Assembly (NCBI GenBank): GCA_017465225.1
Contig: JAFTWQ010000006.1
Coordinates: 1-64,000 of the forward strand
DNA length: 64,000 bases
Reading direction: 5' to 3'
Source of the DNA: Bacteroidales bacterium
GTDB lineage: Bacteria > Bacteroidota > Bacteroidia > Bacteroidales > UBA932
The notes beneath the pieces are model-generated. The model ran no database searches. It saw only the letters and a program-made list of their open reading frames with translations, and was not told where the DNA came from. Each line of letters opens with the position of its first letter. Positions within the stretch are counted from its first letter, which is position 1. Below, piece by piece: positions 1 to 64,000 of this stretch. The position numbers were made by a program, and so were the translations under genes.

Positions 1-20
1 CCAAAAGAAGAAGAGTGTGA
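1..20 (+). CDS. rpsK: rpsK 3' end (ribosomal protein S11), foreign fragment
   Basis: Only the last five codons are present, reading K-R-R-R-V and then TGA at 18-20. This is the usual basic C-terminus of ribosomal protein S11. A ribosome binding site (GGAGG, 22-26) and the rpsD start follow at once, which is the standard rpsK-rpsD order. The identification rests on this context because five residues alone would not be enough. The fragment belongs with the Clostridia-like rpsD piece and probably not with the rest of the window. Confidence 0.55.
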
Positions 21-38
21 TGGAGGTGCGAAAGTAAT

Positions 39-113
39 ATGGCAAGATATACAGGTGCGGTGTGCAGACAGTGCCGCCGTGAAGGACAGAAGCTCTTTTT
101 GAAGGGCGACAGA
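39..113 (+). CDS. rpsD: rpsD 5' fragment (ribosomal protein S4, zinc-finger type), truncated by a junction
   Basis: From ATG at 39 the frame reads [16 protein letters not shown] and continues to LFLKGDR at 113, 25 codons that match the N-terminus of S4. The CxxC pair is half of the four-cysteine zinc site of the C+ form of S4 found in Clostridia and some other phyla. Bacteroidota S4 normally lacks these cysteines and starts MARYTGPKxRIARKFG. The next expected residue is Cys, but the sequence changes at 114-115 into a tRNA-Thr on the other strand. Codon 25 is therefore the last authentic one. A strong SD lies 13-17 bases upstream of the ATG. The gene is foreign to this contig and almost certainly marks an assembly chimera or contig-end join. 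Confidence 0.8.
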
Positions 114-114
114 T

Positions 115-167
115 ACTCGCGACCTCTTCCTTACCAAGGAAGCGCTCTACCCCTGAGCTACACTGGC
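115..167 (-). tRNA. tRNA-Thr (anticodon GGT), 3' part missing
   Basis: Reading the minus strand from 167, the acceptor 5' strand GCCAGTG, D-arm, anticodon stem and loop (GGT at 133-135) and variable region are normal. The sequence stops matching inside the T-arm, after GTCGCGAGT. The TTCGA loop, the 3' T-stem and the 3' acceptor strand are absent, replaced by the rpsD fragment. It is the fourth gene of a Thr-Tyr-Gly-Thr tRNA operon. In many bacteria, including E. coli (thrU-tyrU-glyT-thrT), tuf follows this tRNA. The break falls just where tuf would be expected next. Confidence 0.85.
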
Positions 168-175
168 GTAGTTTG

Positions 176-248
176 AGCGGAAGACGAGGTTCGAACCCGC
201 GACCCTCAGCTTGGAAGGCTGATGCTCTACCGACTGAGCTACTTCCGC
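176..248 (-). tRNA. tRNA-Gly (anticodon TCC)
   Basis: A complete 73-nt cloverleaf reads from 248 to 176 on the minus strand. The acceptor GCGGAAG pairs with CTTCCGC, the discriminator is T, the anticodon is TCC in the loop CTTCCAA, and the T-loop is TTCGAAC. CCA is not encoded. It decodes GGA/GGG glycine codons. It is the third gene of the Thr-Tyr-Gly-Thr operon and is separated from tRNA-Tyr by a 63-base spacer that holds two hairpins. Confidence 0.95.
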
Positions 249-254
249 AATTCC

Positions 255-307
255 CTTTGAAAGTTGCCTTTTCAAAGTAAAAGCCCGATCGTCTTGCTTT
301 CGGGCTT
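255..307 (-). other. Two tandem hairpins in the tRNA-Tyr/tRNA-Gly spacer
   Basis: The spacer contains two perfect 8-bp stems. One is CTTTGAAA (255-262) with TTTCAAAG (270-277) and a 7-nt loop. The other is AAGCCCGA (281-288) with TCGGGCTT (300-307) and an 11-nt loop. On the transcribed minus strand the second is followed by TTTAC, so it resembles a weak terminator. Because more tRNAs follow, RNase processing signals or partial attenuation are equally plausible. Confidence 0.45.
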
Positions 308-311
308 CTTG

Positions 312-394
312 TGGGAGAAGATGGATTCGAACCACCGAAGGTATAAACCAGCAGATTTACAGTCTGCCCCATTTGGCCACTCTGGTATTCTCCC
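312..394 (-). tRNA. tRNA-Tyr (anticodon GTA)
   Basis: An 83-nt class II tRNA reads from 394 to 312 on the minus strand. The acceptor GGGAGAA pairs with TTCTCCC and the discriminator is A. The anticodon GTA sits in CTGTAAA, and there is a long variable arm (GCTGGTTTATACCTTC) as expected for tRNA-Tyr. CCA is not encoded. It is the second gene of the tRNA operon. Confidence 0.95.
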
Positions 395-416
395 AAAATT
401 CTTTTAAGAACTTTTG

Positions 417-490
417 AGCCGATGGAGGGAATCGAACCCACGACCCCGAGATTACAAATCACGTGCTCTGGCCAACTGAGCTACATCGGC
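417..490 (-). tRNA. tRNA-Thr (anticodon TGT)
   Basis: A complete 74-nt cloverleaf reads from 490 to 417 on the minus strand. The acceptor GCCGATG pairs with CATCGGC, the discriminator is T, the anticodon is TGT, and the T-loop is TTCGATT. It decodes ACA/ACG. It is the first gene of the operon, about 42 bases downstream of the predicted transcription start. Confidence 0.95.
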
Positions 491-536
491 ATTGTTGTCT
501 GTTTCCGTTTCAGAAGTCATTTCCTTAACGGGATTG

Positions 537-567
537 CAAAGGTAGACATTATTTTTAATTCTCCAAA
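537..567 (-). promoter_or_regulatory. Promoter of the tRNA operon (Bacteroidota sigma-ABfr type)
   Basis: On the minus strand a -33 TTTG (564-567) is followed after 19 bases by a perfect -7 TACCTTTG (537-544). This matches the Bacteroidota consensus TTTG-N19-21-TAnnTTTG. Transcription should start near 530 and run into tRNA-Thr(TGT). It lies just past the dxs stop codon, and no hairpin terminator for dxs is visible in between. Confidence 0.75.
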
Positions 568-572
568 ACTTT

Positions 573-2483
573 TCAATCTTTTTTTGAGATTTTTTTGAAT
601 TCTTCCTCTATAACTGCCTTTATCCCTTCGGCTGTAAGCCCGCATTCGGCCCTCAGTTCTTTCTGTGTACCCTGGCTTATGTATGCGTCCGGTATTCCTA
701 CAGGCATTACAGGTGTAAGGCGTTCGTCAGATGACATGTGCTCTGCGACCGCTCCATAGAGCCCGCCGATGATGCTGCCGTCCTCGACGGTTATCACTCT
801 CTCGTGTCTGCCGGCGATTTCATCCAGCATATCCTTGTCAATCGGCTTAATATACCTTATATTATATACGGAAGGTGTCCATCCTGTCTCCTTCTTCAGC
901 TCTGATGCCGCTTCGACGGCTCTGTTTGCAACCGGTCCTGCCGCTATCACCGCCACCTTGCTGCCCTCAACGAGCATTTCTCCCTTTCCTGCCGTCATGA
1001 GTTCAAAACCATGTCCCTGCCAGTCCCGTCCTTCTCCGTATCCGCGCGGATACCTTATTATATAAGGGCCGGTTTCTGCCATCATGGCCGAATACATCAT
1101 GTCCTTCAGCTCGATCTCGTCCTTCGGCGCGGCGATGACCGCTCCCGGGACAGACCTGTAGACGGACATGTCGTAGCATCCGTGGTGGGTCGCTCCGTCC
1201 TCGCCGACCAGGCCGCCTCTGTCCAGGCAGAGCACTACAGGGAGCCCCTGCAGGGCCACGTCATGGATGATCTGGTCGTATGCTCGCTGCGAGAATGATG
1301 AGTATATGTTACAGAACGGCTTGAGGCCGCCGGCTGCAAGCCCCGCCGAGAATGTCACGGCGTGCTCCTCCTCGATGCCGACGTCATAGAAGCGGTCCGG
1401 CATTGCCTTGGCCAGCATGTTCATGCCGCATCCGGATGCCATCGCCGGTGTCACTCCGACTACTTTCGGGTTCATTCCCGCCAGTTCAAGGAGAACCGTG
1501 CCGAATACGTCCTGATATCTGCTTTCTCCCTTTTCGCTCTTGATCCGCTCTCCGGTCTCAGGGTCAAAGATGCCCGGTGCATGCCATACGGTCTGATTCT
1601 GTTCTGCCGGAGCATAGCCCTTGCCTTTCTTTGTCAGAGTGTGGAGAATAAGCGGACCTCCGATCTCCTTGAGCTTCTTCAGAGTCTCGACTACCTGCGC
1701 TATGTCGTTTCCGTCTATAGGACCGAAATATCTGAATCCCATTGCCTGGAAGAGATGTCCTCCGCTTCTGCGTACGAGATGTGACTTTGTCGTAGCGACG
1801 ATCCTCTGCAGGAGGCTTCGGGCCTTGCTTTCTCCCAGCCTGTCCCAGACATGCTTCTTCACCTTGTTGTATGTCGGGTCGGAGGTTATCTTGAGCAGAT
1901 AGTTGTGGAGGGCTCCTATATTCTTGTCGATGGAAATATTGTTGTCGTTGAGAATGACGAGGATGTCTGACTTTGCGGCTCCTGCATTGTTGAGTCCCTC
2001 GAATGCCAGTCCTCCTGTAAGCGAACCGTCGCCGATAAGGGCGACGACCTTCTGGTTCAGTCCCTGCTGCTTTGACGCCTCTGCGAATCCGAGGGCCGCA
2101 GAGATGGAAGTTGACGAATGGCCCGCACCGAAGGCGTCATACTCGCTTTCTGCCCTTTTAGGGAATCCGCTGATGCCGTCCTTCATCCTGTTCTTGCGGA
2201 AGGCCTCGCGCCTGCCGGTGATGATCTTGTGGGCGTATGCCTGGTGGCCTACGTCGAAGACAAGCTTGTCAGATGGGGTGTCGTAGACATAATGAAGGCC
2301 TACCATCAGCTCTACCGCTCCAAGGCTCGAGCCGAGGTGCCCCGGATTCACCGAGCAGCACTCGATCATGTAGCTGCGGATCTCCTCGCATAGCGCGCGA
2401 AGCTCGTCCAGGTTGAAATTCTTTATGTCGGCAGGGGAGTCCACCCTGTCAAGGTATGTATATGTCATAGACGAATGTTCCAT
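573..2483 (-). CDS. dxs: 1-deoxy-D-xylulose-5-phosphate synthase
   Basis: This cytosolic thiamine-diphosphate enzyme condenses pyruvate and glyceraldehyde 3-phosphate into DXP, the first step of the MEP isoprenoid pathway, and also feeds thiamine and pyridoxal synthesis. The 636 residues cover the full family length. Visible marks are the N-terminal HLGSSLG segment, the TPP/Mg motif GDGSLTGG through LNN (about residues 150-170), the catalytic-Glu segment GIEEEHAVTFSAG (about 370) and a C-terminal transketolase domain (ITVEDGSIIGG). The ATG at 2483 is preceded by a promoter whose start would be near 2502. A second ATG five codons in is possible. The gene is divergent from the MFS pair and followed by the tRNA operon. 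Confidence 0.97.
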   Translation of the reverse strand: MEHSSMTYTYLDRVDSPADIKNFNLDELRALCEEIRSYMIECCSVNPGHLGSSLGAVELMVGLHYVYDTPSDKLVFDVGHQAYAHKIITGRREAFRKNRMKDGISGFPKRAESEYDAFGAGHSSTSISAALGFAEASKQQGLNQKVVALIGDGSLTGGLAFEGLNNAGAAKSDILVILNDNNISIDKNIGALHNYLLKITSDPTYNKVKKHVWDRLGESKARSLLQRIVATTKSHLVRRSGGHLFQAMGFRYFGPIDGNDIAQVVETLKKLKEIGGPLILHTLTKKGKGYAPAEQNQTVWHAPGIFDPETGERIKSEKGESRYQDVFGTVLLELAGMNPKVVGVTPAMASGCGMNMLAKAMPDRFYDVGIEEEHAVTFSAGLAAGGLKPFCNIYSSFSQRAYDQIIHDVALQGLPVVLCLDRGGLVGEDGATHHGCYDMSVYRSVPGAVIAAPKDEIELKDMMYSAMMAETGPYIIRYPRGYGEGRDWQGHGFELMTAGKGEMLVEGSKVAVIAAGPVANRAVEAASELKKETGWTPSVYNIRYIKPIDKDMLDEIAGRHERVITVEDGSIIGGLYGAVAEHMSSDERLTPVMPVGIPDAYISQGTQKELRAECGLTAEGIKAVIEEEFKKISKKD

Positions 2484-2507
2484 AATCCGTTGATGCCAAA
2501 AGGCCTG

Positions 2508-2539
2508 CGAAGTTACTATTTTATTCGGACAATCCGAAA
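2508..2539 (-). promoter_or_regulatory. Probable dxs promoter
   Basis: On the minus strand a -7-like TAACTTCG (2508-2515) lies 20 bases downstream of a TTTC (2536-2539) that approximates the -33 TTTG. Start would be near 2502, giving a ~20-base leader. It matches 6 of 8 and weakly at -33, so support is moderate. Confidence 0.45.
2524..2538. promoter_or_regulatory. Inverted repeat between the divergent dxs and MFS promoters
   Basis: TTCGGA-CAA-TCCGAA is a perfect 6-bp inverted repeat with a 3-base spacer. It overlaps the -33 region of the dxs promoter and lies just upstream of the -33 box of the MFS promoter. The position fits an operator for a dimeric regulator that could affect both directions. 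No regulator gene is adjacent. Confidence 0.4.
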
Positions 2540-2544
2540 TCTGT

Positions 2545-2575
2545 TTTGCCGATTAGGACAAAAACCGTATCTTCG
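2545..2575 (+). promoter_or_regulatory. Promoter of the MFS pair
   Basis: A -33 TTTG (2545-2548) is followed after 19 bases by TATCTTCG (2568-2575), seven of eight against TAnnTTTG if its fixed T-to-C change is the only deviation. Start would be near 2582, with a ~30-base leader to the ATG at 2613. Confidence 0.6.
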
Positions 2576-2612
2576 CAAATTGAAATCCAGAAAGAACAAA
2601 TAATCAGATATT

Positions 2613-3965
2613 ATGGCAGAAACTATCAAAAAGTATCTAAATGACAGCTTTGCGGCAAGATGGGCGGCACTTATCCTCATCGCGCTCGCAATGTTTTTCG
2701 CGTACATGTTCGTGGACGTGATGTCACCTCTCCAGTCGCTCGTCGAATCGTCAAGAGGCTGGGACAGCTCGGTTTTCGGAACATATGCGGCTTCCGAGTA
2801 CATCCTCAATGTATGCGGTTTCCTCATCCTTGCAGGTATCATCCTTGACAAGATGGGAGTACGTTTCACAGGAATCCTTTCGACATCCCTCATGGTTGCC
2901 GGTGCGGCCATCAAGTATGTCGGCATCACAGACTGGTTCCAGGCTACAGCATTCTGCGAGTGGCTCGGTTCATGGTGGACAGCCCTTCCGGGCAGCGCAA
3001 AGATGGCTTCTCTCGGCTTTATGATCTTCGGATGCGGCTGCGAGATGGCCGGTATCACCGTGTCGAAGGCTATCGCAAAGTGGTTTGACGGCAAGGAGAT
3101 GGCTCTTGCGATGGGCCTCGAGATGGCTATCGCCCGTCTTGGAGTATTCGCAGTGCTTTCGGCTTCTCCACGTCTTGCCGACAAGTTCGGAAACATCGAG
3201 GCTCCTATCCTCTTCTGCGTGGTGCTCCTCCTCATCGGTCTCATCAATTTCATAGTATTCTCGGTGATGGATGCAAAGCTTGACAAGCAGATGGGTATAG
3301 TTGCAGGCGGCGAATCCAGCGAGGAGTTCAAGGTGAGCGACCTCGGAAAGATCTTCCGCAGCAAGATGTTCTGGCTCGTGGCCCTTCTCTGCGTACTTTA
3401 TTATTCGGCAATCTTCCCATTCCAGAGATATGCGACCAACTTCCTCGAGGTGACTCTCCAGATCCCTGCATCAGAGGCTGCGGACCTTTTCAGATGGTTC
3501 CCTATCCTTGCGATGTTCCTGACTCCGGTCCTCGGTGGTTTCCTTGATACAAGGGGTAAGGGAGCGACAATGCTCATGATCGGTGCAATCATCATGATCG
3601 CCTGCCATCTCAGCTTCGCGTTCCTCCTTCCGGTTTATCCTCAGAAGTGGTTTGCGCTTCTCCTGATCGTCGTGCTCGGAGTGTCATTCTCGCTTGTGCC
3701 TGCGGCCCTCTGGCCTTCAGTGCCGAAGATCATCGACCCAGTGATCCTCGGAAGTGCATACTCGCTCATCTTCTGGATCCAGAACGTAGGCCTCTGCTTC
3801 GTTCCGCTCATCATCGGTAACGCCCTCAAGGCTACAGGAGGATATACGGTGCCTATGATCATTTTCGCATCATTCGGAATCGTTGCCTTCTTCATGTCTC
3901 TCCTTCTTAAAGTGGAGGACAAGAAGAAAGGATACGGACTCGAACTTCCTAACATCAAGAAATAA
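2613..3965 (+). CDS. MFS transporter (first of a tandem pair)
   Basis: A 450-residue integral membrane transporter of the major facilitator superfamily with about 12 hydrophobic helices. The loop after TM2 carries a motif-A-like LDKMGVRF (about residues 78-85), and KWFDGKEMALAMG (about 155-168) resembles the conserved TM4-5 loop of the oxalate/nitrate type of MFS carriers. A short cytosolic loop sits in the middle (MDAKLDKQMG). Its stop codon overlaps the start of the next transporter by one base (TAATG), so the two are translationally coupled. The substrate cannot be read from sequence. Sitting just upstream of a xylan locus suggests a sugar or oligosaccharide role, but this is only inference. 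Confidence 0.85.
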   Translation: MAETIKKYLNDSFAARWAALILIALAMFFAYMFVDVMSPLQSLVESSRGWDSSVFGTYAASEYILNVCGFLILAGIILDKMGVRFTGILSTSLMVAGAAIKYVGITDWFQATAFCEWLGSWWTALPGSAKMASLGFMIFGCGCEMAGITVSKAIAKWFDGKEMALAMGLEMAIARLGVFAVLSASPRLADKFGNIEAPILFCVVLLLIGLINFIVFSVMDAKLDKQMGIVAGGESSEEFKVSDLGKIFRSKMFWLVALLCVLYYSAIFPFQRYATNFLEVTLQIPASEAADLFRWFPILAMFLTPVLGGFLDTRGKGATMLMIGAIIMIACHLSFAFLLPVYPQKWFALLLIVVLGVSFSLVPAALWPSVPKIIDPVILGSAYSLIFWIQNVGLCFVPLIIGNALKATGGYTVPMIIFASFGIVAFFMSLLLKVEDKKKGYGLELPNIKK

Positions 3966-5338
3966 TGTCAACCCTGAAAAAGACTATCAGGGACAACAGG
4001 TGGGCATGCTGGCTGGCGCTGGCATGCCTTGTTGTTCCTATGTTCGCCTCATATTTCTTCGACGACATGTTCTCGTCCCTTTCCGAGCTCTTCAAGAATC
4101 CGGAGTATCTGGAGCTGGGCTGGAACATGGCGGATTACGGCTTCTATGCCAGCGGATATTCCTTCCTGTGCATCTGGGGAGGCCTCATCATCTGCGGTGC
4201 CCTTCTTGACAGGTTCGGTGTCCGTCTGGTCGGATCGATATTCGTCGGCATGATGGCAGGAGGAGCGGGACTTGTTACCTTTGCCATTTCGGCAGGCTTC
4301 GAGCCGAAGACCTCGCTCACGATCGCATATGTCGGATGCATGCTTTTCGGCCTCGGAAGCGAGATCGCGGGCGTTTCGGTCACAAGGTCCATCGCTAAAT
4401 GGTTCAAGGGACGCAACATGGCCCTTGCCATGGGACTCCAGCTCGCGATCGCCCGCTTCGGTACGGCTACAGCTATCCTGATCGCTCCTATGATCGTGAA
4501 GCAGAAGGCCCTCGGAGAGATCTATACGCTTGCCGAAACCAACAGGCCTGCCCTTATAGGCCTGGCCGTCCTGGCGATAGGAGTCATCCTATGGGCCATA
4601 TTCGTGGCCATGGACGCGAAATTCGACAAGGAAACCGGTGAGACCGACAAGGTTGAGACGGCTGAAGAGGATAAATTCAGGATTTCCGATATCTGGAAGG
4701 TGCTGAGCAATCCTCGTTTCCTCATGATCGCCATCCTTTGCGTGACATTCTACTGCTGCGTAATCCGTTTCAAGAAGTTCGGTGTGTCGATCCTGCTCCC
4801 TCTTTTCGGCGTGGATCTCGATATCGCGACTGTACTTCTTGCGATGATCCCATTCTTCACCATCCTTTTCACTCCGCTTTTCGGAGCCCTTGTGGACAAG
4901 GTGGGGAAGGCCACGACATGGATGATCGTGGGATCGGCCCTTGTGCTTGTGTCGCATCTTATCATCACTTTCGCCCCACAGGGCGTGCCGTTCTATGCAT
5001 ATGTGGCCATCGCCCTTCTCGGCATAGGATACTCTCTTGTGCCGTCTGCAATGTGGCCGTCAGTGCCAAAGATCATCCCGGAGAAGAACCTCGGTACAGC
5101 ATACTCGCTTATCTACTGGGTGCAGAATCTCGGAATGTGGGCGGTTCCGATCTATGTCGGCCGCATCTTCACGAAGGAAATCACCGAGGCAGGCAACCAT
5201 GCCCAGGAAGTCTCGGCTGCAATCCATGCGGAATGGATCTTCATACTTCTCGGAGTGGTGGCTATTGCGGTAGCCTTGCTGCTTTTCTTCTCCTCGAAGA
5301 AACATCCGGAACTCCGGCTGGACGAACCTGCTCAATAA
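3965..5338 (+). CDS. MFS transporter (second of a tandem pair)
   Basis: This 457-residue paralogue of the upstream gene has the same layout: LDRFGVRLVG motif A, SIAKWFKGRNMALAMGLQ in the TM4-5 loop, a charged central loop (MDAKFDKETGETDKVET) and the closing segment IGYSLVPSAMWPSVPKI. That segment is nearly the same as LGVSFSLVPAALWPSVPKI in the first copy. The ATG overlaps the preceding stop (TAATG). The pair probably arose by tandem duplication and may act as two carriers or as a heteromer. The stop codon lies inside the 5' arm of the terminator hairpin. Confidence 0.85.
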   Translation: MSTLKKTIRDNRWACWLALACLVVPMFASYFFDDMFSSLSELFKNPEYLELGWNMADYGFYASGYSFLCIWGGLIICGALLDRFGVRLVGSIFVGMMAGGAGLVTFAISAGFEPKTSLTIAYVGCMLFGLGSEIAGVSVTRSIAKWFKGRNMALAMGLQLAIARFGTATAILIAPMIVKQKALGEIYTLAETNRPALIGLAVLAIGVILWAIFVAMDAKFDKETGETDKVETAEEDKFRISDIWKVLSNPRFLMIAILCVTFYCCVIRFKKFGVSILLPLFGVDLDIATVLLAMIPFFTILFTPLFGALVDKVGKATTWMIVGSALVLVSHLIITFAPQGVPFYAYVAIALLGIGYSLVPSAMWPSVPKIIPEKNLGTAYSLIYWVQNLGMWAVPIYVGRIFTKEITEAGNHAQEVSAAIHAEWIFILLGVVAIAVALLLFFSSKKHPELRLDEPAQ

Positions 5339-5381
5339 AGAAGAATGGCTGCGCAATCACGCGCAGCCATTCTTCTTTATT
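5334..5381 (+). terminator. Perfect 21-bp stem terminator after the MFS pair
   Basis: Left arm 5334-5354 and right arm 5361-5381 are exact reverse complements (21 bp) around a 6-base loop AATCAC. The stem is GC-rich at the tip (GGCTGCGC) and AT-rich at the base, and the MFS stop codon TAA (5336-5338) is inside the left arm. The 3' arm ends TTCTTCTTTATT. The stem is long enough to work in both directions and isolates the MFS operon from the xylan locus. Confidence 0.8.
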
Positions 5382-5473
5382 GCTCATGATACTACAACGA
5401 AATAATTTGATACGATTCTGCAAGTATATGAGGTTTTTTAATGTTATTATTGTAATTGTAAAAAACTGACCAC

Positions 5474-8562
<3,089 letters not shown>

Positions 8563-8567
8563 GATCT

Positions 8568-9956
8568 ATGAAAAAAATATTGGTAATTGCGGCCGTATTC
8601 GGCCTCGCTGCATGTGCGCAGCCGCAGGAAGAGACTCAGCTTCCTGATAATGTGATGGTTACAGGTACAAATCCTATTATCACCAACCAGTTCACCGCTG
8701 ACCCTACAGCGCGTGTCTTCAATGGAAAGATCTATATGTATCCATCTCATGACATCCCTAGTGTCATAACACATCATGACGGATCGGCATGGTTCAGCAT
8801 GGCAGATTATCATGTCTTCTCATCTGAGGACCTGACTACATGGACGGACCATGGCGTTATCGTGACACAGGAGGATGTGCCTTGGGGCAGACCGGATGCC
8901 TATTCGATGTGGGCTCCTGACTGCGTCGAGAGGAACGGCAAGTATTACTTCTATTTCCCTAACGCTTCCAAGACAGGCGGATTTGCAGTCGGTGTGGCTA
9001 TCGCTGACAAGCCGGAAGGACCATACGAAATCCAGCCAGAGCCTATCAAGGGCATCAACGGCATCGACCCATGCGTCCTTCAGGCATCGGATGGAAATGC
9101 CTATATCTTCTGGGGTAACGGACGTTGCGCAAAGCTCAAGGAGAATATGATCGAGCTTGCCGACGACAATCCTAAGGAGGTAATGAAGTGGGGACCCCGC
9201 GAGTTCGAGATGGTGGGTGTGAGCTGCCTTAAGGGTCTGCCAAGCCGTCAGGCTGAAGGTCCGTTCGCATTCGAGTACAACGGAAACTACTATCTCACAT
9301 ATCCTTACGTGAGAGAAGACACTGAGGTCCTCGCTTACGCGATGAGCAAGAATCCTATGGGACCTTACGAGTACAAAGGCCTTATCATGGCGGAGCATGA
9401 GAACGGCTGCTGGACAAACCACCACAGTATCGTCAACTTCAAGGGCCAGTGGTACCTGTTCTATCACCACAATGCATTCTCTCCTCATTTTGACAAGAAC
9501 CGTTCTGCCCAGATCGAGAAGCTGTATTTCAATCCTGACGGAACTATCCAGGAGGTGAAGCCTACATTGCGTGGCGTAGGTCCGATCAAGGCTTCGCAGA
9601 AGGTACAGATCGACCGTTACAGCTGCATCGAAGGCGCTGCAATCGAGTATCTTGACACTACCGATTACTTCAAGGGATGGAAGACTGTCTTCGCAAAGGC
9701 AGGTGACAAGGTATGCTTCAATGAGGTGAACTTCGGCAAGAAGGCTCCGAATACAGCTGTTGTCTGCGTAAAGGCTGATGCGGGTGCGCAGCTCGAGATC
9801 GCTGCCGGCAAGGCTGTGGTGTCAGTGGAAGTGCCTGAGTCTCAGGACTGGACAGAGGTCGCTGTGCCAATGCCGAAGGTAAAGGGACTCCAGGATATCG
9901 CTGTGACTCTCAAGTCTGATACAGGAGCGGAAGTAGATTGGATCACATTTAAATAA
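8568..9956 (+). CDS. GH43 glycosidase with C-terminal CBM6-like domain, lipoprotein
   Basis: A five-bladed propeller GH43 enzyme of 462 residues. The catalytic base Asp is in QFTADPTARVFNGKIY, the pKa-modulating Asp in GIDPCVLQA and the acid Glu in AEGPFAFEYNGNYYL. GH43 enzymes act as beta-xylosidase, alpha-L-arabinofuranosidase or endo-arabinanase, and the exact activity is not readable here. The last ~125 residues (SCIEGAAIEYLDTTDYFKGW to VDWITFK) form a beta-sandwich of CBM6 type. The lipobox GLAAC-AQ predicts a lipoprotein. The start used is ATG 8568, five bases after the upstream stop, because the in-frame upstream extension lies inside the CE6-CE1 gene and lacks a signal peptide. Confidence 0.88.
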   Translation: MKKILVIAAVFGLAACAQPQEETQLPDNVMVTGTNPIITNQFTADPTARVFNGKIYMYPSHDIPSVITHHDGSAWFSMADYHVFSSEDLTTWTDHGVIVTQEDVPWGRPDAYSMWAPDCVERNGKYYFYFPNASKTGGFAVGVAIADKPEGPYEIQPEPIKGINGIDPCVLQASDGNAYIFWGNGRCAKLKENMIELADDNPKEVMKWGPREFEMVGVSCLKGLPSRQAEGPFAFEYNGNYYLTYPYVREDTEVLAYAMSKNPMGPYEYKGLIMAEHENGCWTNHHSIVNFKGQWYLFYHHNAFSPHFDKNRSAQIEKLYFNPDGTIQEVKPTLRGVGPIKASQKVQIDRYSCIEGAAIEYLDTTDYFKGWKTVFAKAGDKVCFNEVNFGKKAPNTAVVCVKADAGAQLEIAAGKAVVSVEVPESQDWTEVAVPMPKVKGLQDIAVTLKSDTGAEVDWITFK

Positions 9957-9968
9957 TAACTCATAGCC

Positions 9969-10973
9969 ATGAAGAAACTGTTTATATCTGCATTCGCCTG
10001 CATTCTGCTGGCTGGATGTGCCCCGAAAGTGCAGGAGAAGACTTTCGTTTATGAAGGTAATCCGATTGTCCGTGACAATTATACTGCCGATCCGGCTCCT
10101 ATGGTTGCATCAGATGGCCGTCTGTATGTGTTCTGCGGCCATGACGAGTGCTTCGAGGACAGACCGGGATACGAAGGAAAGTACGGTTTCAACATCACGG
10201 AGTGGCTGTGCTATTCTACAGAGGACATGAAGACATGGACAGACCATGGCGTTGTCCTCAAGCCGACTGATTTCAGCTGGGCGGTAGGAGAGGCCTGGGC
10301 TTCGCAGGCGATCGAAGGACCGGACGGAAAATACTATTTCTATGTGTCTACACAGAGCGGCGATCCTGACTGCAAGGCTGTAGGCGTGGCTGTAGCTGAC
10401 AATCCTGCTGGCCCGTATACCGACCCTCTCGGTCATGCCCTTGTCCTTGACGACATGACTGACAACGGCCCTAGAGGCTGGTGGAACGATATCGATCCGT
10501 CTGTGATGATCGATGATGACGGCACTCCATGGATGTGCTGGGGCAACGGGACATGCTTCCTCGTGAAGCTCAAGAAGAATATGATCGAACTTGACGGTGA
10601 GATCATGGTTCTTCCGATGGAGAATTATGTGGAAGGCCCATGGATCTACAAGCGTGACGGACATTATTATAATGTCTACGCTTCGATGGGCAATGGCCGT
10701 GAGACCATCTCTTATGCTATGGCACCGAGCATGGAAGGCCCATGGACATGTATGGGCGAGCTTTCGGGAATGGCAGAGGATAGTTTTACGATCCATCCGG
10801 GCGTGATCGACTACAAGGGCGAGTCGTATCTTTTCTATCACAATTCTACGCTTTCTCTTGATGGCTATGGCCCTGCTACCGGCCGCAGAAGCATATGCGT
10901 GGACAGGATGTACTATAACGAGGATGGCACAATCCGTCCTGTAATACAGACAAAGGCAGGAATCGCTCAGTAG
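9969..10973 (+). CDS. GH43 glycosidase (catalytic domain only), lipoprotein
   Basis: A 334-residue single-domain GH43 with lipobox LLAGC-AP. The catalytic acidic residues lie in NYTADPAPMVASDGRLY (base Asp), NDIDPSVMIDDDG (second Asp) and YVEGPWIYKRDGHYY (acid Glu). The sequence WTDHGVVLKP and the insert FEDRPGYEGKYGF resemble GH43 subfamily 1-like xylosidase/arabinofuranosidase proteins. It ends the left arm of the PUL. It is the downstream neighbour of the other GH43 (12-base gap), to which it is only distantly similar, so the pair likely has complementary linkage specificity. Its stop lies within the shared terminator facing the HTCS gene. Confidence 0.88.
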   Translation: MKKLFISAFACILLAGCAPKVQEKTFVYEGNPIVRDNYTADPAPMVASDGRLYVFCGHDECFEDRPGYEGKYGFNITEWLCYSTEDMKTWTDHGVVLKPTDFSWAVGEAWASQAIEGPDGKYYFYVSTQSGDPDCKAVGVAVADNPAGPYTDPLGHALVLDDMTDNGPRGWWNDIDPSVMIDDDGTPWMCWGNGTCFLVKLKKNMIELDGEIMVLPMENYVEGPWIYKRDGHYYNVYASMGNGRETISYAMAPSMEGPWTCMGELSGMAEDSFTIHPGVIDYKGESYLFYHNSTLSLDGYGPATGRRSICVDRMYYNEDGTIRPVIQTKAGIAQ

Positions 10974-10986
10974 CGTCCTGCCTTTG
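10951..10986. terminator. Bidirectional terminator between GH43 and the HTCS gene
   Basis: CAAAGGCAGGA (10951-10961) pairs perfectly with TCCTGCCTTTG (10976-10986). Inside, CGCT (10964-10967) pairs with AGCG (10972-10975), leaving a CAGT loop and a near-continuous stem. It overlaps the GH43 stop codon and lies just before the HTCS stop in the convergent arrangement. Confidence 0.7.
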
Positions 10987-10990
10987 GATA

Positions 10991-13900
10991 TCATTGTCCA
11001 AGATTCTTTACAAACTCGGAAGGGGAGAGGTTGAACTGCTTCTGGAAGCATGTAGCGAAATATGACGGAGAAGAGAATCCGGTCATGAACGCAACCTCGT
11101 TGATCTTGTATTTCTGGGTTGACAGCAGTTCTGCCGCCTGTTTCAGGCGGCAAACTCGTATATACTCGTTTATGCTCAGCCCTGTGTTGGCTTTCAGCTT
11201 CCTGTAAAGCGAAGATTTGCTGGTTCCCAGCTGTGTGGTGAGGTTCTCGATGTTGAGGTCTGTCTCCGAGATATGCTTCATGATATAGTCATGGAGCTTT
11301 CTCATGTATTCCTCGTCCACCTTGCTTGCGGTCATGCTGTTGTAATGCGTCAGAGGCTTGTTTATGAACTGCTTGTAGGATATCTCCTTGTTCCTGAACA
11401 GGTTGGAGATGTTCGAGCGGAGCAGCTCGATAGGGAACGGCTTCTCGATGTAGCCGTCAGCACCGATTTCCAGAGTCTCTATACGGGTCTCCACACCGAT
11501 GGCCGCAGTAAGCAGGATCACCGGTACATGACTGAGGTCGGAGTCAGTCTTTATCTGGTTGCAGAGCTCGCATCCGTCCATGATCGGCATCATGATGTCG
11601 CTGACAACGAGATCCACCTTCTCGTTCTTCAATATGCCGAGAGCATCAGAGCCGTTGGCTGCCGTAAGTATATTATATGTATCCGAAAGATCGTCGGCGA
11701 TATAGTCCCTCATCTCTTCGGAATCCTCGACGATAAGGATGGTATGCTTCGAACTGTCGAAGCCTCCAGGGTCCTTGACAGGCTTCTCGGCGACCTTGAC
11801 CGGTTCTTCGGCAATCTGATTCTCCTGATGTACAGGAAGCTCCAGGACGAATGAATTCATTTCCAGCACATTCATGTCAAGATAGAGCTTTCCATTGTGC
11901 ATGTTCGCGAGCGTACGGGCATATGGAAGTCCCAGTCCGGTACCCTGGCTGATCCTGCCGTTCACTTCGTTGGCTTCCCTCTGGAAGAAGATGTTGAATA
12001 TCCTTTCCTTGTCGTTGTCCGGGATATGGTCGCCGTTGCTTTCCACCCTCACGGATATGGTCTCACCGTCTTCTGATGCGGAAACCTTCACGTCTATCCT
12101 GTCCTTGCCGTATTTGACGGCATTTGAAAGGAGATTGCTGACGATCGTGACGATGGAATCCTTTGCGCACATCAGATATATCGGCTTTTCAGGTATGTAT
12201 GTGGTAAGCGTGATGTGCTGGTCCAGAGCGGTCTGCTCGAAATATCTTGCAGTCTTCCTTACGATGCTGCAGATGTCTTCCCTCGTGCATGAGAGCTTTA
12301 TTTCGTTCTGCTCCATCTTCCTCATGTCGAGAAGCTGGTTCGTCAGGCTCAGCAGACGGTCTGCATTGGCCTGTATCGTGCGGAGATCCTTTTCGGATTC
12401 AGGTGTATATGCCCCTTTTGCGATAAGCTTGTCCAGAGGCATCTTGATCAGGGTCAGAGGTGTGCGGATTTCATGTGTGATGTTCGTAAAATAGTTGATC
12501 TTGGCGTTATACAGCTCCTTCTCCTTGCTGTTCACAAGCTTTGAAATCTGACGTGCCCTTTCGCTCTTGCGCCTCTGCTCCAGACTTGTCAGCAGTCCTC
12601 CGACCAGAATCAGGAAAATAAGTATGTAGATGCCAATGGCGATTACGCTTGCCATTGGGTGAGGCAATATCCTGACCTTGAGCGTCTTGAGATATTCAGG
12701 AGCTTCATCTTTTCCGATTATGCCGAACCTGAAGGTGTATCTTCCAGGCTTGAGCTTGAATGTTACCTGATGGTCATATGTGGTTCCGGACGCCCACTCT
12801 CGTTTTCCCCTCATGACTTCGAATGCATAAAGCGGCTTGCGGCTCGAGAAGTCAGGGATTGTGTAGCTTATGCTTATGGACGATGCATCCCTGTGCTTTA
12901 CCTCAACGTTTTCCGTGCATATGACAGACTTCCCTTTTTCATGAAGGGTTATGCTCTTGCCGGAGTTCCTTGCCTTGATGTCCGTGATGACAAGATTACG
13001 TTTGATGTTTTCCTCGGTCTTGAGTCGGGCAGGAATGAATGAAATGAATCCTTCCGTGTTTCCGAAATAAAGAATTCCGCTTCGGGTGCTGCATACGGCT
13101 CCATATGAGAAATGGTAGCCTTTCAGGTCGTCTCTTTCGTTGAGAATGCCGAGAATGTGGCTTTTTTCACGTGAAAGGCTTGTAATGCCGTTGATCGTTG
13201 AAACCCATATTACTCCGTCGCTGTCTTCCGCAACTGCACAGGTGACGTTTGAAGGAAGCCCTTCCTTTGTGCCGATCTTCCTGAATCTGACATTCTCGAT
13301 AAGCTGTCCCGGTTCCGCATAGCAGACGCCTCCTCCTTCCGTGGTTATCCATATCCTGTGCATGCTGTCTTCGAACATCGATGTGATGAAGTCGGATGAC
13401 AGCCCCCTGCCGTCGTCTTTTGTGGTGATATGGCCTATCTCCACACCTTTTGCATTGAGACAGCGGATTCCGTCACCGAAAGTACCGATCCATAGGGCTC
13501 CGGAGTTGTCCTGCAGGAAGCTATGGACGAAATGCTTTCCGCATATAGGATCGTGCACGAAACGGTCATTCTCCCTGTCGAACCTGTAAAGACCGTTCGA
13601 TGTTCCTACAAGGAGTTCTCCTCCTGATGTGATGATTCCGGTTACTGTCTGGTTGTTTCCTACATCATAATGCCTTATCGTTCTTTCTGCATTCAGATCG
13701 AAAAGATACGTTCCGTTTCCATATGAGAATACCCACATCCTGTCTCCGTCAATGACAAGCCCCTGGAGATTGAGGTTGTCGTCGAGAAGATAATTTCTGA
13801 TGCTGTGGTCTTCTGCATTGAACCTGTTCAGCCAGCCGTCCTCGGTGCAGAGCCATATGCATCCCTTGCTGTCCTGTACGATGCTACGAACGATCTTTCC

Positions 13901-14890
13901 CTTGAGGGCGTTGTCTGAAGGATTCGTGAAGTAACGGGCAAGCTCGTTTCCCTTGTTCTGCCAGAGGTTCATTCCCGTGTAATATGTTCCCGCCCAGATG
14001 TTGCCTTCGTTGTCTTTGTCCAGGCATGTTATGAAGTCTGCAGAGATGGATTCAGGAGTCGCGTCATCGTGGAATGCCTCTCCGATGTACTCCTCGTTGT
14101 ATCGTCTTATGAAAAGACCTTTGGCTGTTCCGATCCAGCATTCTCCCTTTGTCCTTTCAAGGAGACATCTGACTTCTGCCTCGGATCGGAATACGACCTT
14201 GCTGTTGAGGGTCGCGCAGTCGAAATAGAGGACCTGACGGTCATCTGTAAGCGCCAGCATCATGCCGTCTTCGGCATTTGCTATCTTTTCCAACCTGTAA
14301 CCCCAGGATACCGTCGTGAATGAATCGCTGAGCTTGTCGTAAGAAAGCAGCTTTCCGTCTTCAAGCGTGATCCATATCGCTCCGTAGCTGTCCATAGCTA
14401 TGCTTGTGACGGGGGTGTCGAATGTGTATGTATGTATGCCGCCGTCAATAGTGTTATGTCTGATCAGATGGTCGGAGGCGATCCAGACGTTGCCGTTCAT
14501 GTCGGATTCCATGTTGAAGCACGGCCTTTCTCCCGGTTTGCCGATGTTTGAGAGTCTGTTGGTATCTGGATCGTAATATAATATGTCGGACGATGTGCTG
14601 AACCATATGCGTCCTCCGTTATCTTCAGTAATGGCAAATACGCTTCCGCTGCTTTCATATCCGCTGACCAGCTCGGACAGACGTGTGAATGAGTTTCCGT
14701 CATATCTGCAGAGCCCGTCTCTGGTGCCGATCCATACGAATCCGTTACTGTCCTGATGCGAACAGTATATCGTGTTGCTGAAAAGACCGTCGGTCATGTC
14801 AAGATGGTCGAAATAATAGTATCTTTCGGCTTCAGTTTCAGTTACAGCGAGCAGAAACAGCGAAAAAACAGTGGCTAGAATGCGTCTCAT
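10991..14890 (-). CDS. Hybrid two-component system sensor/regulator (HTCS) of the xylan PUL
   Basis: A one-protein signalling system of 1299 residues. After a signal peptide comes a long periplasmic sensor with repeated Reg_prop blades (WIGTRDGLCRYDG, WIASDHLIRH, WAGTYYTGMNLW and others, about residues 25-640). A Y_Y_Y domain (~650-735) and one membrane helix (~748-768) follow. The cytoplasmic part has HisKA with His806 in HEIRTPLTL, HATPase with NAVKYG (~927) and GTGLGLPYA, a receiver with Asp1098 in VVSDIMMP, and a C-terminal AraC-type DNA-binding domain (~1195-1299). HTCS proteins bind an oligosaccharide in the periplasm and activate their neighbouring PUL. Its position between the two enzyme arms and divergent from susC fits that role. 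The ATG follows a perfect -7 element by about 20 bases. Confidence 0.95.
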   Translation of the reverse strand: MRRILATVFSLFLLAVTETEAERYYYFDHLDMTDGLFSNTIYCSHQDSNGFVWIGTRDGLCRYDGNSFTRLSELVSGYESSGSVFAITEDNGGRIWFSTSSDILYYDPDTNRLSNIGKPGERPCFNMESDMNGNVWIASDHLIRHNTIDGGIHTYTFDTPVTSIAMDSYGAIWITLEDGKLLSYDKLSDSFTTVSWGYRLEKIANAEDGMMLALTDDRQVLYFDCATLNSKVVFRSEAEVRCLLERTKGECWIGTAKGLFIRRYNEEYIGEAFHDDATPESISADFITCLDKDNEGNIWAGTYYTGMNLWQNKGNELARYFTNPSDNALKGKIVRSIVQDSKGCIWLCTEDGWLNRFNAEDHSIRNYLLDDNLNLQGLVIDGDRMWVFSYGNGTYLFDLNAERTIRHYDVGNNQTVTGIITSGGELLVGTSNGLYRFDRENDRFVHDPICGKHFVHSFLQDNSGALWIGTFGDGIRCLNAKGVEIGHITTKDDGRGLSSDFITSMFEDSMHRIWITTEGGGVCYAEPGQLIENVRFRKIGTKEGLPSNVTCAVAEDSDGVIWVSTINGITSLSREKSHILGILNERDDLKGYHFSYGAVCSTRSGILYFGNTEGFISFIPARLKTEENIKRNLVITDIKARNSGKSITLHEKGKSVICTENVEVKHRDASSISISYTIPDFSSRKPLYAFEVMRGKREWASGTTYDHQVTFKLKPGRYTFRFGIIGKDEAPEYLKTLKVRILPHPMASVIAIGIYILIFLILVGGLLTSLEQRRKSERARQISKLVNSKEKELYNAKINYFTNITHEIRTPLTLIKMPLDKLIAKGAYTPESEKDLRTIQANADRLLSLTNQLLDMRKMEQNEIKLSCTREDICSIVRKTARYFEQTALDQHITLTTYIPEKPIYLMCAKDSIVTIVSNLLSNAVKYGKDRIDVKVSASEDGETISVRVESNGDHIPDNDKERIFNIFFQREANEVNGRISQGTGLGLPYARTLANMHNGKLYLDMNVLEMNSFVLELPVHQENQIAEEPVKVAEKPVKDPGGFDSSKHTILIVEDSEEMRDYIADDLSDTYNILTAANGSDALGILKNEKVDLVVSDIMMPIMDGCELCNQIKTDSDLSHVPVILLTAAIGVETRIETLEIGADGYIEKPFPIELLRSNISNLFRNKEISYKQFINKPLTHYNSMTASKVDEEYMRKLHDYIMKHISETDLNIENLTTQLGTSKSSLYRKLKANTGLSINEYIRVCRLKQAAELLSTQKYKINEVAFMTGFSSPSYFATCFQKQFNLSPSEFVKNLGQ

Positions 14891-14912
14891 GGATGTTTTT
14901 TAAAATTTGATT

Positions 14913-14920
14913 CAAAGGTA
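14913..14920 (-). promoter_or_regulatory. -7 promoter element of the HTCS gene
   Basis: TACCTTTG on the minus strand (14913-14920) is a perfect TAnnTTTG. No good TTTG lies 19-21 bases upstream; the nearest is a TTGG at a ~24-base spacing. The leader would be about 15 bases. Confidence 0.5.
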
Positions 14921-15013
14921 TATATAATGATTTTTAAAAATAGACCAATCTATATCAATTTTAAACCATTCGTGTCCCGCGCGCGTATGCGATACGTTTT
15001 GGATAAATCCTGC

Positions 15014-15035
15014 TTGAATTTGAACCCCTTTTGAA
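15014..15035 (+). promoter_or_regulatory. Repeated TTGAA boxes upstream of susC, candidate HTCS operator
   Basis: Three TTGAA copies occur at 15014-15018, 15020-15024 and 15031-15035, immediately upstream of the susC -7 box. Direct repeats at this place are where an AraC-type activator such as the adjacent HTCS would bind. This is a positional inference only. Confidence 0.35.
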
Positions 15036-15065
15036 ATCCTTTTACACGCATGTGAGTTAAATTTG
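15030..15065 (+). promoter_or_regulatory. susC-susD promoter
   Basis: TAAATTTG (15058-15065) is a perfect -7 element. The nearest TTTG (15030-15033) is 24 bases upstream, longer than the usual 19-21. A weak core promoter with poor -33 spacing is expected for an activator-dependent PUL promoter. The leader to the ATG at 15096 would be ~25 bases. Confidence 0.55.
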
Positions 15066-15095
15066 TACAAAACTAATTAACCAACCTTTAATCTT

Positions 15096-18000
15096 ATGTT
15101 AAGAAAACTAACCGCAAGAGTGGCGGCTTTCTTATTGATCGCTGCCGCTACTATTCTGGGAGGAGCACAGCTCCACGCTCAGACAAAGCCTATCAGCGGT
15201 ACTGTTACTGACCAGGCAGGTGTTCCGGTTATCGGAGCGGCTGTTTATGTAGTCGGAAACATCGCAACAGGCGTTATGACTGATGAGGACGGTAAGTACA
15301 ATCTTACAGTTCCTGCAAACTCTACAATTGCAGTTTCATGCATCGGTTACACAACACAGACACTCTCTGTCGGAGCAGAGACAGTTTACAATGTCGTGCT
15401 CGCTGAGGATACTCAGATGATCGATGAGACTGTCGTGATCGGTTATGGCGTCCAGAAGAAATCTGACCTCACAGGTGCTGTCGCTTCTGTAGGTGCCGAG
15501 GACCTCAAGAACCAGTCAATCACTGACGCGGCTGCTGCTCTCCAGGGTAAGGTATCCGGCGTACATATCATCAACTCAGGTGGACCTGGCGCAGGTGCCG
15601 AGATCCGTGTACGTGGTTACTCTTCAAATTCAGGAAATATCGGACCTCTCCTCATCGTTGACGGTCTCCAGGTTGACAACATCCAGTACCTCGACCCATC
15701 TATGATCGAGTCTATGGAGGTTCTCAAGGATGGTGCTTCTGCTGCCATCTATGGTGCACAGGCTGGTAACGGTGTCGTCCTCATCACTACAAAGATGGGT
15801 AGCGCAAACAAGGGAAGAGCTTCTGTGACATATTCTGGTAAGGCGACTCTCCAGATGTACAATAAGAGACCTGTCATGAACCGTCAGGAGTTTCTTGAGT
15901 ATATGACCATGACTTTCGGTCAAGAGGATGTTGATGCTAAACTTGCCAACTATGATTACTCTCACCCTATGTACGACGGTGGTGTAATTGATACTGACTG
16001 GATTGATGCTTATACAGATCCTACTTGGAGCCAGCAGCACTCTCTTACATTCTCTGGCGGAAACAACAGAGGTAGCTTCTTCACTTCACTCAACTATGTT
16101 CACAATAACGGTGTGGTAGCTGGTGACAGAGACGTTTACAACAGACTTTCAGCTCAGATCAATGCTGACTACAAACTCTTCGACTGGCTGACAGTAGGTA
16201 GCAATATGTCTATCGAGAAGTGGTCGACAAAGAGCGTGTCACATCGTGGTTACGGTTCATCATTTGACTCAATGCTCGTTCTTGACCCTCTTACTCCAGT
16301 TTATTGGACAACTCTGGATGAGATGGCTCCAGTTATGAGGGGCGAGTATGATAAGGTACAGGATGGAACAGCTACAATTCCTTATCGTTTCTTCGGTGAT
16401 GATAATGGATTCTTTGCAAATTCAGAATATAATACTGAAAGTGAGGGTTCTCCTTTCGCAAAGCGTGACCAGACAGACTCAAGCAACGGTGGTTTCACAA
16501 TGCGTGGTACAATGTTCATGAACCTCAATCCGTTCAAGGGCTTCACATTCACTTCACGTCTTGGTTACAGAATCAGCCAGAGTTCAAGCCATTCTTATTC
16601 GGCACCTTATTATATTAATGGTCGTGCCAATTCTTCAAATTATTCAATCAGCGCAGGCGCCAACACAGGTTATTATTACCAGTGGGAGAACTTCGCAAAC
16701 TACAATGTGACTATCGCGAAGAAGCATAACATCACAGCAATGGCCGGTATGTCCTATATTGAGAATAATTCCGACAATGTAAGCGGTAACGCTTCAGGTG
16801 CTGATATTCTTCAGGAATACGCCTCTAATTTCCGTTATCTCTCATACCTTAAGGGTGATGCAGCTGATAATGTAACCAACTCTCCAGGTAAATCTGCTTC
16901 TCTTGCTTACTTCGGCCGTATCATCTATTCATATGACAACCGCTACAGCATCCAGGCTAACTTCCGTGCCGATGCATTCGACTCGTCAAAACTTTCTGCA
17001 AAGAACCGTTGGGGTTACTTCCCATCTGTATCAGCCGGCTGGACAATCAGCAATGAGAGTTTCATAAAGGATAATATAGACCCTAGCAAACTTTCTTTCC
17101 TGAAACTTCGTGCTTCATGGGGACGTAATGGTAATGTCAACGTCCTTAACAACTACCCTTATTCTTCAACAATTGCTGTTGGTAACAACTGGTATCAGTA
17201 TCATGTTGATCAGCTGGGTGCAATCATGTCTTCTTCTCCATCAGGTCTTCCTAACCCAGATCTTACTTGGGAGACTTCAGAGCAGATTGACCTCGGTCTC
17301 GACGCACGCTTCCTCAACAACCGTTTGAGCTTCACTGCTGACTACTTCAACAAGAAGACCAAGGATCTTCTTATTGAAGTAACTCGTCCTGTCGAATTCG
17401 GTCACAGCAGCCAGACTATCAATGGTGGATCAGTTCTCAACAGCGGTTTTGAGTTCGAACTTTCATGGAAGGATCAGATAGGTGATTTCTCATATTCAGT
17501 TGGTGCAAATTTCTCAACTCTCCACAATGAAGTCTTGAGTCTGGTTGACGGAGTTCCACGTATTGAGAGAGAGGATGCATCATCTACAAACTATGATATC
17601 TATACTGCCTTTGAGCCAGGATATCCTGTATGGTATCTCCTCGGTTTCAACTATGAAGGTGTGGATAAGGATGGTAAGCCAGTGATTACAGATTACAACG
17701 GGGATGGAAATATCGATAACGCAGATAGAATCCATATCGGTCAGGGTATCCCTACATATACTTACGGATTGAACGTGAACCTCGCATGGAAGGGATTCGA
17801 CTTCACTCTCTACGGAGCAGGTCAGGGCGGAAACCATATCGTACCGGTTCTTCACCGTACGCAGTATAACAATACATACAGGTGGTATCTTGAGGCTGCA
17901 AAGAACGGAACATTCCCTACAGCAGACAAGACATGGGGTAATTACAAGTTCTGGTCATCAAATGCTAACCTCTTCAAGGGTGATTTCTTCAGAATCAAGC

Positions 18001-18221
18001 AGATGCAACTCGGCTACACTCTTCCTTCAAAGATTACAAAGAAAGCAGCAATCAGCAACTTGAGATTCTTCGTATCACTCGATGATTTCTTCACATTTAC
18101 TGCATATCCAGGTCTTGATCCAGAGACAGCTTCAACAAACAGTTCATCAGGTGCTGGTATTGACTGGGGTTCATACCCTACAATGCAGAAGATACTTCTT
18201 GGTGTCAATCTCACATTCTAA
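15096..18221 (+). CDS. SusC-like TonB-dependent outer-membrane transporter
   Basis: A 1041-residue outer-membrane barrel that imports oligosaccharides with its SusD lid, powered by TonB-ExbBD. The signal peptide ends LHAQ (~28). A carboxypeptidase-regulatory-like domain (ISGTVTDQAGVPVIGAAV, ~33-105) follows, then the SusC signature region VVIGYGVQKKSDLTGAV (~111-127) and the plug (VRGYSSNSGNIGPLLIVDG). The large C-terminal barrel ends in an aromatic residue (LLGVNLTF). Codon choice and repeated AAC/TCT-rich codons differ somewhat from the flanking enzymes, as in highly expressed genes. susD starts 15 bases downstream. The context predicts xylan oligosaccharides as substrate. Confidence 0.96.
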   Translation: MLRKLTARVAAFLLIAAATILGGAQLHAQTKPISGTVTDQAGVPVIGAAVYVVGNIATGVMTDEDGKYNLTVPANSTIAVSCIGYTTQTLSVGAETVYNVVLAEDTQMIDETVVIGYGVQKKSDLTGAVASVGAEDLKNQSITDAAAALQGKVSGVHIINSGGPGAGAEIRVRGYSSNSGNIGPLLIVDGLQVDNIQYLDPSMIESMEVLKDGASAAIYGAQAGNGVVLITTKMGSANKGRASVTYSGKATLQMYNKRPVMNRQEFLEYMTMTFGQEDVDAKLANYDYSHPMYDGGVIDTDWIDAYTDPTWSQQHSLTFSGGNNRGSFFTSLNYVHNNGVVAGDRDVYNRLSAQINADYKLFDWLTVGSNMSIEKWSTKSVSHRGYGSSFDSMLVLDPLTPVYWTTLDEMAPVMRGEYDKVQDGTATIPYRFFGDDNGFFANSEYNTESEGSPFAKRDQTDSSNGGFTMRGTMFMNLNPFKGFTFTSRLGYRISQSSSHSYSAPYYINGRANSSNYSISAGANTGYYYQWENFANYNVTIAKKHNITAMAGMSYIENNSDNVSGNASGADILQEYASNFRYLSYLKGDAADNVTNSPGKSASLAYFGRIIYSYDNRYSIQANFRADAFDSSKLSAKNRWGYFPSVSAGWTISNESFIKDNIDPSKLSFLKLRASWGRNGNVNVLNNYPYSSTIAVGNNWYQYHVDQLGAIMSSSPSGLPNPDLTWETSEQIDLGLDARFLNNRLSFTADYFNKKTKDLLIEVTRPVEFGHSSQTINGGSVLNSGFEFELSWKDQIGDFSYSVGANFSTLHNEVLSLVDGVPRIEREDASSTNYDIYTAFEPGYPVWYLLGFNYEGVDKDGKPVITDYNGDGNIDNADRIHIGQGIPTYTYGLNVNLAWKGFDFTLYGAGQGGNHIVPVLHRTQYNNTYRWYLEAAKNGTFPTADKTWGNYKFWSSNANLFKGDFFRIKQMQLGYTLPSKITKKAAISNLRFFVSLDDFFTFTAYPGLDPETASTNSSSGAGIDWGSYPTMQKILLGVNLTF

Positions 18222-18236
18222 TAACCGAAATTGTAT

Positions 18237-20036
18237 ATGAAAAAGATTATATATTCATTAATGGCATTTGCCCTTCTGGGTGCTGTGTCGTGTGAGTCCA
18301 TGCTTGAAATCCCTCAGAAGGGTGCGGTTGCATATGAAACCTACTATGCGAGCGATGCTGATGCGGAGGCTGCAATCACAAGTATGTACGCTAACTATAT
18401 CCAGAATGTAGCTGGAACAGAGGGTATCGACAACGCTGAGCAGGTAATGCTCAACTACGCTGCTGACGATATTATGGCAGCCGGCGGTAACCCTAAGGAC
18501 CATGAGCCTTTCCGTTACTTCTGCGAGTTCACTTATGACAATGCTAATGGTACACTGAAGGTAGCATATCAGAACTATATGTTCGCTATTTATCATGCCA
18601 ACCTTGTTATCTCTAACTTTACAAATGAAAATAAGGCGGGTGCTGAGCCTAAGTGGACAAGTGATTATACAGAACAGGTAGTGGCAGAGGCTCGCGTAAT
18701 GCGTGCCTATCTACACTTGATGCTTGCACTTTCATGGGATCGCCCACCGATCGTTGACCGTCTTCAGGAGGGAGATGACCTTCCTACAAATGCAGAAAGC
18801 CAGGAGCAGGTTCTTCAGTTTGTGATTGACGAGTGTCAGAAAGCCCTTGATTCAGGCAAGCTTCCAAAGCGTAACGGTACGGGTGATAAGGATGCTACAG
18901 CACGTATGTCCGTGGGTTTTGCACAGTTCGTAGCAGGTAAGGCTGCTGTATTCATGGATAAGATGGATATTGCTCGCAAGTATCTTGGTGCGCTCATCAA
19001 TTCAGGTGACTATGCCCTTATCCCATCAGAGGAGTATTGGACTAACTTCCATATTGCAGGTGACGGTAATTCAGAGACTATCTTCGAGCCTAACTTCATC
19101 GACGATCCTAACTATACCAGCAACTGGTGGGGCGCAGGTGCACCTATTATTCGTAGTCGCTGGATGGTAGCTAACGTATTCAACTGGGGAGTAGGTAAGC
19201 TTGCAGGTACTGGTGTAATGCCATCAAATGGTGTTGACGGCTGGAATGGTGGTGCTATCCAGCAGGATTTTGCTGCAAAGTTCCTTGCGCATGACGGACG
19301 TTCACCTCGTCGTCTTGCTTGTTTCCTTACTGCAGATGAGTGGCTCTATGAGATGGATTGGGCTAACTCTAAGGTCAATAATGGAACTCTTGAAGAGAAG
19401 AAACTTGACCCAGAACGTGGTATCAAGGCTCAGGACGGACTCTTCAGCCACGGTCCATACTTCGAGTGGAAGCACATGGTATTCACTAATCCTCCGGCAA
19501 TCCTTACAGGTGGAAAGGAATATCCTTCCGACCATGTTCCAAGTCTTGGAGCTCAGAATACAAATCAGACAAACTTCAATGTTGCCCGTTATGCTGAGGC
19601 TCTCCTTCTTTATGCAGAGGCATGTATCGGAGCAGACGAGGCTGCAGGTCTCAAGGCTCTCAATGAAGTTCAGGAACGTTCAGGTTCAGGTAAGATCTCT
19701 ACAAGTCTTACAATTGATGCTGTGATGGAAGAGAAGCAGTACGAGATGTGGTTTGAGAACTGCCGTTTCCATGACCTCGTTCGTTGGAGCAAGAAGGGTT
19801 ATGTCAACCTCGATCAGGTATTCAATAAGTCAGGTATTCATCAGAATGTTCCTACAGTATTCGATGAGTTCTTTATTGAGGGTAAACCTGGTTATCAGAA
19901 GGAGCATAAGCTCTTTATTACTACAGAGGCTCTCAACGCAGGCTTTGTAGTTGGTAAGCATGAGTACTTCCCATTCCCACACGACTTTATGCTTGTTAAC
20001 CCTATGCTCAAGAACGTAGGTGGATGGGCAGAGTAA
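18237..20036 (+). CDS. SusD-like surface glycan-binding lipoprotein
   Basis: A 599-residue SusD/RagB family protein that caps SusC and binds the incoming oligosaccharide on the cell surface. The signal peptide ends LLGAVSC-ES, a lipobox followed by acidic residues compatible with surface export. Helical TPR-like segments occur around VMRAYLHLMLALSWDRPP (~155-175), and the C-terminal SusD block includes VARYAEALLLYAEA and MWFENCRFHDLVRW. The start used is ATG 18237. The TTG two codons upstream is less likely. A strong terminator hairpin follows after 37 bases. Confidence 0.96.
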   Translation: MKKIIYSLMAFALLGAVSCESMLEIPQKGAVAYETYYASDADAEAAITSMYANYIQNVAGTEGIDNAEQVMLNYAADDIMAAGGNPKDHEPFRYFCEFTYDNANGTLKVAYQNYMFAIYHANLVISNFTNENKAGAEPKWTSDYTEQVVAEARVMRAYLHLMLALSWDRPPIVDRLQEGDDLPTNAESQEQVLQFVIDECQKALDSGKLPKRNGTGDKDATARMSVGFAQFVAGKAAVFMDKMDIARKYLGALINSGDYALIPSEEYWTNFHIAGDGNSETIFEPNFIDDPNYTSNWWGAGAPIIRSRWMVANVFNWGVGKLAGTGVMPSNGVDGWNGGAIQQDFAAKFLAHDGRSPRRLACFLTADEWLYEMDWANSKVNNGTLEEKKLDPERGIKAQDGLFSHGPYFEWKHMVFTNPPAILTGGKEYPSDHVPSLGAQNTNQTNFNVARYAEALLLYAEACIGADEAAGLKALNEVQERSGSGKISTSLTIDAVMEEKQYEMWFENCRFHDLVRWSKKGYVNLDQVFNKSGIHQNVPTVFDEFFIEGKPGYQKEHKLFITTEALNAGFVVGKHEYFPFPHDFMLVNPMLKNVGGWAE

Positions 20037-20073
20037 TTGACTTCTTCGACTTTATGTTGAAATAAATTGAACG

Positions 20074-20108
20074 AGTGCATCCTTGCGCGAGCTTGGATGC
20101 ACTTTTTT
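20074..20108 (+). terminator. Intrinsic terminator after susD
   Basis: AGTGCATCC (20074-20082) pairs with GGATGCACT (20095-20103) around a 12-base loop, followed directly by a run of six T. It lies between susD and the GH8 gene with only 16 bases left before the GH8 ATG. It probably limits transcription of the downstream enzyme genes relative to susCD. Confidence 0.8.
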
Positions 20109-20124
20109 AAAAACTGACTTTACT

Positions 20125-21396
20125 ATGAACAGACTGTATCTGTTGATACTTCCTTTTTTGCTGATGCTTTCTTCATGCGGTCCCAAGCCTCTTGTCCCAT
20201 GGGAAGAAGGCGCTTTCGAGACTCGTGAGTACAGAAACCTTTTCGTCGAGGCCGGATATGCGCCGGAAGACGTGGAGGCCAAGCTTCAGGAGGTCTTTGA
20301 AGAGGTATTCTTTGGCCCCGACAAGGTATATTTCGAGGTGGAGGATTCTCTTGCATATGTATCTGACATAAAGAATAATGATGTCCGTACCGAGGGTATG
20401 TCCTATGGAATGATGGTGGCCGTGCAGATGGACCGCAAGGATATCTTCGACAAGCTTTTCCGCTGGTGCAAAAAATATATGCAGCATCAGGACGGTCCTC
20501 TTGAAGGATATTTCGCATGGAGCTGCGGTATTGACGGAAAGAGGAACGCGCAGGGACCGGCTTCAGACGGAGAACTCTACTATGTGACAGCCCTTCTTTT
20601 CGCATCGAACCTCTGGGGAGATGATACAGGCATCGACTACAAGGCCGAGGCACAGCATATCCTTGATTGCGCTTTCGCAAAGGACGGCAGTGACGGAGTC
20701 TACAATTTCATCAATACTGAACATAAATTGATTACCTTTACGCCTGAAAGATTCGGCTACATGTTCACAGACCCTTCATATCATATCCCTGCCTTCTATG
20801 AGGTATGGGCAAGATGGGCTGACGACGGACGTGCCGACTTCTGGATGGAATGTGCAGAGAAATCACGTGAATTCCTTCATGCAGCTGTCAATGACACTAC
20901 AGGACTTAATCCTGACATGTGTGGCTATGACGGCAAGGTCTTCTCTTTCGGCGGACGCAGGAACGGTTCTGCCAATTTCCGCTATGACTCATGGCGTGTG
21001 CCTATGAATATCGCCCTCGATTATGAGTGGTCATGTGCAGACAAGGAGTGGCAGAGGGAATATGGAGAAAAGATCCAGCGTTTCTTCTACAGCCAGGGAA
21101 TCGACACATTCGTGGACCAGTACCGCGTGGACGGTACATTGCCTGAAGGAATGGAGATTCTTCCGGCAGGTCGCTCTGAAAGGGCCCTCAGGCATTCTGT
21201 AGGCCTGGTGTCGACGCTTGCAGCCGCTTCGGTGATGTGCAGCCACGAGATCAGCCGCGAGTTCATCGGCGCTTTGTGGAATTCGGAGAATGTCCCTCAT
21301 CCTGACGGATATTTCGATGCATATTATGACGGACTTCTGCGTCTTTTCGCGTTCATGCATATGAGCGGAAACTACAGAATCATTTTCCCGGAATAA
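20125..21396 (+). CDS. GH8 reducing-end xylose-releasing exo-oligoxylanase-like enzyme, lipoprotein
   Basis: A 423-residue family 8 glycoside hydrolase of the Rex type (EC 3.2.1.156), which removes xylose from the reducing end of xylo-oligosaccharides by inversion. Glu90 in RTEGMSYGMM is the expected general acid and Asp288 in FRYDSWRVPMNIA the expected base. PASDGELYYVTALLF is the third conserved block. The lipobox MLSSC-GP indicates a lipoprotein. ATG 20125 was chosen because the earlier in-frame ATG (20083) lies inside the terminator loop and would put 14 residues before the signal peptide. The gene begins a five-gene run to 26774 with gaps of 5-29 bases. Confidence 0.88.
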   Translation: MNRLYLLILPFLLMLSSCGPKPLVPWEEGAFETREYRNLFVEAGYAPEDVEAKLQEVFEEVFFGPDKVYFEVEDSLAYVSDIKNNDVRTEGMSYGMMVAVQMDRKDIFDKLFRWCKKYMQHQDGPLEGYFAWSCGIDGKRNAQGPASDGELYYVTALLFASNLWGDDTGIDYKAEAQHILDCAFAKDGSDGVYNFINTEHKLITFTPERFGYMFTDPSYHIPAFYEVWARWADDGRADFWMECAEKSREFLHAAVNDTTGLNPDMCGYDGKVFSFGGRRNGSANFRYDSWRVPMNIALDYEWSCADKEWQREYGEKIQRFFYSQGIDTFVDQYRVDGTLPEGMEILPAGRSERALRHSVGLVSTLAAASVMCSHEISREFIGALWNSENVPHPDGYFDAYYDGLLRLFAFMHMSGNYRIIFPE

Positions 21397-21425
21397 TTAA
21401 GACAAACCAAATAAACTAATAACAA

Positions 21426-22208
21426 ATGAAACACTTATTTCGTACACTGGTTCTTGTAGCGGCTCTTGCTGCCGCTGCATCCTTCACCGCTGATGCGAAG
21501 AAGAAGAAAACGGATCTCATTGAGAAGTATCCGGCTCTCGCTCCGTATTTCAGCACTCCTGCAGAGGCTGCCGTACAGCCAGATGAACTCGGATTCATCC
21601 GCCGCTGGGTGCTTCTCGAACCAATCAGCAAGCCTAACCGTACCAATACCGTATTTGTAGACAGCTATATCAGGGAGAACCTTGACAACGGATGGAACAA
21701 GGGTGACTTCAAGGTCCCTGCAGACGGCGACAAGGTAACCATGCAGGTGGAATATCAGAAACCGGTAGACATGACTGCAGGCCGTCCTATGTGGGGAGTT
21801 GAGCCTGAGACAGAGATGAAGAAGGTCAAGCTCACATGGCATGCCCTCGACAGCAAGCTCTTCAATGTGAAGCTTTACCGTTATGCAGTAGGTACAGAGA
21901 CCGGCCGTTACGGCGCAATCTTCCGCGCTGTGACAGTAATCGATGTCCCTGAAGATATCGAGAACGTACGCCTTGCGGTAGGATCGAACTCTGCATCAAT
22001 GTGGTGGATCGACGGCGAAGAGGCCCTCATCCTTTCCGGCGACAGACGTATGGTCATGGATGACGGTGCTTCAAAGAGACTTACTCTCAAGAAAGGCCGC
22101 CATGTCATCACAGGTGCTGTAATCAACGGCCCTGGCATGAGCGATTTCTGTGTCCGTTTCATCGACGAGAACGGCAACCCTGTACATAATTATAATATCG
22201 TTAAATAG
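21426..22208 (+). CDS. Secreted PUL protein of unknown function, probable beta-sandwich
   Basis: I do not recognise a named family. The 260 residues begin with a signal peptide ending FTADA, then a Lys-rich stretch. A conserved-looking block RRWVLLEPISKPNRTNTVFV (~57-76) and a C-terminal block with alternating beta-like strands follow (VRLAVGSNSASMWWIDGEEA, LKKGRHVITGAVINGPGMSD). The last part resembles PA14/galactose-binding-like modules that carry a GSNxxxxxWxDG turn. No catalytic triad or glycosidase motif is visible, so a glycan-binding or enzyme-partner role is more likely than catalysis. It is tightly placed between GH8 and GH43 (7-base gap), so it shares their transcript. Confidence 0.6.
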   Translation: MKHLFRTLVLVAALAAAASFTADAKKKKTDLIEKYPALAPYFSTPAEAAVQPDELGFIRRWVLLEPISKPNRTNTVFVDSYIRENLDNGWNKGDFKVPADGDKVTMQVEYQKPVDMTAGRPMWGVEPETEMKKVKLTWHALDSKLFNVKLYRYAVGTETGRYGAIFRAVTVIDVPEDIENVRLAVGSNSASMWWIDGEEALILSGDRRMVMDDGASKRLTLKKGRHVITGAVINGPGMSDFCVRFIDENGNPVHNYNIVK

Positions 22209-22215
22209 TTGAGTC

Positions 22216-24776
<2,561 letters not shown>

Positions 24777-24788
24777 AGAAATATTACC

Positions 24789-26774
24789 ATGAAGAGAATC
24801 TTTTCTTTCCTATCATTCCTGATGTGCTCTCTTGCGCTTCAGGCGCAGCCTGCCGGAGGTTTCGGAGGCTGGCAGATGCCGAAGATAGATGTGCATTGCT
24901 CCGAGAAGTTCGCGGATATCGATTATGTCGGTGACGATCAGGTTTATCACAAGCTTGACATATATATACCGAAGGTGGAGAAAGAGGCTTACCCTGTCGC
25001 TGTCCATATTTATGGAAGTGCGTGGTTCTCGAACAGCTCCAAGAACATGGCGGATCTCGGCACTATCGTGAATGCGCTTCTCGATGCAGGATATGCCGTC
25101 GTGACTCCGAACCATCGTTCGTCTATGGACGCCAAGTTCCCTGCACAGATCCATGATATCAAGGCGGTGATCCGTTTCGTACGTGGAAATGCCGAAAAAT
25201 ACATGTTCGACACAGATTTCATCGTGACTTCAGGCTTCTCTTCTGGAGCTCACCTTGCATCGCTTGCGGCGACAAGCTGCGGCGTGGCGGAGCTTGAGGG
25301 TTCTCTTGGCGCCTATACGGATTACAGCAGCCTCGTTGATGCGGCATGCTGCTGGTCAGGCCCTACCGACCTCAATTTCATGAGCTGCGGCCGTGAGGTC
25401 GATGACTGGAATCATGGACCTGAAGAGGCTGTGATGGGCTTCGCTTTCAAGGGCAATGAAGAGGCTTTCAAGGCTCTCAACGCTACGACATACATCGATC
25501 CTTCCGATCCTCCGATCGTAGTCTTCCACGGAACCGCCGACAATGTGGTTCCTGTATGTCAGGGCGAGCATTTCCATGAACTTCTTGCAAAGGCAGGCGT
25601 ACAGACCGAGCTTCATCTTGTGGATGGTGCAGGCCATGGCATGGGAATGTATGCTCCCGAGACATTGGAGACTATGGTTTCATTCGTCGAGCGGGCACGT
25701 GTCTCAAAGGCTGTAAAGGAGGATTTCGCTCCATCTGCAGCAAACCAGCCGGGAAAGCAGTATCCTATGGTCAATTCGGAGCGTATCGTCCGCGCACAGC
25801 TCAAGGCTCCAGATGCGGTGACCGTGAAACTTGACATCGGAGGCGTTAAATACCCTATGAAGAGGGATGAGAACGGAGTGTGGACAGGCGACTCGGCTCC
25901 TCAGGACGAGGGATTCCATTATTATCAGTTCGAGGTGGACGGAGCATCGGTTCCTGATCCGGGCAGCCTTTATTATTATGGTGCAGGCCGTTGGGGCAGC
26001 GGAATCGAGATCCCTGCCCATGACCAGGATTTCTATGCCTTGAAGAATGTTCCTCATGGCGACATCCGTGAGGTTCATTACTGGTCGGAGACCAACAAGG
26101 CTATGCGTCACTGCTTCATCTACACTCCTCCGGGATACGACCAGAACAAGAAGAAGAGGTATCCTGTACTCTATCTCCAGCACGGTGGCGGCGAGAACGA
26201 ATACGGATGGCCGGAGCAGGGCAAGACTGGCCTTATCATGGACAACCTCATCGCAGAGGGCAAGGCTGAAGAGTTCATCATTGTCATGGATAACGGCACA
26301 TGGGCAAGACCACGTCGTGCTCCAGGTATGGGCCTTCCTTCCAACTGGGCTGACGGCTTCATGAATACCCTTATCAACGACATCATCCCTATGGTCGATT
26401 CGAGATACCGTACAAAAGCTGACAGCAAGTACCGCGCAATGGCCGGTCTTTCTATGGGAGGTATGCAGACAAAGGCCATCACAATGAAGAATCCGGATGT
26501 CTTCTCTGCTCTCGGAATCTTCAGCGGCGGAGTGATTTCAGCCGAAGAGGCAGACCAGGCAGAAGGCTTCAGGGATGCTTACAAGCTTGTTTTCATAAGC
26601 TTCGGCAGCCGTGAGGTCGAGACTCCTCGTTATGGCCACGATCCGAAGGTCGTTACCGAAGAGCTCAAGGCTTCAGGCATGAACGCCCACTACTACGTCT
26701 CTCCGGAGACAGCTCACGAATGGCAGACCTGGCGCCGCAGCCTCTACCACTTCGCCCAGCTCCTTTTCAAATAG
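24789..26774 (+). CDS. Bimodular esterase: BD-FAE-like hydrolase - CBM48-like - CE1
   Basis: A secreted 661-residue protein (signal ends LQAQ) with two separate alpha/beta-hydrolase units. Residues ~40-305 carry HIYGSAWFSN (oxyanion region), Ser151 in GFSSGAHLAS, Asp in VVFHGTADNVVP and His in DGAGHGMG, a pattern of bacterial feruloyl/acetyl esterases of the esterase-lipase type. Residues ~325-420 are CBM48-like, and ~425-661 form a CE1 domain with Ser555 in AGLSMGGMQT and His in AHEWQTW. This protein and the CE6-CE1 gene give the locus two different partners fused to the same CE1 block. It is the last gene of the right arm and is followed by a branched palindrome that serves as terminator. 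Confidence 0.85.
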   Translation: MKRIFSFLSFLMCSLALQAQPAGGFGGWQMPKIDVHCSEKFADIDYVGDDQVYHKLDIYIPKVEKEAYPVAVHIYGSAWFSNSSKNMADLGTIVNALLDAGYAVVTPNHRSSMDAKFPAQIHDIKAVIRFVRGNAEKYMFDTDFIVTSGFSSGAHLASLAATSCGVAELEGSLGAYTDYSSLVDAACCWSGPTDLNFMSCGREVDDWNHGPEEAVMGFAFKGNEEAFKALNATTYIDPSDPPIVVFHGTADNVVPVCQGEHFHELLAKAGVQTELHLVDGAGHGMGMYAPETLETMVSFVERARVSKAVKEDFAPSAANQPGKQYPMVNSERIVRAQLKAPDAVTVKLDIGGVKYPMKRDENGVWTGDSAPQDEGFHYYQFEVDGASVPDPGSLYYYGAGRWGSGIEIPAHDQDFYALKNVPHGDIREVHYWSETNKAMRHCFIYTPPGYDQNKKKRYPVLYLQHGGGENEYGWPEQGKTGLIMDNLIAEGKAEEFIIVMDNGTWARPRRAPGMGLPSNWADGFMNTLINDIIPMVDSRYRTKADSKYRAMAGLSMGGMQTKAITMKNPDVFSALGIFSGGVISAEEADQAEGFRDAYKLVFISFGSREVETPRYGHDPKVVTEELKASGMNAHYYVSPETAHEWQTWRRSLYHFAQLLFK

Positions 26775-26801
26775 ACTCGCGAGCAGACTGTACCTGATAT
26801 A

Positions 26802-26903
26802 AAATAAACCCGACCGAATATGTAGGTGACATGCCACCCCCGGCTAGGGGGTGCCTGCCGCAGGCAGGCGGGGGTCACCGGAATATCGGTCGGGTTTATT
26901 TTT
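26802..26903. repeat. Branched palindromic element A (bidirectional terminator between CE1 and purA)
   Basis: The outer arms AAATAAACCCGACCGA (26802-26817) and 26886-26901 are perfect 16-bp complements. Inside, GGTGAC (26825-26830) pairs with GTCACC (26874-26879). Inside that are two hairpins, CACCCCC/GGGGGTG (26835-26853, GGCTA loop) and GCCTGCC/GGCAGGC (26853-26869, GCA loop). The whole would fold as a cruciform or three-way junction. It lies between convergent genes, with T-runs at both ends, so it can terminate both. It shares architecture with elements at 29252, 33093 and 39151. Confidence 0.8.
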
Positions 26904-26916
26904 GTGTCAGGTAACC

Positions 26917-28179
26917 TTATCTCATGATAGTCGCCTCACGGTCAGGACCTACAGAAATGATCTTGATAGGAACCTCGAGGAAATTCTCCATGAATGCGAT
27001 ATAGTCGCGGAACTCCTGTGGAAGCTCTTCCTCCGTACGGCAATGAGTGAGGTCGGTATTCCATCCCTTGAACTCTGTATATACAGGCTGGATGTCTGCG
27101 TAAGTGTCGAAAGGCCACTGGTTTGAAGGCTTTCCGTCAACGATGTATGATGTGCAGACCTTGATGGTCTCGAATGTGTCGAGGCAGTCGGACTTCATCA
27201 TGATGAGATCGGTCACACCGCTGATCATCACAGCATATTTGAGAGCTACGAGGTCGAGCCATCCGCAACGGCGTGGACGTCCCGTAACCGCTCCGAACTC
27301 ATGTCCGATCGCACGGATCTTCTCGCCGGTCTCATCGAAGAGCTCGGTAGGGAACGGACCGCTTCCTACGCGTGTGCAGTATGCCTTGAAGATTCCGTAT
27401 ACATGTCCGATCTTCTGCGGGCTTACTCCGAGACCTACGCATGCGCCCGAACATGAAGTCGTCGATGATGTCACGAACGGATATGAACCATAGTCGATGT
27501 CGAGCATTGAGCCCTGTGCGCCCTCTGCAAGAATCTCCTTGGTCTTGAGAAGCTCGTTGATATAGTATTCGCAGTCAACAAGCTCGAACTTCTTGAGGAA
27601 GTCCACAGCTTCCATGAACGCAGCGTCCTCTGCATGAGGATCGCACTCGTAGCCCATCTGCTTGAGAAGGGTGATGTGCCTGTTCTGAAGCTTCGCATAT
27701 CTGTCAGCGAAGTCAGGTGCGAGGATGTCGCCTACGCGGAGGCCGTGACGGCTGATCTTGTCTGTGTAAGTCGGGCCGATACCCTTGAGAGTCGATCCGA
27801 TCTTGCTCTTTCCCATTGCTGCTTCATTTGCAGCATCGAGAAGTCTGTGAGTAGGAAGGATGAGATGTGCCTTCTTTGCGATCACGATACGTTCAGTCAC
27901 AGGAATGCCTGTCTTTTCGGCGATGTTGTCGCATTCTCCCTTGAATGTGATAGGGTCGAGAACCACGCCGTTTCCTACGATGTTCTTTGCGTCATCTCTG
28001 AAGATTCCTGACGGAACTGATCTGAGTACGAAGCTTTTGCCATCGAAATGGAGTGAGTGACCTGCGTTAGGACCACCCTGGAAACGTGCCACTACCGGAT
28101 AGTTTCCGGCAAGCACGTCAACGATCTTACCTTTTCCCTCGTCGCCCCACTGGAGGCCGAGTACTACATCAAGTTTCAT
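26917..28179 (-). CDS. purA: Adenylosuccinate synthetase
   Basis: A cytosolic GTP-dependent enzyme that joins IMP and aspartate to adenylosuccinate, the committed step to AMP. The 420 residues are of normal length. Motifs seen are GLQWGDEGKGKIVD (GTP and catalytic Asp), QGGPNAGHSLHFDG (catalytic His), GSTLKGIGPTYTDK (IMP binding) and the C-terminal VGPDREATI. It is the last gene of the ssb-purA pair (35-base gap) and ends against element A. Confidence 0.97.
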   Translation of the reverse strand: MKLDVVLGLQWGDEGKGKIVDVLAGNYPVVARFQGGPNAGHSLHFDGKSFVLRSVPSGIFRDDAKNIVGNGVVLDPITFKGECDNIAEKTGIPVTERIVIAKKAHLILPTHRLLDAANEAAMGKSKIGSTLKGIGPTYTDKISRHGLRVGDILAPDFADRYAKLQNRHITLLKQMGYECDPHAEDAAFMEAVDFLKKFELVDCEYYINELLKTKEILAEGAQGSMLDIDYGSYPFVTSSTTSCSGACVGLGVSPQKIGHVYGIFKAYCTRVGSGPFPTELFDETGEKIRAIGHEFGAVTGRPRRCGWLDLVALKYAVMISGVTDLIMMKSDCLDTFETIKVCTSYIVDGKPSNQWPFDTYADIQPVYTEFKGWNTDLTHCRTEEELPQEFRDYIAFMENFLEVPIKIISVGPDREATIMR

Positions 28180-28214
28180 TTTCGGTATATGATTATTCTG
28201 TTAATTTCTGGTGA

Positions 28215-28754
28215 TTAGAATGGAAGGTCATCCTCCGGCATGTCATCGACGACGTTCTGTGGCGCTGCAGGGCGCTGCTGCTGTGGTGCAGGGGCATATG
28301 CCGGCTGCTGCGGCTGACTGTATGACGGAGCTGAAGGCTGTGCCGGAGCAGCGTAGCCAGGCTGCTGATAGCCCTGTGGCTGCTGGTATCCTCCCTGCTG
28401 GGCTCCAGGATTGTCAGACTTCTTACCGAGGAGCTGGAGAGTGTCTGCGATGATTTCGGTCGTGTACCTCTTGTTGCCGGTCTGGTCGTCCCATGACCTT
28501 GTGCGGATACGTCCCTCGATATAGAGCTGTGTGCCCTTCCTTACGAATCTTTCGACAACATCTGCCGTGTTTCTCCAGGCCACGATGTTGTGCCATTCTG
28601 TATTCTCGCGTGTTTCACCGTTACGGTCCCTGTACCTCTCGGTTGTGGCCAGCGTGAATGTCGCCACTTTTGCATTTCCGGATTGTCCATCAAGGTAACG
28701 TACTTCAGGGTCTCTACCAACGTTACCGATCAGCATTACTTTGTTTAGTGACAT
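28215..28754 (-). CDS. ssb: Single-stranded DNA-binding protein
   Basis: An OB-fold SSB of 179 residues. SLNKVMLIGNVGRDPEVRY and EWHNIVAW define the DNA-binding domain (~1-110). A Gln/Pro/Tyr-rich linker follows, then the acidic tip DDMPEDDLPF that recruits repair and replication proteins. The start is ATG 28754. A longer frame to 28796 lacks family similarity. A TATCTTGC (near 28805 on the minus strand) resembles a weak -7 box. The linker is Pro-Gln-rich (YQQPQGYQQPGY), as often seen in this phylum. Confidence 0.96.
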   Translation of the reverse strand: MSLNKVMLIGNVGRDPEVRYLDGQSGNAKVATFTLATTERYRDRNGETRENTEWHNIVAWRNTADVVERFVRKGTQLYIEGRIRTRSWDDQTGNKRYTTEIIADTLQLLGKKSDNPGAQQGGYQQPQGYQQPGYAAPAQPSAPSYSQPQQPAYAPAPQQQRPAAPQNVVDDMPEDDLPF

Positions 28755-28822
28755 ATGTTGTTGTATTAGTAGTGTCTTTAACAGGGCACGGCCCAAAAAC
28801 TTTGCAAGATAGTCATATTTTC

Positions 28823-29674
28823 TTATAAAACATCGGACATCCTCTGCAAATCCGGTTTTTCTCCGGTAAAAATCTCATATCCGGTCACAGCCTGATACAG
28901 GAGCCATGTTCTGCCTCCGGAATATTCCGCCAATGGATTGGCAGCTTTCATCTTCCTGATCAGCGCCTCGTCGAATGAAGGATTCCTGTAGTTCGCCTCC
29001 ATGATGTGTTTCGGCTTTCCTAGGGCGAAGTCGCTGTCTGTCAGCTCTTCCAGCTCCGAAATTGCTGCCGGAATGTTGTAGATGATGATGTCAGCCTCTC
29101 TGAAGCATTCCCTGAAATCGTCAAGTGAATGGGTCATGTCATCCTTGATCGTCCTGTTCATACGGATGACCTCCATGCCGAGAGATTCCGCTGCCGCTGC
29201 CGCCGCCTTTCCTGCCCCTCCAAGGCCGACAATCAGTGTTTTGAATTTCTGCGGAGGTTGCGGAGGGTTTGAAAAGAACCCCTCCCACTCCGATGGAGTG
29301 GGCCCCTCCCCCTGCGGCCAGGGGGGTAGCACGCTTTTCAAACCCTCTGCAACCTCCGTCAGCCACATTCTGACACCAAGGTAGTCTGAATTGTAGGCCT
29401 TTATGCCCTCGGGGGTCTTTACAAGTAGATTCGTTGCCCCGATGGTCTTGCACTCAGGGGACAGTATGTCAGCCTTCGCGAAAGCAAGTTCCTTGAACGG
29501 AGCTGTCACATTGATCCCGTCATATCCCTCAAGAAAACGCTCATATGCCTCCTCGAAATCGGCAGTCTCGATCAACTCATACGGATATCTTCCGTCATAC
29601 CCCGCCTTGAAAAGGGCAGGGGACAGCGAATGTGCGATCGGGTGACCTATGAGACCGAACTTTTTTATTGTCAT
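28823..29674 (-). CDS. aroE: Shikimate dehydrogenase with an in-frame palindromic insertion
   Basis: Reduces 3-dehydroshikimate to shikimate with NADPH in the chorismate pathway. The N-terminal substrate domain has GLIGHPIAHSLSP (conserved SxS), NVTAPFKE (catalytic Lys) and NSDYLG. The NADP domain has GLGGAGKAA. Between NSD and GLGGA there are 52 residues, against about 23 in E. coli AroE. The extra ~29 residues (SVLPPWPQGEG to PPQPPQ, bases ~29247-29333) are encoded by a branched palindrome that keeps the frame open. The insert lies in the linker before the Rossmann fold and may be tolerated as a surface loop. The ATG at 29674 lies within a dispersed GTCATTCTGAACG-type repeat. Confidence 0.93.
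   Translation of the reverse strand: MTIKKFGLIGHPIAHSLSPALFKAGYDGRYPYELIETADFEEAYERFLEGYDGINVTAPFKELAFAKADILSPECKTIGATNLLVKTPEGIKAYNSDYLGVRMWLTEVAEGLKSVLPPWPQGEGPTPSEWEGFFSNPPQPPQKFKTLIVGLGGAGKAAAAAAESLGMEVIRMNRTIKDDMTHSLDDFRECFREADIIIYNIPAAISELEELTDSDFALGKPKHIMEANYRNPSFDEALIRKMKAANPLAEYSGGRTWLLYQAVTGYEIFTGEKPDLQRMSDVL
29252..29358. repeat. Branched palindromic element B, inside aroE
   Basis: Arms 29252-29276 and 29334-29358 are complementary over 25 bp with one mismatch. The 57-base interior holds hairpins CCCACTCC/GGAGTGGG (29284-29302, loop GAT) and CCCCCTG/CAGGGGG (29308-29325, loop CGGC). The right arm encodes native-looking AroE residues TEVAEGLKS. The left arm is its inverted copy and encodes FSNPPQPP. 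The connector AGGGGCCCAC (minus strand here) is also found in element C. Confidence 0.8.
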
Positions 29675-29695
29675 TCTGAACGAAGTGAAGAATCT
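29669..29695. repeat. Dispersed short repeat (GTCATTCTGAACG type) at the aroE start
   Basis: TGTCATTCTGAACGAAGTG followed by AAGAATCT matches copies at 62787-62813 and 63116-63177 in the pattern TGTCATYCTGARCGNAG...ATCT. The aroE ATG (29672-29674, minus) lies inside it, so the repeat supplies the start codon and the leader. Confidence 0.65.
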
Positions 29696-29697
29696 GT

Positions 29698-30495
29698 TTA
29701 ACTGTTGCGCTGTCTGACAGCCTCGAACATCAGGATTGCGGCAGAGACGGATACATTGAGGGAGTCCAGTCTGCCGAGCATAGGGATCTTTATATGTGCA
29801 TCGGCCGCCTTTCTCCAGGCGTCAGTCAATCCTGTGGCCTCTGTACCCATGACTATGGCTGTGCTGCCTTTCATGTCGGTATCATAATACCATTCCGAGT
29901 CCTGAAGCTGTGCGGTATAGATCTTTATTCCATTGTCCTTGAGCCATTTGATCGTGTCTTCCGAGGAAGCGGTAGCGACCGGAACAGTGAATATCGCTCC
30001 GATGCTTGAGCGGATGAGATTAGGATTATACATATCGGTCAGAGGATCACATACGATGACAGCATCGACTCCTGATGCGTCTGCGCTACGGAGGACCGCT
30101 CCCAGATTTCCCGGCTTTTCGACAGATTCCAGGACCACGATCAGAGGATTCTCCTTCAGCTTCAGGCTTTCGAGATTCATGTTCTTGCAATGCAGCTCGG
30201 CGATCACTCCTTCAGTCCCTCCGCGGTATGCAACCTTGTCGTAAAGATGCTGCGGAATCTCGATGAACGGGCATCTGCATTTTGAAGCGATTTCCTCTAA
30301 ATCGGCCTTCTGCAGTATTTCAGGGCATATGAAGGCAGTATGAGGCTCATATCCCGCCTCGATGCAATGAAGCAGCTCGCGTCTTCCCTCGACCACGAAC
30401 AATCCCTTCTTCCTTCTCTCCTTCGACTTCTCCTGAAGCGCCAGCAGATCCTTGATCTTCGGATTCTGCGCCGATGTTATGCTTTCTATTCTCAT
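29698..30495 (-). CDS. SpoU/TrmH-family RNA 2'-O-ribose methyltransferase
   Basis: A cytosolic SAM-dependent (SPOUT knot) methyltransferase acting on rRNA or tRNA. The N-terminal substrate-binding domain begins ITSAQNPKIKDLLALQ. The catalytic motifs are LESVEKPGNLGAVLRSADASG (motif 1), IVMGTEATGL (motif 2) and LDSLNVSVSAAILMFEA (motif 3). The target base is not known. The start at 30495 (MRIESITS) is preferred because the predicted promoter ends at 30516. An ATG four codons upstream (30507) would leave almost no leader. The gap to aroE is 23 bases. Confidence 0.9.
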   Translation of the reverse strand: MRIESITSAQNPKIKDLLALQEKSKERRKKGLFVVEGRRELLHCIEAGYEPHTAFICPEILQKADLEEIASKCRCPFIEIPQHLYDKVAYRGGTEGVIAELHCKNMNLESLKLKENPLIVVLESVEKPGNLGAVLRSADASGVDAVIVCDPLTDMYNPNLIRSSIGAIFTVPVATASSEDTIKWLKDNGIKIYTAQLQDSEWYYDTDMKGSTAIVMGTEATGLTDAWRKAADAHIKIPMLGRLDSLNVSVSAAILMFEAVRQRNS

Positions 30496-30515
30496 GTTAT
30501 TCTTCATCCCAAGGG

Positions 30516-30550
30516 CAAATTTAGCATAATTTTGCAAGATAATCCGCAAA
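30516..30550 (-). promoter_or_regulatory. Promoter before the SpoU methyltransferase
   Basis: Minus-strand TAAATTTG (30516-30523) is a perfect -7 element. A TTTG (30547-30550) is 23 bases upstream, slightly over the usual spacing. The element overlaps the 3' end of the AAA ATPase gene, and the leader would be about 15 bases. Confidence 0.5.
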
Positions 30551-31660
30551 GAAATAGTCATAGATTCTATATACTCCTTCCTCGCAGGTAACGATATCAT
30601 TCTTCATCAATGGCTTCAACGCAGCCTGTACCGAGCTCGCAGAAACCAGTCGATGCCTCTTAACAAATTCTGATGAGGTGATTCCTTCCACGTTCTTGTC
30701 TTTGGCGATAGCATATAGCAGCTGTTTCTGTTTCGGAGCCAGACCGAACAGGATTGCCTGGAACCTGTCCTCCTGTGCCATAATGATGTTTTCCCAAGCA
30801 AAATCGATGTACTCCGGCGTGCAGATCATACCCTCGCGTGTGAGTGCGAACAGTTCATTCATCATCATCTGCATATACCACGTACATCCGTCAAACATTC
30901 TGTATATCAGTTCTGCAACAGTCTTGTCCAGGAATTTACCTTTTTCAGCAAACATCCGTCCGGCAAATTCAGTGTAAATGTCCATCGGAATCGGCTTCAG
31001 ACTCTGGCTTATCACGCTCTGGAAAAAAGGTTTGGCAGGGGAGTAGAAGATATCTGTCATTATATGTCTCTTGCTTCCGCAGAAAATGAATGAAGTCCTT
31101 GAACATTCCTGGACAAGGGAACGTATGAAAGCCTCGGTAGTGCTCTGGGGATATTCCCTTATCTGCTGGAATTCGTCAATCGCCAGGACGCATGGCTTTT
31201 CGGAAGCTTCCATGTACTCGAACAATTCCCTGATCGTCTTGTCGGGATGCTCGATGTCTCCTACGCCGATGTTGAAGGATGGCTCTCCGGTAACGGCATC
31301 GATGGTGAATCCTACCGTAAGGGACCTGATGAATGAAAAGAACTTCTCGTGCCATTTCTTCTGTGGCCTGACAGCCTTTACAATGGCCTCTGACAGCGCC
31401 TTTACGAATTCGTGCAGATCTTTGGTCGAGTATATGTCCACATATATGGGCGTATATTTTTCCTTGATGGTTTCCTGCGCGAATGTATGATGGATAAGGC
31501 CGCTTTTACCCAGACGGCGTGGCGAGATCAAAGCGACATTCCTGCCGTTTACGATGTGCTTTATAAGCGTCTCTGTGTCCTTTTCGCGGTCGCAGAAATA
31601 ATGTTTGTCAACGTACCTTCCTATGAAGAAAGGGTTGAATATCTCGTCTCGAAGGATCAT
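30521..31660 (-). CDS. AAA/STAND-like ATPase with C-terminal winged helix
   Basis: A 379-residue protein of the archaeal-ATPase-like group common in Bacteroidota. It has an N-terminal IGRYVDKHYFCDRE, Walker A SPRRLGKSG (~44-52), Walker B CVLAIDEFQQI (~160-170) and a sensor-like FIFCGSKRHIM. The C-terminus is helical with a winged-helix-like block (LLYAIAKDKNVEGITSSEFVKRHRL to GVYRIYDYFFADYL). Its cellular role is unknown; relatives sit as single genes in many genomes. ATG 31660 is used because the -7 element at 31677-31684 places transcription just upstream. A longer frame to 31759 would start before the promoter. Confidence 0.8.
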   Translation of the reverse strand: MILRDEIFNPFFIGRYVDKHYFCDREKDTETLIKHIVNGRNVALISPRRLGKSGLIHHTFAQETIKEKYTPIYVDIYSTKDLHEFVKALSEAIVKAVRPQKKWHEKFFSFIRSLTVGFTIDAVTGEPSFNIGVGDIEHPDKTIRELFEYMEASEKPCVLAIDEFQQIREYPQSTTEAFIRSLVQECSRTSFIFCGSKRHIMTDIFYSPAKPFFQSVISQSLKPIPMDIYTEFAGRMFAEKGKFLDKTVAELIYRMFDGCTWYMQMMMNELFALTREGMICTPEYIDFAWENIIMAQEDRFQAILFGLAPKQKQLLYAIAKDKNVEGITSSEFVKRHRLVSASSVQAALKPLMKNDIVTCEEGVYRIYDYFFADYLAKLC

Positions 31661-31676
31661 AGCATCATTTTTATCG

Positions 31677-31684
31677 CAAATATA
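31677..31684 (-). promoter_or_regulatory. -7 promoter element of the AAA ATPase gene
   Basis: Minus-strand TATATTTG (31677-31684) is a perfect TAnnTTTG in an AT-rich intergenic stretch. The leader to ATG 31660 would be about 12 bases. No clear -33 TTTG at 19-21 bases is seen. Confidence 0.5.
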
Positions 31685-31718
31685 ATTATTATATTCATAA
31701 TAAAATGGTCCTGATGCC

Positions 31719-32225
31719 TTATTCATACCATTTTTTGTAATGGAGATAATGTTCTGCATTGGCGTGGGCCTTGGCCTGAATGGCCTCCGAGCCGTCCTTG
31801 ATCTTTCTGGCAGGGATCCCGGCCCATATTCCCGGCTCCAGCTTCTGATTTGCAGGGACCACTGCTCCGGCAGCGATGATCGTACCGTCCGGAACGATGG
31901 TGTTGTCCATGACTATGGCCCCCATTCCCACGATCACGTCATTGCCTATGATGCAGCCGTGCACGTTGGCCCCGTGGCCGATGGATACGTCATTCCCGAT
32001 GATGCACTCCGACTGCTTGTATGTGGCGTGCAGGACCGCATTATCCTGAATATTCACGCGGTCGCCGATGCGGATAGCCCCGACATCTCCACGCAAGACC
32101 GCCCCGTACCATATGCTGCAGTCGTCTCCGATTCCCACTGTCCCTATGATTGTCGCCGTCTCCGCCAGAAACGCACGTTCTCCTATGACGGGCTTGTCGC
32201 CCTTGAGTTCCTTGATTATTGCCAT
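31719..32225 (-). CDS. Gamma-carbonic anhydrase family hexapeptide protein
   Basis: A 168-residue left-handed beta-helix trimer protein. Hexapeptide repeats run through the middle (IIGTVGIGDDCSIWYGAVLRGD, ILIGNDV-type turns). Metal-ligand-like histidines are in AVLHAT and SIGHGANVHG. Members hydrate CO2 or are acyltransferase-like proteins of unclear activity, so catalysis is not proven here. It follows the PIN toxin gene by 11 bases and is likely on the same transcript. Its downstream neighbour has its own promoter. Confidence 0.9.
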   Translation of the reverse strand: MAIIKELKGDKPVIGERAFLAETATIIGTVGIGDDCSIWYGAVLRGDVGAIRIGDRVNIQDNAVLHATYKQSECIIGNDVSIGHGANVHGCIIGNDVIVGMGAIVMDNTIVPDGTIIAAGAVVPANQKLEPGIWAGIPARKIKDGSEAIQAKAHANAEHYLHYKKWYE

Positions 32226-32236
32226 TTTACGATTAT

Positions 32237-32704
32237 TTAATATCCATACTGAGCGACAGGCTCGTTTAAAATTCTGCCAGGGCCAGCTTTCATCTCATCA
32301 ATGATGGTCAGCATTTCCGCAGGGGTGACGATGAAGGGTTTCTTCGGGAAATGCCTGATGTTGCCTGTTACCAGGAATGAATCCTCCTTGCTTAATGCGA
32401 CTTCATAAAATACAATGTCATCCTTGTCTATGAAGATCTCATCGGAGATGGCTGTACGGCCTAATGAGATCCCATAATCCAAGAAAATACTTATAATCCA
32501 GTCGATATCGGTTTTCCTGAATGGAAACTTGTCCCTCTTCAAAACCTCTTCGTATTCGTTCAGTATGTCTTCGTTATATAGCGGAGTAATGGCTCCGTCA
32601 ATTATTTTTCTGATGATGATTGACGGATTTGAATTACCAGAGATTGAGAATAGGGCTGAAACCAGAACGTTGGTGTCTATGACAGCATAAATCTTAGCGT
32701 CCAT
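32237..32704 (-). CDS. PIN-domain toxin (putative toxin-antitoxin ribonuclease)
   Basis: A 155-residue PIN-fold nuclease-like protein. The first acidic site is in AVIDTNVLVSALF. Later acidic residues occur at LNEYEEVLKR, FIDKDDIVFYEVAL and SFLVTGNIRHFP, the usual PIN pattern of the PF13470/COG1569 type. Such toxins are metal-dependent RNases, but the target is unknown. ATG 32704 overlaps the 3' end of the antitoxin gene by 11 bases; a GTG at 32716 is a possible earlier start. Tight coupling to a RelB-like gene supports a TA pair. Confidence 0.85.
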   Translation of the reverse strand: MDAKIYAVIDTNVLVSALFSISGNSNPSIIIRKIIDGAITPLYNEDILNEYEEVLKRDKFPFRKTDIDWIISIFLDYGISLGRTAISDEIFIDKDDIVFYEVALSKEDSFLVTGNIRHFPKKPFIVTPAEMLTIIDEMKAGPGRILNEPVAQYGY

Positions 32705-32987
32705 TTCGTACTTCACGGATTATTGAGTTGATTTCACCCAGTGACATGCCTTGTAATCCGCTTCTGGCAGCATCTTCTCTCATTCTTTCGAATGCCTCCA
32801 TTGCTCTCTTTCTTCTCTCGTCTTCGGACAAAGACTTGATCTCAAACGGAATCCTCCGCTCTCTCACCATCGTCTTCATAAAGATAGTGAGGGCAGCTGT
32901 GTTGCTGAGGCCGAACTCATCGCAAAGCTTGTCGAAGTCCTTCTTTAAAGAGTCATCGACTCTGAATGTCATTGTTGTCTGTGCCAT
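32694..32987 (-). CDS. RelB/DinJ-family antitoxin
   Basis: A 97-residue ribbon-helix-helix protein. MTFRVDDSLKKDFDKLCDEFGLSNTAAL is the RelB/DinJ DNA-binding N-terminus, and the C-terminal part is charged and probably disordered until it binds the toxin. It would neutralise the PIN protein encoded next and repress its own promoter. ATG 32987 is chosen because the predicted transcription start is near 33003. An upstream frame extension to 33038 crosses the promoter. Confidence 0.88.
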   Translation of the reverse strand: MAQTTMTFRVDDSLKKDFDKLCDEFGLSNTAALTIFMKTMVRERRIPFEIKSLSEDERRKRAMEAFERMREDAARSGLQGMSLGEINSIIREVRNGR

Positions 32988-33007
32988 AATCCTCTTACTT
33001 TGTATTG

Positions 33008-33039
33008 CAAATATATGTACAATGTAACTATAATGCAAA
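33008..33039 (-). promoter_or_regulatory. Promoter of the RelB/PIN operon
   Basis: Minus strand: -33 TTTG (33036-33039), 20 bases, then a perfect -7 TATATTTG (33008-33015). The two boxes are embedded in repeated TGCAAATAT sequences (33007-33014 region and 33035-33042 region), which may double as operator half-sites for autoregulation. Confidence 0.75.
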
Positions 33040-33092
33040 TATTATTCTAGTAAATTGTGTGTTACAGATTTTCGTATTGAGGTCTTGACATA

Positions 33093-33191
33093 AAAATACC
33101 AAGGCTGTACAGTAAGGTGGCATTGGCTCCCGAAAAGGGAAGGGGCCCACGTCAGTGGGAAGGACCACCGGCTGTACAGCCTTGGTATTTT
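33093..33191. repeat. Branched palindromic element C (lysS terminator)
   Basis: Arms AAAATACCAAGGCTGTACAG (33093-33112) and 33172-33191 are a perfect 20-bp inverted repeat. Inside, GGTGG (33116-33120) pairs with CCACC (33165-33169). Within that, TCCC/GGGA (33128-33140) and CCCAC/GTGGG (33146-33159, loop GTCA) form two hairpins. On the minus strand it is 15 bases past the lysS stop and ends in TTTTTA, so it can terminate lysS. The core matches element A in layout (TA-GGTGxCAT ... CACCGG) and element B in the AGGGGCCCAC connector. Confidence 0.8.
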
Positions 33192-33206
33192 GTATGAGAA
33201 AATCTC

Positions 33207-34721
33207 TTACAGACTCTTCGGTCTCATCTGCGGGAAGAAGAGCACATCCTGGATGGTAGGGGAGTTGGTCATGAACATTGTCAGACGGTCGATTCCCATA
33301 CCGAGTCCTGATGTAGGAGGCATACCGTACTCGAGTGCGCGTACGAAGTCCATGTCGATGAACATAGCCTCGTCGTCTCCCTTGTCCTTCAGCTTGAGCT
33401 GATCCTGGAAACGCTCGTACTGGTCGATAGGGTCGTTCAGCTCGCTGTATGCGTTCGCAAGCTCCTTGCCGCATACGAAGAGCTCGAAGCGCTCTGTGAG
33501 CTCAGGATTTGTGCGGTGACGCTTTGTGAGCGGCGACATCTCCACAGGATAATCAGTAATGAATGTAGGCTGCACGAGGTGCTTCTCGCAGTACTCTCCG
33601 AAGATTGCGTCGATGAGCTTGCCCTTTCCGAATGAAGGGTCGGTCTCCACATGGAGCTTCTTGCAGGTCTCGCGAAGCTCGTCCTCTGACATGCCTGCCA
33701 CGTCAACTCCTGCATATTCCTTGATGGCCTCGAGGATAGGGAGGCGGCGGAAAGGCGGCTTGAAGTCAACCTGGTTCTCTCCGATTGTCACCTCTGTCTT
33801 GCCGTGGAGCTTGAGAGCGATCTTCTCGAGGAGCTTCTCTACGAACTCCATCATCCAGATATAGTCCTTGTAAGCCACATAGATCTCCATGCAGGTGAAC
33901 TCAGGGTTGTGGGTCTTGTCCATACCCTCGTTGCGGAAGTCCTTTGCGAACTCATATACTCCGTGGTATCCGCCGACGATGAGTCTCTTGAGGTAGAGCT
34001 CGTTTGCGATACGGAGGTAGAGAGGAATGTCGAGAGCGTTGTGGTGAGTAATGAACGGACGTGCTGTCGCGCCGCCAGGGATGCTCTGGAGGATAGGTGT
34101 CTCCACCTCAAGGCATCCTGCCTCGTTGAAATACTCACGCATTGTAGCCACGATCTGGCTTCTCTTGATGAATGTATCGCGTACCTGTGGGTTTACGATA
34201 AGGTCCACATATCTCTGTCTGTACTTGAGCTCAGGATCCGAGAATGCATCGAACACCTCGCCGTCCTTCTCCTTCACGATCGGAAGGACACGGAGAGACT
34301 TGCTGAGGAGAGTCAGTTCCTTTGCGTGGATAGAAAGCTGTCCTGTCTTGGTGATGAATGCGAATCCCTTGATTCCTACGATGTCACCTATGTCGAGGAG
34401 CTTCTTCCATACTGTGTTGTACATTGTCTTGTCTTCGCCAGGGCAGATCTCGTCACGGTTTACATAGATCTGGATACGGCCGGTCTCATCCTGCAGCTCG
34501 CCGAATGATGCCGCGCCCATGATGCGCCTTGACATGATACGGCCTGCGATGACCACGTCCTGGAAATTGCCTTTCTCCTCGTCGTACTCAGCCTTCACCT
34601 GCGCAGCAGAAGTGTTGATTGGGTAGAGTGGTGCCGGATAAGGCTCGATTCCGAGTTCTCTGAGCTTTGCGAGCGATTCTCTTCTGAACAGCTCCTGCTC
34701 GTTGAGGTCCATAATGCTCAT
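33207..34721 (-). CDS. lysS: Lysyl-tRNA synthetase, class II
   Basis: Charges tRNA-Lys. Residues ~55-165 form the OB-fold anticodon-binding domain ([18 protein letters not shown]). The class II core has motif 1 near [12 protein letters not shown], motif 2 in [24 protein letters not shown] and motif 3 in [12 protein letters not shown]. The 504 residues are full length for the bacterial type. Start ATG 34721 is 60-70 bases downstream of a -7 element at 34788. A later ATG (34712) is also possible. It is divergent from recJ. Confidence 0.97.
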
Positions 34722-34787
34722 AGTCGTTAAATCTTTATATTTTGTTTATCTGTTTCAGTTTAAGCCACAAATAGGCAAATTAAAGCA

Positions 34788-34795
34788 CAAAAATA
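34788..34795 (-). promoter_or_regulatory. -7 promoter element of lysS
   Basis: Minus-strand TATTTTTG (34788-34795) is a perfect TAnnTTTG. A TTTTG lies 24 bases upstream, so spacing is long. It would give a ~60-base leader. Confidence 0.45.
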
Positions 34796-34828
34796 GCATA
34801 AATAATTCTGAATTTGAAACAAAATCCA

Positions 34829-34836
34829 TATCTTTG
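34829..34836 (+). promoter_or_regulatory. -7 promoter element of recJ
   Basis: TATCTTTG (34829-34836) is a perfect TAnnTTTG that ends only six bases before the recJ ATG (34843). Transcription would start at or next to the start codon, implying a leaderless or nearly leaderless mRNA. Confidence 0.5.
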
Positions 34837-34842
34837 TATGCT

Positions 34843-36579
34843 ATGGTAGTGGAAAAGAAGTGGATATTGAAGGAAAACGCTGAACCTGAGACAGTCAGGC
34901 AGCTTTCTTCTGAACTTGGAGTCGACCCTGTTCTGGCGGAGCTCCTGGTCCAGAGGGGAGTCCGTACGTTCCATCAGGCACGTTCGTTCTTCCGTCCGAG
35001 TCTGGACGATCTCCACGATCCTTTCCTCATGACCGATATGGACAAGGCTGTCGAGCGTGTCCATCAGGCTGTGGCCAGCAGGGAGAAGATCCTTGTCTAT
35101 GGTGACTACGATGTTGACGGAACCACTGCGGTCTCTCTTGTCTATTCATTCCTCCGACGCCTTACTCCGGCAATCGATTTCTATATCCCTGAGCGATATG
35201 ACGAGGGATATGGCGTGTCGTACAAGGGCATCGACTGGGCTGCGGAGAACGGCTTCGGCCTCATAATCACTCTCGACTGTGGCATCAAGGCTAACGAGAA
35301 GGTCGAATATGCCCGTGAGAAAGGCATCGACATGATCATATGCGACCATCACCTTCCTGAAAACGAACTTCCGAAGGCGGTGGCGGTGCTTGATCCTAAA
35401 AGGGAGGACTGCTTCTATCCGTTCGACGACCTTTCAGGCTGTGGAGTGGGCTTCAAGCTCGTTCAGGCGTATTCACAGAGATATGACATCCCGTTCGAGA
35501 CCCTTATACCGCTTCTCGACCTTCTGGTTGTCAGCATCGCTTCTGACCTGGTGTCAGTTACAGATGAAAACCGTATTCTTGCCCATTTCGGACTGAAGCA
35601 GCTGAACGGAAATCCTCGTGAGGGACTTCTCGCGATGATCCAGCTTTCAGGCCTTGAACCGACCCACATCTCGATCGATGACATCGTCTTCAAGATCGGA
35701 CCGCGTATCAATGCGGCCGGCAGAATGGAGTCCGGACGTATTGCCGTAGAGCTTCTTACCGCCTCGAATGTAGAGGAGGCGATCCGTATCGGTACGGAGA
35801 TCAACGAGCATAACAACGAAAGAAAGAACATCGACCGCCGCATCACGCAGGAGGCTCTTGAAATGGTCCATACCGGTAACTGTCTCTCCAGCGGAAATGC
35901 GACAATCGTATATAATCCTCAGTGGCACAAGGGAGTCGTGGGCATCGTGGCCTCGCGTCTTGTGGAGGCATTCTATAAGCCTACAATCGTGTTCACCCAG
36001 TCGCAGGGCGGCCTTGTGACAGGCTCAGCGCGAAGTGTGCATGGCTTCGACCTTTATGATGCAATCGAGAGCTGTTCAGACCTTCTGGAGAACTTCGGAG
36101 GTCATCTTTATGCTGCAGGACTCACCCTCAAGGAAGAGAATCTCCCTGCGTTCTGCGAAAGGATAGAAAAGTCCATCTCCGGTACGATCATTCCTGAGAT
36201 GCAGACTCCTGTGGTGGATGTGGATGCAAGGCTCAATTTCTCGCAGATCACTCCTAAATTCCTCCGTATCCTCAAGCAGTTCCAGCCTTTCGGCCCGGGC
36301 AATTCGGCTCCGGTGTTCCTGACAGAGAATGTTTATGACAACGGAATGGGAAGAAAGGTAGGCGCAGAGGGAGGCCATCTCAAGCTCGAGCTTATCCAGG
36401 AGTCACATCCTTACCATCATATTTCGGCCATCGCATTCAATATGGCTGATTTCTTCGATCACATCAAGACCGGCAATTCCATCGATGTGTGCTACTCCAT
36501 CGTAGAGAACTATTACAGGGGAACTGCCAACACCCAGCTCCGCATCAAGGATATGCATGAGCGTGATGAAATGATCTGA
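34843..36579 (+). CDS. recJ: Single-stranded-DNA 5'-3' exonuclease RecJ
   Basis: A DHH-family exonuclease for mismatch repair, base excision and recombination. The metal motifs are ILVYGDYDVDGTTA (motif I), LIITLDCG (II), MIICDHHLPENE (the DHH motif III) and LDLLVVSIASDLV (IV). The DHHA1 domain contains HKGVVGIVASRL and SARSVHGFDLYDAI with GGHLYAAG. The C-terminal OB-like part reads LKQFQPFGPGNSAPVF. The 578 residues match the family. ATG 34843 was chosen over an earlier in-frame ATG because the promoter lies between them and similarity begins here. Confidence 0.95.
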   Translation: MVVEKKWILKENAEPETVRQLSSELGVDPVLAELLVQRGVRTFHQARSFFRPSLDDLHDPFLMTDMDKAVERVHQAVASREKILVYGDYDVDGTTAVSLVYSFLRRLTPAIDFYIPERYDEGYGVSYKGIDWAAENGFGLIITLDCGIKANEKVEYAREKGIDMIICDHHLPENELPKAVAVLDPKREDCFYPFDDLSGCGVGFKLVQAYSQRYDIPFETLIPLLDLLVVSIASDLVSVTDENRILAHFGLKQLNGNPREGLLAMIQLSGLEPTHISIDDIVFKIGPRINAAGRMESGRIAVELLTASNVEEAIRIGTEINEHNNERKNIDRRITQEALEMVHTGNCLSSGNATIVYNPQWHKGVVGIVASRLVEAFYKPTIVFTQSQGGLVTGSARSVHGFDLYDAIESCSDLLENFGGHLYAAGLTLKEENLPAFCERIEKSISGTIIPEMQTPVVDVDARLNFSQITPKFLRILKQFQPFGPGNSAPVFLTENVYDNGMGRKVGAEGGHLKLELIQESHPYHHISAIAFNMADFFDHIKTGNSIDVCYSIVENYYRGTANTQLRIKDMHERDEMI

Positions 36580-36610
36580 TTTCCATTGTATTACAATTGA
36601 TATTTTTGCC

Positions 36611-36618
36611 TATATTTG
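36611..36618 (+). promoter_or_regulatory. -7 promoter element of the Pif1-like helicase gene
   Basis: TATATTTG (36611-36618) is a perfect TAnnTTTG with an ATTG 22 bases upstream. Downstream, AGGAGG (36629-36634) lies 8 bases before ATG 36643. This is a strong SD, uncommon among genes of this window. Confidence 0.5.
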
Positions 36619-36642
36619 CTGAAAATATAGGAGGATAGCGAG

Positions 36643-38823
36643 ATGGAGGGAAATAACGCACTGAATACGGCATGGGAATTTGTGGAGAAGACAGGAAAGA
36701 GCGTCTTTCTGACCGGAAAGGCCGGAACGGGAAAGACCACATTCCTGCGGAAGGTTGTAGAGGAGTCGAGGAAAAGGGTAGTCGTTGTCGCTCCGACGGG
36801 CATCGCCGCCATAAATGCAGGAGGCGTCACGATCCATTCATTCTTCCAGCTTCCGCTGCATCCTTTCATCCCCGGAGCTAAGATCGAGTCCAAATTTGCA
36901 TTCAGCAAGGAAAAGAGAAGCATAATAAAGACCATGGACCTGCTCATCATTGATGAGATAAGTATGGTGCGCAGTGACCTCCTTGATGCGGTGGATTCCG
37001 TGCTCAGACGTTTCCGCAACCGTTTCAAGCCCTTCGGCGGCGTACAGCTTCTGATGATCGGCGATCTTCAGCAGCTGACTCCGGTAATAACCGATGAGGA
37101 GATCCAGCTCCTAGCCCCATATTATTCAAACCCGTACTTTTTCGGCAGCCGCGCCTTGAGTCAGGTCGATTATGTGACCATAGAGCTGAAGGAAGTGTAC
37201 CGCCAGCAGGATGATGCATTCATTTCCATCTTGAATTCCGTGCGCTGCGGCAGACCTTCGCCAGATGTGATCCGTGCATTGAACCAGCGGTATGACCCCA
37301 ATTTCATCCCGTCATCGGATGAGGGCTATATCCGTCTTACGACCCACAACAACATAGCAAACAGCTACAACGAGCAGCAGCTCGACATGATCGATGAGCC
37401 GATCCATTGCTTTGATGCTGTGATTGACGGCAACTTCCCGGAATATTCTTACCCTACCGAAGCACGGCTTGAACTCAAGGTCGGGGCACAGGTCATGTTC
37501 GTGAAGAATGATCCTTCGGCGGAACGTCGTTATTTCAATGGAAAGATCGGCGTCGTGACGGATTTCTATGAAGAATACATCCTTGTGCAATGTCCGGGAG
37601 ATGATGAGAAGATAGCCGTTGAGCCTCTTGAATGGGAGAACTGCAGGTATGTCATCAATGAGCAGACGCAGGAGATGGAGACCGAAGTGGTGGGTATCTT
37701 CAAGCAGTATCCATTGAGGCTTGCATGGGCCATCACTATCCATAAAAGCCAGGGCCTTACATTCGACAAGGCCATAATTGATGCCGCCTCTTCCTTTGCA
37801 TCAGGGCAGGTTTATGTGGCCTTGAGCCGCTGCCGCACTCTTGAGGGAATGGTGCTGGCGACTCCATTGCGTCAGGATGCCGTGATTACGGATCATAGGG
37901 TGGATGACTACATTGACGGGCAGGAGGAAGCTGCGCAGCGTAGTGTAGCCCGGCTTGAGTCCATAAAGGAGGAATATTATAAGGAACTTCTTGGGGAACT
38001 GTTTGATTTCAAGGGACTTGCCTCTCTTCAGAAAAGAATGCTGGGAATCTGCATGGAGTTCCCTTCAGGCACGGTCGTAGGCCTCGCACAGAAACATAAC
38101 GATATTCTGAATTCGTTGAATGAGACTGTCGTGCCGGTAGGCGCGAAATGGCAGAGGCTGATAATGCAGAAGCCATATCAGGAGGTCTCTTCGCAGGAGT
38201 TCAGCGCGAGGGTGAAGAACGGATGTGCGTATTTCCTTTCGGAGCTTGACGGCATGTATGGTGATTTCCTTGACAAGACCAGGGACATCAAGGCCGAGAA
38301 CAAGGAACTGGTGAAGCGCTATGGAAATGTCTGGAATGATCTGGATATGGAGCTTTCAGGCATCAGGATACTCCTGAAGGCCATGTCGGCTGTGCCGTTC
38401 TCTACTGAAGCCTATCTCAGGGAGCGTCAGATTGCGGTGTTCGAGGCATCGGGATTCGTACCAAAAGAACTGAAGACTCCGAAATCCTCAAAGAAGCCGG
38501 CATCCAAGCCACAGAAGGAAAAGAAGGAAGACACGAAGGTGACTACCTTCAAGCTTTACAAGCAGGGTCTTTCAGTAAAGGAGATTTCCAAGGAACGTGA
38601 TCTCAATCAGCAGACTATTGTCCGCCATCTTGCCCATTATGTTGCGAAAGGAATGATTTCAGTGGAAGATCTTGTTCCATCCTCTAAAGTAGATTCCATC
38701 CAGGAAATCATTTCCGGCCTCGGCTCAGTAAAAAGCCTTTCAGCCATCAAGGAAGCCTGCCCTTCCGACATCACCTATCAGGACATCACCCTCGTCATCG
38801 CCGCCATGGAATCCCAAGCCTGA
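36643..38823 (+). CDS. Pif1/RecD-like superfamily 1B helicase with C-terminal helix-turn-helix
   Basis: A 726-residue DNA helicase. Motif I is TGKAGTGKTTFL (~24-35), Ia APTGIAAINAGG, II LLIIDEISMV and III LLMIGDLQQLTPV. The C-terminal motifs include RLAWAITIHKSQGLTF and GQVYVALSRCRTLEGM. After ~500 the protein has a helical region and a Lys-rich linker (KTPKSSKKPASKPQKEKKE). It ends with an HTH_40-like domain (YKQGLSVKEISKERDLNQQTIVRHLAHY) of the kind seen at RecQ C-termini. The combination is widespread in Bacteroidota, and its role in replication-fork or G-quadruplex processing is inferred from Pif1. Its last 29 bases overlap the antisense 3' end of aroK. Confidence 0.9.
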   Translation: MEGNNALNTAWEFVEKTGKSVFLTGKAGTGKTTFLRKVVEESRKRVVVVAPTGIAAINAGGVTIHSFFQLPLHPFIPGAKIESKFAFSKEKRSIIKTMDLLIIDEISMVRSDLLDAVDSVLRRFRNRFKPFGGVQLLMIGDLQQLTPVITDEEIQLLAPYYSNPYFFGSRALSQVDYVTIELKEVYRQQDDAFISILNSVRCGRPSPDVIRALNQRYDPNFIPSSDEGYIRLTTHNNIANSYNEQQLDMIDEPIHCFDAVIDGNFPEYSYPTEARLELKVGAQVMFVKNDPSAERRYFNGKIGVVTDFYEEYILVQCPGDDEKIAVEPLEWENCRYVINEQTQEMETEVVGIFKQYPLRLAWAITIHKSQGLTFDKAIIDAASSFASGQVYVALSRCRTLEGMVLATPLRQDAVITDHRVDDYIDGQEEAAQRSVARLESIKEEYYKELLGELFDFKGLASLQKRMLGICMEFPSGTVVGLAQKHNDILNSLNETVVPVGAKWQRLIMQKPYQEVSSQEFSARVKNGCAYFLSELDGMYGDFLDKTRDIKAENKELVKRYGNVWNDLDMELSGIRILLKAMSAVPFSTEAYLRERQIAVFEASGFVPKELKTPKSSKKPASKPQKEKKEDTKVTTFKLYKQGLSVKEISKERDLNQQTIVRHLAHYVAKGMISVEDLVPSSKVDSIQEIISGLGSVKSLSAIKEACPSDITYQDITLVIAAMESQA

Positions 38824-39478
38824 TTATGGTTTCGGCGATTTCGTCGATGGTTTTGCCGTCGGTGTCGATGATTATATGGGCAGTAGATTCATATGTGGCA
38901 GAACGCCGCTCCATAAGTCCTGATATCCTATCTCTCAAGGATTCTCCCAGCAGCATCGGACGATTAGCTGTCTCTCCTTCCAGATGGCTGACGAGTGTCT
39001 CAACAGATGCCTTCAGGTATATGCATATGGTTCCGTTTTGCACGATGTCAGCACATTCACGGGTCATTACAGTTCCTCCGCCCAATGCCAACACCATTTC
39101 AGCTTTCTCAAATGGTACATCATTATCTATGCTTTGCGTTGTTTCTGATGATTCTGTCGGGAGAGCAGAGGTGTCTCGGACGTTCGCTTCGCTCACCCCA
39201 CCACTTCGCTTCGCTTGTGGTCCCCCCGCTTCCGTGCCGCGGGTGGCACGGTCCTCAATCACCTCATGCCCTCCCGACAGAATAGAGCCAAGCCTCTCTG
39301 CTTCAATCGTCCTGAAACCAGCCTCTCCCTTTTCAGCAAAGATCTCCGGAATACTCTTTCCGGCCCATGCTTCAATCTCCTCATCAAGATCCATAAAAGG
39401 ACAGCAGAGCAGCTCCGAGAGTCTCCTCCCGACACTGCTCTTGCCGCATCCCATGAATCCTGTCAATGATATTATCAT
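38795..39478 (-). CDS. aroK: Shikimate kinase with an in-frame palindromic insertion
   Basis: Phosphorylates shikimate with ATP. TGFMGCGKSSVGRRLSELL is the Walker A, DLDEEIE and GFRTIEAE bind shikimate, LALGGGTVM is the GGG motif, and ANRPMLLG is the lid. Between GFR and GGG there are 76 residues, against about 20 in E. coli AroK. The extra ~56 residues are mostly encoded by a branched palindrome (39151-39283) and read as low-complexity sequence (TRGTEAGGPQAKRSGG). The frame stays open, so the protein is probably made with a long surface loop. The ATG overlaps the parC stop by one base (TGATG), showing translational coupling. Confidence 0.92.
   Translation of the reverse strand: MIISLTGFMGCGKSSVGRRLSELLCCPFMDLDEEIEAWAGKSIPEIFAEKGEAGFRTIEAERLGSILSGGHEVIEDRATRGTEAGGPQAKRSGGVSEANVRDTSALPTESSETTQSIDNDVPFEKAEMVLALGGGTVMTRECADIVQNGTICIYLKASVETLVSHLEGETANRPMLLGESLRDRISGLMERRSATYESTAHIIIDTDGKTIDEIAETIIRLGIPWRR
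39151..39283. repeat. Branched palindromic element D, inside aroK
   Basis: Outer arms ATTCTGTCGGGAG (39151-39163) and CTCCCGACAGAAT (39271-39283) are perfect complements. They continue through GCA/TGC to GAGGTG (39168-39173) with CACCTC (39260-39265). The interior has hairpins ACCAC/GTGGT and CCGTGCC/GGCACGG, plus a duplicated TTCGCTTCGCT. The right arm encodes native AroK residues ILSG; the left arm, its inverted copy, encodes ALPTES. Confidence 0.75.
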
Positions 39479-42153
39479 CAGAATAAAGTCAACTGTGCAT
39501 CGTCATCTAAAATGATGTCGATAGGTTCGGTATCCTCGACATCCGAATTGTCGATCTCACCGGCCTGATTCTCCGCCTCTGAAGCCTCCGGGAGAATATC
39601 ATCCTCCGGCTTGTGGAGAGGTTCGATGAAATGAACCTTCCTGACGTCATATGGACTGGTCTTCTTGCCCTTTGCCTGAAGACCCTTCTTTGCGATGAAC
39701 TCCTCTGCGTCTATGTGCTCCGGATCCCTGTTCTCGTTCTTGCCGCCGAAGATCACTTCGATCTGCGGATGCTTGTCATCGCTGACCGCAACGAGATATG
39801 AACCCTTTGCCTCTGAAATGAAGCTGACAGGCGTGTTGTCGCTGATATCGAATGAGAATCTCTTCACATAGAAAGCCGTTACCGCTTTGTCATAATACAG
39901 GGCCGTGTAGACCTTGTTTGTGTCGAGCTTTTCGATCTTCAGGAGATCGCCCTGATACCTGTTGCTCAGGTCGAATGTCGTCGTGTAGTATGTTCCGTCC
40001 TTGAAGATCGCTAGGATATGGTCGCCTGTGTTGAACTGACCGAGGTGGAGTCCGCGTCCGTCCTCGTTGAGGCGCTGGATGTCCTCGTCAAACCAGATGT
40101 CCTTTCCTCCGATGGTCGAGATTCCCTTCGACTTGAGGTTGATCTTCTGGATAGGATTCTTCGATACGAGATTACCTCGTGAAGCACGTCCCTTGATGCC
40201 GAGCTGTGAGAAATCGTACTCGTCGATGAGCTTCTTGAGCTTCGGACGCGGGCGGAGGTAGATCTTCACGGTCTCGGCCTCACCGTTATGGTTTACTGTA
40301 AACCAGAGGATCTTCGAACCAGGTGTGCCCTGGGTGATGTCATATTCCTTGTCACGTGTGATGCCCGTCACGGCGAATCTCTTTGCATAGCTGAGAGATG
40401 TCTTTCCTTCACGGTAGATCACGTTGTAGATGGTTCTGCTGTCGTTTCTGTTGAAGATGCCGACATAAAGGATGTCCTTTCCGAAGAATGCCTTCTCGCT
40501 TACCTTTGTCACGACATACTTTCCGTCGTTGTGGATAACGATGATCTCCGAAAGGTCCGAACAGTCGCAGATATATTCTGCATTGTCCTCCTTCTTGAGG
40601 TTTGTGCCGACGAATCCTTCCGCCTTGTTGGCATAGAGCTTGGCGTTGTTGCTTACGACCTTTGTCGACTCGATGGACTCGAATTCAACGATCTCCGTAA
40701 GTCTTGGGTATGCCTTTCCGTACTTCTTCTTGAGATTCCTGAAGTAGCTGATCGCATACTCTGTAAGATGGTCGAGATGGTTCTGAACCTCCTCCATCTC
40801 GGCTTCGATTCCCCGGAGTTTCTCGTCAACGGCCTTGGTGTCGAATTTAGAGATCTTGCGAACAGGCTTCTCGACGAGTCTGTTGATGTCCTCCATGAGG
40901 ATAGGCCTCTTGAGGAACTTCTGATATTTCATCATCTCGTCGAACACCTCCTGGAGCTGGTCTTCCCATGTCTTCGCATCACCCTCGAGAATCTTGTAGA
41001 CCTTGTTCTCGAAGAAGATCTTTTCGAGGGAGTTGTAATGCCAGTCATTCTCCAGCTCGCTGAGCCTGATCGAGAGCTCCTGACCGAGAAGGTCGCGTGT
41101 ATGGAAGGTGCTGTGACGGAGAATGTCGTTCACGCTGAGTACCTGCGGCTTGTTCTCATGGATCACGCATGTGTTCGGAGTTATGGCCACTTCACATGCC
41201 GTGAATGCATAAAGCGCATCTATGGTCTTGTCCGGAGACACATCGTTCGGGAGATGGATGAGGATATTTGCTGTGGCACTGGTAAGGTCGTCGATCTTCT
41301 TGATCTTGATCTTGCCGCTCTCCTTCGCCTCCATGATGGACTCCTTGACTGCGTCGGTAGTCTTGCTGAAAGGGATTTCGGTGATGGCGAGGGTGTTCTT
41401 GTCGATCTTTTCGATCTTCGCGCGCACCTTGATCTTTCCTCCCTTCTTCTTGCTGCTGTACTTCGAGCAGTCAGCCGATCCTCCTGTAAGGAAGTCAGGG
41501 AAAATCTCGAAATCCTTGCCTTCGAGGACTGCTACCGATGCATCGATAAGCTCGTTGAAGTTGTGAGGAAGGATCTTCGAGGCGAAACCGGTACCGATAC
41601 CCTCCGTACCCTGTGCGAGCAGGATAGGGAACTTCACAGGAAGCTCTACAGGCTCCTGGTTACGTCCGTCATAAGAGGTCATCCAGTTGGTGGTCTTAGG
41701 GTTGAACATCACCTCCTTGGCGAACTTGCTCAGACGTGCCTCGATATATCGGGGAGCGGCATTCGCATCGCCGGTAAGGATGTTACCCCAGTTACCCTGA
41801 CAGTCCACCAGATAGTTCCTCTGGCCGATCCATACGAGGGCGCCGAGAATGGACTGGTCGCCGTGAGGGTGGAACTGCATCGCCTGTCCGACGATGTTCG
41901 CAACCTTTGTGTAGCTTCCGTCATCAATGCGCCACATTGCATGGAGCACGCGCCTCTGCACCGGCTTCAGTCCGTCGATGAGATGCGGCACGGCTCGGTA
42001 GAGGACAGTATATGACGCATAGTCGATATACCAGTCCTTGAACATTCTGGCAAGCTTGTGCTTTTTGCTTGTATCGAAAAGTTTGTCGAATTTACCCGGA
42101 GCACTGTCTTCTGCAGCTTCCTCCTCCGGGAGTTCGATGTCCTCAAAACTCAT
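39478..42153 (-). CDS. parC: DNA topoisomerase IV subunit A
   Basis: The DNA cleaving-rejoining subunit of a type IIA topoisomerase that unlinks daughter chromosomes. Catalytic Tyr136 lies in NAAPRYIEARLS, and the quinolone-region segment is FHPHGDQSI (~95-102). The breakage-reunion domain runs to ~500. The rest is a diverged beta-pinwheel without a clear GyrA-box, followed by an acidic C-terminus. This is the Bacteroidota-type ParC rather than GyrA, judged by the N-terminal LARMFKDWYIDYASYTVLYRA block. parE is not in the window. It is translationally coupled to aroK downstream and lies 26 bases after era. Confidence 0.93.
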   Translation of the reverse strand: MSFEDIELPEEEAAEDSAPGKFDKLFDTSKKHKLARMFKDWYIDYASYTVLYRAVPHLIDGLKPVQRRVLHAMWRIDDGSYTKVANIVGQAMQFHPHGDQSILGALVWIGQRNYLVDCQGNWGNILTGDANAAPRYIEARLSKFAKEVMFNPKTTNWMTSYDGRNQEPVELPVKFPILLAQGTEGIGTGFASKILPHNFNELIDASVAVLEGKDFEIFPDFLTGGSADCSKYSSKKKGGKIKVRAKIEKIDKNTLAITEIPFSKTTDAVKESIMEAKESGKIKIKKIDDLTSATANILIHLPNDVSPDKTIDALYAFTACEVAITPNTCVIHENKPQVLSVNDILRHSTFHTRDLLGQELSIRLSELENDWHYNSLEKIFFENKVYKILEGDAKTWEDQLQEVFDEMMKYQKFLKRPILMEDINRLVEKPVRKISKFDTKAVDEKLRGIEAEMEEVQNHLDHLTEYAISYFRNLKKKYGKAYPRLTEIVEFESIESTKVVSNNAKLYANKAEGFVGTNLKKEDNAEYICDCSDLSEIIVIHNDGKYVVTKVSEKAFFGKDILYVGIFNRNDSRTIYNVIYREGKTSLSYAKRFAVTGITRDKEYDITQGTPGSKILWFTVNHNGEAETVKIYLRPRPKLKKLIDEYDFSQLGIKGRASRGNLVSKNPIQKINLKSKGISTIGGKDIWFDEDIQRLNEDGRGLHLGQFNTGDHILAIFKDGTYYTTTFDLSNRYQGDLLKIEKLDTNKVYTALYYDKAVTAFYVKRFSFDISDNTPVSFISEAKGSYLVAVSDDKHPQIEVIFGGKNENRDPEHIDAEEFIAKKGLQAKGKKTSPYDVRKVHFIEPLHKPEDDILPEASEAENQAGEIDNSDVEDTEPIDIILDDDAQLTLF

Positions 42154-42179
42154 AAATTACCTCACTTCTTCTATGGTTA

Positions 42180-43082
42180 TCAGTATTCGTAACCGAATTT
42201 TCTCAGTTCCTTCTTGCTTTCTCTCCAGTCAGGATCCACCTTGACGAAGAGTCTGAGGAAGACCTTCTTCTGGAAGAAGTCCTCCATGTCGATGCGTGCC
42301 TGTGTGCCTACCTTCTTGAGGGACTGGCCGCCTTTGCCGATGATGATACCCTTCTGCGTGTCACGCATCACGTATATCACCGCGCTGATGTCATATCTTT
42401 CCTCACCTTCCTTGAATTCTTCCACTACCACCTCGCAGCTGTACGGAATCTCCTCCTTATAATTAAGGAATATCTTCTCACGTACGATCTCGGATGCGAA
42501 GAAACGGAGGTTCTTGTCAGTAAAGACATCCTTGTCATACCATGCCGGTGCTACAGGGAGATTCTCTACGATGGCATCGAAGATGTTGTCGAGGTTGAAT
42601 TTCTCCTGGGCAGATGCCGGGAAGATGATGGCGTGCGGAAGCTGCTCCTTCCACCAGTTCATCAGTTCGAGCACCTGGTCCTGGCTGCTTATGTCGATCT
42701 TGTTGATCACAAGGACTACAGGGCACTGGATCTTCTGGAGCTTTGCGATGTATTCGTCGTTCTTGTCGCCTTTCTCCACTGTGTCGGTCACATAAAGGAT
42801 GATGTCGGCATCGCCGATGGCTGTGTCAACGAAGTTCATCATGCTCTGCTGAAGCCTGTAGTTCGGCTTCAGGATGCCCGGGGTATCGGAATATACGATC
42901 TGATAGTCGTCACCGTTGACGATACCCATGATCCTGTGTCTTGTGGTCTGCGCCTTTGCTGTGACGATAGAAAGTTTTTCGCCTACAAGGGCATTCATAA
43001 GCGTAGATTTGCCAACATTCGGATTACCGATGATGTTGACAAATCCTGCGCGATGTCTTTTATTGCTGTTCTCTGTTGCCAT
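42180..43082 (-). CDS. era: GTPase Era
   Basis: An essential GTPase that binds 16S rRNA during 30S maturation. G1 is GNPNVGKST, G2 KAQTTRHRI, G3 DTPG, G4 NKID, and G5 is near SAQEKFN. The C-terminal KH domain has the loop IIGKGGQSLKKVG. 300 residues is normal. It sits nine bases after rluB and 26 bases before parC in the exbB-to-aroK run. Confidence 0.97.
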   Translation of the reverse strand: MATENSNKRHRAGFVNIIGNPNVGKSTLMNALVGEKLSIVTAKAQTTRHRIMGIVNGDDYQIVYSDTPGILKPNYRLQQSMMNFVDTAIGDADIILYVTDTVEKGDKNDEYIAKLQKIQCPVVLVINKIDISSQDQVLELMNWWKEQLPHAIIFPASAQEKFNLDNIFDAIVENLPVAPAWYDKDVFTDKNLRFFASEIVREKIFLNYKEEIPYSCEVVVEEFKEGEERYDISAVIYVMRDTQKGIIIGKGGQSLKKVGTQARIDMEDFFQKKVFLRLFVKVDPDWRESKKELRKFGYEY

Positions 43083-43091
43083 TACGAACGA

Positions 43092-44285
43092 TTAAAGATA
43101 TGCACCCATCCGGAGGAGGTTGATCTCGCCTTCTGTGAGATATCTCCACTCTCCTCTCTTGAGACCCCTCTTTGTGAGACCTGCGAAATAAACTCTGTCG
43201 AGAGCCTTCACCTCATATCCGAGAGACTCGAATATTCTTCTTACGATACGGTTCTTTCCCGAGTGGATCTCGATGCCGAGCTTTCTGTGGTCGTCCTCCT
43301 CGATGTACTCGAGCTCGTCTGCAGCGATAAGGCCGTCGTTGAGCTCGATACCGCTGAGGATCTTGTCATAGTCCTCCTTCTTGAGCTTTCCGTCGAGAGA
43401 TACCTGATAGATCTTCTTCTTGTCGTATGATGGGTGTGTGAGCTTCTCCGCGATCTCGCCGTCGTTTGTGAACATGAGAACGCCGGTAGTGTTCTTGTCA
43501 AGTCGTCCTACAGGGAAAACGCGTGAAGAGCATCCCTTGAGGAGATCCATCACGGTCTTGTCTGCATGAGGGTCGCTTGCTGTGGTCACATAGCCCTTCG
43601 GCTTGTTCATCACGATATATACCTTGTCCTCACCCTTGAGTCTCTCACCGTTGAACCTGATGTCATCGGTATTGATGTTCACCTTTGTTCCGAGCTCGGT
43701 AACGACCTCGCCGTTCACAGTAACCACTCCTGCAAGGATGAAGTTGTCAGCCTCTCTTCTTGAACATACGCCAGAGTTCGCGATGAACTTGTTGAGTCTT
43801 ACTTCCTCCTTGATTGGAGCTGCAATCATGTCGTTGTCAGAGTAGATATCGTCGCTGACCTGCGGCCTCTTGCTTATCATCTTGTTGATTCCGCTCTCGT
43901 TCTCGTCACGGAAGTAGTTGAAATCCTTCTTGTAGAAGCTTTTCTTTCCGGTGTTTCTGAAGCCGCCTGACTGTCTTCTGTCTCCGCCAGACTGCCTTCT
44001 GTCGCCACCGAAGCTTCTTCTTTCACCATTGCTGCTTCCATAGCTTCTTCTTTCTCCGTTGCCGCTGAAAGGTCTTCTTTCACCGCCCTCCGAGAAATTT
44101 CTGCGTGGTCTTCTTTCAGAGTTCTCGCCGAATGATCTTCTCTCTCCGTTGTCAGAGAATGATCTGCGAGGTCTGTCGCTGCTGAAGCTTCTTCTTTCGC
44201 CATTGCTGTTTGAATGGCTCCTTCTTTCACCGTACTCTCTACGGCCATCTCTGCGGCCATTGCCGCCTCTTCTGTTGTCTTCCAT
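43092..44285 (-). CDS. rluB: rRNA pseudouridine synthase (RluB-like) with Arg-rich repeat N-terminus
   Basis: The C-terminal ~230 residues are an RsuA/RluB-family pseudouridine synthase. The S4 domain reads VRLNKFIANSGVCSRREAD, and the catalytic Asp is in FPVGRLDKNTTGVLMFTNDG. The site modified is probably 23S rRNA near 2605, by family. The first ~135 residues are made of repeats of the type GERRSF/DRRQSG, strongly basic and probably disordered, which may bind RNA. The start is ATG 44285; a seven-codon upstream extension is less likely. Repetitive AGAAG-rich codons give the region unusual base use. Confidence 0.9.
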   Translation of the reverse strand: MEDNRRGGNGRRDGRREYGERRSHSNSNGERRSFSSDRPRRSFSDNGERRSFGENSERRPRRNFSEGGERRPFSGNGERRSYGSSNGERRSFGGDRRQSGGDRRQSGGFRNTGKKSFYKKDFNYFRDENESGINKMISKRPQVSDDIYSDNDMIAAPIKEEVRLNKFIANSGVCSRREADNFILAGVVTVNGEVVTELGTKVNINTDDIRFNGERLKGEDKVYIVMNKPKGYVTTASDPHADKTVMDLLKGCSSRVFPVGRLDKNTTGVLMFTNDGEIAEKLTHPSYDKKKIYQVSLDGKLKKEDYDKILSGIELNDGLIAADELEYIEEDDHRKLGIEIHSGKNRIVRRIFESLGYEVKALDRVYFAGLTKRGLKRGEWRYLTEGEINLLRMGAYL

Positions 44286-44364
44286 TGTGTTACGCCTTAA
44301 AGGCAATTTTAATGTTTAATAATAGTATGTTGGCTCACGCCAATTATTATGGTCTTTGACCTTA

Positions 44365-45153
44365 TTAATCAAGTCTGAAAATGTATGTTATCGTTCCCTT
44401 CTGGATTGCAGGAGCATCTGCACTCATGTTGAATGTAGCCTTCAGCGCAGCCTTTCTTGCCTCCTGCCAGAGGGCCTTGTCCGTTACAGTGGTTCCTTCC
44501 GCACCGGCCACAGCTGTCTTTACGATTCCATACTGGTCTACGGTAATCTCGACCACCACCTTGCCGGATGCCTGGATGTCATATGTGGGCTTCGGAAGAG
44601 AACCTACGATGTTTCTTCCCGCCAGCTTCGCATTAGGCTCACCGGCAGTCTCTCCGGTCTTTGTGTTGCCCTGCGCATGTCCGGCCTTGAGAGCATCGCT
44701 GACTTCATGGGCTGTCTGCGCCGCCAGCGTGTCCTTCTGGGTCTTGTTGTCCGCTGCAGAGAAGAGGGCCCTGCGGTCTATCTCCTTCTTGCGCTCCGGT
44801 TCCTTCACATCCACGTCGCCGAAATCGTCCACAGTAGCTTCAGGAGCCTCATTGCTCTTCGTGCCGACATGCTGTGCCTCGGACTGCTGCACGAGGTTGA
44901 TGTCCTTTGACGGATCCGGATTGACCGCTCTCGGCCTTGTCCCGTCCCATGTCTGCTTCGGCCTCTGGAGCTCCGGCTCGTCGAACTCGATGAGGATCTG
45001 CTCCCTTTCAGGCGGTGGCGGAACCAGATAGGTGAATCCCATCATGAAGCAGCATGCAAGGATGACAAGGTGTGCAGACACCGTAAGGGCGACACCTGTC
45101 ACCCTCGATTTCTTTTCCTGTCTTTCCCTTTCTCTGAGATACTGCTCTGCCAT
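44365..45153 (-). CDS. TonB energy-transducing protein
   Basis: A 262-residue inner-membrane protein linking ExbBD to SusC-type outer-membrane receptors. It has one N-terminal membrane helix (VTGVALTVSAHLVILACCFM, ~19-38), then a proline-rich start (VPPPPERE) and a long charged periplasmic linker. The TonB C-terminal domain (KPTYDIQASGKVVVEITVDQ onward) is family-like. It is ten bases after exbD. It would serve the SusC protein at 15 kb among others, and several TonB genes are usual in this phylum. Confidence 0.88.
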   Translation of the reverse strand: MAEQYLRERERQEKKSRVTGVALTVSAHLVILACCFMMGFTYLVPPPPEREQILIEFDEPELQRPKQTWDGTRPRAVNPDPSKDINLVQQSEAQHVGTKSNEAPEATVDDFGDVDVKEPERKKEIDRRALFSAADNKTQKDTLAAQTAHEVSDALKAGHAQGNTKTGETAGEPNAKLAGRNIVGSLPKPTYDIQASGKVVVEITVDQYGIVKTAVAGAEGTTVTDKALWQEARKAALKATFNMSADAPAIQKGTITYIFRLD

Positions 45154-45163
45154 ATCCGCTTTC

Positions 45164-45577
45164 CTATTCCGGCGATGTCGCCATGATTACCTTGTAATGA
45201 TTCCTTTTCGCAATGTTCATCACTGCCACGACCTCCCTGATCGGAACGGTCTCGTCCGCATAGATCGAGAATGTCGGATCCTCCTCTGTCTGGAGAAGCT
45301 CGATGAGCTCGTCTTCGATAAGGTCGAATCTTATCGGGGTCTCGTCACCGTTGATGTGGTATGAGAAATTGTCCGTGTCCTGCCAATGCTTGATAGATAC
45401 GCTCACTGTAGCCTTTGCCGAAACCTGGCCTGTGCTCTTCGGAAGGAGGAGCTTGAGGGCGTTAGGGTTGATCAGCGTCGAGGTCACCAGGAAGAAGATG
45501 AGCAGGAGGAACACGATGTCGGTCATTGACGACATCGAGAAGCCTGAATCTACCTTTGTTGTCCTTTTGATTGCCAT
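45164..45577 (-). CDS. exbD: ExbD/TolR-family biopolymer transport protein
   Basis: A 137-residue inner-membrane protein with one N-terminal helix (MTDIVFLLLIFFLVTSTLI), in which the conserved Asp sits as SMTDIVF. A periplasmic domain follows. It forms the proton-driven motor with ExbB and TonB. It is 12 bases after exbB. Only one ExbD is present here, whereas some Bacteroidota clusters carry two. Confidence 0.93.
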   Translation of the reverse strand: MAIKRTTKVDSGFSMSSMTDIVFLLLIFFLVTSTLINPNALKLLLPKSTGQVSAKATVSVSIKHWQDTDNFSYHINGDETPIRFDLIEDELIELLQTEEDPTFSIYADETVPIREVVAVMNIAKRNHYKVIMATSPE

Positions 45578-45589
45578 TTTCCTGTCTCC

Positions 45590-46288
45590 TTATCTGCCTG
45601 CAGGCTCGTGAAGCATGTCGATGAATTCGATTGTTGTGCTCTCCATCTTGAACACGAGGTTCGAGATCTGTGAGGTGAGGAAGTTGTATCCGAAGTATGC
45701 GATGATACCGACGAAGAGACCGCCTACGGTTGTAACCATGGCCTCATAGATACCTCCCGAGAGAAGCGTGATGTCGATGTTGTTGCCTGCGGTCGACATT
45801 CTGAAGAATGCCTGGATCATACCTGAGACGGTACCGAGGAATCCGATCATCGGCGCTCCACCGGCGATTGTCGCAAGCATAGGAAGGCCCTTCTCAAGCC
45901 TTGCAACCTCTACATTGCCCATGTTCTCTACTGCCGCCTGGATGTCAGGAAGCGGTCTTCCGATCCTCTCGATTCCCTTCTCGACGAGTCTTGCGACCGG
46001 AGAGTCATACTTCTCGCAGAGAGCGAGAGCAGACTTGATCTTTCCCTCGTGGATAAGGTCATGGATGTCCTTCATGAAGTTCTTGTCGATGTTTCCGGCC
46101 TTGCGGATCATCCACCACTTGTTTCCGAAGATGTAGATCGCGATGATCGAAAGGATAAGGAGGACGATCATGAGCCAGCCACCCTTCATCGCCATTTCGA
46201 TAAGAGAGAAATTCATCTCCTGCGAAACCGGTGCCGCAGGAGCAAGTGCCGTCGTGTCGACGGCTGCCTGTAGAAGATTGAAAAGCAT
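45590..46288 (-). CDS. exbB: ExbB/TolQ/MotA-family proton channel protein
   Basis: A 232-residue inner-membrane protein with three helices: LIEMAMKGGWLMIVLLILSI, then ATIAGGAPMIGFLGTVSGMI and a third at MVTTVGGLFVGIIAYFGYNF. The conserved MotA/TolQ block GFLGTVSGMIQAF is present. It conducts protons to drive TonB. First gene of the minus-strand run toward aroK, behind a good promoter with a ~58-base leader. Confidence 0.94.
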   Translation of the reverse strand: MLFNLLQAAVDTTALAPAAPVSQEMNFSLIEMAMKGGWLMIVLLILSIIAIYIFGNKWWMIRKAGNIDKNFMKDIHDLIHEGKIKSALALCEKYDSPVARLVEKGIERIGRPLPDIQAAVENMGNVEVARLEKGLPMLATIAGGAPMIGFLGTVSGMIQAFFRMSTAGNNIDITLLSGGIYEAMVTTVGGLFVGIIAYFGYNFLTSQISNLVFKMESTTIEFIDMLHEPAGR

Positions 46289-46351
46289 AGTATTTTACGG
46301 TCTTTTTAATTATCGTTTTCGGGTCTCGTTTCGCATACGCGCGAAATCGTG

Positions 46352-46383
46352 CAAAATTAGTCAAAAATTCGGGAATACTCAAA
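46352..46383 (-). promoter_or_regulatory. Promoter of the exbB-exbD-tonB operon
   Basis: Minus strand: -33 TTTG (46380-46383), 20 bases, then a perfect -7 TAATTTTG (46352-46359). It matches the consensus at both elements and overlaps the end of truA by four bases or less. Confidence 0.75.
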
Positions 46384-46384
46384 T

Positions 46385-47161
46385 TTATTTGTACGCTGCA
46401 CCGCTGAAGAAAAGAGCCTTGCCCGGTACGGAACTGCCGGCGTCCGATCTCGTGCCGTTGGCGATGAGCTCCGCTATCCATTCCGGAGAACGCTTTCCGC
46501 GGCCCACCTCGACCAGCGAACCGACCACGGCCCTGACCATGTTCCTGAGGAAGCGGTTCGCCTTGATCCTGAACACGATATAGTCCCCATCCCTGTATGG
46601 ATATCCCATGAGATCCACATGCGCCGGACGGTAGAGGCTCCATCCGGCTTCGGTCACCGTGCAAATCGATGTGGCGTTGTTTCCTCCTGTCTTCTCGAAG
46701 CAGCTGAAGTCGTGTTCCCCCAAAAGATGTGCCGCGGCTTCATTCATTCTTCCGATATCCAACGGATAACGCATCCTGTATGAGAATTTCTCGCAGAAAG
46801 GGTCCTTGCAGAAGTGGATGAAATAGTGATATTCTCTCGAACGGGCGTCAAATCTTGCATGAAAGTCTTCAGATGTCTCCGAAACTTCGTGTACGGCCAC
46901 TTCACGAGGCAGGATGGCATTTAATTTGTAGCAGAGTTGCGCCGCATCGATCCTGACTTCGTCAGGGATTTCGAAATGAGCGATATAGTTTATGGCGTTG
47001 ACTTCAGAGTCTGTCCTGCCGGCACCAGTGACCTGGATTTCCGAGCCTGTGAGTGTCCTCAAGGCCTTTTCCAGATCGCCCTGTACGGTGCGGTCGTTGT
47101 TCTGGATCTGCCAGCCGCAGAAGGCGCTGCCGTCATATGAAAGCCTGATAATGTATCGCAT
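46385..47161 (-). CDS. truA: tRNA pseudouridine(38-40) synthase TruA
   Basis: Converts uridines 38-40 of the anticodon arm to pseudouridine. The catalytic Asp is in GAGRTDSEVNA. The N-terminal block RYIIRLSYDGSAFCGWQIQ and the C-terminal FLRNMVRAVVGSLVEVGRGK are diagnostic. The 258 residues are normal length. ATG 47161 is used because upstream codons cross the divergent promoter. It is divergent from moxR. Confidence 0.95.
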   Translation of the reverse strand: MRYIIRLSYDGSAFCGWQIQNNDRTVQGDLEKALRTLTGSEIQVTGAGRTDSEVNAINYIAHFEIPDEVRIDAAQLCYKLNAILPREVAVHEVSETSEDFHARFDARSREYHYFIHFCKDPFCEKFSYRMRYPLDIGRMNEAAAHLLGEHDFSCFEKTGGNNATSICTVTEAGWSLYRPAHVDLMGYPYRDGDYIVFRIKANRFLRNMVRAVVGSLVEVGRGKRSPEWIAELIANGTRSDAGSSVPGKALFFSGAAYK

Positions 47162-47176
47162 ATTGCAAAAAATGAG

Positions 47177-47205
47177 TAATTTTGTAGGTTTAAAATGCAA
47201 AAATA
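47177..47205. promoter_or_regulatory. Divergent -7 elements of moxR (+) and truA (-)
   Basis: On the plus strand TAATTTTG (47177-47184) is a perfect -7 box for moxR, giving a leader of ~30 bases. On the minus strand TATTTTTG (47198-47205) is a perfect -7 box for truA, giving a similar leader. The two are face to face and their transcripts would overlap by a few bases. Neither has a convincing TTTG at -33. Confidence 0.5.
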
Positions 47206-47220
47206 TCAAAAATCATATTT

Positions 47221-48213
47221 ATGGAGAGCATAAACATCAAAGAATTGAATGACCGCATCCAGAGAGAAAGCTCTTTTGTGGACATCCTTACGATGGAGAT
47301 GAACAAGGTCATCGTGGGACAGAAACACCTCGTGGAGAATCTCCTGATCGGCCTTCTGGCCAACGGACATATCCTTCTCGAGGGTGTGCCCGGTCTTGCA
47401 AAGACATTGGCCATCAATACCTTGTCCCAGGCTGTAGACTCAAAGTTCAGCCGTATCCAGTTCACTCCGGACCTTCTTCCTGCAGACGTGCTCGGTACCC
47501 TCATCTACTCACAGAAGAGCGAGCAGTTCCAGATCAAGAAAGGCCCGGTTTTCGCTAATTTCGTGCTTGCGGACGAGATCAACCGTTCGCCTGCAAAGGT
47601 GCAGTCGGCTCTTCTCGAGGCCATGCAGGAGAGACAGGTGACCATCGGTGACGAGACATTCCCGCTCCCGCAGCCTTTCCTCGTGATGGCGACACAGAAC
47701 CCGATCGAGCAGGAAGGTACATATCCGCTTCCGGAGGCGCAGCTCGACCGTTTCATGCTTAAGGTGGTCGTGACATATCCGAAGAAGGACGAGGAACGCA
47801 GGATCATCCGCATGAACAACAGCGGCGAATTCCCTAAGGCTCAGCCGGTTCTCAAGCCGGAGGACATCGTGAGGGCACGTGAGGTTGTGAAGGATGTTTA
47901 CATGGATGAGAAGATCGAGAGATACATCGTGGACATCGTCTATGCGACCCGTACACCGCAGGACTACAACCTCGGAAAGATCGCGAATTTCATTTCATAC
48001 GGAGCGTCGCCACGTGCCAGCATCTCGCTTGCGATGGCAGCGAAGGCATATGCATTCATCAAGAGAAGGGGATATGTGATTCCTGAGGATGTACGTGCCG
48101 TATGCTATGAGGTGCTCCGCCACCGTATCGGCCTTACCTATGAGGCAGAGGCGGAGAACATGACCACTGACCAGATCATTTCTGAAATCATCAATGCTGT
48201 AGAAGTTCCATAA
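47221..48213 (+). CDS. MoxR-type AAA+ ATPase of the Bat operon
   Basis: A 330-residue AAA+ protein that acts as a chaperone-like partner of VWA proteins. Walker A is HILLEGVPGLAKTLA, Walker B FVLADEINRSPAKVQSALLEAM, sensor 1 MATQNPIEQEGTYPLPEAQLDRF. The C-terminal lid domain is complete. It is the first gene of the bat cluster, and its stop overlaps the DUF58 start (TAATG). In Bacteroides fragilis the equivalent locus affects aerotolerance; the molecular role here is inferred. Confidence 0.92.
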   Translation: MESINIKELNDRIQRESSFVDILTMEMNKVIVGQKHLVENLLIGLLANGHILLEGVPGLAKTLAINTLSQAVDSKFSRIQFTPDLLPADVLGTLIYSQKSEQFQIKKGPVFANFVLADEINRSPAKVQSALLEAMQERQVTIGDETFPLPQPFLVMATQNPIEQEGTYPLPEAQLDRFMLKVVVTYPKKDEERRIIRMNNSGEFPKAQPVLKPEDIVRAREVVKDVYMDEKIERYIVDIVYATRTPQDYNLGKIANFISYGASPRASISLAMAAKAYAFIKRRGYVIPEDVRAVCYEVLRHRIGLTYEAEAENMTTDQIISEIINAVEVP

Positions 48214-49103
48214 TGGGAGAAATGAGTGCAAACGACCTTCTGAAAAAGGTCAGGAAGATAGAGATCAAGACCAGGGCGCTTTCGCACCAGATCTTTGCAG
48301 GAGAATACCATTCGGCCTTCAAGGGCCGCGGTATGGCCTTCAGCGAAGTGCGCGAGTACCAGTATGGGGATGATGTGCGCAATATGGACTGGAATGTCAC
48401 TGCGCGCATGCGTTCGCCGTATGTGAAGGTCTTTGAAGAGGAGAGAGAGCTGACCGTCGTGCTTCTGGTCGATGTCAGCCGCTCGAGACTTTTCGGAACC
48501 GTGGGCACAAGCAGGAAGGACATGCTTGCCGAAATCGCGGCGGTTCTTTCATTTTCGGCCATAATCAACAACGACAAGGTCGGAGCTCTCTTCTTCAGCG
48601 ACAAGGTCGAGAAATTCATCCCGCCGAAGAAAGGCCGCAGCCATCTGCTCCATATCATCAGGGAGATCATCGAGTTCGAGCCGTCATCTGACGGTACCGA
48701 CATTTCGGAGGCATTGCGTTATCTGACGAATGCGATAAAGAAGAAATGTGCAGCATTCCTTCTTTCCGACATGCTCGATGTCAATAAGGATGGAAGCCCG
48801 CGATATGAAGAGGCGTTGAAGGTTGCTGTCAACAGGCATGACCTTTCGGTGATCGAGGTCTTTGACCCTCGCGAAAGGAGCATTCCGAATGTCGGCCTGG
48901 TCCACATAAAGGACTCCGAGACCGGCAAGGCGGCATGGGTGAACACTTCAGACAGGAAGATGAGGCAGGCATATGAGGAATGGTTCCGTAATGTGGAGCA
49001 GACCTCCAGCCGTCTTTTCATGAAATATAATGTCGACAAGGTCAGCATCGCACTTGACGATGACTATGTCAAGGGACTTATGGCCTTGTTTAAAAACAGA
49101 TAG
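48213..49103 (+). CDS. DUF58 domain protein of the Bat operon
   Basis: A 296-residue cytosolic protein with the DUF58 signature around AFSEVREYQYGDDVRNMDWN. A VWA-like fold carries VVLLVDVSRSRLFG in the MIDAS region (DxSxS). No membrane helix is seen. It is normally encoded between moxR and the membrane VWA genes, and probably assembles with the MoxR ATPase. Function beyond that is unknown. Confidence 0.88.
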   Translation: MGEMSANDLLKKVRKIEIKTRALSHQIFAGEYHSAFKGRGMAFSEVREYQYGDDVRNMDWNVTARMRSPYVKVFEEERELTVVLLVDVSRSRLFGTVGTSRKDMLAEIAAVLSFSAIINNDKVGALFFSDKVEKFIPPKKGRSHLLHIIREIIEFEPSSDGTDISEALRYLTNAIKKKCAAFLLSDMLDVNKDGSPRYEEALKVAVNRHDLSVIEVFDPRERSIPNVGLVHIKDSETGKAAWVNTSDRKMRQAYEEWFRNVEQTSSRLFMKYNVDKVSIALDDDYVKGLMALFKNR

Positions 49104-49109
49104 TAGTTT

Positions 49110-50183
49110 ATGCGTAATGCATTGATATACTTGATGATGCTTCTTTGCATGGCTCCGCTTTCCGCACAGGAGGCGGATACGCTTGCCGGGCATGGGGCAG
49201 ACTCTTCAGAGGTGCTCCCGAAAGGCAGGCTGATACCTGTGAAGGGGGCGTTCCTCCAGCAGCTGCAGGAAAGGGACTCGGTCCTTATCGCCGATCAGCT
49301 GCTTTACGGATTCGAACTTGACGGAGTGCTCGAGGGAACTCAGCTTGTTCTTCCGGAACTTCCGCAGAAGCAGGATTACAGGCTAATGTATCTTTCTCCG
49401 TGGAGGATGGATACGCTCAAGGTCACGAAGCAGGGGAAGGATCAGCCGCGTCTGATGGACCTCAAGGGAAGCGTGGTGATATCTTCCTTTGAAGAAGGTC
49501 TGTATGAACTTCCGCAGATCGTGGTAGGAAGAATGACGGCCGACGGAGTGCTCGATACCCTTGTCTTCGACCCTATGCGTCTGGAAGTCAAGACGATGCC
49601 TGTGGATACGGCGACATTCGTCCCTCACGACATAAAGGGACAGATCCGTTATCCGGTGACATTTGCGGAGGTTATGCCTTGGCTGGGACTCTTCTGGCTT
49701 TGCGCCATGATCATCATTCTGACGGTCAGCCTTATCATCATGCACCGTCGCAGGAATGATCCCGCATTCGAGCATAAGGATCCGGCTCATATCGTCGCTT
49801 TGAGAAAGCTTGACCAGTATCGCGGCAACAGGATGTGGGCTCCGGAAAAGCAGAAGGCATTCTATTCGGGAGTCACCGATACATTGAGGGAGTATATCTC
49901 GGAAAGATATGGAATCGGTGCGATGGAGATGACTACAGCCGAACTTTTCGATGACCTGAAGGACACTGAAGTATCCAAGGAGCTTGCTTCAGAGCTCCGT
50001 GACCTGTTCGACAGGGCGGATTTCGTGAAGTTCGCGAAGTTTACGGCATCGGATGAGGATAATGCCGCAGCCCTGCCTGTCGCCGTGCGATTCGTGACGG
50101 AGACATATCAGGCAGACGTGGAAAGTGAAACTCCTGTCATGCCGAGCGAAGTCGAGACATCTAAAAATGGAGGGCAGGAGTGA
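49110..50183 (+). CDS. Bat operon membrane protein of unknown function
   Basis: A 357-residue protein with a signal peptide (ends PLSAQ), an extracytoplasmic beta-rich half (~25-190), one membrane helix (LGLFWLCAMIIILTVSLIIM, ~195-215) and a cytosolic helical tail (PAHIVALRKLDQYRGNRMWAP onward). The tail resembles the DUF4381-type tail that accompanies VWA/MoxR operons, and the extracellular part is not recognised. Its stop overlaps the batA start (TGATG). Likely a membrane partner of the BatA/BatB complex. Confidence 0.75.
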   Translation: MRNALIYLMMLLCMAPLSAQEADTLAGHGADSSEVLPKGRLIPVKGAFLQQLQERDSVLIADQLLYGFELDGVLEGTQLVLPELPQKQDYRLMYLSPWRMDTLKVTKQGKDQPRLMDLKGSVVISSFEEGLYELPQIVVGRMTADGVLDTLVFDPMRLEVKTMPVDTATFVPHDIKGQIRYPVTFAEVMPWLGLFWLCAMIIILTVSLIIMHRRRNDPAFEHKDPAHIVALRKLDQYRGNRMWAPEKQKAFYSGVTDTLREYISERYGIGAMEMTTAELFDDLKDTEVSKELASELRDLFDRADFVKFAKFTASDEDNAAALPVAVRFVTETYQADVESETPVMPSEVETSKNGGQE

Positions 50184-51169
50184 TGTTTTTTGAGTATCCG
50201 GAACTTTTATGGCTTCTTGTGATACCGGCTCTGCTGGTATTGCACTACATATACCTTGAGATCTCGGAAAGACATCCTCATCTGAGGGTTTCCACTTCGG
50301 TGCCATGGATGGCTTCGGGCCGTTCGGTAATGGCATTGATGCGCCATGTGCCCTTCCTGTTGAGGATCTTCGCCTTGTCGATGATAATAGTGGCGATAGC
50401 GCGTCCGCGTTCGTCCGAGGAAATGGAAAGGATTGATACCGAGGGTATTGACATCATTCTTGCAATGGACGTATCCACATCTATGCTGGCCCGCGACCTT
50501 ACTCCGGACCGAATCAGCGCATCGAAGGATATCGCGATCGAATTCATTGCGCAGCGTCCTACTGACAGAATGGGAATCGTCGTGTTTGCGGGGGAGAGCT
50601 TCACACAGTGTCCTCTCACTACCGACCGTGCTACACTGATAAATCTGATGAAGGAAGTCCAGACCGATCTCATCGAGGACGGTACGGCTATAGGAAACGG
50701 TCTTGCGACTGCCGTTGCGCGTATGAAGGATTCCGATGCGAAGAGTCGTGTTGTGATCCTGCTTACTGACGGTGTCAACAACAGGGGAGAGATTTCCCCG
50801 CAGATGGCGGCCGAGATTGCGAAGACATATGGCGTACGAGTCTATACCATCGGTGTGGGAAAGGAAGGAATGGCTCCATATCCGGTAATGACCCCATGGG
50901 GAGTCGAGGTGCAGAATGTGAAGGTGGAGATCGACGAGGCGCTTCTTGCAGAGATCGCCGAGTCGACGGGAGGCCGTTATTTCAGGGCAACCGACAATAC
51001 GAAGCTTGCCGAGATCTACAGCGAGATCAACAAGATGGAGAAGGCCCGTACGACTGTGGACAGCTTCCCTATTTATAAGGAACTTTTCGGAAGATATGCG
51101 CTGCTCGCTCTGATCGCCGTTCTTCTGGAACTTGTGTTTAACTGGTTTGTAATAAGGAGGTTGCCATGA
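50183..51169 (+). CDS. batA: BatA-like VWA domain membrane protein
   Basis: A 328-residue inner-membrane protein with two N-terminal helices (~8-22 and ~50-68), a VWA domain and a C-terminal helix. The MIDAS motif is DIILAMDVSTSMLARD (DxSxS), with the later TDG in VILLTDGVNNRG. ATG 50183 overlaps the previous stop (TGATG). A GTG one codon earlier is possible. It lies 4 bases over the start of batB (ATGA). BatA and BatB are paralogues, and the pair defines the aerotolerance operon. Confidence 0.92.
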   Translation: MFFEYPELLWLLVIPALLVLHYIYLEISERHPHLRVSTSVPWMASGRSVMALMRHVPFLLRIFALSMIIVAIARPRSSEEMERIDTEGIDIILAMDVSTSMLARDLTPDRISASKDIAIEFIAQRPTDRMGIVVFAGESFTQCPLTTDRATLINLMKEVQTDLIEDGTAIGNGLATAVARMKDSDAKSRVVILLTDGVNNRGEISPQMAAEIAKTYGVRVYTIGVGKEGMAPYPVMTPWGVEVQNVKVEIDEALLAEIAESTGGRYFRATDNTKLAEIYSEINKMEKARTTVDSFPIYKELFGRYALLALIAVLLELVFNWFVIRRLP

Positions 51170-52170
51170 TAAATTTTGCTAATGCCCAATATCTTCTGCT
51201 TCTCCTTCTGATCCCGTTCTTCTTCGTCATCCAGGCCGTGGTCCTGAAGGTGCGCAGGAACAGGCTCAGGAAGTTCGGTGACGAGGCTCTGGTAAGCAGG
51301 CTGATGCCTTCTTATTCCAAGGCCAAGACATGGGTGCGTCTGGTGCTCTTTTCTCTCGGTTTCTTCTTTTTTGTGATCGGACTTTCCAGACCGCAGATCG
51401 GAGCCAAGCTTAAGGAACATGAGACCAAGGGTGCGGAGATCATGATAGTTCTCGACGTGTCCAATTCCATGCTTGCGGAGGATTATTCTCCGAACAGGCT
51501 TGACCGTGCCAAGCTGGCGATATCGAGACTGGTGGACAAGCTCCGTGACGACCGTATAGGACTTATAGTGTTTGCGGGAAATTCATTCGTCCAGCTTCCT
51601 ATTACGACGGATTATGTGTCGGCGAAGATGTTCCTCGGATCCATATCGACAGAGTCGGTTCCTGTCCAGGGAACGGCAATCGGTGATGCGATCAATACCG
51701 CGATGCGAAGCTTCAGCGCCCAGAGCGAGAAGAGCCGTGCAATCATCGTTATTACGGATGGTGAGAATCATGAGGATGATCCGGTTGAGGCTGCAAGGCA
51801 GGCTGCGGAGATGGGTGTACGTGTGTTTACGATCGGAGTCGGATCGCCGGAGGGAAAGCCTATCCCTATGGACGGGGAGCTTCTGAAGGACAAGGATGGG
51901 GAGATTGTGGTGACAAGGCTGGATGAGGCTGTGCTTCAGGATGTTGCGGCAGCCGGAAACGGTGTGTATGTGAGGGCAGGAAACAGTGAGTTCGGATTGA
52001 ATCCTATCATTGATGATATAAAGAAGATGGATGATGAGAAATATAATTCCATCGTGTTCGAGGAGTATGATGAGCAGTTCATGTATTTCTTCGGGTTTGC
52101 GTTGTTCTTCTTTGTGATTGAGATGCTGGTAGGAGACAGGAGGTCAAGGAGACATTTGTTTAAACGTTGA
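51166..52170 (+). CDS. batB: BatB-like VWA domain membrane protein
   Basis: A 334-residue paralogue of BatA with the same layout. The MIDAS motif is IMIVLDVSNSMLAED, and IVITDGENHED is the later metal loop. N-terminal helices and one C-terminal helix (YFFGFALFFFVIEMLVG) anchor it. A strong SD (AAGGAGG, 51154-51160) precedes ATG 51166, and the ATG overlaps the batA stop. Both VWA proteins likely expose their domains to the periplasm. Confidence 0.92.
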   Translation: MINFANAQYLLLLLLIPFFFVIQAVVLKVRRNRLRKFGDEALVSRLMPSYSKAKTWVRLVLFSLGFFFFVIGLSRPQIGAKLKEHETKGAEIMIVLDVSNSMLAEDYSPNRLDRAKLAISRLVDKLRDDRIGLIVFAGNSFVQLPITTDYVSAKMFLGSISTESVPVQGTAIGDAINTAMRSFSAQSEKSRAIIVITDGENHEDDPVEAARQAAEMGVRVFTIGVGSPEGKPIPMDGELLKDKDGEIVVTRLDEAVLQDVAAAGNGVYVRAGNSEFGLNPIIDDIKKMDDEKYNSIVFEEYDEQFMYFFGFALFFFVIEMLVGDRRSRRHLFKR

Positions 52171-52214
52171 TTATCTGCCACTTACGATTACAAGGCATAC
52201 AATCAGGAGTGTAA

Positions 52215-52982
52215 ATGTATATTATGAAGCAGTATAGATATATAATATTGGTTGCCGTCACTTTTTTAATGGGGGTGAGCGCAATGGCGCAGGTGGACAA
52301 GAAGGATGTGAGGAGAGGTAACCGTGACTTCAGGAAGGAGAATTTCAGGGAGGCTGAAATCGACTACAGGAAGGCATTGGTGAAGGACTCAATGTCGGTA
52401 GCGGCGAACTACAACCTGGCATCCACCCTTTACAGGGAGGGTGACTATGCCCAGGCCATGCAGACTCTTGAGAGGGTGAAGGATGTGGCTCCGATGTCTC
52501 CGGCATCGGCTGATTATTATTTCAATCTGGGTGATGCGGCTCTGCAGCAGCAGGACTATCAGAAGGCTGTGGAGGCTTTCGGAGAGTCCCTGATACGCAG
52601 GCCTGACGACCTGCAGGCAAAGGAGAATTTCATCTATGCGAAGAAGAAGCTTCAGGACCAGCAGCAGAATCAGCAGAACCAGAACAACGATCAGAATCAG
52701 GATAACCAGGACAATCAGGATCAGAACGACCAGAACCGGAATGATGATCAGAACAATCAGGATCAGCAGAATGATCAGGACAAGAATGATCAGAATCAGG
52801 ACCAGAACCAGGATCAGAATGACCAGCCGCAGCAGTCTCAGGGACAGCAGCCGAAGATAAGCCCTCAGGCTGCCCAGCAGATGCTTCAGGCTATCCAGGC
52901 GAAGGAAAAGGAGACGCAGGACAAGGTCAACAAGCAGAAGGCGGAAGCCTTGAAGTCAAGACAGAAGGAGAAGAATTGGTAA
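52215..52982 (+). CDS. batC: BatC-like TPR protein with Gln/Asn/Asp-rich tail
   Basis: A 255-residue exported protein (signal peptide ends AMAQ). Two or three TPR motifs (~25-135; NYNLASTLYREGDYAQAMQTL, DYYFNLGDAALQQQDYQKAVEAF) are followed by a ~65-residue tract almost only Q, N and D. The Asp-rich tract is coded by repeats of GATCAG/AATCAG and may vary in length. A short basic helix ends the protein. ATG 52215 has AGGAG eight bases upstream; a second ATG three codons later is possible. It lies two bases before the BatD/E gene. Confidence 0.88.
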   Translation: MYIMKQYRYIILVAVTFLMGVSAMAQVDKKDVRRGNRDFRKENFREAEIDYRKALVKDSMSVAANYNLASTLYREGDYAQAMQTLERVKDVAPMSPASADYYFNLGDAALQQQDYQKAVEAFGESLIRRPDDLQAKENFIYAKKKLQDQQQNQQNQNNDQNQDNQDNQDQNDQNRNDDQNNQDQQNDQDKNDQNQDQNQDQNDQPQQSQGQQPKISPQAAQQMLQAIQAKEKETQDKVNKQKAEALKSRQKEKNW

Positions 52983-52983
52983 T

Positions 52984-55605
52984 ATGAAAAGATTATTTGT
53001 GACAGTGCTGCTTGCAATGTATGCCGTCATGGCTTTTGCACAGACAAGCATCAAGGTACAGACACACAATGTCGTAGCTGCGGACGAGCAGTTCAATGTG
53101 ACATTCATCATAGAAGGCGAGGCGAAGTCTTCCGACTTCTCATGGGAGCCCGGAGATGATTTCCAGCTTCTGTGGGGACCTCAGCAGGGACGTTCGACAA
53201 GCGTGCAGATGATTAACGGAAAGACAACGAAGTCTGTCCAGACCACATATTCATATGTGCTTCGTCCTGTAAAGGCGGGAAAGTTCACGATCGCAAGGGC
53301 AAGCGCCAAGGTCAAGGGACAGGATATCTATTCCGAGCCTGTTACGATCGAGGTGGTTGCTGCAGGCGCATCTTCAGGTTCGTCACGCGGGCAGCAGTCT
53401 TCTTCGCAGGGCAGTTCGCAGACCCAGCAGAGACAGTCCCAGGCCGGAGTCGTCCAGGATGATGACATTTTCCTGACCCTTACTCTTAATCGCACGAATG
53501 TTGTTGTGGGTGAGCCGGTTACAGCTACCATAAAGCTCTATCAGAGAGTGAATGTCGCAGGTTTCGAGAGCGCTAGCTTCCCTACATTCAACGGTTTCTG
53601 GAGCCAGGAACTCGAGGCTCCGACCAATATCGAATTCACTCGTGAGACATATGACGGACAGATCTACAATTCCGCTCTTTTAAGGAAATTCATTCTGATC
53701 CCGCAGCAGCAGGGAGCTGTGAAGATAGATCCTGCAGAACTTGTATGTCTCGTGAATGTACGCGTATCTTCAGGCGGTACCAGCATATTCGATGGCTTCT
53801 TCGATGATTACAGGACTGTGAGAAAGAAGGTGGCTTCAAAGCCGGTTACGGTAAATGTGTCTCCTCTTCCGGCCGGTGCTCCGGCGTCATTCGGAGGCGG
53901 AGTCGGTGAATTCACCATTTCTGCCAAGGTGAGCAAGGATTCTCTGAAGACTCATGAGGCTGCTTCCCTCGTCGTTACTGTTTCAGGAAAGGGCAATGTG
54001 TCTCTCCTTGAGGCTCCGAAGGTAAGCTTCCCTCCTGATATGGAGGTATATGACACAAAGGTATCGGACAAGATCGACCGTGGCGGGCTTTCGGGCAGCA
54101 AGGTGTATGAATATCCGTTCATCCCGAGAAGTTACGGCGATTTCGTGATCGAGCCTGTAAAGTATTCGTACTATGATGTTTCCAAGAAGAAATACGTAAC
54201 ATTGGAGACTCCGGCCATACCGGTAAGTGTCGCCAGAGGAAATGAGACAGATGGCGGCGGTGTCGTGGTTAGCGGCGGTTCTCTTCCAAAAGACGTAAGG
54301 ACCCTCGGAAGCGACATCCGATTCATCAATGTCAAGAATCCGGGCCTTGCTTCGAAAGGACGTTTCTTTGTCGGATCGCTTGCATTCTGGCTCATCATTG
54401 CGCTTCTGGTTGCTGCGGCTGCAGTATGCTGGGCGGCATTGAGAGGCCTCGCCGCGAGAAGGGCAGATGTCGTGGGAACAAAGAACCGCAAGGCTACGAA
54501 GATGGCTCTCAAGCGTCTCCAGCTTGCAAATACCTTCCTCAAGCAGAATCTTTATACCGCTTTCTATGAGGAACTCCACAAGGCTCTTCTCGGCTTCATT
54601 TCCGACAAGCTGAACATGCCGGTTTCGGAGCTTTCACGCGACCGTATCGCTGAGGCTCTCAAGGATGGAAAGGTCGATGAGCATTATGTGGATACATTCA
54701 TCGGCATCCTCGATGCATGTGAGTTCGCAAGGTATGCTCCTGATGCCGGACATGAGGCGATGGAGGCTCATTACAAGTCGGCGGTTGATGTGATTTCGTC
54801 AATAGATTCAAACATGAAGGCAAAGAAAAACGCGCCTAAGGGTGCCGTGATGGCTGTTGTCATGCTGATGATGCTTCCTTTTGCAGCATCTGCCCAGGAG
54901 AAGGATTATGTGGATTCACTCTGGAATGCGGCTAATGAGGCATATGTGGAAGGCCGCTGGAACGATGCGGTGTCTGGCTATGAGATGATCTCGTCCATGG
55001 GCCTGGAATCGGCCTCACTCTACTGCAATACGGGAGATGCATGGTTCAAGGATGGAAATGTGCCTAAGGCCATTCTCTACTACGAACGTGCCCTCAAGCT
55101 GGATCCTTCCTATTCAGATGCAAGATACAATCTTGAGCTGCTCAACAGCGGCATCCAGGACAGAATCGATCCGGTGCCGGAATTCGTGCTCAAGGCATGG
55201 GCAAGGGATATATGCTATATAATGGATTCGGACGCATGGGCTGTATGCTTCATGGTGCTTCTGGCTCTTACACTGGCTATGGCACTCCTTTTCATCCTCG
55301 CTCCTACGGCCGGCGGAAGGCGTGCGGGATTCTTCACCGGCATCGTGCTCCTGCTGCTTGCGGCCTTCTCGTTGAGCTTCTCGATATGGCAGAAGAAGGA
55401 CTATATGAATGCAGATAGCGCTATCGTGATGCGTCCTGTGACATCGGTCAAGAGTTCTCCGTCTTCGGAGGCTTCAAAGGATCTGTTCATCCTTCATGAA
55501 GGAACGAAGGTCACGATCATCGACTCTGTCGGCTCATGGAACAACATAGAGCTTGCTGACGGCCGTCAGGGATGGATCCCGTCAGGTGACATCGAAATCA
55601 TTTAA
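52984..55605 (+). CDS. BatD-BatE fusion protein
   Basis: An 873-residue protein joining two usually separate Bat proteins. Residues ~20-460 are BatD: signal peptide (AFAQ), oxygen-tolerance BatD beta domains, and a membrane helix ~460-480 (GSLAFWLIIALLVAAAAVCW). A cytosolic helical region runs to ~618. Then MAVVMLMMLPFAASAQ (~620-636) looks like a leftover signal peptide, followed by TPRs (~640-720; NTGDAWFKDGNVPKAILYYE). Two membrane helices and a C-terminal SH3b-like domain (LHEGTKVTIIDSVGSWNNIE) complete the BatE half. A Ser/Gln linker (SSGSSRGQQSSSQGS) sits between BatD domains. A sequencing-type fusion is unlikely since frame and spacing are normal. Confidence 0.85.
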   Translation: MKRLFVTVLLAMYAVMAFAQTSIKVQTHNVVAADEQFNVTFIIEGEAKSSDFSWEPGDDFQLLWGPQQGRSTSVQMINGKTTKSVQTTYSYVLRPVKAGKFTIARASAKVKGQDIYSEPVTIEVVAAGASSGSSRGQQSSSQGSSQTQQRQSQAGVVQDDDIFLTLTLNRTNVVVGEPVTATIKLYQRVNVAGFESASFPTFNGFWSQELEAPTNIEFTRETYDGQIYNSALLRKFILIPQQQGAVKIDPAELVCLVNVRVSSGGTSIFDGFFDDYRTVRKKVASKPVTVNVSPLPAGAPASFGGGVGEFTISAKVSKDSLKTHEAASLVVTVSGKGNVSLLEAPKVSFPPDMEVYDTKVSDKIDRGGLSGSKVYEYPFIPRSYGDFVIEPVKYSYYDVSKKKYVTLETPAIPVSVARGNETDGGGVVVSGGSLPKDVRTLGSDIRFINVKNPGLASKGRFFVGSLAFWLIIALLVAAAAVCWAALRGLAARRADVVGTKNRKATKMALKRLQLANTFLKQNLYTAFYEELHKALLGFISDKLNMPVSELSRDRIAEALKDGKVDEHYVDTFIGILDACEFARYAPDAGHEAMEAHYKSAVDVISSIDSNMKAKKNAPKGAVMAVVMLMMLPFAASAQEKDYVDSLWNAANEAYVEGRWNDAVSGYEMISSMGLESASLYCNTGDAWFKDGNVPKAILYYERALKLDPSYSDARYNLELLNSGIQDRIDPVPEFVLKAWARDICYIMDSDAWAVCFMVLLALTLAMALLFILAPTAGGRRAGFFTGIVLLLLAAFSLSFSIWQKKDYMNADSAIVMRPVTSVKSSPSSEASKDLFILHEGTKVTIIDSVGSWNNIELADGRQGWIPSGDIEII

Positions 55606-55617
55606 CACAAAAACTGA

Positions 55618-58764
<3,147 letters not shown>

Positions 58765-58779
58765 TGAATATATAAGTTT

Positions 58780-58830
58780 GGCCGGCAATAGGTAAGGATC
58801 GTTTGATTTTTTCCTGTTGCCGGCCTTTTT
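58780..58830 (+). terminator. Intrinsic terminator after the GH2 gene
   Basis: GGCCGGCAATAGG (58780-58792) pairs with CCTGTTGCCGGCC (58813-58825), with one G-U pair, around a 20-base loop, followed by five T. It ends the moxR-to-GH2 transcription unit before the convergent nitroreductase gene. Confidence 0.8.
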
Positions 58831-58888
58831 ATGTCAGATATGCTGAAAAACTTTCAGCGAACGGTAAAAAACACGGGATTTTTGCCGT

Positions 58889-59491
58889 TTACCATTTCCC
58901 GTAATGTATGTTTTCCGGTTTCCATTTGTCTTTTGGCTGCTCGTTGCCTGCAGGATGTCCGATAGGGATCGCGCAGAACGGCTGGACGGTAGAAGGAAGA
59001 CCGAGGAAGTCGTGGAGCCTGGTGTAGAGTTCCGCATTGGGATAGACACCGGTCCATACGGCTCCGAGTCCGAGGGCTTCGGCTGCAAGAAGCAGGTTCT
59101 GTGTCGCTGCCGCGCAATCCTGCTGCCAGTACGGGTTCTCGTTTCCGCCCATCCAGACTGTCTCGCCGCATACGACGATCGCAAGAGGGGACTGCTTCAG
59201 CATCTTTGCATAAGGAAGGATCTCGGCCATGGCGTCAAGCTCTGCACGCTCTGTGACCACTACGAATCTCCATGGCTGGAAGTTGACAGCAGAAGGTGCG
59301 GCCATGGCGGCTCTTAACATGGTTTCCACCTGCTCCTCGGAAACAGGCTCGGAGGTGTACTGACGTACGCTTTTTCGGCTGTGGATGTTGTCCAGTACCG
59401 CATCTGCTGTGTTTCCGCCTTTGTTGCAGCAAGCGCTCATGGCAATCAATGTTACGCCCAGAAGGGCAAGTTTCACGATGATGTTCTTCAT
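58889..59491 (-). CDS. Nitroreductase-family protein with lipoprotein signal
   Basis: A 200-residue FMN-type nitroreductase fold protein. RKSVRQYTSEPVSEEQVETM and MAAPSAVNFQPWRFVVV are the FMN-binding start of the family. Later blocks are LLLAAEALGLGAVWTGVYP and IPIGHPAG. Family enzymes reduce nitro groups or quinones with NAD(P)H, usually in the cytosol. The N-terminus has a lipobox ending IAMSAC-CN, so this copy is likely exported as a lipoprotein. Where FMN loading would occur is unclear. It may use another electron donor or be non-catalytic. Confidence 0.85.
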   Translation of the reverse strand: MKNIIVKLALLGVTLIAMSACCNKGGNTADAVLDNIHSRKSVRQYTSEPVSEEQVETMLRAAMAAPSAVNFQPWRFVVVTERAELDAMAEILPYAKMLKQSPLAIVVCGETVWMGGNENPYWQQDCAAATQNLLLAAEALGLGAVWTGVYPNAELYTRLHDFLGLPSTVQPFCAIPIGHPAGNEQPKDKWKPENIHYGKW

Positions 59492-59506
59492 AATTGATAA
59501 GGTATT

Positions 59507-59539
59507 AAAAAAGCCGGCTTTCAGATGTGAATGCCGGCT
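59507..59539 (-). terminator. Intrinsic terminator of glyA
   Basis: On the minus strand AGCCGGC (59533-59539) pairs with GCCGGCT (59512-59518), followed by a run of T (59512-59507). It lies 21 bases beyond the glyA stop and just before the nitroreductase start. Confidence 0.75.
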
Positions 59540-59560
59540 CTGTGGTTATTGTATGTTGTT

Positions 59561-60889
59561 CTAGTATCGGTTCAAAGGCATTCCGTTGGTCTTCATGCGC
59601 ACCTGCTTCTTTACAGCTGTGAGCACTTCCTCGTATGCTTCGCGTCCCTCCTCTGTCTTGCCTGCGATGAGGTCGAGGTTCTGGGCTGCGTTTGTAAGAA
59701 CCTTGTCGATGAGGTTCACGATGAACTCCATGTCCTTCTCGACGAAGCCACGTGATGTGATCGCAGGAGTACCTACGCGGATACCTGAAGTCTGGAACGG
59801 AGTACGTGAGTCGAACGGTACCATGTTCTTGTTGACTGTGATGTCGGCCTTTCCGAGCTCCTTCTCGGCAACCTTTCCGGTAAGTTCAGGGAACTTTGTG
59901 CGGAGGTCGATGAGCATGAGGTGGTTGTCCGTACCGCCTGATACAATCTTGTAACCTCTTGATGCAAAGGCTTCTGCCATCGCCTGGGCATTTGATACGA
60001 CCTGTCTCTGGTAGTCCTTGAATTCAGGCTGGAGTGCTTCATAGAATGAAACTGCCTTTGCAGCGATGCAGTGCTCGAGCGGACCGCCCTGGACGCCTGG
60101 GAATACGCTTGAGTTGAGGATCTGCGACATCTTCTTCACCACGCCCTTCGGAGTCTTGAGGCCCCAAGGGTTGTCGAAATCCTTTCCGAGGAGGATGATA
60201 CCTCCACGAGGACCGCGGAGAGTCTTGTGGGTTGTTGATGTCACGATATGTGCATATTTCACAGGGTTGCTGAGGAGACCTGCAGCGATGAGGCCTGCTG
60301 TATGAGCCATGTCGATCCAGAGGATTGCTCCTACCTTGTCGGCGATCTCGCGCATACGTGCATAATCCCACTCTCTTGAGTATGCTGATGCTCCTCCGAT
60401 GATGAGCTTCGGCTTGAACTCGAGGGCTCTCTGCTCCATCTGCTCATAGTCGATCATTCCTGTAGCCTCGCTGAGACCGTATGCAACCGCATTGTAGAGG
60501 ATTCCTGACATGTTTACAGGCGAACCGTGGGTGAGATGTCCTCCGTGTGCAAGGTCAAGACCCATGAAAGTGTCTCCAGGCTTGAGGCATGCCATCATTA
60601 CGGCCATGTTTGCCTGGGCGCCAGAGTGAGGCTGTACGTTGGCATATTCCGCCTCATAGAGTTCGCACAGACGGTCGATAGCGAGTTGCTCGATCTGGTC
60701 TACGACTTCACATCCGCCATAGTATCTTGCTCCCGGATATCCTTCCGCATATTTGTTTGTGCAGATAGAGCCGAGGGCTGTCAGCACCTGCTGGCTTACG
60801 TAGTTTTCTGAAGCGATGAGCTCGATTCCTGAGGTCTGTCTTTCCTCTTCTTTCTTGATGAGATTGAAAATCTGAAGATCCTGTTTCAT
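59561..60889 (-). CDS. glyA: Serine hydroxymethyltransferase
   Basis: A PLP enzyme interconverting serine and glycine with tetrahydrofolate, the main source of one-carbon units. Full length at 442 residues. The PLP-lysine motif is [15 protein letters not shown], and earlier marks are [23 protein letters not shown] and [11 protein letters not shown] 60889 lies behind a TATTTTTG -7 element (60912-60919, minus strand). It is followed by its own terminator. Confidence 0.97.
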
Positions 60890-60911
60890 AAATCTTGGTT
60901 TAAAGCGAATG

Positions 60912-60946
60912 CAAAAATACTCATTTTTTTATTTTTATTACCTTTG
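60912..60946. promoter_or_regulatory. Divergent -7 elements of glyA (-) and the SpoU gene (+)
   Basis: TATTTTTG on the minus strand (60912-60919) points to glyA, with a leader of ~17 bases. TACCTTTG on the plus strand (60939-60946) points to the methyltransferase gene, with a leader of ~18 bases. Both match TAnnTTTG perfectly. No ideally spaced TTTG -33 is seen for either. Confidence 0.5.
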
Positions 60947-60969
60947 TGTTGATAACTTTTTGGAATAAT

Positions 60970-61500
60970 ATGAGTAATCGCAAACTTTTGAACATAGAGC
61001 TCGGAAGAGTATCGGCCGAGGAGTATAAGGAACTGCCTGAATCAGGCCTGGTTGTGGTGCTTGACAACATCCGCAGCGCCCACAATGTAGGTTCTGCATT
61101 CCGCACTTCGGATTCGTTCAAGATCGACAAGGTCTGGCTGTGCGGAATATGTGCAGTGCCGCCTTCGGCGGAAATCCATAAATCGGCCCTTGGCGCGGAG
61201 GACAGCGTGGAGTGGGAGCATGTTGATGATACGATGGATGCGGTCCGCCGTCTGAAGGAGGACGGGTATACGGTCGTATGCGCCGAGCAGACGGTGGGTT
61301 CTGTAATGCTCGACGGCTTTGTCCCTGAAAAGGGGCGGAAATATGCCGTGGTTTTCGGAAATGAAGTGGCTGGAGTGCGTCAGGATGTGGTGGATGCCGC
61401 TGACATGAGCCTCGAGATCCCGCAGTTCGGCACTAAGCATTCGCTCAATGTGTCGGTCAGCATCGGAGTCATCCTGTGGCATTTCCGTCTTCACCTATAG
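60970..61500 (+). CDS. TrmH/SpoU-family RNA methyltransferase, catalytic domain only
   Basis: A 176-residue SPOUT methyltransferase. Motif 1 is VVVLDNIRSAHNVGSAFRTSD, motif 2 VVFGNEVAGV and motif 3 LEIPQFGTKHSLNVSVSIGV. It lacks the extra N-terminal RNA-binding domain found in the larger paralogue at 29.7-30.5 kb, so the target is likely a tRNA or a distinct rRNA site. ATG 60970 is preferred to an upstream ATG (60946) because the -7 box lies at 60939-60946. Its 3' end overlaps the convergent DUF819 gene by six bases. Confidence 0.9.
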   Translation: MSNRKLLNIELGRVSAEEYKELPESGLVVVLDNIRSAHNVGSAFRTSDSFKIDKVWLCGICAVPPSAEIHKSALGAEDSVEWEHVDDTMDAVRRLKEDGYTVVCAEQTVGSVMLDGFVPEKGRKYAVVFGNEVAGVRQDVVDAADMSLEIPQFGTKHSLNVSVSIGVILWHFRLHL

Positions 61501-62661
61501 AAGCCCGAGCAGCTGGGACATCAGGAAGCCCAGGTAGTTGCCGGCTGCATATCCTATCACGCCGATGGTAAGGCCGGGTATGAGCACGTCTTTGTTCTTC
61601 ATGGCGGCCGCCATCATTGGGACGAAAGGTGGAGAATTGATGTATGTTACGGAAGATATCACCATCATGTCGGAATCTATCCTGAATATCTTTGCGAATA
61701 TCACCTGAAGGATGAGCGAGCCGAAGACTGCTGCAAGCAGATAGCCGAGAAGGCCTATGCCACCGGCGAAGTCCAGCTTGCTGAGATCGGCCATGGAAGC
61801 TACTGCAATGCAGAAAATGTATATGAAATACATTCCCATGTCATAGCTGTATTTCATCTCTCTGACAGGCTTAATGAACGAACATGCGATGCCGAGAGTC
61901 GTAAGAAGCAGGATGAATACTGTCATGAACATACCGGAAGGCAGCAGCAGGACGATGCCTGCGGATACTCCGACTATCAGGGCTGTCAGGCCGAGAAGCT
62001 TGCCGGCCTGTACCATGCCCGGGCGTGTGAACAGGCCTTTGTAAGGATTCTGGTTCTCTTTCCCGATCTCTGCCCGGATCGCCGCTTCGTCTTCCTCTGA
62101 ATATGATTTTCTCTCGTTCGGAAGGAACTTCCTGAACAGCTTGATACCTATGGTCAGGAGAAATGTCAGGTAAAGGAAACTGACGAGTATGTCATATGAA
62201 TTTATCATTATGTATGTCTCGTCGCTTACTCCCAGCATAGTCTTCAAGGCTGCCAGATTGATCGTTCCGCCCGTGTAGACGCCGACAAGCATGCCTCCGA
62301 CCTTGTTGCCTTCAGGTATGTTGTCACCGAAGATCAGGAAACCTATGACGACGGCTGTCGCTACCGATATCATTCCGGTTATCAGGGCCAGCAGCTGCGA
62401 CCTCGCTCCGCTTAACTTGAAGGTGCAGCCGAACAGCATGAGAGGAATAGCCAGCGGGACCATTGCGTTTGACATAAGCTCCTGTACAGCAGGAAGCTGG
62501 CCCGGCATAAGGCCGATGTTTCCGATGATTATGCCGATGAAGTACAGTATGAGCACGGGCCCTATCTTTCCGAGAAGGCTGAATCTGCGGCAGAGCCATA
62601 GCACTCCTGCAGGAATGAGACAGAATGCCGCGATCAGTATGGTCCAGTTGACGATTTCCAT
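61495..62661 (-). CDS. DUF819-family integral membrane protein
   Basis: A 388-residue protein with about ten hydrophobic helices, matching the DUF819 (YjcL-like) family of putative transporters. Visible features are repeated GGMLVGVYTGGTINLAAL and INSPPFVPMMAAAMKNKDVLIPGL segments and a cytosolic acidic loop (ERKSYSEEDEAAIRAEIGKE). Substrate and mechanism are unknown. It overlaps the end of the SpoU gene on the opposite strand. No strong promoter was found. Confidence 0.8.
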   Translation of the reverse strand: MEIVNWTILIAAFCLIPAGVLWLCRRFSLLGKIGPVLILYFIGIIIGNIGLMPGQLPAVQELMSNAMVPLAIPLMLFGCTFKLSGARSQLLALITGMISVATAVVIGFLIFGDNIPEGNKVGGMLVGVYTGGTINLAALKTMLGVSDETYIMINSYDILVSFLYLTFLLTIGIKLFRKFLPNERKSYSEEDEAAIRAEIGKENQNPYKGLFTRPGMVQAGKLLGLTALIVGVSAGIVLLLPSGMFMTVFILLLTTLGIACSFIKPVREMKYSYDMGMYFIYIFCIAVASMADLSKLDFAGGIGLLGYLLAAVFGSLILQVIFAKIFRIDSDMMVISSVTYINSPPFVPMMAAAMKNKDVLIPGLTIGVIGYAAGNYLGFLMSQLLGLL

Positions 62662-62735
62662 TGATTCAAGGTTTTAGCAGGACAAAATTATGATTTTATC
62701 GCGTCTTTTCAAATATGACATCATACGCGCGTGCG

Positions 62736-62775
62736 TGACAAAATGTCAGTCTTTTGTGGCTGGCACTCCTTTTGT
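62736..62775 (+). promoter_or_regulatory. Sigma-54-like promoter with palindrome upstream of groESL
   Basis: TGGCAC (62761-62766), five bases, then TTGT (62772-62775) matches the -24/-12 consensus TGGCAC-N5-TTGC with one change (final C to T). Just upstream, TGACA-AAA-TGTCA (62736-62748) is a perfect palindrome. No TAnnTTTG box is seen close to groES. Start would be near 62787, inside the dispersed repeat. Confidence 0.55.
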
Positions 62776-62786
62776 CCATAGGGCTG

Positions 62787-62813
62787 TGTCATCCTGAGCA
62801 CAGCGCAGGATCT
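62787..62813. repeat. Dispersed short repeat (GTCATCCTGAGC type) in the groES leader
   Basis: TGTCATCCTGAGCACAGCGC and AGGATCT fit the same consensus as the copies at 29669 and 63116. It forms most of the predicted groES 5' leader. On the transcript the repeat could form a small CCTG...CAGG hairpin. Confidence 0.6.
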
Positions 62814-62841
62814 ATAAGAAATAATAACAATAAAAAATACT

Positions 62842-63108
62842 ATGATCAGACCATTAGCAGACAGAGTTGTGATCGAGCCGAAGGCGGCCGAGACACAGAC
62901 AGCGTCAGGACTTTTCATTCCTGACACAGCAAAGGAGAAACCGCAGCAGGGAACAGTAGTTGCCGCTGGTCCGGGCAAGAAGGATGAGCCTATGGAAGTA
63001 AAGGTAGGCGATGTGGTTATCTACGGAAAGTACGCAGGTACCGAGGTTTCGGTAGAGGGAAAGGACTACCTCATCATGAAGCAGTCTGACATATTGGCAA
63101 TTCTCTGA
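62842..63108 (+). CDS. groES: Co-chaperonin GroES
   Basis: An 88-residue GroES: the N-terminal strand [23 protein letters not shown], the mobile loop through residue ~30 ([19 protein letters not shown]), then [17 protein letters not shown] and [13 protein letters not shown]. It caps GroEL during ATP-driven folding. groEL follows after an 83-base spacer that carries an inverted pair of dispersed repeats. ATG 62842 has no strong SD. Confidence 0.97.
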
Positions 63109-63115
63109 TAATGTC

Positions 63116-64000
<885 letters not shown>

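Follow-up and report, generated by a model that had tools for sequence, protein, structure and literature searches.

To our knowledge, it is poorly understood by what route palindromic repeats of bacteria, REPs and Rickettsia palindromic elements (RPEs) among them, spread through genomes, and how the match between their arms lasts. Both questions are raised by a 64,000-nucleotide stretch of DNA from a Bacteroidales bacterium (hereafter the window), which carries four palindromic elements with long outer stems around compact hairpin cores. In some uncultured gut bacteria such repeats are present by the dozen, and the outer stem, at least of those located inside genes, apparently copies in reverse the DNA adjoining the insertion site.

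Four palindromic elements and their gene context

Scanning of the whole 64 kb for outer inverted repeats with loops of 30–140 nt and a score of at least 14 yielded exactly four elements (Table 1). These were found at the places where an initial annotation of this DNA had described long outer inverted repeats, and the same scan of 10 third-order Markov sequences returned 0 in each of them. The annotation is corrected here as to the gene context: elements 2 and 4 fall within the ORFs of aroE and aroK, respectively, and elements 1 and 3 just beyond the purA and lysS 3' ends. The core parts that it had regarded as shared were recovered in elements 1, 2 (reversed) and 3, whereas element 4 has a core of another family.

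Table 1. Positions of the four elements, their arms and cores, and the associated genes in the window
Feature	Position	Strand	Remarks
Element 1 left outer arm	26801-26817	.	17 nt, 100% match
Element 1 R1 core	26822..26882	+	Contains a P1 stem, a CCCCC/GGGGG hairpin and a second hairpin that varies
Element 1 right outer arm	26886-26902	.	17 nt; beyond purA 3' end
purA	26917-28179	-	Element 1 just past its 3' end
aroE (shikimate dehydrogenase)	28823..29674	-	Frame open across element 2
Element 2 left arm	29252-29276	.	25 nt, 96%; aroE-downstream side; probable new inverted copy
Element 2 family-2 core	29277..29333	-	57 nt
Element 2 right arm	29334-29358	.	aroE-upstream side; native coding sequence (EVAEGLK)
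Element 3 left outer arm	33093-33112	.	20 nt, 100%
Element 3 core	33113..33171	+	Includes a GGTGG/CCACC stem and the AGGGGCCCAC hairpin
Element 3 right outer arm	33172-33191	.	Beyond lysS 3' end
lysS	33207-34721	-	Element 3 just past its 3' end
aroK (shikimate kinase)	38795..39478	-	Frame open across element 4
Element 4 left outer arm	39151-39167	.	17 nt, 94%
Element 4 core, different family	39168..39266	+	One further copy in the genome, C25:46424-46515
Element 4 right outer arm	39267-39283	.	17 nt

Copies and distribution of the cores

For element 1, the same genome yields 13 further matches with E ≤0.001, each with its own pair of flanks, and a model of the R1 core (62 positions) has 21 matches there, which supports, across the genome, the annotation's claim of a family. 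For element 2, four further copies of at least 50 nt (C32:96560, C57:20105, C32:27954 and C22:24341) were detected in this genome along with shorter hairpin matches. Element 3 is the most diverged and has only short matches in the genome, and element 4 has a single relative, 95% identical over 92 nt. Of 80 genomes searched, 30 contain R1, the highest copy number being 32; 60 of the 80 came from an even draw (12 R1-positive) and 20 had been picked for aroE similarity (18 R1-positive). A 20-nt core word occurred in at least 112 stretches in named genomes, and among the matches listed, 80 of 80 were titled Bacteroidales, Bacteroidia, Bacteroidaceae or Candidatus Cryptobacteroides, the last name accounting for 3 of the 80. 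The genus of the window is presumably Cryptobacteroides. Elements 1, 2 and 3 are members of a genus-wide superfamily of cores. Viral carriage was also tried, and the 20-nt core word gave 0 exact matches in viral_contigs. No paper describing these elements was found among the open-access papers searched. At one locus (L090), an R1 element is seemingly nested within a family-2 element, part of which has been lost.

The core fold and its possible role as RNA

The fold of the core is under constraint. Alignment of 33 cores shows pairing in 99.5% of the cells of the P1 stem and double changes at five of its six pairs, and the 60 double-change cells compare with 17.1 in shuffled data. P2 (CCCCC/GGGGG) was invariant in these cores, and P3 was variable, 80% of its cells being paired over the five columns counted. 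Strong covariation of this kind, together with the bias of the sites to 3' ends, would suit an interpretation of the elements as RNA structures at gene ends whose stems are held by selection. We consider this very improbable, as the elements also interrupt aroE, argE, miaA and aroK in either orientation, where a structured RNA would be of no obvious use, and Rfam 15 at gathering score recognized nothing but tRNAs in the window. A relaxed Rfam scan of positions 26700-39400 produced one unrelated weak match and no relevant family at E 1.

Outer stems across sites

Loci L069–L175, i.e. 107 of the at least 112 stretches, gave 104 sites after dropping duplicates and edge cases, and 96 of these, all from named Bacteroidales MAGs, had a P1 stem and full flanks and were used for arm pairing. 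The median arm-pairing score was 15.5, as opposed to 5.5 with swapped flanks, and the arms exceeded the control 99th percentile (9.5) at 82 of the 96 sites, so that the locus-specific stems initially described from the window alone find support genome-wide; the remaining 14 were within the control range. The control maximum (21.5) was exceeded at just eight sites, the control including orthologous and arm-sharing sites. When the right arm was compared with any other site, the best score had a median of 8.75 of 25 and was at least 18 in 11 of 96 cases. The triplet immediately outside P1 was most commonly GGA on both sides (39/96 and 50/96), and beyond this triplet the sequence was site-specific. 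In RUG14513 and its relatives (L073, L102, L106, L107, L136, L155, L156 and L158), R1 cores share one GC-rich outer arm across sites, and in this lineage the arms seem to travel together with the core; one of the comparisons behind this statement covered the 80 loci L069–L148.

Native and copied arms at coding sites

The initial annotation had offered two origins for such stems, insertion of the core into existing hairpin loops or inverted copying of the flank. As taken up here, the first would have the loops of transcription terminators as its main targets, and both arms would be older than the core. This fails at aroE. Among 53 aroE alleles, 11 carry a family-2 core, 21 are short (at most 30 nt between anchors) and 21 have other longer sequence; self-complementarity across the site was 15–31 in the 11 core alleles and only 4–8 in the 21 short ones. 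The conserved motif W[LI]x[ED], with which the upstream arm is colinear, occurs in 14 of the 21 short and in 6 of the 11 core alleles. Since the upstream side of the gene thus lines up in both groups, we conclude that of the two arms the upstream one is native and the downstream one a new inverted copy. In the closest pair, G129 without and G235 with the element, 22 of 26 positions in the upstream arm are the same: aroE of G129 runs from this arm directly to the next conserved block, and G235 has the core and the inverted copy in between. The G129 junction resembles a deletion between GGC repeats, and this empty allele could itself be the deletion product, in which case the polarity at aroE rests on the other short alleles. 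The aroE alleles of G300, G056 and G257 look like deletion remnants. Other, unrelated inserts occupy the same place in the aroE loop of G342, G338, G187, G337 and G123 (L189, L196, L211, L223 and L192, respectively), which marks the loop as an insertion hotspot.

At another coding site, where the core is of the R1 type, L145 carries the element and L149 lacks it; one arm was alignable there, and the same side was native as in aroE. A third coding site (L130 and L131 with the element, L178 without) was compatible but weaker. The native arm was on the upstream side of the gene at all three coding loci, a number (n=3) too small to build on. Where L178 and L131 carry hairpins, L014 (1693-1620) has a short AT palindrome that looks like a deletion remnant. 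In argE, 11 of 30 alleles have a core, two have other inserts and 17 have neither, and the loop was too variable to be aligned or to tell the native arm; likewise, the polarity of the arms at aroK was unclear on comparison. Relatives without the element at coding sites have one arm and not two, which supports inverted copying of the flank there. Inside genes, the stem is, on comparison of these alleles, target-derived.

The reading frames of aroE, argE and aroK are open through the element, and the miaA ORF includes the core peptide. In miaA (L030:673-1860) and argE (L031:996-2291) the core is read in the same frame, so that nearly the same peptide, RATPLAAGGGAHDEGVGGV, has been gained. Of the argE genes of G287 (L269) and G300 (L267), one has in-frame tandem repeats (DDKENA-type) and the other an insert that resembles a CGTC-type REP.

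Hairpins at gene ends

Entry of the core into the loop of a pre-existing hairpin is conceivable at gene ends. At the purA site, 4 of 11 relatives (G032, G021, G039 and G059) have a 12–21 bp hairpin unrelated in sequence to element 1, and at the lysS site at least 4 of 10 (G032, G021, G026 and G039) have 12–17 bp stems unrelated to element 3, the others being weaker. The corresponding stems of the window (17 and 20 bp), which both end in A/T tracts, could thus be terminators that received a core, and stems at gene ends may predate it. A terminator-like hairpin is also present in L030 at the place of the L080 element. Simple ORF calling classified 42 of the 104 sites as codirectional and 27 as convergent, as against three divergent ones, as would be expected if terminators were the targets. 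However, 16 of the remaining sites lie inside ORFs (10 of 104 by a stricter test; 11 others are near an edge and five unclear), and an A or T tract ends only 17 of 83 stems with a score of at least 12, a criterion that also misses the long G039 hairpin. With the failure at aroE, prior existence of both arms is unlikely as the explanation of the elements. The sites at which the alleles show flank copying all lie inside genes.

Matching of the arms and inversion of the core

Within a single aroE allele, the two arms pair at 0.91, whereas identity between the upstream arms of separate alleles is 0.54 across species; in argE the corresponding values were 0.87 and 0.46, the mean including a mis-parsed allele (G237). 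Comparison of the sister genomes G299 and G392 at aroE shows that five of six upstream-arm changes have a compensating counterpart in the opposite arm, and that the two genomes carry the core in opposite orientations. At argE of the same two genomes there were 0 compensated changes, and G299 has 5 mismatches in 24–25 positions; correction is therefore not constant. Four to five mismatches were also seen in the arms of G235, G129, G056 and G237. Both core orientations occur, 5 versus 6 in aroE and 2 versus 9 in argE. Homogenization of arms together with inversion of spacers matches the signature of template switching as published in PMC8604942, although alleles at the same site could be independent insertions instead of one insertion followed by correction.

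Candidate enzymes

The statement that no transposase is nearby stands within the scope of Y1_Tnp and of the seven window proteins: the sole Y1_Tnp gene of this genome lies on another contig (C80:102697-103632), and its match to NCBIfam REP_Tyr_transpos is weak (36.8 bits, cut-off 80). A REP-type tyrosine (Y1) transposase acting in trans could move the cores as single-stranded hairpins, with host repair making the arms, and a Y1_Tnp match was indeed present in 30 of 30 R1-positive as compared with 35 of 50 R1-negative genomes (chance 3.4e-4 if the genomes are taken as independent, kinship being ignored). However, this association is uncontrolled for relatedness and involves no consistent ortholog, as G338 has none, G237 with its 32 copies has only a match at E 3.3e-5, and several R1-negative genomes have orthologs of 38–42%. 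Furthermore, the exact core word CCACCCCCGG was absent from 31 Y1 loci (120,259 bases), a search that diverged copies could escape, GTA precedes P1 at only 9 of 96 sites, and a Y1 transposase alone would leave the copying of the flank unexplained. We thus regard its involvement as decidedly unlikely. Of the two routes considered in the initial annotation, a trans-acting enzyme or template switching during replication, the latter fits best, and the former, as a Y1 transposase, is weakly supported.

Long compound inverted repeats unlike the cores were noticed near Y1 transposase genes (L298:1282-1461 and L316:2595-2775). A reverse transcriptase was rejected as the mover: RVT_1 was present in 28 of 80 genomes, and it was not found in G000, G237 (32 core copies), G299 (31), G392 (27) and G021 (24), with the MAGs being incomplete. 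Given its absence from core-rich assemblies, it is not needed today.

A proposed foldback model

The same core occurs inside different stems at many sites and aroE has one native arm, which sets the stem apart from the mobile unit. The reading we favour, with a probability of roughly 60%, is that hairpin cores of ∼57–62 nt are mobile, that the outer stem is no part of the mobile unit, and that one flank is copied by foldback synthesis, either on insertion or in a later round of replication. A strand growing at the target and carrying flank A would gain the core from another copy, fold back via the self-complementary ends of the core, copy ∼20–30 nt of flank A in reverse and then return to the original template. 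Later rounds of template switching would re-match both arms and flip the core, and no dedicated enzyme would be required. That template switching underlies the foldback synthesis is suggested by analogy with PMC8604942 and with the maintenance argument of PMC6649704.

Tentatively, and at somewhat less than even odds, the elements may further represent a distinct class of mobile DNA, in which a core without terminal repeats of its own reverse-copies the target flank at each insertion, and errors of host replication keep the palindrome perfect and flip the core. At many sites of the superfamily, related genomes differ in having an occupied, an empty, an inverted or a remnant allele, so that flank-copying insertion, arm correction and spacer flipping each become testable. 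The superfamily would also supply new protein segments to conserved enzymes, and it hints at an uncommon means by which DNA spreads and stays folded.

Relation to known palindromic repeats

RPEs are short palindromic elements found in frame in unrelated metabolic genes (PMC10969869), whose repeat identity is lost over time (PMC6649704). The family described here likewise inserts in frame in coding genes (aroE, argE, aroK and miaA), but here the target supplies the arms, which are then re-matched; this comparison is by description. GTAG REPs, which go with RAYT transposases, form small hairpins that lie preferentially at the 3' ends of genes and are known from Proteobacteria, Cyanobacteria, Chloroflexi and PVC, CGTC repeats occurring also in Bacteroidetes (PMC3733652). 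Small hairpins and a 3'-end bias are common to these repeats and to the family described here, and the one Y1_Tnp gene of this genome may be RAYT-like, its NCBIfam score lying below the cut-off. In contrast to GTAG REPs, there is no conserved GTAG foot, the triplet before P1 being GGA at 39, ATA at 10 and GTA at 9 of 96 sites; moreover, the stem outside the core varies by site, and the repeat, looked for as the exact core word, was not found at the 31 Y1 loci scanned.

Nematomorpha mitochondria have perfect inverted repeats in genes, for which maintenance by conversion or template switching was proposed; a mobile core such as that found here is not described in the accessible part of that report (PMC6649704). 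In yeast genes, template switching at quasi-palindromes homogenizes arms and inverts spacers in coding DNA, starting from short inverted repeats that already exist (PMC8604942), whereas here a mobile core would seed new long ones. The features of such palindromes seen in our alleles are the homogenization of arms between lineages and the inverted spacer, the latter possibly due to separate insertions. Finally, MITEs are small, non-coding, multi-copy and palindromic (PMC10969869), as are the window elements, but in the present family the unit does not include its outer inverted repeats as a constant component, the best score of right arms against other sites having a median of only 8.75 of 25.
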